Source of the DNA: a virus
DNA length: 32,960 nt
Direction: 5' to 3' (one strand)
IMG/VR virus record: IMGVR_UViG_3300028706_000779
Location: 1-32,960 of that record
The notes below the pieces were generated by a model. That model made no database searches. It had not been told where the DNA came from and worked only from the letters and a program-made list of their open reading frames with translations. Below are positions 1-32,960 of this stretch, piece by piece. Every line of letters begins with the position of its first letter. The first letter of the stretch is position 1. Both the position numbers and the translations under genes were made by a program.

Positions 1-324
1 ATGCCTTCTAATAGTATTACAGATGCTGAGTTTATCGATGTTATTAATAAACTAAGTGAGTACGAACATAATGATGATAACTTTGTACCGATTACATCGT
101 TAGACCAGAGTATTTTAGACACCAACTTAGATAGTTTAGGTGTTATGATGTTATTTATGTGGTTAGATACCACCTTTGGAGTATCTGAGGAAGATGGTAA
201 AAAGTTTTTTGAGGATAATAAAGATATTACTGGACACACTATTGTTGCATTCATTAAAAAATATCAGACACGGTGTTACACCGCAGAAGAGCTTGAACAC
301 TCTGTTAGGTCGGTGATGGGTTAA
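1..324 (+). CDS. Acyl carrier protein-like protein
   Basis: A 107-aa protein whose residues about 35-90 read as an acyl carrier protein: a D-S-L-G motif with Ser45 (codon at 133-135) at the usual 4'-phosphopantetheine site, at the start of a hydrophobic helix, then an acidic loop and a final helix ending in IVAFIKKY. ACPs carry acyl chains as thioesters on that prosthetic group. The core length suits the family; about 20 residues after it are unassigned. The stop is one base before the start of a ketosynthase gene, so the two are probably co-translated and may be carrier and enzyme. The ATG is the first base of the window, so no ribosome site can be checked and a longer N-terminus is possible. 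The call rests on motif and context. Confidence 0.75.
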   Translation: MPSNSITDAEFIDVINKLSEYEHNDDNFVPITSLDQSILDTNLDSLGVMMLFMWLDTTFGVSEEDGKKFFEDNKDITGHTIVAFIKKYQTRCYTAEELEHSVRSVMG

Positions 325-325
325 T

Positions 326-1330
326 ATGTACATTACACACCTAAACTCCATATACTCTGAAGATACTACATTGATTGATTATGTACAATATCCTCAGTAC
401 ATCCATCAAGTATCTGATGGGGGTATGCGGGTAGCTCTAGGCGTAAAGATATTACCGTCTGAGTTTGTAGAATATCTTTTAGCAGGCACTAATGGTGCAA
501 TTACATCTTCTATGGATGAGTTAAAAGCTTTACCTACGCGTAGGACGGGGTTAATATTATCAACTGGCGGTTCTGTGTGGACGGGATATGGCACTACTAT
601 ACCTTTAACAGATAAATACCCTAAGCATAGAATGCTACCACTAGGTATGACTCAGATTTATGCAGGTCAATTAGCTAATAAGCTAGGTGGTACAGAGTAT
701 GTAAGTACTGATTCTACATCTTGTATATCAGCACATGCTGCACTATTCCAAGCCAACACATTAATTAAGTCAGGTGTACTTGACAGAGTTATTGTCGTAG
801 CTAGTGATAATGGTGCAAGTGAGGAGTACATGAGTTTCTTCGGTGAGAATAAACTATGCTTATTAGCTAATGAAGAAGGTAAAGCTCAGAAGTTTAGATT
901 AGGTCAAGGGGCTAATATCACAGTGTTAGAATCAGAAGAGTCAATAAACGTTACAGGCAATATGCCAATAGCTCAACTGCATGATATATCCATTGTAGCT
1001 GAGACACATACTAATCCACTAGGTATTACAACAACTGGGGATGGTTATAAACGAGTAATCTCAAATGTATTAGATACACACCATGGACATTTGGACTATG
1101 TAAAAACACATTCTACGTACTCAAAAGACAATCAAATAGAGCAAGCAGTAATCACAGAAACTCTTGGTGATATTAAAACTGTAAACTATAAAAGTAGAAT
1201 AGGACATATAATGGGCCCAAGTACAGGTGTAGAAATGCACATGTCTATAATGGAATTAGGTGGAACATTTTTAAGTTTAGGTGCGGGTATGGGTAATGTA
1301 TTTTCAGCAGCTATTGTGGAGAGTTTGTAG
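326..1330 (+). CDS. Beta-ketoacyl-ACP synthase (ketosynthase)
   Basis: A 334-aa thiolase-fold condensing enzyme, which would join an acyl group to malonyl-ACP. The catalytic triad is visible in order: Cys133 in STSCISA, His262 in KTHST, and His294 in YKSRIGHIMG, with Lys289 five residues before it, matching the KSxxGH motif of FabF/FabB. The Cys-His and His-His spacings (129 and 32) resemble FabF (about 140 and 37). A GQGAN...VLE stretch matches the GEGAG...VLE strand and the C-terminal GAGMGN matches the glycine-rich GFGGTN loop. At 334 aa it is shorter than the usual ~410, mostly at the N-terminus. It follows the ACP-like gene by one base and its TAG overlaps the next GTG start. A condensing enzyme beside phage head genes is unusual; the substrate is unknown. 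Confidence 0.85.
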   Translation: MYITHLNSIYSEDTTLIDYVQYPQYIHQVSDGGMRVALGVKILPSEFVEYLLAGTNGAITSSMDELKALPTRRTGLILSTGGSVWTGYGTTIPLTDKYPKHRMLPLGMTQIYAGQLANKLGGTEYVSTDSTSCISAHAALFQANTLIKSGVLDRVIVVASDNGASEEYMSFFGENKLCLLANEEGKAQKFRLGQGANITVLESEESINVTGNMPIAQLHDISIVAETHTNPLGITTTGDGYKRVISNVLDTHHGHLDYVKTHSTYSKDNQIEQAVITETLGDIKTVNYKSRIGHIMGPSTGVEMHMSIMELGGTFLSLGAGMGNVFSAAIVESL

Positions 1331-1620
1331 TGGAGGTTAAATTTCACCATTGCACAGTATTGCAGAAAGGTGAGGCTTTCATCTATTATATGTATAATCG
1401 GGAACTAGACGGGTTCCTTATTGCTAGTCTTGTATGTGCAAGCAATACTGAAGCTAAAGTAAATTTAGCAAGCTTATTAAAGTATTTCTTCACAGAGATA
1501 GTAAGAAAAAAAGATGCATATTGTAGTTTGTTTGATGGTGAAGAAGATAACTTCTTCCCAGGACACACAGTAGAGCATACTGAAATTAATGGTATGCCGA
1601 TATATAAAATTGATTTTTAG
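1330..1620 (+). CDS. Hypothetical protein coupled to ketosynthase
   Basis: A 96-aa protein not recognised. It starts with GTG that shares its first G with the ketosynthase TAG stop; GGAGAG about six bases upstream lies inside the ketosynthase gene, so translational coupling is likely. It is mixed alpha/beta in character, with two cysteines and aromatic-rich ends, no membrane segment and no signal peptide. Its stop is nine bases before the portal start. The position fits either an accessory protein of the ACP/ketosynthase pair or a small head-tail protein as found beside N4-like portals; nothing in the sequence decides between them. Confidence 0.7.
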   Translation: MEVKFHHCTVLQKGEAFIYYMYNRELDGFLIASLVCASNTEAKVNLASLLKYFFTEIVRKKDAYCSLFDGEEDNFFPGHTVEHTEINGMPIYKIDF

Positions 1621-1629
1621 GAAATTATC

Positions 1630-3762
1630 ATGAAAGAAGACAAAGATGATTTAGATTTAGATTTAAGTGAACCGAAAAACTTGACTGAATGGGATAACCC
1701 ACCTAAGTTAGAAGAACTTAAGCAAGACTACCAAGAAGCACAGTCAGCACATACTGACCATGTACTTGAAATAGATAACTGGTTAAGTAACTTAAATGGT
1801 GACCAACAAATTAAAGCTAAGAAGGGTAGGTCTAAGATTGTACCTAAGCTTATTCGTAAACAAGCTGAGTGGCGATACGCTGCATTAAGTGAGCCTTTCC
1901 TGTCTACTGATGACTTATTCAATACAGCTCCAGCTACATTTGAAGATAAAGAAGCTGCTATTCAAAACGGCCAAGTATTAAACTATCAGATTAATTGCAA
2001 AATAGATAAAACTAAGTTTATTGATGAATACATTCGCACAGCTGTGGATGAAGGCACTGTTGTAGTTAAAGTAGGTTGGGAGTACGAAGAAGAAATTGAA
2101 GAGGTAGAAGTACCAGATTTTGATTTCCAACCTACACAAGAAGCAAACCAAGTACACCAACAGTTACATGCAATGATGCAAGAAGACCCTGAGAGATTTC
2201 AACAAGAAATCCCACCAGAGATGCAACAAGCACATGAAATGTCTATGCAAGGTGGTACAGCAGTTATGCCTGTACAGGTAGGTTCACATATAGAAGAACA
2301 AGTTAAAATTATTAAGAATCAGCCTGAGTTAGAGGTGTGTGATTACAACAATGTAGTTATTGACCCAACTTGTCAAGGTGACCTAAATAGTGCTGAGTTT
2401 GTTATCTATAGTTTTGAAACATCAATGTCTCAACTTAAGAAAGATGGTAGATATGATAATTTAAAGTACGTATCTTTAGATAACAGTAGCCCACTTAATG
2501 AACCTGATTTTGAATCAGGTGATGATAGTAGCTTTAAGTTTAAAGATGATGCACGTAAAAAGATTGTAGTTTATGAATACTGGGGTTTTTGGGATATTAA
2601 TGGCACAGGTGAAGTAGAACCTTTTGTAGCTTCATGGGTAGGTAATACATTAATCAGAATGGATGAGAACCCATTCCCAGATAAGAAGCTACCATTTGTA
2701 GCAATACAATACTTACCTAGACGTAAATCTATCTATGGTGAACCTGATGGAGCATTACTAGAAGACAATCAGAAGATTGTAGGTGCTGTAACTCGTGGTA
2801 TGATTGATATTATCGGTAGAAGTGCTAATGGTCAGATGGGTATCCGTAAAGATGCACTAGACGTAACTAACGCTCGTAAGTTTGAACAGGGTGCTGATTA
2901 TAAGTTTAATTCTAATGTAGACCCTAGACAAGCTTTTCACATGGAAGTGTACCCAGAAATTCCTGGTAGTGCCTTGAATATGCTTAACCTTCAGAACAAT
3001 GAAGCTGAATCACTTACAGGCGTTAAAGCGTTTAGTCAGGGTATTACAGGTCAAGCATTAGGTTCTACAGCTACTGGAATTAGGTCAGCACTAGATGCTT
3101 CATCTAAACGTGAGCTAGGTATCCTACGTAGATTAGCTAATGGTATTAACCAGATAGGGCGTAAAGTTATCTCTATGAACGCTGAGTTCTTATCTGACCA
3201 AGAGATTATCAGAGTCACTAATGAAGAGTTCGTTGCTATTAACCGTGAAGACTTAGGTGGTATGTATGACATTAAATTAAACATATCTACTGCTGAAGCA
3301 GATAATGAGAAAGCTCAAGAGTTATCATTCATGTTGCAAACTATGGGTAATAATATGGACCCAGCGATGTCACAGATGATATTAGCGGATATTGCACGTT
3401 TACGTAAGATGCCTGACCTAAGCAAACAAATTAAAGAATACCAGCCGCAACCTAATCCTATGGCTGAACAGAAAGCACAACTTGAAATGCAACTACTACA
3501 AGCACAGATAGCTAATGAACAAGCTAAAGCTGCTGAGAATACTGTAGATGTTGAATACAAGAAGGCTAAGACTGCTACTGAGATGGCTAAGAATAGAAAT
3601 CTTAATAGTAAGTCTGACTTGGAAGACCTTAACTTCGTGGAACAAGAGTCTGGTGTAGGTCGCCAGCATGAGGAAAACATGAAGAAAGTCGACCAAAAAC
3701 ATGGGATGGATAATAAGTTTGCAGATGCACTTATTAACGACCCTGTGTTAAATGGAGGGTAA
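1630..3762 (+). CDS. Portal protein (N4 gp59-like)
   Basis: A 710-aa portal protein, which forms the dodecameric ring for DNA entry and exit at the head vertex. The N-terminal third has the basic KKGRSKIVPKLIRKQ segment and an aromatic-rich helix typical of N4-type and related podovirus portals. A Gln/Met-rich acidic insertion follows (about residues 165-225). The segment at about 470-560 (GITGQALGSTATGIRSALDA, then LRRLANGINQIGRKVISMN) matches the conserved clip/stem region of this family. The C-terminus is a long Gln/Ala/Lys-rich coiled coil (about 605-680), likely in the barrel. Length is close to N4 gp59. It lies upstream of the scaffold and capsid genes, as in N4. The family is clear; the domain limits are approximate. 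Confidence 0.9.
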   Translation: MKEDKDDLDLDLSEPKNLTEWDNPPKLEELKQDYQEAQSAHTDHVLEIDNWLSNLNGDQQIKAKKGRSKIVPKLIRKQAEWRYAALSEPFLSTDDLFNTAPATFEDKEAAIQNGQVLNYQINCKIDKTKFIDEYIRTAVDEGTVVVKVGWEYEEEIEEVEVPDFDFQPTQEANQVHQQLHAMMQEDPERFQQEIPPEMQQAHEMSMQGGTAVMPVQVGSHIEEQVKIIKNQPELEVCDYNNVVIDPTCQGDLNSAEFVIYSFETSMSQLKKDGRYDNLKYVSLDNSSPLNEPDFESGDDSSFKFKDDARKKIVVYEYWGFWDINGTGEVEPFVASWVGNTLIRMDENPFPDKKLPFVAIQYLPRRKSIYGEPDGALLEDNQKIVGAVTRGMIDIIGRSANGQMGIRKDALDVTNARKFEQGADYKFNSNVDPRQAFHMEVYPEIPGSALNMLNLQNNEAESLTGVKAFSQGITGQALGSTATGIRSALDASSKRELGILRRLANGINQIGRKVISMNAEFLSDQEIIRVTNEEFVAINREDLGGMYDIKLNISTAEADNEKAQELSFMLQTMGNNMDPAMSQMILADIARLRKMPDLSKQIKEYQPQPNPMAEQKAQLEMQLLQAQIANEQAKAAENTVDVEYKKAKTATEMAKNRNLNSKSDLEDLNFVEQESGVGRQHEENMKKVDQKHGMDNKFADALINDPVLNGG

Positions 3763-3785
3763 TGTTTAAAAAACCGTGATATAAT
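3757..3785 (+). promoter_or_regulatory. Candidate sigma70 extended -10 late promoter
   Basis: TGATATAAT at 3777-3785 is a perfect extended -10 element (TG-n-TATAAT) in the 69-base gap behind the portal gene. The region 17 bases upstream has no TTGACA-like -35. N4 late promoters use host sigma70 polymerase, have poor -35 matches and are activated by the phage SSB, so this is a reasonable late-promoter candidate for the scaffold/capsid genes. The -10 is also flanked by a weak ACCG/CGGT inverted repeat. AT-rich DNA yields such matches by chance. Confidence 0.4.
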
Positions 3786-3831
3786 TCGGTAAAACACTTT
3801 ACTTGTTTAAATCTCAATAAGAGGACACACG

Positions 3832-4170
3832 ATGAACACTGAAGAACAGATAGAAGTATTAGAAGCAAATATGGCAGAGTCAAAACACTTTGTAGATGTT
3901 AAAGATAGTATGGTTAAGCTACAAAAGAATAGAGACTTTAAAAAAGTAATCACTGAGTATTACTTTAAAGAAGAAGCTGCGAGACTAGTTATGGCTAAAA
4001 GCTCTAACTTAACTGAAGAGCAGCAAATGGTTATCGATAAGATGATTTATGGTATCGGTTCACTAGCGAAGTTTTTCGATAGTGTATTGTCAAGAGGAGT
4101 ACAGTCTGAACAACAACTTGCTGACGATGAAGAAACTAAAGCACTGCTTATTCAGGAGGGCTTAGCATAA
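3832..4170 (+). CDS. Small head protein (N4-like late cluster)
   Basis: A 112-aa, highly charged, helical protein containing LQKNRDFKKVITEYYFKEEAARL (split here as LQKNRDFKKVI and EYYFKEEAARL), a signature I associate with a small conserved protein between portal and scaffold in N4-like and other podoviruses. The exact role (head assembly, possibly portal- or scaffold-associated) is not known to me. It has a good ribosome site (AAGAGGACAC) and its TAA shares a base with the ATG of the scaffold-like gene (TAATG), so the two are probably translated in a fixed ratio. No membrane segment or known catalytic motif is visible. Confidence 0.75.
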   Translation: MNTEEQIEVLEANMAESKHFVDVKDSMVKLQKNRDFKKVITEYYFKEEAARLVMAKSSNLTEEQQMVIDKMIYGIGSLAKFFDSVLSRGVQSEQQLADDEETKALLIQEGLA

Positions 4171-5354
4171 TGGCATTAGATAACGCACTAGGAATGACGG
4201 ATGAGGAATTCCTAAAACAAGATTTAAGTATGCTTGAGGAAGAACTAGACCAAGAACTAGAAGCTCAAGAAACTAACCAGATTGATGAAGCAGATGGAGA
4301 GCAAACTCTTGAAGCAGAATCGAATGAGGATACTACTGAAGAAGTAGTATCTGAAAGTAACACCGATGAATCTGACGAAGATGACTCAGTAGATGAAGTA
4401 ACCGACCCGATAGAGGATACTCTATCGGAGGATGAAACAACTAATGATGATACCTCCACAGAGTCTCAGGATACAGATGTAACTGCAAATACCGAAACAA
4501 GTGATATCCTTGAGGATACTCAAGAGTCACCTGGAGTAGATTTTGAGGGTGCATATAAACGGATTATGTCACCGTTTAAGGCTAGCAAGCGAATGATGAA
4601 AGTCGACACTGTCGATGATGCTATTTCGTTAATGCAAAAGGGTGCTGACTATAATCAGAAGATGCAGGCGTTAAACCCAAATCTGAAGATTGTTAGCATG
4701 TTAGAAAAAGAAGGTTTGTTAGATACTGCAAAGTTGAATAACTTAATTGACTTATCTAAGAAAAACCCTCAAGCAATTGCTAAACTTATTAAAGATAGTG
4801 GCATTGACCCGTTAGATATAGATACTGACGAGGAAGTAGAATATAAGCCTACTGACTATGGAGTATCTGATACGGAGTTTAAGATAAACCAGGCGTTAGA
4901 CAGTATTAAAGATTCGCCATCTTTTGACAAGACATTAAATGTTTTATCTAAAGAATGGGATAACGAAAGTAAGAAGTTAATATCTGAAAATCCTGAGATT
5001 ATCGGAATTATCAATGACCACGTTTATAATGGTGTCTATGATAAGGTTCAGTCAATAATTGACTCTGAGCGTGCGGTAGGTAGATTAGCTAATGTACCTG
5101 ACGTAGTAGCTTACAGACAAGTGGCAGAATACCTCCAACATCAGGGCTCTTTAGTCAATGAGGGACACGTTAATCAACAACCTCAAGCATCTGTACCACA
5201 GACTAAAGCAAATGAAGTAGATACTGCAAAGCTTAACCAGAAACGGAAAGCAGCAGGCTCTACAAAGAAAACTGCTAGCAAGAAGACTTCGTCTACTCCG
5301 GATTATCTAAAGATGACCGATGATGAGTTTATGAAAATGGCGGCTAGTGGTTAA
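4170..5354 (+). CDS. Scaffolding-like protein
   Basis: A 394-aa protein immediately before the major capsid gene, the usual place for a scaffold. Residues about 10-125 are extremely acidic and Thr/Ser-rich and probably disordered. The middle (about 125-330) is helical with the segment YKRIMSPFKASKRMMKVDTV, typical of scaffold/capsid-assembly proteins of this phage group. The C-terminus has a Lys/Ser/Thr-rich linker followed by a short helix ending MTDDEFMKMAASG, the kind of C-terminal element used by scaffolds to contact the capsid protein. It overlaps the preceding gene by one base. Function comes from composition and gene order; a combined scaffold/virion role is possible. Confidence 0.75.
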   Translation: MALDNALGMTDEEFLKQDLSMLEEELDQELEAQETNQIDEADGEQTLEAESNEDTTEEVVSESNTDESDEDDSVDEVTDPIEDTLSEDETTNDDTSTESQDTDVTANTETSDILEDTQESPGVDFEGAYKRIMSPFKASKRMMKVDTVDDAISLMQKGADYNQKMQALNPNLKIVSMLEKEGLLDTAKLNNLIDLSKKNPQAIAKLIKDSGIDPLDIDTDEEVEYKPTDYGVSDTEFKINQALDSIKDSPSFDKTLNVLSKEWDNESKKLISENPEIIGIINDHVYNGVYDKVQSIIDSERAVGRLANVPDVVAYRQVAEYLQHQGSLVNEGHVNQQPQASVPQTKANEVDTAKLNQKRKAAGSTKKTASKKTSSTPDYLKMTDDEFMKMAASG

Positions 5355-5382
5355 ATTTAATAAAGCTTTATAGGAGAATATC

Positions 5383-6663
5383 ATGGCTTTAACATACGGA
5401 ACTGGTTCCAACTCAACAATCGGTGCACAGGCACGTACTGATTTTTATTACAAAAAAGCGCTAATTGCAGTACGCGACAAGCAGTACTTTATGCCTTTGG
5501 CTGATGTACGTGCAATGCCTAAGCATCATGGTAAGACTATTAAACAAGACGTTTACCAGCCTTTACTAGATGATTTGAATAACAATGACCAAGGCTTAGA
5601 TGCTGCTGGTTTAATTGTACTTAAGGATAAGTACTCTTCATGGAAGATTGATGGTACGCAAACGAGTGGTGGTACTGGTTGGACTGCTGCTTCATCTACT
5701 ACTGCGGGCTACTACGCAACTTCAGCTAACGCTTTAGCTGCTACTGGTGCAGTTGTTGCTCTTAAGAACTCTGGTAACCTTTATGGTTCTGCTAAAGACA
5801 TCGGTGTAATTGCTGACCGTCTTCCTGCATTGACTGAGAATGGTGGTAGAGTTAACCGTGTTGGTATGACCCGTACGCAAATTACTGGTTCTATCGTGAA
5901 GCAAGGCTTCTTTACTGAGTACACTCAAGAGTCTCTAGACTTTGATTCAGACTCAGAATTGATGTCACACATCACTGAAGAGATGGTTCAAGGTGCAACT
6001 GAGCTAACTGAAGCTGCATTACAAGTTGACCTAGTTAACACTGCAACTTCCTCAGGTACTGTTAAGTACCCTGGTGCTGTTACTACTAAAGCAACTGTTG
6101 CTGCAACTGTTGATTATGAAGACTTCATGCAATTATCTATTGCCTTGGATAACGCTAAGTGTCCTAAGCAAACTAAGATTATTTCAGGTTCTCGTATGAC
6201 AGACACTAAGACCGTTAATGGTGGACGTGTAATGTACATTGGCCCTGACTTGATTCCTCTAGTTCGCAAGATGACAGATATTTCTGGTACTGGTGTAGGT
6301 TCTGGTTTTAATTCTGTAGAGAAGTATGCTGATGCTGCTAACATCCTTAACGGTGAAATTGGTTCAGTAGACCAGTTCCGTATCGTTGTAGTTCCTGAGA
6401 TGTTGTACTCTGCTAAAGGTGGTGCTGCTAGTGTTGACATCTACCCGATGTTAGTTGTTGGTGATGGTTCATTTACTACTATTGGTTTCCAAACTGATGG
6501 TAAGACTGTGAAGTTCACTACTACTCACAAGAAGCCAGGTAAAGAGATTGCAGACCTTAACGACCCTTACGGCGAGAAAGGTTTCTACTCAATCAAATGG
6601 TACTACGGCTTCATGGCATTACGCCCTGAACGTCTAGGTATCATGTGGACTAAAGCTGCTTAA
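5383..6663 (+). CDS. Major capsid protein (N4 gp56 family)
   Basis: A 426-aa HK97-fold major capsid protein of the N4-gp56 family. The diagnostic region is at about residues 165-215: an RxQITGSIVKQGFFTEYT-like strand, then ESLDFDSDSELMSHITEEM and a helix GATELTEAALQVDLVN. The C-terminal third (GEIGSVDQFRIVVVPEML, then the closing WYYGFMALRPERLGIMWT) is the P-domain and last strand. There is no extended delta domain, consistent with a separate scaffold. The ribosome site AGGAG lies seven bases before ATG. A strong hairpin follows the stop, as expected for a highly expressed gene. Codon use is biased to GCT/GGT/ACT more than its neighbours, consistent with high expression. Confidence 0.95.
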   Translation: MALTYGTGSNSTIGAQARTDFYYKKALIAVRDKQYFMPLADVRAMPKHHGKTIKQDVYQPLLDDLNNNDQGLDAAGLIVLKDKYSSWKIDGTQTSGGTGWTAASSTTAGYYATSANALAATGAVVALKNSGNLYGSAKDIGVIADRLPALTENGGRVNRVGMTRTQITGSIVKQGFFTEYTQESLDFDSDSELMSHITEEMVQGATELTEAALQVDLVNTATSSGTVKYPGAVTTKATVAATVDYEDFMQLSIALDNAKCPKQTKIISGSRMTDTKTVNGGRVMYIGPDLIPLVRKMTDISGTGVGSGFNSVEKYADAANILNGEIGSVDQFRIVVVPEMLYSAKGGAASVDIYPMLVVGDGSFTTIGFQTDGKTVKFTTTHKKPGKEIADLNDPYGEKGFYSIKWYYGFMALRPERLGIMWTKAA

Positions 6664-6679
6664 CTAGAGCTTAACCTTT

Positions 6680-6712
6680 GTAGCCCGTTAGCACGAAGTG
6701 CGGGCGGGCTAC
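6680..6712 (+). terminator. Hairpin after capsid gene (partial terminator?)
   Basis: GTAGCCCG (6680-6687) pairs perfectly with CGGGCTAC (6705-6712), and the loop carries a second small hairpin GCAC-GAA-GTGC (6691-6701). The T-run that follows is weak (TTTACT), so this may be a leaky terminator or an mRNA 3'-end protector rather than a strong stop. It sits 17 bases behind the capsid stop codon, where transcript abundance usually steps down. Confidence 0.65.
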
Positions 6713-6744
6713 TTTACTAATAGAATTCCCGGGAGGAACTAATT

Positions 6745-7338
6745 ATGAATATACAAGATATGACATCTAAACAGATAAGCGATAAGCTGGCCGAAAACGG
6801 TATTAAGATGCACTTTAATTCAAAAAGAGAAAAGCTTGAAGAAGCTTTAAATAACTTACCTATCACGGAGGGTGATAATATGGAAGCAGTAACAGAAGCA
6901 ACACAAGAAATACCAACAGCTGTATTAATTACAGCAGACCAACTAGATGACTTTAAATTCAATGGGGTTGAATTAGAAGGTCTACGTGAAGATAACACTA
7001 TGAAGTTGATCAGAGTTATCGTACGACCTAATGACCCACTTAAACTTGAGTCAACAGGTGAGATTTTTAGTTTTGGTAACAGTGTAGCTAACGGCGGTAA
7101 AGTAGTTAAAAAATACGTACCATTTAATAATGAAGAAGGTTGGCACGTTCCTAACATCATTTTTGAAAATATTAAAGCAGCTGAATGTCAAATCTTTAAA
7201 AAGGTTGTTCGTAATGGTCAAGAGACTATGGAACCTCAAAAGATTAAAGCATACAATGTTGAAGTACTAGATGACTTAACACAGGAAGAAGTTGACAAGA
7301 TTGCAGTAAGACAAAAAGCAACAAGTTCAGTAGGATAA
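6745..7338 (+). CDS. Virion protein with N-terminal HeH/SAP-like module; two starts
   Basis: A 197-aa protein. Residues 1-40 (MTSKQISDKLAENGIKMHF, then a charged helix) resemble the HeH/SAP/Rho-N helix-extended-loop-helix module that often binds nucleic acid. The remainder (46-197) is a mixed alpha/beta domain ending in the acidic segment VLDDLTQEEVDKIAV; I do not recognise its family. Two in-frame starts each have a strong ribosome site: GGGAGGA eight bases before ATG 6745, and GGAGGG (6867-6872) seven bases before ATG 6880 (Met46). The second would give a 152-aa form lacking exactly the HeH-like module. It lies after the capsid hairpin and four bases before the next gene. Likely a virion or head protein by position. 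Confidence 0.75.
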   Translation: MNIQDMTSKQISDKLAENGIKMHFNSKREKLEEALNNLPITEGDNMEAVTEATQEIPTAVLITADQLDDFKFNGVELEGLREDNTMKLIRVIVRPNDPLKLESTGEIFSFGNSVANGGKVVKKYVPFNNEEGWHVPNIIFENIKAAECQIFKKVVRNGQETMEPQKIKAYNVEVLDDLTQEEVDKIAVRQKATSSVG

Positions 7339-7342
7339 TATT

Positions 7343-7870
7343 ATGACAGTAGCTAATACAGATTTAACCCAAGGAAGTGCCTTAACCACTAGTGCAGACT
7401 ATGTAGTTACAGGTACTGGTATCTTTGATGACCTAATGGAAGCCGTAAACATCCATTTAGACGCACAATTCCATTTAGGTAGGATAACGGGTGCTGATTA
7501 CGCTACTGTGTACTTAGGAGCTATGCAGAGTGCTTTACAGAACTCTGCTTCGTTCACATTAGGTAAAGAAAAGACTAATGCTGAATCCGCTGTATTAGGT
7601 CAGAAAGAAATTACTGAATATGCACAGACGCAACAGACTACTAAGACAGCACCACATGCTGATAGTATTCTAGGTAAGCAATCCAATTTATATGGTGAGC
7701 AAGCTAAAGGGTTCAAGTGGAATGCTGACCAGAAGTATCTTAAGACACTTATGGATGCATGGAGTATTAACGTTAGTACAGCTGGAGTAGCTGCTACAAA
7801 CATTACTGCTATTAACGCAACGGGTACAGGTAACCTAAACACCCAAATAACAAACGCAGAGCCTACGTAA
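7343..7870 (+). CDS. Small virion protein (N4 gp54-like position)
   Basis: A 175-aa protein with the pattern DDLMEAVNIHLDAQFHLGRI then GADYATVYLGAMQSALQNS (residues about 29-72), a signature seen in small structural proteins near the tail/ejection genes of N4-like and several other podoviruses. The middle is Gln/Lys/Thr-rich and the C-terminus Asn/Thr-rich. The ribosome site is AGGA inside the end of the preceding gene. By position it matches the small virion protein between the capsid and the internal proteins. Its exact role (adaptor or ejected protein) cannot be read from sequence. Confidence 0.7.
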   Translation: MTVANTDLTQGSALTTSADYVVTGTGIFDDLMEAVNIHLDAQFHLGRITGADYATVYLGAMQSALQNSASFTLGKEKTNAESAVLGQKEITEYAQTQQTTKTAPHADSILGKQSNLYGEQAKGFKWNADQKYLKTLMDAWSINVSTAGVAATNITAINATGTGNLNTQITNAEPT

Positions 7871-7906
7871 GTTAGTACCCTTATGTAAATACACAGGAGA
7901 TAACAC

Positions 7907-10558
7907 ATGGGTGGTGGGTTCGTTGATGCAATTGTTGATGCAATCGAATCAGTTGTTGATGCTGTTGTTGATGTAATTGATACTGTAATTGATGTCATCG
8001 TAGACATCGTTGAAGTTGCTGTAGAGGCAGTAGTTGGCCTAATCACCCTTGTAGTAGATGTAATCATAACGGTCATTGAGGCCATTGTTGATTTCATTGC
8101 TAAGCTACTAGGTTTTGACGACCAAGTGGTTGAACAGTTTGATGTATTAAATCAACCTTTATTCGAAGACCCTGATAGGTCATCTATCAAAAATGCTATA
8201 GAACAAGCAATCGTTAAGAATGAAGACATTCCAGCTAATGTTTTATACTCACAAGTATTTGGTGGTAAGAAGAACATAAGAAGTTTTGTAAAACACATTG
8301 ATGATGGTAACTATTTTGAGGATTTCCCCAAGATTGAAGCTAACATTATGTTTGTGGACTATGATGATGTTGTTGCAGTTTTAAATACAATAGAAGGTAC
8401 ACCTTGTACTATTAGTAAGGCTTTCTTAGGAACACTATTTGTAGTACCTTGGGTCAAATACTGGTTACAAGAAAACAAAGGTTACACCTTAAATTCGAAC
8501 AACGTTGTGTACAACGGTTTAACTTATAATGTGGATATTAATGGTACTGTATATAATTCAGTTACTGATGATTACTCATTAAGTTTTTCAAACCCTAAGT
8601 TTGCAACAACAGTTTCAACTACGTATGTAGGAACCCATCATACTATTAATATCACTGATACTATGTTTATGTCACATGAGCTTGTAAGTGACAGCTATGA
8701 GCCTAGTACTCTTGAACACACTGTACAAGTATCTGCCAGTACTGCTATCATACCAACTTATAAAGTACCAACTAAAACTACAGGGTTGCATTATATTGTT
8801 ACATATGCTAAAGACAGTGACCCTTTAGAGAATAAGTACTTTGTATATAAGTCAGGTTCAGGTACTTATACTGTATTAGATAGTCCTACATTAGATTTTG
8901 GTGACCCATCATCTGAGAATATGGGGATACTGCCAGCAGTACCTTTACGAATAAATAATCAAAACTTTGATGTTGCATTTAGTTCTACTAAAGCTGACCA
9001 GATACGTTCAACTGTTAAGAAGTTAGGAATAGATGCTGACGACACAATTACTGCTCTTATGGAGGATGTTGCAGATGCTGGTATAAGTAATTATACCAAT
9101 AAAGTTGACCATGTCTTTTTGAATTTCGGAGTAAGAGTTTGGGACACATCACAAATCGGTATGAATTACTTATTTAGATTCTGCTCATCACTATATGGTA
9201 ATCAAGGTGTTACAGAAGCCATATACAACGCTTCTCCAGCATCAGATGATAAGCCTTATAACACCATTGTTACTACATCTAGTGAGTACAAGTCAGCATT
9301 TAGGTTTGCGTATATTACATTTACACACTACACGTTAGCTGACGTAGATGCCACTCCAGGTAGTGTTATAAACAGTATTTATTACACAGATTCAACTAAG
9401 TTTGATAGCAGTAATAATATTATAAGCACTTACTATGTTTCTACAGGTACAGCTAAATACGCAGTAGGTTATCTCTGTGATAATACAAGTGATGTTGCAC
9501 AGTTCTTAGCAGGAACATTAGCACAAGAGTCTACTTATGTAGCTGACGCTAGTGACTTAATGCAACCAACTGTACGCATATCTTATACGTCAACGATACT
9601 AGACTCAGACGGGTCTACTAGCTCTGACACTGTGCTTAAACCTGATTTAGCTTATAAAAATGACTCTGGTTCATTATTGAAAGTTCTACGTATTGGTGAA
9701 AATGTAACAGCTACACAAGAATTTACATACTATCAGTGTGTAACTAACGGTTTAAATGCTTACACCATTAAAGCACCTATCGGCCTACTACGTGTTGTAG
9801 ATGCTGCTACAGGTGTATTTAAGATGGTTAAGTTTAATATTGCTAATCAGGGTGATTTGATGATACCTTTCTCATATGATTTAGTTAAACACTTACCTAA
9901 TACACATGTGTCTAGTCTATTCTTAGCAAGTGCACATACATCTATATATGTAGCTCACTACGAAGTAATTGAAGTGTCCTTCTGGATGAAGTTACTAGCA
10001 GTAATAATAGTTGTTATTGCAATTTACCTTTTATATGTTAGTTGGGGGACATCAAAAAGTACTTCTGCATGGTTAGTAAAAATGGCCATTCAAATGGTAG
10101 CATACTACTTAATTAAAGAAATTATTCTATACATAGCTAAAGCTATTAGCCCAGAGTTAGCAATGGTTATTGCTATAGCACTATCTGTTTACTACTTTGA
10201 TGTTAATAGTCTTAATGGTATGCTTCAAATGTTTGGTACTGCTGCTGATTTAATCAGTAGTGTTATCACACAAGAAAATAAATATGATATGGAAGCTATT
10301 GGTAAAGATAGTGAAAACTTTGCTCAGCAGTACTTAGACTTAACAAATCCTATGAAGGACTTAAACGAGTCTTTATTTAGAAGTGCTGATGGTACAGCGT
10401 TAGCTTTGATAACATTGGATACAGTTGCTTCAATGAACCCTGTGTTACCTGAAGTATATTATATGTATAACACAGGTAAGTACGATATTTTATATGACCA
10501 AATTGAGGCGGGTAATATGTATGAACAAGCTTATGACTTCGCTGTGTTATCAGCGTAA
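7907..10558 (+). CDS. Large virion protein with long amphipathic N-terminus and C-terminal membrane segments
   Basis: An 883-aa protein in the N4-like internal/virion protein position. Residues about 4-68 are an almost uninterrupted series of (V/I)-(V/I)-D-x units with acidic residues every 3-4 positions and no Lys/Arg, predicted as one long amphipathic, negatively charged helix. The central part (about 100-680) is rich in Ser/Thr/Tyr/Asp and beta-like. The C-terminal part has hydrophobic segments at about 690-712 (FWMKLLAVIIVVIAIYLLYV) and 720-765, compatible with membrane insertion. Combined with its place before two internal-type proteins and the vRNAP, this suggests a protein of the ejection apparatus that contacts the host inner membrane. 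Ribosome site AGGAGATAACAC precedes ATG. Role is inferred. Confidence 0.75.
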   Translation: MGGGFVDAIVDAIESVVDAVVDVIDTVIDVIVDIVEVAVEAVVGLITLVVDVIITVIEAIVDFIAKLLGFDDQVVEQFDVLNQPLFEDPDRSSIKNAIEQAIVKNEDIPANVLYSQVFGGKKNIRSFVKHIDDGNYFEDFPKIEANIMFVDYDDVVAVLNTIEGTPCTISKAFLGTLFVVPWVKYWLQENKGYTLNSNNVVYNGLTYNVDINGTVYNSVTDDYSLSFSNPKFATTVSTTYVGTHHTINITDTMFMSHELVSDSYEPSTLEHTVQVSASTAIIPTYKVPTKTTGLHYIVTYAKDSDPLENKYFVYKSGSGTYTVLDSPTLDFGDPSSENMGILPAVPLRINNQNFDVAFSSTKADQIRSTVKKLGIDADDTITALMEDVADAGISNYTNKVDHVFLNFGVRVWDTSQIGMNYLFRFCSSLYGNQGVTEAIYNASPASDDKPYNTIVTTSSEYKSAFRFAYITFTHYTLADVDATPGSVINSIYYTDSTKFDSSNNIISTYYVSTGTAKYAVGYLCDNTSDVAQFLAGTLAQESTYVADASDLMQPTVRISYTSTILDSDGSTSSDTVLKPDLAYKNDSGSLLKVLRIGENVTATQEFTYYQCVTNGLNAYTIKAPIGLLRVVDAATGVFKMVKFNIANQGDLMIPFSYDLVKHLPNTHVSSLFLASAHTSIYVAHYEVIEVSFWMKLLAVIIVVIAIYLLYVSWGTSKSTSAWLVKMAIQMVAYYLIKEIILYIAKAISPELAMVIAIALSVYYFDVNSLNGMLQMFGTAADLISSVITQENKYDMEAIGKDSENFAQQYLDLTNPMKDLNESLFRSADGTALALITLDTVASMNPVLPEVYYMYNTGKYDILYDQIEAGNMYEQAYDFAVLSA
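7921..8095 (+). repeat. Degenerate GTTGATG(C/T)AAT-type repeat encoding V-D-x-I units
   Basis: The start of the 883-aa gene has short degenerate tandem units built on GTTGATGCAAT and GTTGTTGATG. The clearest copies are at 7921-7945 and 7953-7980; later units drift. The units are in frame and encode the acidic/aliphatic helix. This looks like expansion of a coding repeat. Confidence 0.6.
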
Positions 10559-10571
10559 AGTAAAAACTAAC

Positions 10572-10603
10572 ATCTCATATCTACTTTGATGTATGATAGA
10601 GAT
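10572..10603 (+). other. Imperfect hairpin in 82-base gap
   Basis: Left arm 10572-10584 pairs with right arm 10591-10603 as ATCTC/GAGAT, TATC/GATA and TAC/GTA with one single-base bulge on each side and loop TTTGAT. An A/T-rich run follows. It may be a weak terminator behind the 883-aa gene or may mask or space the next ribosome site. A -10-like TATGAT overlaps the right arm, so a promoter is an alternative. Confidence 0.4.
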
Positions 10604-10640
10604 ACATTTATTTAAAATTAAAAATATTTAGGAGAAGTTT

Positions 10641-11126
10641 ATGGGATTTTTTGATGATAATAGTGGCAAATTTAATTGGTTTGGTGGAGGTAGTAATAAC
10701 TCTAACCCATTAGAGGCTTACAACAATAATTTAGGTTTTAATAACAACCCTGCAGGATATATAGGTGGCAATCAAGCACCTATTATTGGAGGTTCACCGG
10801 CAGCTAATTCTTTTACAGATAAACAATATAATAGTTTAGTTAACCCTGCAGGTACCAATGGCACAAACTGGATGAATAATGGCACATTAGCAAGCGCAGG
10901 CGCTGCTTTAAAAGGTGCAGGTGCATTAGCTGGAGCATGGGCGGGCCTTAAGCAAGTTAAGCTGGCTAGAGAAATGATGGGTAACCAAGTTGACCAGTGG
11001 AACAAGAATTATGAGTCTCAAGCTGTTACAATCAATAACAGACTAAATGACCAGAATGCTTGGAAGAAAGCTCAAGGTAGGACAGATATGGCATCATTGG
11101 TGCCTAAATATGGCAACATAGGTTAA
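10641..11126 (+). CDS. Small internal virion-type protein
   Basis: A 161-aa protein. Residues 1-80 are Asn/Gly-rich and disordered-looking; residues about 81-105 form an Ala/Gly hydrophobic segment (LASAGAALKGAGALAGAWAG); a charged helix then continues (KQVKLAREMMGNQVDQWNKN) to an Arg/Lys-containing end. This layout is typical of small ejected internal proteins of podoviruses, which insert into or coat membranes. In N4 a small protein packaged with the vRNAP is encoded just upstream of it, and this gene holds an equivalent position. Ribosome site AGGAG lies before ATG and the next gene starts nine bases after the stop. The role is inferred from composition and context. Confidence 0.7.
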   Translation: MGFFDDNSGKFNWFGGGSNNSNPLEAYNNNLGFNNNPAGYIGGNQAPIIGGSPAANSFTDKQYNSLVNPAGTNGTNWMNNGTLASAGAALKGAGALAGAWAGLKQVKLAREMMGNQVDQWNKNYESQAVTINNRLNDQNAWKKAQGRTDMASLVPKYGNIG

Positions 11127-11135
11127 GGAGATATT

Positions 11136-11912
11136 ATGGCAGTAACATGGCAAAACATAGCACCAACTAACGGTGCCAGTATCCTAGAAGCAATGGCTGA
11201 AGGTGGCAAGTTAATTAATACAGGTGTTTCAGGTATTGGTGATGCTATTACTGGGTATGCTGATGACAGAACTGCTCGTGAAACAGACCAGTTTGTAGCT
11301 GATTTAATGCGGTATAAAGATAGACCATTAGAAGCAGATGCTTTTATAGATGCAGCTGACAACTCTTTTTTAGATATGTCTAGGGTTAATACTGCCAGAG
11401 AAGATGTTAATGCTGATGCTACTGAAATAGCACTGTTTGGAGAAAAAGCAAAAATTAAAAGTATGTACGATATAATGTTAGCGGAAACTCAAGCAGCTGA
11501 AAAGGCAAAAGCAGAAAGAAAGAAAAAGACAATAAAACCTTTAGCACGTGCGGATTTAAACGCAACAATGATTAAAAAAGATGGTATAGAAACTGCTACA
11601 ACTTTCTGGCCAGGTTCTGACAGTGCTGCACAGGATTTCACATCTCTTACAGATAAGTATATAAAAAGTCGGAAAATCTTAGGTAAAGATGCTGATATTG
11701 CCAGACGTTTAATGTTTAATGATGCTGTATTTGATATAGATATGATAGATGAGCACTTTTTTAGTAATGGAAAAACCTCAGATGAGAATAATGATGAAGC
11801 TGGTTACAAATACTTTGATGGGCTTCTTAAAGCATATTATAAGGATAAGATATTAGAAGAAGGTAAAAACCAGGGTACGAGTACAGACACAATAAGTACT
11901 ACTATAAAATAA
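11136..11912 (+). CDS. Internal virion-type protein preceding vRNAP
   Basis: A 258-aa, mostly helical protein. The N-terminus (MAVTWQNIAPTNGASILEAM) followed by a Gly-containing helix resembles the start of many podovirus internal virion proteins; residues about 85-95 (DNSFLDMSRVN) fit the same group. A Lys/Glu-rich helix lies at about 117-135 and the C-terminal 25 residues are Ser/Thr-rich. It has a strong AAGGAG ribosome site and is the last gene before the giant vRNAP, the place of N4 gp51. It probably travels in the head with the vRNAP or forms part of the ejection channel; there is no catalytic motif. Confidence 0.7.
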   Translation: MAVTWQNIAPTNGASILEAMAEGGKLINTGVSGIGDAITGYADDRTARETDQFVADLMRYKDRPLEADAFIDAADNSFLDMSRVNTAREDVNADATEIALFGEKAKIKSMYDIMLAETQAAEKAKAERKKKTIKPLARADLNATMIKKDGIETATTFWPGSDSAAQDFTSLTDKYIKSRKILGKDADIARRLMFNDAVFDIDMIDEHFFSNGKTSDENNDEAGYKYFDGLLKAYYKDKILEEGKNQGTSTDTISTTIK

Positions 11913-11933
11913 CAAATTTAAGGATTATTGCGT

Positions 11934-14900
11934 ATGAGTTACTTAGGTAATGAGTCTTTTGACGATATAGTTGCACGGAAACAAGCACAACTTTCAAGCG
12001 CAGCAAATGCTAAAAGAACACTTTTTGAAGACGCTGTATATAGCAAACAAGTAGCAATAACTCCAGATAGAGATTACCAAGGTCTCCAAAATAAACTTAA
12101 TGCTAATGACTCAACTGAATTATCTTTTAAACATAATTCATTATTCAATAAAAATGCAGATGCTGATTCCATCATGGGACAGAATGCTAAAGGTGAAGAC
12201 GTTGGTATACGTGCACTAGGTCTAGACACTTGGGAACACAGTTCTTATAAAGGCGATAAGAATAAAATTAGAGCTTCACAGCGTAAACATTATGCACGTC
12301 TATTTAATGTACCTGAAAATGAAGTAACTGTTGACCAAATTCATGCTATGGGGCGTAGAGCAGATAATCGCTTTAGAAATCTTCTAACAGAAGGCCAAGG
12401 TGAATACGACCAATCTTCAGGCACTTTCTCAAATATGCCAGGTAAACAATTTGAAGGTTTTGAAGACCAACTTTGGGCTCCTGAAAGCTTTAGAGATAAC
12501 GCACAATATAGTGGTGAAGTAACGTATGACCCACTTAGTAGGAAATATAAGACTGATAAACGAACTAAAGTAGATTCGTTTATAAACCCTAATACTGGCG
12601 TAGACCTCTATAAGGCAATGAACACGCCTGAGTTTAATACTAGGTGGTTTGCAAACACAGTAGAACAAAATGCTATACGTTCAGCTTATGAAGCTGAGCA
12701 TGGAACTGCATACAATACATTTAAAGCTCCTACTGCATCAAGAGACCATGAAGTAATGGGGTACACCCAACACGGTAGAGCAGCATTTGGTTTAAATGGT
12801 GAAGTTGTATCTGAAAAAGCCATAACATTACAAATGGATGGTAAGTGGGTTAATGTACCTACTATCTGGAAAGGTGAAAAGTATAGTGATGATGAAGTTG
12901 CTCAAATGCTTATCAATAATGAAGTATCTCCAACCAGTGAGCATAGTACTAAACAGGAAGCTATTGACGCAGCAAAGAAAAGAAGTGATGAAATCACAGT
13001 AACACCATTACCTCAGGTATTTAAAGAAAAGAAAAGTAAAATTATTAATAGATTTACTGCAGAAGAACTTGAGGTAATGTTTGCAAAAGATAGTTATTGG
13101 GAAGTTGTTACTAAGAGTTTAAGTGCTGGTGTTGATTCAATACAAGCGGCTGGTTATGGATTAGCTGCTTTAGCCGCTGATGTTACTAAAGATGCTAAGT
13201 GGATGCGTGCAATAGTCCCCCCATTCGCTATATGGACGCTAATACATGAGTACACGAGTGATGTAGATTTTGCTGATGCTATGTTAGAAGAATACCAAAC
13301 TAAAATACAAGAAGCCCACGAAAATGGTGCACAACTTCCTGCTTGGGATGCTGAGAACATGGATTGGACAAATCCTGACATGGTCTTTAGACAGATATTA
13401 GCGGGAGTAGGTGAGTTTATCCCATCAATAGTAGGTGGTGGTATAGCCGGTAAAATAGTATCTACAGGTGTTAAGCGTTTTCTAAAACACAAAATGAAGA
13501 AGTGGGGAGCAGATAAAGCAGTTAAAAGGAAAGCTTTACTTGCTGGAGAGATTACAGGTGCCACTGTCGGAAGTAATGCTTTCTACATGGGAATAGGTGG
13601 TGGTAGTGTATATGGTGATTTAGGCAGTGCTGGCTATAGAGGTAGAGATGCTCAAGTTGCAGCTATAGGTGGTGGTATTGTAATTGGTGCTTTAGATTCA
13701 ATTGTTCCTAGAAGTATTGCTAAACAATTAGGTTTGTCTAAGTCTGCTGTTCAACGCTTTAAAGGTGAATTAAAGAAAAAAGGTTTTGTAAATTCTGCAG
13801 GTAAAGTATTAACTGAAACTGCTAAAGGTGGTTTAGGTGAGGGTGTCACAGAAACTCTACAACAAGTTGTAGAAAACTCTGTAATTAACATGGTTAAACA
13901 TGGGGAATTACCACCATTTACCTCAGATGAAGCTTTTAGTGAGTATGTAGGTGTATTCATTAAAACAGTTTTAGGTGGTGGTGCTATTAAAGGAACCATA
14001 ACTACTGGTACTGAAGCTGTTAGTTTGTATAAAGGTGATAAAGGTGCTATACGTGAAGCAGCTGAGCAAATTGCAGCAGAAGCTGAAGATGCCCGTAATG
14101 AAGAATCCGGAGAACATAGTGTAGAGGCAGAAGCAGAACTTAAACTTTTAGTAAAAGAATTTTCTGCCCTAAATCTTGACATAGATGGGTTACCTGAAAA
14201 CTTTGATTCAATGAATAACCTGAACAAAGTAATTCATATTTCTAATGCTCTCCAGAAAGCCGATAATCAAGAGATTATTAACAATAGCGGCCGTAGTACC
14301 CAAGAAATAGAAAGTATCCAGGAATCACTAAATAATGTAGTTAACGCCTTACAGAACAGTTCTGATACTAACAGTGTAGCCGCAGTTGAAGCAGCTTTTG
14401 ATGCTGCTATTAAAAATGACCCAGCACGTAAAGATTATTATTTACAACAGAAAGAGCAACAGTTAGCTACTATTAAAGAGCTCAGTAAACTCAAGAAAAA
14501 TAAAGATAAGAAAAAAGCAATATCTCCAGCACTTCAAAAATTAATTGATGATGCTATTACTGTTTCAGTAGTAGTTGAAAAAGAAAATTCTGAGAATACT
14601 GCTAAAGATTCCACAGATAAAGATGCAACAGATAAAGACGCAACTTCTGAAGATGACAAAGTAGAACAGTATTCACATGAACAACGTTTAATAAATCTAA
14701 ATGAAGCTTTTGATGCAGCTGTTGAAGCTAACCCTAAAGAAGAAGCCCACATTAATAAGCTCAGAGCTTTAGAAGTTGCTAACCTTGAAGGGCAAACTAT
14801 ACTTAACCAAGAGATTGCACGTATTGGTAGTACTGGCCTTAAAGGTGACACAACAGGTAAAGGTAATAGTGAGTTTGTAGGACGCTTAAATAAAGCAGTT

Positions 14901-17900
14901 AGTTCTTTTAAAACAGGCGGTGTAGATTCACAATTACAAACAGAACAGTATGGTGCTGCTCTTCATGTTAAAGGTGAAAAAGATAAACTTAATCGAAAGG
15001 TTGAAAAAACTACTGATAGTAACCCTTCAAACAGAGAAGCTAATGAAGCAGCTGTTGTAGGTGAAAAAGAAAAAATACTTAAAAAAGAAAAAGAAGCTTC
15101 AAAATCTGCAGAAGAAACACAAGAAAAAGCAGATGAGAAAAGTACTGAAGTTGTTAGTGGCCATGTTGAAAAAATAATAAAACAAATTAATGCTCTAACT
15201 AAAAAAATTGAAGATAGTGGTATTAACCCTAAACATAAAAAACGCTTAGAAAATAAACGTAATAATCTAGGGTTACTTATTGATACCGTAGCTTCACAGA
15301 AGCGTACTGAAAAGTCTGTAAATGAAGTTACTAATATTGCAATACAAGATACTTTAGACAGTTTTGACTACCAACATGTTATTGTTGATATTGAAAATTT
15401 ATCTATTACAAAGTCTTCTGATAGAGATGCAATTGTTAAGTCCGCGTTAGATGCTATTGAAGTCCTTCGTGATAAAGATGTTGAGTATGCCGAAAAGATT
15501 AGAATAATCGCAGGAGTATTAGCTGCAAGAGAAAGATTAGTACAGAACCTCATATCAATTAAGAAACAGTTAAAACGTGTTACTGAAGAATCTCAAGTTA
15601 AAGACCTAGAAACTGAGTTAAATAGAACAAATGATTCAATCAAAAAAATGGAACCATTTGTTAAAGAAATTTCTGGAATGAAGTTTGAACAAGTAAATAA
15701 CACAAAAAATAAATTCTCAGATTTACTATATTCATTAAAAACTGAATCATTTAAAAACATTGACAGAGATGCATTAGATGACTCAGATAAGCCACTATAT
15801 GACTTAGTAGCTAAAATGGTGGCTAAGCAAGCCAGACGTGATAAAGCTGTTGGTAATAAAGATATTGGTCAAGTTAACCGTGAAATTTTATATGGTGATG
15901 AAGGTTACCAGGGGTATGAGGGGTATAAACAAGACGCAAAAGATGGCACAATTTCTATTAAAAACTTAACAAACTTTGTAAAAGGTTTACAAGCTAAGTT
16001 AGTAGCATTTAATAAAGCAGTAGCTAAGTCAAAGAAGCTTAATCAAGATGTCTGGGTAAATAAAGAAACATTAGAAATTATTACAGAAAGACCTTTACCT
16101 GAAGGACAGAAAACTGCCACATTAACAAAAGATGGTTATAAAGATTTTGACCGCGAAAATTTCTGGTTTATAAATGCTAAAAATAGTAATAAATTAATTA
16201 ACTTATTAAAGCTAGAGGTTGAACTCGGTGTAGCTACATTAAAGGCTTTAACTAAGTATAAAGACTCTACAAAAAACAAAGTTGTAATTACTGAAGAAAT
16301 TGAAGAACATAATAAATTAATTGCACAAATTAATAAGTTAGTTAATCCTCCTGAAGATACAGGTGATTTAAACAACTTAGGTAAGGGTGAGACTGTTAAA
16401 GAAGCTTTACAACCATTTGTAGATGCTGTCAATAAAGCAACTAAAAAGTTGAATTATGAAAGTAAACAAGTAGTTAAGTATATTAAAAAGCTTAAAGCTA
16501 ATGATAAAGAAGTATTTGAGACTGTTTACTTAAAAGAACTTAAAGCCAAAATAGCATTAATTGAAGCTAACATTAACTTATGGGAAGCTAAAGAAGTAGT
16601 AGGTAAAGTTACTTCTACACAAGCAAGCAAAGCTATTATTAAACTTAATAGTGATATTGTAAGTATCACAGCAGAGATTGATAAAGCTGTAAAAGATGCT
16701 AAAGCACGTAAAGACGACAAACGAACACTTACAGCCAAGCAACATTTCTTAAACGCCCAAGAACGCTTAAAAGGTAGCTTTATTAAAATTGTTAGTAAAG
16801 CTAAAGATAGTATATTTGTAAATGATATCTTCGGAGTTAAGGACGACACTAGATTGTCATTAGCTGTGTATGCACAAGATGAAGATAACGGTGACTTAAC
16901 AGCTGAAAGTATTAAAAGCGGTTTAATAGATTTAGGTATTACGGATAAAAAGTATATCCGTTATATTGTAAAGACCTTTGAACAATTTAAAGCTACTTAC
17001 ACAGACAATATTGTTGCAGATGTTGACGGTATACAGTCTGAAAAATATAATAAAGTAGGTGTATTTAACTATAGTGAGCCTTTAGGTATGCTATATGTTA
17101 AAGATGGTAAAAGTGTCAAATTACCAGACACTGTACTATTTGCTATGATGATGGGTTCATTAGAATGGTTGTCGATTAGTCAAGGTGAATCTGCATTTAT
17201 GGACTCACAGGCTATTGCTCAATACCTTAAAGGTGATAGAAAAGCTCATGTAACACCTGAAGAAATTTCTATTTTTGGAAATATGGGTATTACTTACGGA
17301 AATGGCTCAAGGTCACTAGGCCCAATTGTTTATAACTATCTAAACATGCGCAGTCTCGGAGCTAACTCAAAATTAAAGTTCTCTGAACTTATGAAAGACC
17401 CAACTAGTATTATGAAAGACTCTAGTATTGAGGAACGCCTAATAGTTGCTTTAGGTGAGATGTCATTAGAAATATTAGAACAAATGCCTGCAACAGTAAC
17501 AAAAGCAAGAACAACAAACTTTATATCAATTACTCGTACTGAATTTCCATCTGAACACTTTGGGGTTAACCCACTAGTTTCATGGAGGGAAACTGTTAAA
17601 GGTATAAGCCCTAGAGATATTGTAAAAATTCCAGCAGTACTAAGGAAAGCTGAAAAAGCTGTTGACACTGCTTTCTTGAAGTTATCTAAAGAAAAACAAA
17701 CTTGGGAAACTTATATTTCTCTGTGGGAAAAGTATTTTAACCCAACTAAAGGTAGTAAAGAGTTCATCGCAGCCAGGAAAAAAGAACTTGCTGTATTGAG
17801 AGCTGACGCAGAAAAACGTAATAGCAAGGGTCTTAGTAATATATTCATAAATGAAACAGAAGATAACTTAAGTTTAGCTCGAGTAGCCTCTAGTCTAATC

Positions 17901-20900
17901 AATGGTTATACATTACGTAATACTATTAAGTTACTACCAGAAGACCATAAAGCATTTGAGAATATCATTAAATTTATTAAAGAGGGTAAAGATAATGTAA
18001 AAACTACTATGGGTACTCAGACTATTTTAGATGATATTCTGGATGAACCATCTACTGAAATACAAGAGCGTGCAACAGGTAGTCCACATCTATTACCAAA
18101 ATTTGTAAGAAACTTAATTGAAAAGTTACAAAATGTAGAATGGCGAGGTAAAAAGGGAGAGCTTGGCTTATTCAAACTTCTTAATATTAAGAATAGACGT
18201 TTACTCGCTAAGATGAATGATGATGTAAACCCACACATTGAACATGTTGATGGTATTGAAGCTTCTAATGCGATTAAAGAAAAAGAGCTTGCTGCGGTAG
18301 ATGAGTACATTGCACTAGAGGGTTCAGAAGATGGTGAACACAAGCCTTTCTACTTTAGATTTAAAGCTCAAGTACAACATAGATTACGTATTGTCAGTAA
18401 TACTATTAATGGTCAAGCCAGTAAAATACATAGAGCGTTATTTTTACCCATTAAAGCAATTTCAACAATATCTCTAGACACTGCTAAAAAACAAAGTATT
18501 TCTAGAATAGTATTTAAGATAGCTGTAGCTCAAGCATTTGGTTATAGCGTAGACAAAAAACCTTTAACTGAAATCTTAGATGCCTTTGATAAATACGTTG
18601 AAATCTCGAAGGATTTGGTAGAAGCAGTATCACGTGGTGATATAACGGAAAAAGAATTTAATGCTAAATTAACAGCATTTATTAAAGATAATAAAGATAA
18701 TGATGTAGCACCTAGTATGCACATACTAGAGGCTATTATTGCGTTGACAGAGTATGACCCTGATGGTGTCTTTGACACACGTATAGGCTTAGAAATTGAT
18801 GGTATCACTAATGGTTATGCTATTTCACTTTTACAATTTTTATCATTAAGTGAAAAAGAGCTTAAAAGTTTTAAAGAAATTTATGGTGAAAATACACCAG
18901 AGTTTAAAGCTGCAATTGTTGATGAACTTGTTTCATCACTAAAACGTGTTGGTATCAATGTTGATAAGTCTGAAACATATGATATGTTTTTACAAGCTGG
19001 TGACCTTGACGTTTATCAAGTGCTATCTATGCGTATTGTAGAGTCTTTCAATGACCCTGAATACATAGAAAAGATTAACAAAAATAACAAGATAAAGTTA
19101 AAGCAAGAGCAATTAGACGCTTTAGAAGGTGTGCAAGGAACACTGTTTGACAAGGCAACACAAAAACTAGAAAAATTAGCAAGAGATTTAGCTAAAGCCC
19201 CTGTAATGACTAGTGTGTATGGTGCAAGCATCTTTAAGATTATCAATAATATTGCTGCGGATATTACAGATAATGTATACACAGACTTTGCTGATTTCCA
19301 GCGTAGATACAATGCTACTAAAGAAGGTTCAGCAGAACAATCCACTATTTTGAACGAGGTTGCAGACTACTCAAACAACTTAGCAGCACTGTTAAACTTC
19401 AAACAAGTAGGTGTAGTTAAGAAAGCAGTTAAAGGTAAGAGGGCCAAGAAACAAAAAGCAATTAGTATTATCAAAGCGCTTAAAGCGGGTGAGCTTGAAC
19501 AACATGTCTTACCACGTAAGACAATTGAAACATTAGAGTTTACAGTTGTACGTATTTATACCCCTGCAATGACTTCCACAATGGATAAGCTAATTGGTGG
19601 CTTACGCGAAAGCTCCAGCGTTGTAGTTAAAGCTAATGAGTATCAGTTCATGTTATTTAGACGTAAGCTTGAACAAGCTAAAGAATACTATCTAAAAACT
19701 AACAACTTACCACCTGAAAGTAAAGTACCACAAGATGTTATCGAAGTATTAGTTAAACGTTTAGCTATGGAATACTTACCTTCGTACTACGGCCCTAAGT
19801 CTAGTTCAACACCAATTCCATTGATAAAGCGTGGTAAAGAAGATGATAATGCAGTTACTATTAAATTTAAAAGTAAGCGTGTTACTAAAAAGAAAAAGTT
19901 AGGTAAAAGGACTACTAGACAAGATAGTAAAACACCTAAGATAGGTAGTAGAGCTACACCAGGTTCAAGTAATACATTTGAAAGAATGGGTGTTGGTGCA
20001 GCATTAGGTCAGATTATAAATATTGATTCAGCTGTATTAGGAGAAGTTCTTGAGGTATTCCCAAATGCTTTACCTATCTTTGATGCGTACTTTGGTACGG
20101 TTAATGACATGGTTAGTGTGTCTAAAACATATGGTAGTAGTTTTGGACGTATCGGTAATACTCATAGCATTTTAGCTGGTACATTAAAGCGTCTACATAA
20201 ATACGTACAAGATGACAGTAAAACTGTAACAATTGATGATGCTATAGATATTGATGCACCATATCTTAAATTAACGCAAGAAGACATTGACAAGACTAAC
20301 GAGGAATATGCAGAAAGTTCTTTTGAAGCTAACGAGTTACGTAAACAACTTGAAAAAGCAACAGGTAATTCAAATGAAGAAGCTCGCATAACAATACAAT
20401 TATCTGAATTAGGAATATCTCAAATAATTGGTGAGTTAAATACACGTATTGACACTGTTAAAGCGCACAAGAATTTACTTAAAAATGCAGGTTATTCTTT
20501 AGAAGATGCTAACGTTGAGCAAATGCCTATTTCGTCTTTAAAGAATAAGACACAGAAGCCTAAAACTAAAACATCTAGTAATGACACTAACAAAAACTCA
20601 GATATTCCAAATATTCAGGGAGAATTACCTGGCTTTGAAACAGCTGAAGGTAAACCTACTAAACTTAGTAAAACACTGAAGAAATCTGAATTACAAAAAC
20701 TTGCAAAAGCAAGAGATATTGATACAAGTAATATGACAGTAGCTGACTTACGTACAGCTATTAAACGTTTTGATGCAGGTAAGAAAGTATTCCCTAAGTT
20801 AGTTGAGCCTAAAGCCCCTAGTCTAGAATCTATACAACCTGTTCTTAGAATGTTTATGGGCAGAATTCACCCAGAATCTGCGATAGCTAGTGATTTTAGA

Positions 20901-23900
20901 CGTATAGGTATTACATCTAAAACTGTACCCGGCTTTTATTCTAAAAACATTAAGCTACAATCAGGTATTGATGGAATACCTATGAGTGAAATGCAGGCGG
21001 ATTTACTACCTCTAGGTATTTCTCCAGTAGACGAGCAAGGTGGTAGTAATCCAGATTTGTATGTAGATATTGATTGGATAATGGAACAAATTGAAGAAGA
21101 ATTCTTTAATAGAGTTTTTGATGGAGATAATGAATTTTTAAATCAACAATACAACCAAGAGTTTCAAGACTACCAACAAGAACTTGCACAACAGCAAGCA
21201 GAGTTAGAAGCAGAAGAAGATGCAGCAGCTAACACACAAGGCGACTTTATAGGTTTACCTGAAGCTACTAATGATAAAGATATCATCAAAAACATTGAAG
21301 CTAAAATACAGGAAGAAGACTTCACTGAAATACTGACCTGTAATGGTGCTAGTTGTACTATTAATTCCAAGATAATCACAGGCATACTAGATGACCTAGG
21401 CATCAGTAGTTTCGTAGTCTATGTTAGTTTCATGCAAGATACTACAGATGGTGGCACTAAGTGGGGAGACCATATATACACAATTGCTAATATAAATAAC
21501 AGACTATATGTGATTGATGCTCCTCAGAATGAGTTCATGGTGTATGACATTAAAAATGGCACAATTAAAATAAAGAAAGGTGTTGACAGGTCTAAGGTGA
21601 AACCAAGAGTTACAGCTTTAAGTGACCTTTCCACTAGGTACTCATATAATATATCCTCTGAGGGTTTCCTAAAGGTACCTGAAGATTTTAAAGAAGCTGC
21701 AAAAAACACACCGCTAAATCAAAAGAATGTTGTGGATTCATACCTTCTTGGTATAGAAGGTCTTAGTGCTTTCGAAGATGTGCAGGAACAAATAGAAAAA
21801 GATGGAATTACTGCTGAAGATATTATAGCAAACCCTGATAAGGTGGTAGACGCACTTAAAGAAAGTTACTCTGCGAATACCCATAGAGCCCCATTCGTTA
21901 TTAAAAGGGACCTCAAGAAAATAGAAGGCCTTAGAGTAAGGGGTAAGTTATCAAACACTACTTCAGTGGTTAATACAGAAGGCGACTTTATAGGTGACAG
22001 TACAGAGTACCAGTACGATTCAATGTTTAAGGGTATTGAAAAAGACCCGAGTACTTACAACATCATTAAGCAAAAACTTAAAGAGTTGTACCCAGAAATT
22101 AAATTAAAAGAGGTACAAACAGTTATTGATGGTTTTGGACGTGAAGTATTAGGTAAAGCTCTTGGTAGTATTATTGAAGTTAGTTCTAAAGGTAAGTTAG
22201 ATACTGTACCGCACGAGTATGCTCATGTATACATCAATGTTCTTGAAACAACTGATTTCATGGATAAGTTATTAAAACAGGTAGAAAAGGAAACTGGTTT
22301 AGATAGAACAGACGCTAAAGAATACTTAGCTCGTCATATGGGTGAGAATTTTACTAAACAAATTAAAAAGTCAAAATTAAGTATAAAACTTAGACATTTG
22401 ATTAATAGAGCAAAACATAAAATAATATCAGCAATGATTGCGCTAAGCTACACACTGGCTATAAAAGTTTATGGTGAAGAAGCTGGTAGTAATAAAGTTA
22501 AAGCAATTTTAGGCGCCTACTATAAACGTCAAAAGAAAAAAGTAGTACCTTTAAAGACTAATATTAAAAAAGCAAGTATCAGGTTCTACACTGGAGCTAA
22601 CAAAGATGCTATTAGATTTACACCTAAAACAGGCTATACCAAGGTTTCAATGGAGGAAACTCTAAAGAATGAGCCAATGGCTGTAACCATCTTAGGACGT
22701 GTTTTGGACACATTTAAGACAGCTACTTTAACTGGTAGTATTGCCCTTGCTGAGCAAGGTGATGTATTTAGACATGGTATTAGCAGTTTGCATGATATGG
22801 ATGTCAGAGTACATTCTTCAGAATTTAATAACATTGAAGAAAGTGTTTTAGATATTAGCCCAAATGCTGTACTAATTTATGACATACCTACCAAAACAGG
22901 CCGTACGATTAAATCATTCATTATTCCACCTGATGGTCGAAAAATTGTAGATATCAAACGTGATATTAGAAGAGTTGTTAGTTATAAAATTATTGATGTT
23001 GATACAGGCAAAGTTGTTGGTGTATACAAAGCTGCTGTTGATAGTAGAAAACAAATTATCTCTGAAAAAACCAGAGGCGAGTCAGCAATTATGCTTGATT
23101 TAATGGAAAGTGATAAAACAGCAGATTCTATTAATTTCTTTAGCACTGTAATGCAACGAAATATACCACTAGCTTTAGCTAAGTCAATTTTTAAAGCTAA
23201 ACAGGAAATTATTACAGGTGGTATGGCAAGGGATAAAGATATTATTGACTATACCTTGTTTGCACAAGACCCTATAACAGAAGTGACAGACCCAGAACTT
23301 TTTGTTGAGAAAGATAACACAGAAGAAACAAGCACCCAACAAGAAGACACAACAGATAGTAATATCTTAAAATCTATTGCACGTGAAGTTACAGGTAAAG
23401 TCAAACACATATATACAACACATAAATTACGTGAAAAACTGCAAAGTGTTTTTGATATGCTCGGGGAAGTCACTGATGACTTAATGTATATGTCAGAGGC
23501 GGATAAGGATACCCAAGTAGGGCACTTAGCACGTGTTATGACCGATATTATAGGTAAAGCAGGTCATGACCTAGATAGAGCATCTGTGACGATTAATGAA
23601 GTAACCTTTAAGACGGACGGTAATATTGACACTAACACTAATGCTGTAAATGTTAATGTTAATACTACATCACCATTAACGTATGCTGGACAGAGTGCGC
23701 AAGAAGTTTATGTACATGAGTTAATCCACGCAGTAACTAGAAGTGCTTTATTAGGTAATTCAAATTTTCAACATGAAATTAGAAAATTACGCAGAGAGGT
23801 TAAAGACACTTTTGAATTAAAAGCGAGACCTTATGAAGTATTTTTAAATACTGATGAAAATGGTAATGTTATATATTTGACTGATAAAGCATCAGAAATT

Positions 23901-26900
23901 GCAGACGCTAAAGAGCAATATAACTATGTGTTTAAAGATGGTAAAAATAGTGCTGAACCACATGCTGTATTAGATGAGTTTTTAGCTTATGCGCTAACTA
24001 ATAAGTTTTTAGTTAAAGAGCTTAGCAAGATGCCATCTAAACAGTCACCACTATGGAGCACTAATCCTAAAGATACTCCAGTTGAAAAAATAGTTAAATT
24101 GTTAGCCAATTTAGTTAATAGATTGACTACAATCCTAAACAGAAAAGATAGACCTAAAAATATTGAAGAACAAATATTTGCATTAACTTATGATGTTGTA
24201 GCGATAAGTGAGAAGCGTAAATCGTATCTACAAGTTGCATTAACTAAGTTAAAAATAGGTGAACACTTCTACCGTAGTAACAAAATTGTTAGTGACTTCT
24301 TTAAAACGATTGTTAAAGAAGGTGTTGAAGTAGGTGGTAAAAGATACATTGCAATGGTTGATAAGATTACTAAAGATGGTAAAGTAAACTCATTTATTGC
24401 TAATTTGCTTTACGATACTAAGCTTGCTGCAATGTATGTTGCGTATGGTAGCTTTATAGAGAAACACCCAAGACTACAATTTCATTTGGGAGATAAATAC
24501 CGTAAGTTTTCCCCAAGCATTGTTAAAAACATGTTCTCATTAAAAAGTGATTTCTTCGGGAATAAAGATAATGTATTTACACGTTTAACGTTTGAATCAA
24601 ATGCTAAGATTGACCAGACTAGAAAGGCGTATAAAAATAGTATTATTTCAAATTTACTTGATAGCTTTAAAACTGAAGGTTTACTAACAAAAGAAAATAA
24701 AGAAGCTATTACACGAGGATTGTTTAAAACTAGCTTTTCAGACTTAATAGCACTAAAAGCTTTTTCTTTACAAGACGCATTAGCTTTCTTCAGTGATGAT
24801 AAAGCTTTATCTACTGAAATTGCCAAGTACGCTGGTTTATTGGGTATGCCTAGTAATCAGCATTACACTACTCAAACACACGCATTAGTTGACTTTATGT
24901 TAACGGGTAATAATGATAATATTAATCAGTTTAAAAATCCTGAATTAATCTACATTAAAGACCCTAGTAGAAACTCGAATGATAAAGTTGACCAGATTGT
25001 TGTAGATAATCTAAAGATTTATGTCACGTTACTTGCAATACAAGGCACAACGGATACTACTAAAAAAGCTGTTGCAGATATTGCAAAACAAGAGTTTGCA
25101 GCGGATACTTTAGATAATGGTATTATCAATGTAGTTAATATGCATACAGCATTCAAACATCGTTCTTTAGTTGAAGGTTTTGATAATACAGCTGCTCAAA
25201 TGACACAAGGTTATATTGCTACTGTGGTTGATTCTGGTATATCATTTGAATTTGCACCAACAGATAAAGAAACTATTAGTAGACTACGCACTGATGGATT
25301 TACACTTATTTCTAAACTTAAGCCTATAGCAGGATTACAGACTACTGCTTATGGTATCTACATTAGAAAAAATGACCCAGATTTACCAAGAGTTAAAGGC
25401 TCTTTATCAGTAACAGCAAATCATTCAAGTGGTATGTCGTTAATGGAAATTATTCGTAGGGACGTTAAGCCAGTATTTGTTCAAGAAGTTTTTCAAAACT
25501 TTATGGCTGAACAAAAAAAATACATGAATAGTTCTAATCATGAAAATACAATGATGCCTATCATTGATGCTTGGGGTAATATCACGGATTACTCTATACA
25601 CATGAAGCATAACATGGTTGAGAAACACTTAAATCAAAATCTTCAATTTGATGAGGTGTTGGCAACAATGTTCTCAAATTTAGAAGACAAGTTAGCTTCT
25701 AAAGATATGAATATTAAAGTTATCACAGAACTTCATAAATATTCAAAGAAACATTACAAAGATAACCCTAAACGCTTTATCAATATATTAGGTAATAAAA
25801 ATAGAGATGAGTACTTTAATGTATTACCTGCACATACCCGTTATGAAATAACTAGACGTGCAACATATGATAAAAAGACTAAGAGTAAACAGTTCTTTGT
25901 AGATATGTCACTTTTAGATGAAGTTTTTGGTTACCAATTACCATCAGTATCTACATTGAGTGTATTTAAGAAGCACCCAGTAGCTGAACGTAGAGCTAAG
26001 GTGTTTGAAAAAGTTGTTAGAGAAGTTGTTGCATTTGTTAAAGAAACTATTATTATTAGAATACCTATTGTTCCAGCTGTGAATATTATAAGTAACTATG
26101 TATCATCTTTCTTACATGGTGTACCTATCGGATATATAAATAAAACTTGGTCAGAAGGTGTACGTGAATTACACATGTATCAAAATGATGCAGAGTCATT
26201 GCGTTTAATTGACCTAAAGATTTTAGGAAATCCTACACATAATCAAGTAGCTCAATTAGAACGTAAGCGTGCTAAATTAATATTCAGAATGAATAATAAT
26301 AAAGTAGCTAAGTTTATGGATATGGGGTTATTTAACTCAATTACAGAAGATATCAATCAAAATGAGTTCACGTATAGACGTAAACTGCAAGGTAAGATTA
26401 GTAACTCTAAAGTATTAAGTAAATTTAAGGGTGCCCCATCAGAGGTTGTAAATCAACTATACATGGGCGAAAAAACATCAACATTTAAGTTTTTAATGCA
26501 CCTTACTCAGATTAGTGATTTTGTAGCGAGATATACTTTATATAAGTATGACACTGAAGTGCTTAAACTTGACGAAGAAACTGCTTATAAGAGCATGGTT
26601 GATATGTTCGTTAGCTATGACCGTCCATTAAACAAATACATACAATATGGTAATGACCATGGTTTCTTATTTTTTATTAAATACTGGATTCGTATACAAC
26701 GACCAGCACTTAAGTTAGTTAAAGATAAGCCAGTAAATGTAGCATTGTTACTTTTAGGAAATCAAATGATAGGAATTGAAAGTATATTCAACTCTAGTGT
26801 GTTAACGGGTAACTTATTCCCTATGGTAGGTGATGTAGAAATGTTTGCTAATGAATTAGTGATACCATCTGGATTAGAGATAATGTCAGGTGCTAGCCTT

Positions 26901-26903
26901 TAG
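11934..26903 (+). CDS. Giant virion RNA polymerase, polyvalent (N4 gp50-like, 4989 aa)
   Basis: N4-type vRNAP, packaged in the head and ejected to transcribe early genes. Start: ATG 11934 has AAGGA nine bases upstream; a TTG at 11928 is too close. Polymerase motifs: TxxGR-equivalent Arg2150 (QHRLRIVSN); motif A Asp2289 (EIDGITNG); motif B Arg2417, Lys2421, Tyr2429 (RDLAKAPVMTSVYG), spaced as T7 R627/K631/Y639; motif C Asp2717 (IFDAYFGT, Phe replacing the usual His). Motif spacing follows N4, not T7. Other parts: SNase-like segment (90-220), phage-type domain (270-330), Gly-rich membrane-active stretch (400-690), coiled coils (950-1650), SAP-like module (2910-2946), papain/transglutaminase-like domain (C3141, H3180, D3195), zincin HEYAH (3427-3431), nucleotidyltransferase-like domain (3580-3780), zincin HELIH (3928-3932, E4015), conserved C-terminus. 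It is about 1,500 aa longer than N4 vRNAP. The polymerase is certain; accessory calls are motif-based. Confidence 0.93.
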   Translation: MSYLGNESFDDIVARKQAQLSSAANAKRTLFEDAVYSKQVAITPDRDYQGLQNKLNANDSTELSFKHNSLFNKNADADSIMGQNAKGEDVGIRALGLDTWEHSSYKGDKNKIRASQRKHYARLFNVPENEVTVDQIHAMGRRADNRFRNLLTEGQGEYDQSSGTFSNMPGKQFEGFEDQLWAPESFRDNAQYSGEVTYDPLSRKYKTDKRTKVDSFINPNTGVDLYKAMNTPEFNTRWFANTVEQNAIRSAYEAEHGTAYNTFKAPTASRDHEVMGYTQHGRAAFGLNGEVVSEKAITLQMDGKWVNVPTIWKGEKYSDDEVAQMLINNEVSPTSEHSTKQEAIDAAKKRSDEITVTPLPQVFKEKKSKIINRFTAEELEVMFAKDSYWEVVTKSLSAGVDSIQAAGYGLAALAADVTKDAKWMRAIVPPFAIWTLIHEYTSDVDFADAMLEEYQTKIQEAHENGAQLPAWDAENMDWTNPDMVFRQILAGVGEFIPSIVGGGIAGKIVSTGVKRFLKHKMKKWGADKAVKRKALLAGEITGATVGSNAFYMGIGGGSVYGDLGSAGYRGRDAQVAAIGGGIVIGALDSIVPRSIAKQLGLSKSAVQRFKGELKKKGFVNSAGKVLTETAKGGLGEGVTETLQQVVENSVINMVKHGELPPFTSDEAFSEYVGVFIKTVLGGGAIKGTITTGTEAVSLYKGDKGAIREAAEQIAAEAEDARNEESGEHSVEAEAELKLLVKEFSALNLDIDGLPENFDSMNNLNKVIHISNALQKADNQEIINNSGRSTQEIESIQESLNNVVNALQNSSDTNSVAAVEAAFDAAIKNDPARKDYYLQQKEQQLATIKELSKLKKNKDKKKAISPALQKLIDDAITVSVVVEKENSENTAKDSTDKDATDKDATSEDDKVEQYSHEQRLINLNEAFDAAVEANPKEEAHINKLRALEVANLEGQTILNQEIARIGSTGLKGDTTGKGNSEFVGRLNKAVSSFKTGGVDSQLQTEQYGAALHVKGEKDKLNRKVEKTTDSNPSNREANEAAVVGEKEKILKKEKEASKSAEETQEKADEKSTEVVSGHVEKIIKQINALTKKIEDSGINPKHKKRLENKRNNLGLLIDTVASQKRTEKSVNEVTNIAIQDTLDSFDYQHVIVDIENLSITKSSDRDAIVKSALDAIEVLRDKDVEYAEKIRIIAGVLAARERLVQNLISIKKQLKRVTEESQVKDLETELNRTNDSIKKMEPFVKEISGMKFEQVNNTKNKFSDLLYSLKTESFKNIDRDALDDSDKPLYDLVAKMVAKQARRDKAVGNKDIGQVNREILYGDEGYQGYEGYKQDAKDGTISIKNLTNFVKGLQAKLVAFNKAVAKSKKLNQDVWVNKETLEIITERPLPEGQKTATLTKDGYKDFDRENFWFINAKNSNKLINLLKLEVELGVATLKALTKYKDSTKNKVVITEEIEEHNKLIAQINKLVNPPEDTGDLNNLGKGETVKEALQPFVDAVNKATKKLNYESKQVVKYIKKLKANDKEVFETVYLKELKAKIALIEANINLWEAKEVVGKVTSTQASKAIIKLNSDIVSITAEIDKAVKDAKARKDDKRTLTAKQHFLNAQERLKGSFIKIVSKAKDSIFVNDIFGVKDDTRLSLAVYAQDEDNGDLTAESIKSGLIDLGITDKKYIRYIVKTFEQFKATYTDNIVADVDGIQSEKYNKVGVFNYSEPLGMLYVKDGKSVKLPDTVLFAMMMGSLEWLSISQGESAFMDSQAIAQYLKGDRKAHVTPEEISIFGNMGITYGNGSRSLGPIVYNYLNMRSLGANSKLKFSELMKDPTSIMKDSSIEERLIVALGEMSLEILEQMPATVTKARTTNFISITRTEFPSEHFGVNPLVSWRETVKGISPRDIVKIPAVLRKAEKAVDTAFLKLSKEKQTWETYISLWEKYFNPTKGSKEFIAARKKELAVLRADAEKRNSKGLSNIFINETEDNLSLARVASSLINGYTLRNTIKLLPEDHKAFENIIKFIKEGKDNVKTTMGTQTILDDILDEPSTEIQERATGSPHLLPKFVRNLIEKLQNVEWRGKKGELGLFKLLNIKNRRLLAKMNDDVNPHIEHVDGIEASNAIKEKELAAVDEYIALEGSEDGEHKPFYFRFKAQVQHRLRIVSNTINGQASKIHRALFLPIKAISTISLDTAKKQSISRIVFKIAVAQAFGYSVDKKPLTEILDAFDKYVEISKDLVEAVSRGDITEKEFNAKLTAFIKDNKDNDVAPSMHILEAIIALTEYDPDGVFDTRIGLEIDGITNGYAISLLQFLSLSEKELKSFKEIYGENTPEFKAAIVDELVSSLKRVGINVDKSETYDMFLQAGDLDVYQVLSMRIVESFNDPEYIEKINKNNKIKLKQEQLDALEGVQGTLFDKATQKLEKLARDLAKAPVMTSVYGASIFKIINNIAADITDNVYTDFADFQRRYNATKEGSAEQSTILNEVADYSNNLAALLNFKQVGVVKKAVKGKRAKKQKAISIIKALKAGELEQHVLPRKTIETLEFTVVRIYTPAMTSTMDKLIGGLRESSSVVVKANEYQFMLFRRKLEQAKEYYLKTNNLPPESKVPQDVIEVLVKRLAMEYLPSYYGPKSSSTPIPLIKRGKEDDNAVTIKFKSKRVTKKKKLGKRTTRQDSKTPKIGSRATPGSSNTFERMGVGAALGQIINIDSAVLGEVLEVFPNALPIFDAYFGTVNDMVSVSKTYGSSFGRIGNTHSILAGTLKRLHKYVQDDSKTVTIDDAIDIDAPYLKLTQEDIDKTNEEYAESSFEANELRKQLEKATGNSNEEARITIQLSELGISQIIGELNTRIDTVKAHKNLLKNAGYSLEDANVEQMPISSLKNKTQKPKTKTSSNDTNKNSDIPNIQGELPGFETAEGKPTKLSKTLKKSELQKLAKARDIDTSNMTVADLRTAIKRFDAGKKVFPKLVEPKAPSLESIQPVLRMFMGRIHPESAIASDFRRIGITSKTVPGFYSKNIKLQSGIDGIPMSEMQADLLPLGISPVDEQGGSNPDLYVDIDWIMEQIEEEFFNRVFDGDNEFLNQQYNQEFQDYQQELAQQQAELEAEEDAAANTQGDFIGLPEATNDKDIIKNIEAKIQEEDFTEILTCNGASCTINSKIITGILDDLGISSFVVYVSFMQDTTDGGTKWGDHIYTIANINNRLYVIDAPQNEFMVYDIKNGTIKIKKGVDRSKVKPRVTALSDLSTRYSYNISSEGFLKVPEDFKEAAKNTPLNQKNVVDSYLLGIEGLSAFEDVQEQIEKDGITAEDIIANPDKVVDALKESYSANTHRAPFVIKRDLKKIEGLRVRGKLSNTTSVVNTEGDFIGDSTEYQYDSMFKGIEKDPSTYNIIKQKLKELYPEIKLKEVQTVIDGFGREVLGKALGSIIEVSSKGKLDTVPHEYAHVYINVLETTDFMDKLLKQVEKETGLDRTDAKEYLARHMGENFTKQIKKSKLSIKLRHLINRAKHKIISAMIALSYTLAIKVYGEEAGSNKVKAILGAYYKRQKKKVVPLKTNIKKASIRFYTGANKDAIRFTPKTGYTKVSMEETLKNEPMAVTILGRVLDTFKTATLTGSIALAEQGDVFRHGISSLHDMDVRVHSSEFNNIEESVLDISPNAVLIYDIPTKTGRTIKSFIIPPDGRKIVDIKRDIRRVVSYKIIDVDTGKVVGVYKAAVDSRKQIISEKTRGESAIMLDLMESDKTADSINFFSTVMQRNIPLALAKSIFKAKQEIITGGMARDKDIIDYTLFAQDPITEVTDPELFVEKDNTEETSTQQEDTTDSNILKSIAREVTGKVKHIYTTHKLREKLQSVFDMLGEVTDDLMYMSEADKDTQVGHLARVMTDIIGKAGHDLDRASVTINEVTFKTDGNIDTNTNAVNVNVNTTSPLTYAGQSAQEVYVHELIHAVTRSALLGNSNFQHEIRKLRREVKDTFELKARPYEVFLNTDENGNVIYLTDKASEIADAKEQYNYVFKDGKNSAEPHAVLDEFLAYALTNKFLVKELSKMPSKQSPLWSTNPKDTPVEKIVKLLANLVNRLTTILNRKDRPKNIEEQIFALTYDVVAISEKRKSYLQVALTKLKIGEHFYRSNKIVSDFFKTIVKEGVEVGGKRYIAMVDKITKDGKVNSFIANLLYDTKLAAMYVAYGSFIEKHPRLQFHLGDKYRKFSPSIVKNMFSLKSDFFGNKDNVFTRLTFESNAKIDQTRKAYKNSIISNLLDSFKTEGLLTKENKEAITRGLFKTSFSDLIALKAFSLQDALAFFSDDKALSTEIAKYAGLLGMPSNQHYTTQTHALVDFMLTGNNDNINQFKNPELIYIKDPSRNSNDKVDQIVVDNLKIYVTLLAIQGTTDTTKKAVADIAKQEFAADTLDNGIINVVNMHTAFKHRSLVEGFDNTAAQMTQGYIATVVDSGISFEFAPTDKETISRLRTDGFTLISKLKPIAGLQTTAYGIYIRKNDPDLPRVKGSLSVTANHSSGMSLMEIIRRDVKPVFVQEVFQNFMAEQKKYMNSSNHENTMMPIIDAWGNITDYSIHMKHNMVEKHLNQNLQFDEVLATMFSNLEDKLASKDMNIKVITELHKYSKKHYKDNPKRFINILGNKNRDEYFNVLPAHTRYEITRRATYDKKTKSKQFFVDMSLLDEVFGYQLPSVSTLSVFKKHPVAERRAKVFEKVVREVVAFVKETIIIRIPIVPAVNIISNYVSSFLHGVPIGYINKTWSEGVRELHMYQNDAESLRLIDLKILGNPTHNQVAQLERKRAKLIFRMNNNKVAKFMDMGLFNSITEDINQNEFTYRRKLQGKISNSKVLSKFKGAPSEVVNQLYMGEKTSTFKFLMHLTQISDFVARYTLYKYDTEVLKLDEETAYKSMVDMFVSYDRPLNKYIQYGNDHGFLFFIKYWIRIQRPALKLVKDKPVNVALLLLGNQMIGIESIFNSSVLTGNLFPMVGDVEMFANELVIPSGLEIMSGASL
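21231..21254 (+). repeat. Direct repeat copy 1 (NTQGDFIG)
   Basis: This 24-base segment inside the vRNAP gene recurs 741 bases downstream at 21972-21995 with two mismatches, including a 17-base identical run. Both copies are in frame and encode NT(Q/E)GDFIG (residues 3100-3107 and 3347-3354). They bracket the Cys-His-Asp domain exactly. Confidence 0.9.
21972..21995 (+). repeat. Direct repeat copy 2 (NTEGDFIG)
   Basis: Second copy of the repeat at 21231-21254, placed between the Cys-His-Asp domain and the first HExxH domain of the vRNAP. The 247-codon unit between copy starts could be removed or gained in frame by recombination. The peptide could also be a processing site. Confidence 0.9.
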
Positions 26904-27061
26904 TCTACGTCTTCATTAAGTATTCGGAGTACAACATATACTCCGAGCATAATACTGATACCAAGTACAAAAGGTACTGCTACTACGGATAATATCATTA
27001 CAGCAATAATAATTGCTGAGATACCCATAGTAGATAGTATTACTTTAAGTTGTTTAAACAT
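26900..27061 (-). CDS. Small two-segment membrane protein (53 aa)
   Basis: A 53-aa reading frame starting ATG (27061-27059). The N-terminus is basic (MFKQLK), then almost entirely hydrophobic: SAIIIAVMILSVVAVPFVLG and SIMLGVYVVLRIL, followed by the acidic tail NEDVD. This reads as one long or two short membrane helices. The start lies eight bases inside the upstream 80-aa gene, with no clear ribosome site of its own, so translational coupling is likely. The stop overlaps the last four bases of the vRNAP gene on the other strand. Without it, the 150 bases between convergent units would be empty. Function unknown; a holin-like or membrane-modifying role is only a guess. Confidence 0.65.
   Translation of the reverse strand: MFKQLKVILSTMGISAIIIAVMILSVVAVPFVLGISIMLGVYVVLRILNEDVD
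26924..26946. other. Hairpin at the convergent gene junction
   Basis: TCGGAGTA (26924-26931) pairs perfectly with TACTCCGA (26939-26946) around a seven-base loop. It sits 20 bases after the vRNAP stop and inside the 53-aa minus-strand gene. Neither flank has a T-run, so it is not a canonical Rho-independent terminator, but it could stabilise transcript ends of the late operon. Confidence 0.45.
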
Positions 27062-27296
27062 CAGCTGTATCGTTAAATAGGCCTGTTTTAGGTAATTTTT
27101 TATCTGTTACTACCTCTGACTCAACTACTTCATCTTTAGTCTCTAGAATCGTAACCTCGGCTGTTGCACCGGCATTAGCTCCTCTAGATACTGAGAATGA
27201 AATATTTAAATCAGTATAGCTATCTACAATATTACGTTCTTGTAGAAAGCCTCTGATAGCAGCATGAATGTCATTATTATTTAGTTTAATGTCCAT
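27054..27296 (-). CDS. Hypothetical protein downstream of SSB (80 aa)
   Basis: An 80-aa protein. The first 55 residues look like a compact alpha/beta domain (MDIKLNNNDIHAAIRGFLQE, then INISFSVSRGANAGATAEVTIL-like strands: LNISFSVSRG and ATAEVTILET); the last 25 are acidic and probably flexible. Ribosome site AAGGAG five bases before ATG. It starts nine bases after the SSB stop and its 3' end overlaps the 53-aa membrane protein gene. N4 also has small genes between SSB and vRNAP. I do not recognise the family; a role linked to SSB is plausible from position only. Confidence 0.75.
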   Translation of the reverse strand: MDIKLNNNDIHAAIRGFLQERNIVDSYTDLNISFSVSRGANAGATAEVTILETKDEVVESEVVTDKKLPKTGLFNDTADV

Positions 27297-27305
27297 GCTA
27301 GCTCC

Positions 27306-28010
27306 TTAGTTAAACAACTTCTTACCAGCCGGCTTAGCAGCAGTAGCGGTAGAACCACCTGCAACTTCTTTAGCACGGTTAATAACTTTACCAGTATTGC
27401 GCTCAGCCCATTTAACTGACATGACAGCTTCTTCAATACCTTTAGTTTTTTCAGCAACTGTTAGACCTGAGTCTGCGAAGTAGAAATCTTTAATCTCATT
27501 TTCTTCTTTAGTTTCTGCAGTATCAACCCAAGTACCCGTACCATCATCAGCACGTTTGTTAACTACTTGCTTAAAGATAGCAGCTTTAACTTTTTTACCA
27601 AGTAGTTGTACAGCTACATCTTTAGCAGTAGGTACTTCTTTCTTCTTAGTGAAGTCATACACATTAACCATCTTTTCTTCAGTAGCGTCATCTACTGCAC
27701 CAATGTCAGTTTCAGTTGCTGTAACAGCTAAGTTATTACTTACACTGTATCCTGGAAGATAATGCTTCTCACCTTTAGCGTTCATGTAAGTTACTTCACC
27801 TTTACGGTTAGTTACATAAAATGTCTGTTTAAGTTTTTTACCTGCATCATTTAATAGTGTTAAATTTAATGAACGTGCTCCACCTTTAGATTTGTCAAAG
27901 TAGGCCATGTCTACTACACAGTCATAAATACCTGTATCCCATAGAAATGAACCACCACCTGTTGATAACTCTTCGACTTTAACGTCTTCTTGCATACTTA
28001 AATTACTCAT
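27306..28010 (-). CDS. ssb: Single-stranded DNA-binding protein (N4 gp45-like)
   Basis: A 234-aa protein with the layout of the N4-type SSB family: a Gly-rich N-terminal strand (TGGGSFLWDTGIYDCVVDMA), the Lys/Gly turn SKGGARSLNLTLL, the GEKHYLPGYS segment (about residues 80-87), a KKKEVPTAKDV helix, the LLGKKVKAAIFKQVVNK strand (about 137-153) and the ENEIKDFYF segment. These are family hallmarks; it is not an E. coli-type OB SSB by motif. The C-terminus is basic/Ala-rich and ends in LFN. N4 gp45 acts in replication and recombination and also activates late sigma70 promoters. The ribosome site is AAGGAT. The leader can form an H-type pseudoknot (28034-28075), pointing to translational control. 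Confidence 0.85.
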   Translation of the reverse strand: MSNLSMQEDVKVEELSTGGGSFLWDTGIYDCVVDMAYFDKSKGGARSLNLTLLNDAGKKLKQTFYVTNRKGEVTYMNAKGEKHYLPGYSVSNNLAVTATETDIGAVDDATEEKMVNVYDFTKKKEVPTAKDVAVQLLGKKVKAAIFKQVVNKRADDGTGTWVDTAETKEENEIKDFYFADSGLTVAEKTKGIEEAVMSVKWAERNTGKVINRAKEVAGGSTATAAKPAGKKLFN

Positions 28011-28033
28011 AATTTAATATCCTTTTTTGTATT

Positions 28034-28075
28034 GTTACTAAAAATAAAAATCCATACAGGTAGTAACGTCCTGTA
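28034..28075 (-). promoter_or_regulatory. H-type pseudoknot in the ssb leader
   Basis: In the ssb mRNA (minus strand), TACAGG (28075-28070) pairs with CCTGTA (28060-28055), and GTTACTA (28067-28061) in that loop pairs with TAGTAAC (28040-28034) downstream. Stem 1 is 6 bp, stem 2 is 7 bp, both perfect; the connecting loops are 2, 0 and 14 bases, ideal geometry for a coaxial H-type pseudoknot. It ends 23 bases before ATG, and the rest of the leader is unstructured A/U-rich sequence with the ribosome site. T4 gene 32, also an SSB, uses this arrangement for autoregulation. Confidence 0.7.
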
Positions 28076-28096
28076 AAGATGTAAATGTTTGTGGAA

Positions 28097-28111
28097 GGGT
28101 TCGGAGAACCC
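28097..28111. other. Perfect 6-bp hairpin with 3-base loop
   Basis: GGGTTC-GGA-GAACCC is a perfect 6-bp stem with a three-base loop, five bases behind the stop of the 59-aa gene. No T-run follows on the minus strand (TTCCACAAAC), so a terminator is doubtful. N4 vRNAP early promoters are recognised as 5-7 bp hairpins with 3-base, purine-centred loops; shape and loop fit on the plus strand. Either reading is possible. Confidence 0.5.
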
Positions 28112-28116
28112 AGTGC

Positions 28117-28296
28117 TTACTTAGTAAGCTTTACTGGTTTAATACGATACTCTCTGTCTTCATACCAACCTGGTGTGACAGTACAATCTTCCCAGTCAGC
28201 AGTATCAGGGTGTTCACAACATAGGTGTACCTTGTGTTGAATCGTGTACCCCTCTGCCCAAGCGTGTATTATTCTAGCGTGTTTGTGTTGTTTCAT
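28117..28296 (-). CDS. Small conserved phage protein (59 aa)
   Basis: A 59-aa protein beginning MKQHKHARIIHAWAEGYTIQ and ending W-Y-E-D-R-E-Y-R-I-K-P. The pattern hKHa-xx-I-x-AWA-x-G-x-x-IQ ... W ... W-x-x-x-x-x-YRIKP is shared by a widespread family of small phage proteins of unknown function. The ribosome site GGGAGG lies four bases before ATG, and the frame carries two adjacent cysteines (CCEH). It stands alone between a structured leader region and the ssb leader. The family match is recalled from the motif; the molecular role is not known. Confidence 0.85.
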   Translation of the reverse strand: MKQHKHARIIHAWAEGYTIQHKVHLCCEHPDTADWEDCTVTPGWYEDREYRIKPVKLTK

Positions 28297-28361
28297 GATA
28301 CCTCCCAGGCTATTTATTTAATTAGGTGAGCATTTTTACAAGTGCTCAACTTGATTAGCTT

Positions 28362-28431
28362 GGGTGTCTTTGTTTGCCAAAAGCTCTGCTCCGCTAAGGT
28401 TGTACTTAGCTCACACACCCTCTTAAGGTGT
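28362..28431 (-). promoter_or_regulatory. Junction RNA with two exclusive pairings
   Basis: On the minus-strand RNA, GGGTGT (28420-28415) can pair with ACACCC (28367-28362), closing a junction that contains GCTAAG-loop-CTTAGC (28410-28393) and a weaker CTTT/AAAG hairpin. The same GGTGT can instead pair with ACACC at 28431-28427 just upstream. The two pairings cannot coexist, as in attenuators and riboswitches. It lies in the leader of the 59-aa gene. Confidence 0.4.
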
Positions 28432-28555
28432 AAGGTCATCACTCTATCATACTAATTTGGGGACATTTTCTCTAGTGTCCAGCTAGTCAACTTTGCTTTT
28501 ATGCTCCTAAGAGTTAAAAGTAAAATACAAATAAATTTTGTGTTAAACTTGCGCT

Positions 28556-28614
28556 GTGCAGATATACTCTCCTCAAGAGTAAACCCTCCCAAGATGTTTA
28601 TAAAATATCTGCAC
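28556..28614 (-). ncRNA. Candidate structured RNA closed by a 10-bp stem
   Basis: GTGCAGATAT (28556-28565) and ATATCTGCAC (28605-28614) form a perfect 10-bp stem. Inside, TACTCT-loop-AGAGTA (28565-28581) forms a 6-bp hairpin sharing one base with the outer stem. In the minus-strand RNA the interior shows TTGGGAGGG and a TGAGG loop. It begins seven bases after the stop of the 63-aa gene. It lacks tRNA features and a T-run; it may be an mRNA 3' element or a small RNA. Confidence 0.45.
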
Positions 28615-28620
28615 ACTTCA

Positions 28621-28812
28621 TTAAAATATAAAGCCTGAGCTATTTAAGCCTTGGACTTTATATTGTTTCATTAGGTCTACCGTTTTACGAGCTAAGCATC
28701 TGGTTAAATAGTGTTTATAGGACGCATCGTAATTTGCACCACCTTTAGCAGATCTATCTGCATAGTCTTCAGCTAGGGCTGTGCATAATTCTTCTTTTGT
28801 TAATTCTGACAT
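28621..28812 (-). CDS. Hypothetical small protein downstream of RusA (63 aa)
   Basis: A 63-aa protein, MSELTKEELCTALAEDYADR and onward, all-helical and charged, with an AKGGANYDASYKHYLTRCLAR-like middle (AKGGANYDAS, then YKHYLTRCLAR). An upstream in-frame ATG at 28857 exists but has no ribosome site and would overlap RusA by 41 bases. The chosen ATG at 28812 has AGGA eight bases before it, inside the end of RusA, and starts five bases after the RusA stop codon. Function unknown; co-expression with RusA is likely. Confidence 0.7.
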   Translation of the reverse strand: MSELTKEELCTALAEDYADRSAKGGANYDASYKHYLTRCLARKTVDLMKQYKVQGLNSSGFIF

Positions 28813-28816
28813 AATG

Positions 28817-29215
28817 TTATTCCTGTATGGGTGTGAATTCACAAGCAGTATGTCCATTATCTGAATCGGTCCAATACTTACGTGCTCTTATCATTACAAC
28901 TTGGCTATCATCTACATAACATATACCATTCAGCGAATCTAATATAGCTTTACAGTAATTATCGATATCTTTATTGTTATCACAAAACTTGCCCAGTTTC
29001 TCCTCTTTTTTAGACTTAAGCCATGAAGGTGCCATTGGCACAAAGAAGTCTACTTTAGCGTATACGTTACCTTCAATAGGTACAACATGTATATCACTAA
29101 CAGCTATTTTCATAGCATCCATGTATTTTTTATAGGGGCCTTTATAATAGGTTGAAAATCTTGATACACAAGGCCTACTTGCCGGTACTGGTTGTACATG
29201 AAACGTTACTTTCAT
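28817..29215 (-). CDS. rusA: RusA-family Holliday junction resolvase
   Basis: A 132-aa RusA-type endonuclease, which as a dimer cuts four-way DNA junctions; in phages it resolves recombination or replication intermediates before packaging. The family motif is clear: DNNKDIDNYCKAILDSLNG (residues 79-97) followed by CYVDDSQV. Asp83, Asp85 and Asp102 or Asp103 are the metal-binding acids (E. coli RusA D70, D72, D91), and Lys89 matches the conserved lysine. The N-terminus (TFHVQPVPASRPCVSR) matches the G-x-P-x-x-K/RpR strand. Length is normal for the family. Its start lies 41 bases inside the preceding small gene with no strong ribosome site, so coupling is likely. Confidence 0.92.
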   Translation of the reverse strand: MKVTFHVQPVPASRPCVSRFSTYYKGPYKKYMDAMKIAVSDIHVVPIEGNVYAKVDFFVPMAPSWLKSKKEEKLGKFCDNNKDIDNYCKAILDSLNGICYVDDSQVVMIRARKYWTDSDNGHTACEFTPIQE

Positions 29216-29384
29216 CGTTTAGATTTTCCTCAAGAATTTTTAATTTTGTTTTACAATATGTGATAGGATACTCTTCTTCCCATACATCTGCAAGATAAAT
29301 ACCAACATCTTCGTTAAACATTTGGTCAGCACTAATACAGTACTGCTTACCTTGACCGTCTGGCCAACAGAATTTGCTTTGCAT
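29175..29384 (-). CDS. Hypothetical small protein (69 aa)
   Basis: A 69-aa acidic protein, MQSKFCWPDGQGKQYCISAD at the N-terminus, with WEEEYPITYCKTKLKILEE in the middle. It has four cysteines but no regular zinc-finger spacing. AGGAAGAAG precedes its ATG, inside the 45-aa gene upstream, which it overlaps by 38 bases; its own end overlaps RusA by 41 bases. The long overlaps make one wrong call possible, but the frame has a good ribosome site and fills the transcript. No function can be assigned. Confidence 0.6.
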   Translation of the reverse strand: MQSKFCWPDGQGKQYCISADQMFNEDVGIYLADVWEEEYPITYCKTKLKILEENLNDESNVSCTTSTGK

Positions 29385-29484
29385 TTTCTTCTTCCTGTTT
29401 AAGTTTACGTAGTTTGTTTAATATCTTTGAGTGTCTAGCTACTTTGTCCCAGTATTCCTCTGGTAATTCTGGCAAGTTGCTCAT
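29347..29484 (-). CDS. Hypothetical small basic protein (45 aa)
   Basis: A 45-aa protein starting MSNLPELPEEYWDKVARHSK and continuing into a strongly charged helix (LNKLRKLKQEEENAKQ) with a basic end (ARRSR). The ribosome site AGGGG lies six bases before ATG. It is the first gene after a 279-base structured gap and overlaps the 69-aa gene. The first half resembles small phage proteins of unknown function with a P-E-E-Y-W motif. The call is based on start, ribosome site and composition only. Confidence 0.6.
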   Translation of the reverse strand: MSNLPELPEEYWDKVARHSKILNKLRKLKQEEENAKQILLARRSR

Positions 29485-29763
29485 GTTATCCCCTGTTATT
29501 TAATCTGTTGCCTCTGACTGTAATCAGAGGACTAACTGTTGCGTAGCTTAACCGATGCAGACTTAATCAAGGAGTTCATGTACAAAAGTTACAAAACACG
29601 AAACAGGGATTAATCTACATTGAAGGTGTTGTTGCATGCTTAGCCACTATCCTCCTATACGCTAAGGTAAACCCATTCAAGTAGCAACATAACACACTAA
29701 CCTAATCAACTACTTGAAACCTTGTTTACAAAAGGTAATAAAAACTACGATTAGGTTAGGAAT
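29485..29763 (-). other. 279-base noncoding structured leader
   Basis: No supported gene lies here. From the plus-strand left: CCTCTGA/TCAGAGG hairpin (29511-29517/29524-29530); TGTTGC/GCAACA stem (29630-29635/29684-29689) enclosing CTTAGC/GCTAAG (29639-29644/29661-29666), whose loop shows an AGGAGG site on the minus strand; and two interleaved perfect repeats at 29676-29759. It lies between the duplicated-HTH gene and the RusA unit, and probably holds a promoter and regulatory RNA. Confidence 0.65.
29676..29759 (-). promoter_or_regulatory. Interleaved 9-bp and 11-bp inverted repeats (pseudoknot topology)
   Basis: TTCAAGTAG (29676-29684) pairs with CTACTTGAA (29710-29718). CTAACCTAATC (29697-29707) pairs with GATTAGGTTAG (29749-29759). 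One arm of the second repeat lies inside the loop of the first, so forming both gives an H-type pseudoknot; the remaining loop holds a small ACCTT/AAGGT hairpin. The 9-bp stem also competes with the TGTTGC/GCAACA stem at base 29684. Confidence 0.5.
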
Positions 29764-30189
29764 TTATAAATTTTTATTAATTAACGCCCAGTGACCTAGT
29801 GGGTCAAAGAACATACTGTTCTGTACCCTTTTTGTTATTTTAGCCTTTAAAGGACTATCAAATATCCGCTTAGGTTGTAGTACATACGCAGCTTTACTAC
29901 TAGAACATAGTCTATTACTAGCACATGATAGAGATACTCCTAATTCAGAAACTAATTCTTTTACTGTCCACGTTGTGCCATCATCTAAGTGGTATATTTT
30001 GTATTTACCTTTGTTAGGTGACAGATGATTTTTGTTTTTAAAAAGCTTATCCACATTTGCTGACTTAGCTAATCTATATCTAGCAGCTGATGTAGATATA
30101 CCTACCTTGTCTGCTAGCTGCATAGCTGTTATAGAAGAACCATCTGATAGTGTGTATTGTGTGACTACTCTATTAGTATTAGCTGCCAT
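29764..30189 (-). CDS. DNA-binding protein with duplicated HTH units
   Basis: A 141-aa protein made of two related units: residues about 12-50 (YTLSDGSSITAMQLADKVGI then STSAARYRLAKS) and about 65-103 (YHLDDGTTWTVKELVSELGV then SLSCASNRLCSS). Each has the pattern Y-x-L-x-DG-x-x-x-T-x-x-x-L-x-x-x-hGhS-x-S-x-A-x-x-RL, a helix-turn-helix of the homeodomain-like kind seen in small phage DNA-binding proteins. The C-terminal 40 residues are basic. The ribosome site AGGGGA precedes ATG. It borders the structured 279-base gap and could bind operators there; it may regulate middle genes or assist a nuclease or replication protein. Confidence 0.75.
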   Translation of the reverse strand: MAANTNRVVTQYTLSDGSSITAMQLADKVGISTSAARYRLAKSANVDKLFKNKNHLSPNKGKYKIYHLDDGTTWTVKELVSELGVSLSCASNRLCSSSKAAYVLQPKRIFDSPLKAKITKRVQNSMFFDPLGHWALINKNL

Positions 30190-30191
30190 AA

Positions 30192-30269
30192 TTAGTCCCC
30201 TAAGTACATATATAGTAACAATGCTTGGTATAGAATACCTAAGCCTAGTAATAATTCAAATGCATCCAT
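30192..30269 (-). CDS. Tiny hydrophobic protein (25 aa)
   Basis: A 25-aa frame, mostly hydrophobic (MDAFELLLGLGILYQALLLY, then MYLGD), compatible with one membrane helix between acidic ends. GAGGA lies seven bases before ATG, and the ATG shares a base with the TAA of the winged-helix gene (TAATG), a common coupling layout in this strand. Its end carries the ribosome site of the HTH gene. A frame this short can arise by chance; the SD and coupling are the support. Confidence 0.5.
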   Translation of the reverse strand: MDAFELLLGLGILYQALLLYMYLGD

Positions 30270-30571
30270 TATTTATCCTCATTTATTACTAACCACATAA
30301 CACGTTGGTCAAATGAATCTTGTATTGATGTAATTAGATTATTTTGTTTCAGCTCTAAAACTGCACGTTTAATGGTTGAAAATGATTTATTTTTAAAATA
30401 GCTATGATGTACTATGTGAGCAATACAAGCTTTTTCAGCTGCAATATACACATATATATCTTTAGCTGTGCTCGTTAAGTTATACCCCCCAAGTACGCTA
30501 TTAATTTCATTATCAAGTATTTGTTTTTTACGCCAAATTTGAGCAATGTTTTCTAATGCTTGTTTTTTCAT
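30269..30571 (-). CDS. Winged-helix (MarR-like) DNA-binding protein
   Basis: A 100-aa protein. Residues about 37-98 read as a winged helix: an N-terminal helix (AKDIYVYIAAEKACIAHIVH), then FSTIKRAVLELKQNNLI as the recognition helix, and a D-Q-R-V-M-W-L-V beta wing. The S-x-S-T-I-K-R-A-V-x-x-L-x-x-x-x-L-I pattern matches MarR/replication-initiator-type wHTH domains. It lacks the extra dimerisation helices of full MarR proteins. It starts two bases after the upstream stop with no strong ribosome site, implying coupling. It is probably a small phage transcription regulator; the target is unknown. Confidence 0.65.
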   Translation of the reverse strand: MKKQALENIAQIWRKKQILDNEINSVLGGYNLTSTAKDIYVYIAAEKACIAHIVHHSYFKNKSFSTIKRAVLELKQNNLITSIQDSFDQRVMWLVINEDK

Positions 30572-30573
30572 AA

Positions 30574-30834
30574 TTATTTAATCAACTGAATTTTTGTATG
30601 TTTAATTAGAGCATTAGGTGTGCCTAACCATTCACCATCAATTAGAGTAGATGGTATTGAATCTGCTGCTTTAAGTAAGTCATTAATTGAAAACTTTGCA
30701 TCTTTCTTAGCTATGTTTAATAGGTAAGGTGACAAGAATGCTGATATTTGCTCTTTAGATTGATTTTTAAAATACCAGTTAAAGAATATTTGCTTTTTAA
30801 CTTTATATTTATTTGTTTTAGCTAATTGTTTCAT
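30574..30834 (-). CDS. Hypothetical basic protein (86 aa)
   Basis: An 86-aa, Lys-rich protein (MKQLAKTNKYKVKKQIFFNW, then helices with KEQISAFLSPYLLNIAKKD). The pattern of short helices with a central INDLLKAADSIPS could be a small DNA-binding fold, but I do not recognise it. Its ATG shares a base with the TAA of the 52-aa gene (TAATG), and only a weak GAGAG precedes it. It sits next to the winged-helix gene, perhaps as a regulatory pair. Confidence 0.65.
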   Translation of the reverse strand: MKQLAKTNKYKVKKQIFFNWYFKNQSKEQISAFLSPYLLNIAKKDAKFSINDLLKAADSIPSTLIDGEWLGTPNALIKHTKIQLIK

Positions 30835-30992
30835 TATTTGCTCTCACATTTGATTACTACTTCAATGTCAGCAGGAAATTCAATCCTGTGACCATCTTTA
30901 CCCACTACAGCTATAAGTTCACACTTTAGCTTAGGGGTATTCTTACATGACTTTTCTACTAAGTCTTTTAATAACATTAATTTTGTACTCAT
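30834..30992 (-). CDS. Hypothetical small protein (52 aa)
   Basis: A 52-aa protein: MSTKLMLLKDLVEKSCKNTP followed by a beta-rich half with VVGKDGHRIEFPADIEVVIK. It has a very strong ribosome site (GGAGGAG) just before ATG and overlaps the start of the 86-aa gene by one base. The second half looks like a small beta hairpin domain. It heads a four-gene coupled unit that follows a structured leader (31013-31058). Function unknown. Confidence 0.75.
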   Translation of the reverse strand: MSTKLMLLKDLVEKSCKNTPKLKCELIAVVGKDGHRIEFPADIEVVIKCESK

Positions 30993-31012
30993 ATCTCCTC
31001 CATAAATTAGGT

Positions 31013-31058
31013 GGTAGCTTTTAGTTATAGAGTCGTAAAAACTACCGAAAAATGACTC
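31013..31058 (-). promoter_or_regulatory. Leader hairpin with possible pseudoknot before the 52-aa gene
   Basis: In the minus-strand RNA GGTAGTTTTT (31046-31037) pairs with AAAAGCTACC (31022-31013), ten pairs with one G-U. The loop contains GACTC (31034-31030), which can pair with GAGTC (31058-31054) upstream, giving interleaved stems. The structure ends 20 bases before the start codon. The short 5-bp second stem makes the pseudoknot less certain than the hairpin. Confidence 0.5.
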
Positions 31059-31130
31059 GGCAATTGGTTTAGTTTATAGCCCTCCCGCTAAAGGTTAAAC
31101 CGTGCGCAACGCAGAAACACCTACACCCCT

Positions 31131-31328
31131 TCACGGGTATTCCCTGAATGGTGTACCGCGTAGTTGTACATAAGTATCATATAAATACCTTGTCACATCC
31201 ATATACACTTCATCATAGTCGTTTAATTTAATAACTGCATTCAGTACATCGGGTGGTAATTCACTTTCATGTTGCAAAGTGTCATACCTATTTAGTAACT
31301 GTTTTTGCTTCTTATTTAGCTTACGCAT
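31131..31328 (-). CDS. Hypothetical small protein (65 aa)
   Basis: A 65-aa helical, charged protein starting MRKLNKKQKQLLNRYDTLQH. Two in-frame starts exist: 31340 and 31328. The second is chosen because it overlaps the ATPase stop by eight bases (ATGCGTAA), a typical coupling layout, and gives a compact N-terminus; the first would add MITT. Neither has a clear ribosome site. The middle has LPPDVLNAVIKLNDYDEVYM. No family is recognised. It is probably co-expressed with the ATPase and primase. Confidence 0.6.
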   Translation of the reverse strand: MRKLNKKQKQLLNRYDTLQHESELPPDVLNAVIKLNDYDEVYMDVTRYLYDTYVQLRGTPFREYP

Positions 31329-32040
31329 CGTAGTAATCATGTAACTTATCTAATACATGTTGTAGATTATTATCAATGAATGTTTCCTTGATGTCCCACA
31401 TACGCATAGGGCTTCGAATACGCTCGTTTACAGTGTCTTTAGTTAGTCTAGTCTGATAGACATATTTAAAACCTAATAACTCCTCTTCTTCGTTAATATT
31501 GAGCATCTTAGATTTTGAAGTTTCGATGTTCTTAAGTGGTAGTTTTTTACACGCAATAACAGTACTGAAGAAGCTTTCAACTCCTGTGTTCATTAAAGAG
31601 CCTTTAACTTTAACCATAGTCTCATTTACCATCTCTGCTTCATTGAATACGTCAGACGTATGAGCAATGAAGATGATGTTCTTATTAGAGTTGGCTACAT
31701 TCTGTGCCATTAAGTTCTTTAGGAACTGTGCATAACTACCCCAAGCTTTCATTGTGTTAGATGAAGTTAAGACTTTAGTACTCTCAAACATATCCATTAG
31801 GTATGTGAGACTGTCAATAACGATAGTATGAATCTTATCGTTGTCTTGTACTGAGTTAATAGCATCAGGTACGTCTGTAGGGTCAGTAATTGTGTATTCT
31901 TGGAACTTAGATTTGAAAGGTAACTTCTTGTTGTTTTCACAGTTCAAGTACATTACTCCTTCTGGGTTTTTAATATCAACTAGACTAGCTGATTTACCTG
32001 TTGCGGATTTACCGCATAACAATACTAAATTATTGTTCAT
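31321..32040 (-). CDS. RecA-fold ATPase (Sak4-like)
   Basis: A 239-aa P-loop ATPase. Walker A is GKSATGKS (residues 10-17), Walker B is TIVID (Asp76), and the strand NIIFIAHTSD follows at the sensor position, giving a compact RecA-like core. Length, single domain and location near SSB, RusA and primase fit phage Sak4-type recombinases or the N4-like AAA/RecA ATPase of the replication cluster. It would act on single-stranded DNA in recombination-dependent replication. AAAGGAGA precedes ATG, which overlaps the primase stop by one base (TAATG). The ATPase fold is certain; Sak4 versus another RecA-like role is inferred. Confidence 0.85.
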   Translation of the reverse strand: MNNNLVLLCGKSATGKSASLVDIKNPEGVMYLNCENNKKLPFKSKFQEYTITDPTDVPDAINSVQDNDKIHTIVIDSLTYLMDMFESTKVLTSSNTMKAWGSYAQFLKNLMAQNVANSNKNIIFIAHTSDVFNEAEMVNETMVKVKGSLMNTGVESFFSTVIACKKLPLKNIETSKSKMLNINEEEELLGFKYVYQTRLTKDTVNERIRSPMRMWDIKETFIDNNLQHVLDKLHDYYDA

Positions 32041-32960
32041 TATTCAATCTCCTTTTGTATGATTTTTTTCTGAATTGATGGCATTATCTTAGAATGAATT
32101 TCTTCAGGACTAATAGGGTCTTTAATTTGATCATTAAAAGCTACTAACATGTTTCTGATAGCATCTTCAGGATAACCATTATCCATCAACATAAACCCAT
32201 AACGTACAAGCATTGTAGCTCTGTTACCAATTTCAATTTTTCCTGAGAACCAACGTTCCATATTATTCATGCCTTGAGCATCAAGAATTTTTTGTTCTTG
32301 TTCTCTAGCTTTTTTAGTTTGAGGAATAAATAATGTTGCATCAATAAGTTCACCATCATTGTAATGATGTTGACTTTTATCGTATGACATCCACTTACGT
32401 GCAATGTCTTTAGTTGCTGTGTCACAATCAAAAGGTAACCAGTTAAATACATTCTCCATAAACTTAGAATACTCTTTAGGTGTTAGTTTAAGATAGTGTG
32501 ACATAGGTAATATGACACGAAATCTATTATGCTCAGTTGTATGTCGCTTAGTTGTTGCAAATAAACATCTGAAATCACTTAAGAGTTCTTTAGCACTTTT
32601 TAAACTACACCCACCATCAATATCTAGGATTAGTAAATCAAATCCTGGGATTGCTTTATCACCTGAGCGATAATTACCTATGAAGGTGTGTGCTGTGTAA
32701 TGCATATCCTTAGCACCTGTTAGCTTATGTAACTGTCCGAAGTCAGTAGTGTTAAGCTCAAAGCCCTCAGTAATATCATTACTGTAAGCTACTTGAAGTT
32801 TATTAATATCAGTTTCTTTTAATGATTCACCTGATAAAAATTCAATATCATCTACGTAAGTTCTACGGATAATAATATTATTTTTATACCCCCAAGCTAC
32901 TGCAAGTTTCAGTAAGTCTTTCTTTTGTGACTCTGAGCCTTTGTAGAAGGGTAGTTCTTC
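32040..32960 (-). CDS. AEP-type DNA primase, N-terminus beyond window
   Basis: The frame is open to the window edge, so the true start lies outside and 306 residues are visible; an internal Met at 32705 is not the start, because 85 in-frame codons precede it. Archaeo-eukaryotic primase motifs are seen: LLILDIDGG (motif I, DxD), then ATTKRHTTEHNRFRVILP (motif II with His, followed by the usual R-F-R-V strand), then FDCDTATKDIARKW as motif III. The C-terminal part (about 240-306) is a small helical domain. It would make primers for the phage polymerase and forms an operon with the ATPase. It is consistent with the N4-type primase position. Confidence 0.8.
   Translation of the reverse strand, partial: EELPFYKGSESQKKDLLKLAVAWGYKNNIIIRRTYVDDIEFLSGESLKETDINKLQVAYSNDITEGFELNTTDFGQLHKLTGAKDMHYTAHTFIGNYRSGDKAIPGFDLLILDIDGGCSLKSAKELLSDFRCLFATTKRHTTEHNRFRVILPMSHYLKLTPKEYSKFMENVFNWLPFDCDTATKDIARKWMSYDKSQHHYNDGELIDATLFIPQTKKAREQEQKILDAQGMNNMERWFSGKIEIGNRATMLVRYGFMLMDNGYPEDAIRNMLVAFNDQIKDPISPEEIHSKIMPSIQKKIIQKEIE

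Follow-up and report, generated by a model that had tools for sequence, protein, structure and literature searches.

The ssb leader of an N4-like phage was found to carry an H-type pseudoknot directly upstream of the ribosome site, and comparisons of sequence among relatives indicate that this pseudoknot is a real, conserved and cis-acting RNA element under selection, the function of which we infer from its setting. The pseudoknot itself, its covariation and its association with both ssb and a promoter-like hairpin were observed directly in seven leaders. The best single mechanism for the element would, by analogy, be T4-like SSB autoregulation, with the hairpin as a promoter, the RNA acting at translation and SSB as the ligand, all three being assignments that we infer.

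The window, i.e., the whole stretch of DNA that was analysed, is a 32,960-base virus record assigned to an N4-like phage. No Pfam family was found in its SSB, which belongs to PHROG 743; the AlphaFold2 model of this protein (pLDDT 85.7) has PrgE of plasmid pCF10 as its closest solved structure (E 1.7e-5), and the protein is predicted to resemble OB-fold SSBs. Further along the window, an ORF on the minus strand (29764-30189) matches a Ren-like exclusion protein family (PHROG 16568, E 3.3e-43). The features of the ssb region, in the direction of transcription, are:

28111 to 28097, minus strand: hairpin GGGTTC-TCC-GAACCC (template-strand C-GGA-G triloop), candidate virion-RNA-polymerase-type promoter
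28080 to 28077, minus strand: 5' side (AUCU) of an optional outer extension of stem S1, 4 bp with 28053-28050 across a U-U mismatch (nested fold)
28075 to 28070, minus strand: S1 5' arm UACAGG (pattern scan, shuffles, covariation)
28069 to 28068, minus strand: loop L1 (AC), 2 nt (pattern scan)
28067 to 28061, minus strand: stem S2 5' arm GUUACUA (pattern scan, shuffles, S2 cells all paired)
between the S2 5' arm and the S1 3' arm, minus strand: loop L2, 0 nt
28060 to 28055, minus strand: S1 3' arm CCUGUA (pattern scan, shuffles, covariation)
28054 to 28041, minus strand: loop L3, 14 nt, U-rich, UGGAUUUUUAUUUU (pattern scan)
28040 to 28034, minus strand: S2 3' arm UAGUAAC (pattern scan, shuffles, covariation)
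28033 to 28011, minus strand: A/U-rich unstructured ribosome site, 23 nt, with the SD AAGGA at ~28024-28020 (sequence)
28010 to 27306, minus strand: ssb gene, N4-type SSB of 234 aa (PHROG 743, E 2.9e-71)

The original prediction, a pseudoknot with stems of 6 and 7 perfect base pairs and loops of 2, 0 and 14 nt, proved exact at 28075-28034 on the minus strand, and so did its placement directly before the ssb ribosome site, with the ATG at 28010, 23 nt past the pseudoknot end. A scan of both strands of the 33-kb window for this geometry (6+7 bp, L1 of 1-3, L2 of 0-1 and L3 of 3-20 nt, Watson-Crick pairs only) found a single perfect pseudoknot, and comparison of the leader with 1000 dinucleotide shuffles gave p ~0.002. 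When S1 is extended outward, L3 shrinks to ~9 nt; S1 helices longer than 6 bp were also found in three relatives (L140, L198 and L210). The nested minimum was calculated at -9.3 kcal/mol and the two pseudoknot helices at -10.5 and -9.5 kcal/mol, loop penalties excluded. Since energy by itself does not settle the choice of fold, it is covariation that decides.

A DNA search of phage isolates with the window gave no match. In the nearest relative (L001, SSB 97% identical) both stems are kept, an A-U pair of S1 having become G-U and L1 differing by a single change, but this comparison tests nothing, because the 2 of 42 pseudoknot sites that changed are close to the rate at fourfold sites of ssb (7/106). 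More distant leaders allowed a test of chance complementarity in A/U-rich sequence, which could account for the window and L001 taken by themselves. Scanning of 91 loci with SSB homologues revealed the same leader plan in L077 (SSB 38% identical), and an upstream-hairpin pattern and an SSB alignment added L140, L198, L145/L353 and L345; both L077 and L345 were located from the SSB sequence, without use of the leader. The seven distinct leaders are those of the window, L001, L345, L140, L198, L210 (representing the L077 group) and L353, with SSBs 32-100% identical to that of the window. All seven have the same order of hairpin, pseudoknot and SD, with a C-TCC-G hairpin 80-99 nt ahead of the ATG. 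The more distant ones (SSBs 32-63% identical) each have an H-type pseudoknot directly upstream of the SD, and the spacing from pseudoknot to AUG, 23 nt in the window, is 13-23 nt in the relatives. Dinucleotide shuffles gave p values of 0.002 for the window, 0.001 for L001, L140, L198 and L210, 0.013 for L353 and 0.039 for L345.

The compensatory changes that had been proposed for both stems were indeed present among these relatives. In the structural alignment, every S2 cell is paired (42 of 42), both partners having changed in a compensatory way at 3 of 6 pairs (4, 5 and 6), and S1 is paired in 51 of 56 cells even though every one of its pairs has a two-sided change somewhere. A GUU/AAC is kept in S2 across the ssb leaders; S1 keeps no sequence. 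L140 and L198, the SSBs of which are 86% identical, have diverged by double changes at two pairs of S1 and one pair of S2 and by two further changes to or from wobble pairs, with no broken pairs in the compared core. The leader arms were aligned by hand, because MAFFT aligned the leaders too poorly for automatic pair counts, and the hand alignment was for this reason backed by the shuffles; for S1 the claim rests on the shuffle test rather than on an arm-swap test, since the arms were chosen to pair. Independent leaders that each beat their shuffles and also covary refute chance complementarity, which keeps only the slimmest probability. Among IMG/VR stretches that combine the hairpin with S2-like arms, 12 of 13 lie before an N4-like ssb. 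The only unrelated match of the strict pattern (L184) has an imperfect hairpin and was attributed to chance, and a pattern of CTCCG, GTTGTC and GACAAC was rejected as too loose for viral contigs.

These repeats could also act in DNA, as protein sites or promoter cruciforms, with RNA folding being incidental; in favour of this, the adjoining hairpin very probably works in DNA as part of a promoter. However, the helices of ssb and of a second gene with such a leader (gene X, see below) contain 13 G-U cells on the coding strand compared with 1 A-C cell, which indicates conservation of coding-strand RNA and not of a DNA repeat. S1 shows no sequence conservation, and in all relatives the interleaved geometry stops a short way ahead of the SD. 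A DNA-level role for the pseudoknot repeats is thus very improbable.

The hairpin at 28111-28097 is the only C-TNC-G hairpin with at least 5 bp in the window (0.5 expected in shuffles), and its stem covaries among relatives while the loop is kept. In N4, ssb is a middle gene and the same scan found no such hairpin before it; here, by comparison, one such hairpin precedes ssb. N4 has three early promoters (PMC4496689, PMC3715699), P1-P3, which are read by the virion RNA polymerase, have a 5-8 bp stem with a template-strand C-GNA-G triloop and lie directly before early genes (PMC4496689, PMC12633501). The window hairpin shares the short stem, the 3-nt loop and the template C-GNA-G with its central purine. 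The stem contact -8G of N4 is not kept, the window template having T at this position, which varies in the clade; the hairpin is therefore filed as N4-promoter-like only, and recognition of the stem by the enzyme of this clade must differ from that in N4. As a positive control, the same scan of N4 (1-12 kb and 25-36 kb) gave three sites in all, one each ahead of gp1, gp2 and gp15, and the first of these is the P1 sequence given in PMC12633501. Since N4's three early-gene hairpins were recovered in this way, ssb probably has its own virion-RNA-polymerase-type promoter, with a transcript start near 28093 as suggested by N4 numbering (11 nt from the loop centre; PMC4496689). The genomes of relatives contain several such hairpins each, many of them shortly ahead of early genes, with stems that are varied yet complementary. 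The window also contains an ORF on the plus strand (11928-26903) of a size suited to a virion RNA polymerase; at 4991 codons it is much longer than the 3500 codons of the N4 enzyme.

Several further observations concern the surroundings of the hairpin. A small ORF (28296-28117) lies directly upstream of it, and an unrelated ORF occupies the matching place in L001 (~2767-2893), so that the boundary of this swap falls at the ssb promoter hairpin. A non-coding stretch at ~28456-28640, which includes the inverted repeat GGACACTAGAGAAAATGTCC, is nearly identical to L001 while its flanks are ~80% identical. In one isolate, Vibrio phage VCO139, an N4-promoter-like hairpin (CCAAAC-TTC-GTTTGG) lies ~54 nt before ssb, with no pseudoknot. 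Among the ssb leaders of isolates and N4, a pseudoknot was absent or not significant, because ssb there closely follows sak4. In N4 and most Schitoviridae, ssb directly follows sak4 and has no leader of this kind, so the family as a whole does not depend on the control.

Autoregulation of an SSB through an mRNA pseudoknot is the textbook case from T4-like phages. In the gene 32 operator of T4 and RB69, a pseudoknot precedes a ribosome site that is itself unstructured (PMC535899); the window has the same combination of a phage SSB gene, an H-type pseudoknot and an unstructured A/U-rich ribosome site downstream. The likeness to T4 gene 32 that was first proposed holds to this extent; the T4 pseudoknot is followed by an unstructured segment longer than 40 nt with UUAAA/UAAA repeats, and no such segment was found here. 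The 3' segment is 23 nt with a single UUAAA in the window and 13-23 nt in relatives, few of which have a UUAAA, and the T4 pseudoknot lies ~40 nt from the AUG compared with 13-23 nt here. The leader further differs from that of T4 gene 32 in that the SSB is N4-type, a promoter-like hairpin lies upstream and similar pseudoknots precede other genes too.

A second comparison is offered by the DUF2815 RNA (Rfam RF03084). It takes its name from the DUF2815 proteins, phage SSBs of the Enc34/T7 gp2.5 type (PMC5686142). Judged from its sequence, the consensus of this RNA (aGGG...CCCu) looks readable as an H-type pseudoknot of apparently the same plan. In end-to-end fits its model stem coincides with S2 and the model ends at the AUG, preceded by AAAAAGG, but the scores (14.6 bits for the window, 20.6 for L140) are below the gathering cut-off of 41.2, the sequences are unrelated, and the match is partly due to the A-rich SD and AUG, which score elsewhere too. 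The SSB downstream is of PHROG 743, with no Pfam family, and not of the DUF2815 family. No true RF03084 members were found in 245 genomes of one class or in the phages searched; the best sub-threshold match among the N4-like contigs searched (G013:C1:3062-3121) scored 25.3 bits. The STAXI motif, with pseudoknots near genes for SSB and other DNA-handling proteins, has tandem repeats and UUCG loops (PMC2864571); the window resembles it in having a pseudoknot near an SSB gene, but this pseudoknot is single and no Rfam match to STAXI was found in the window at the gathering threshold. Rfam matches to preQ1-II and others were at chance level. By the features tested, the ssb-leader element has a plan like that of the T4 gene 32 operator, yet is outside that family, RF03084 and STAXI, and no paper describing it was found in a literature search.

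Feedback repression by SSB is favoured because the gene codes for an SSB and the pseudoknot lies next to the SD, and because T4 provides a precedent and the DUF2815 RNA an apparent parallel. In the proposed mechanism, ssb would be transcribed from its own virion-RNA-polymerase-type hairpin promoter, starting ~18 nt ahead of the H-type pseudoknot, which ends 23 nt before the AUG. SSB in excess over the available single-stranded DNA would then bind the pseudoknot and the adjoining A/U-rich ribosome site, and the bound SSB would block translation initiation, as gp32 does in T4. With the T4-type UUAAA repeats and a long 3' segment both missing, which speaks against a T4-like mechanism, this combination of an own hairpin promoter with a feedback operator is put forward tentatively, its probability falling a little short of even.

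Other genes of the clade also have such leaders. A genome-wide scan of six clade genomes found 14 pseudoknots directly upstream of an SD and ATG, compared with ~1.8 expected; they include those of ssb (four), gene X (four) and an operon of a 53-aa ORF and a winged-helix gene; for two of the 14, a nested hairpin ahead of a late gene is the better reading. The genes concerned besides ssb are:

L422:3364-3828, L425:7716-8180, L416:14560-14964 and L421:14091-14510: gene X, leader pseudoknot with S2 CUACC/GGUAG
30992 to 30837, minus strand: 53-aa ORF (PHROG 28126), first in an operon with the winged-helix gene

Gene X is an early gene of 134-154 aa and unknown family that adjoins a single-chain phage RNA polymerase gene. 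In its leader, each of the seven S1 pairs that were compared shows covariation. Neither a PHROG match at a usable E-value nor a convincing PDB fold (AlphaFold2 pLDDT 75) was found for gene X, and it is a guess that it is the analogue of N4 gp2. The leader of the 53-aa ORF (31058-30993, minus strand) has an H-type pseudoknot at 31058-31013 with S1 GAGUC/GACUC and S2 GGUAGUUUUUA/UAAAAGCUACC; in relatives, S1 is kept around AGUC/GACU and S2 varies with compensation. Separately, the leader (6671-6744, plus strand) of a late gene at 6745-7338 is structured, with GTAGCCCG...CGGGCTAC around GCACGAAGTGC, and is conserved in L418, L419 and L424.

The element is therefore not exclusive to ssb, and the main rival to an SSB operator is a general leader module, in which H-type pseudoknots 5' of ribosome sites would stabilise early mRNAs or aid translation. 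The excess of such pseudoknots across ssb, gene X and the 53-aa/winged-helix operon argues for this, as do the conserved letters, which differ from gene to gene. However, most other promoter-hairpin leaders in the genomes of the ssb relatives have no such structure, and the GUU/AAC kept in the S2 of ssb would be superfluous if the role were purely mechanical; a general module is accordingly somewhat unlikely. Alternatively, the pseudoknots could be operators through which some other regulator, either an RNA-binding protein of phage or host or a small ligand, coordinates the timing of several early genes. The presence of such leaders on several units of the same genomes would fit with this, but the three leader families share no sequence and no Rfam riboswitch match above threshold was found, which leaves it decidedly unlikely. 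For feedback by SSB, other pseudoknot leaders with other conserved letters imply that a single site recognised by SSB through its sequence would not explain everything. It is an unlikely but conceivable extension that, in this uncultivated N4-like clade, SSB or another phage protein reads the shape of the pseudoknot and not its sequence, post-transcriptionally, at the leaders of ssb, gene X and the winged-helix operon.

The hairpin suggests that ssb can have its own early-type promoter, in contrast to N4. N4 SSB is also an activator of late promoters, and because of this the SSB dose could time late genes; the proposed role of the pseudoknot in setting the late switch is, by analogy, speculation. 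If a circuit that reads pseudoknot shape does exist, middle and late expression would be linked to how much single-stranded DNA is available, and at least three unrelated phage SSB families (gp32, DUF2815 and N4-type) would have evolved pseudoknot leaders. With a covariation-backed pseudoknot before an N4-type SSB gene and an apparent third in the DUF2815 RNA, the repeated adoption of such leaders by phage SSBs is now testable.
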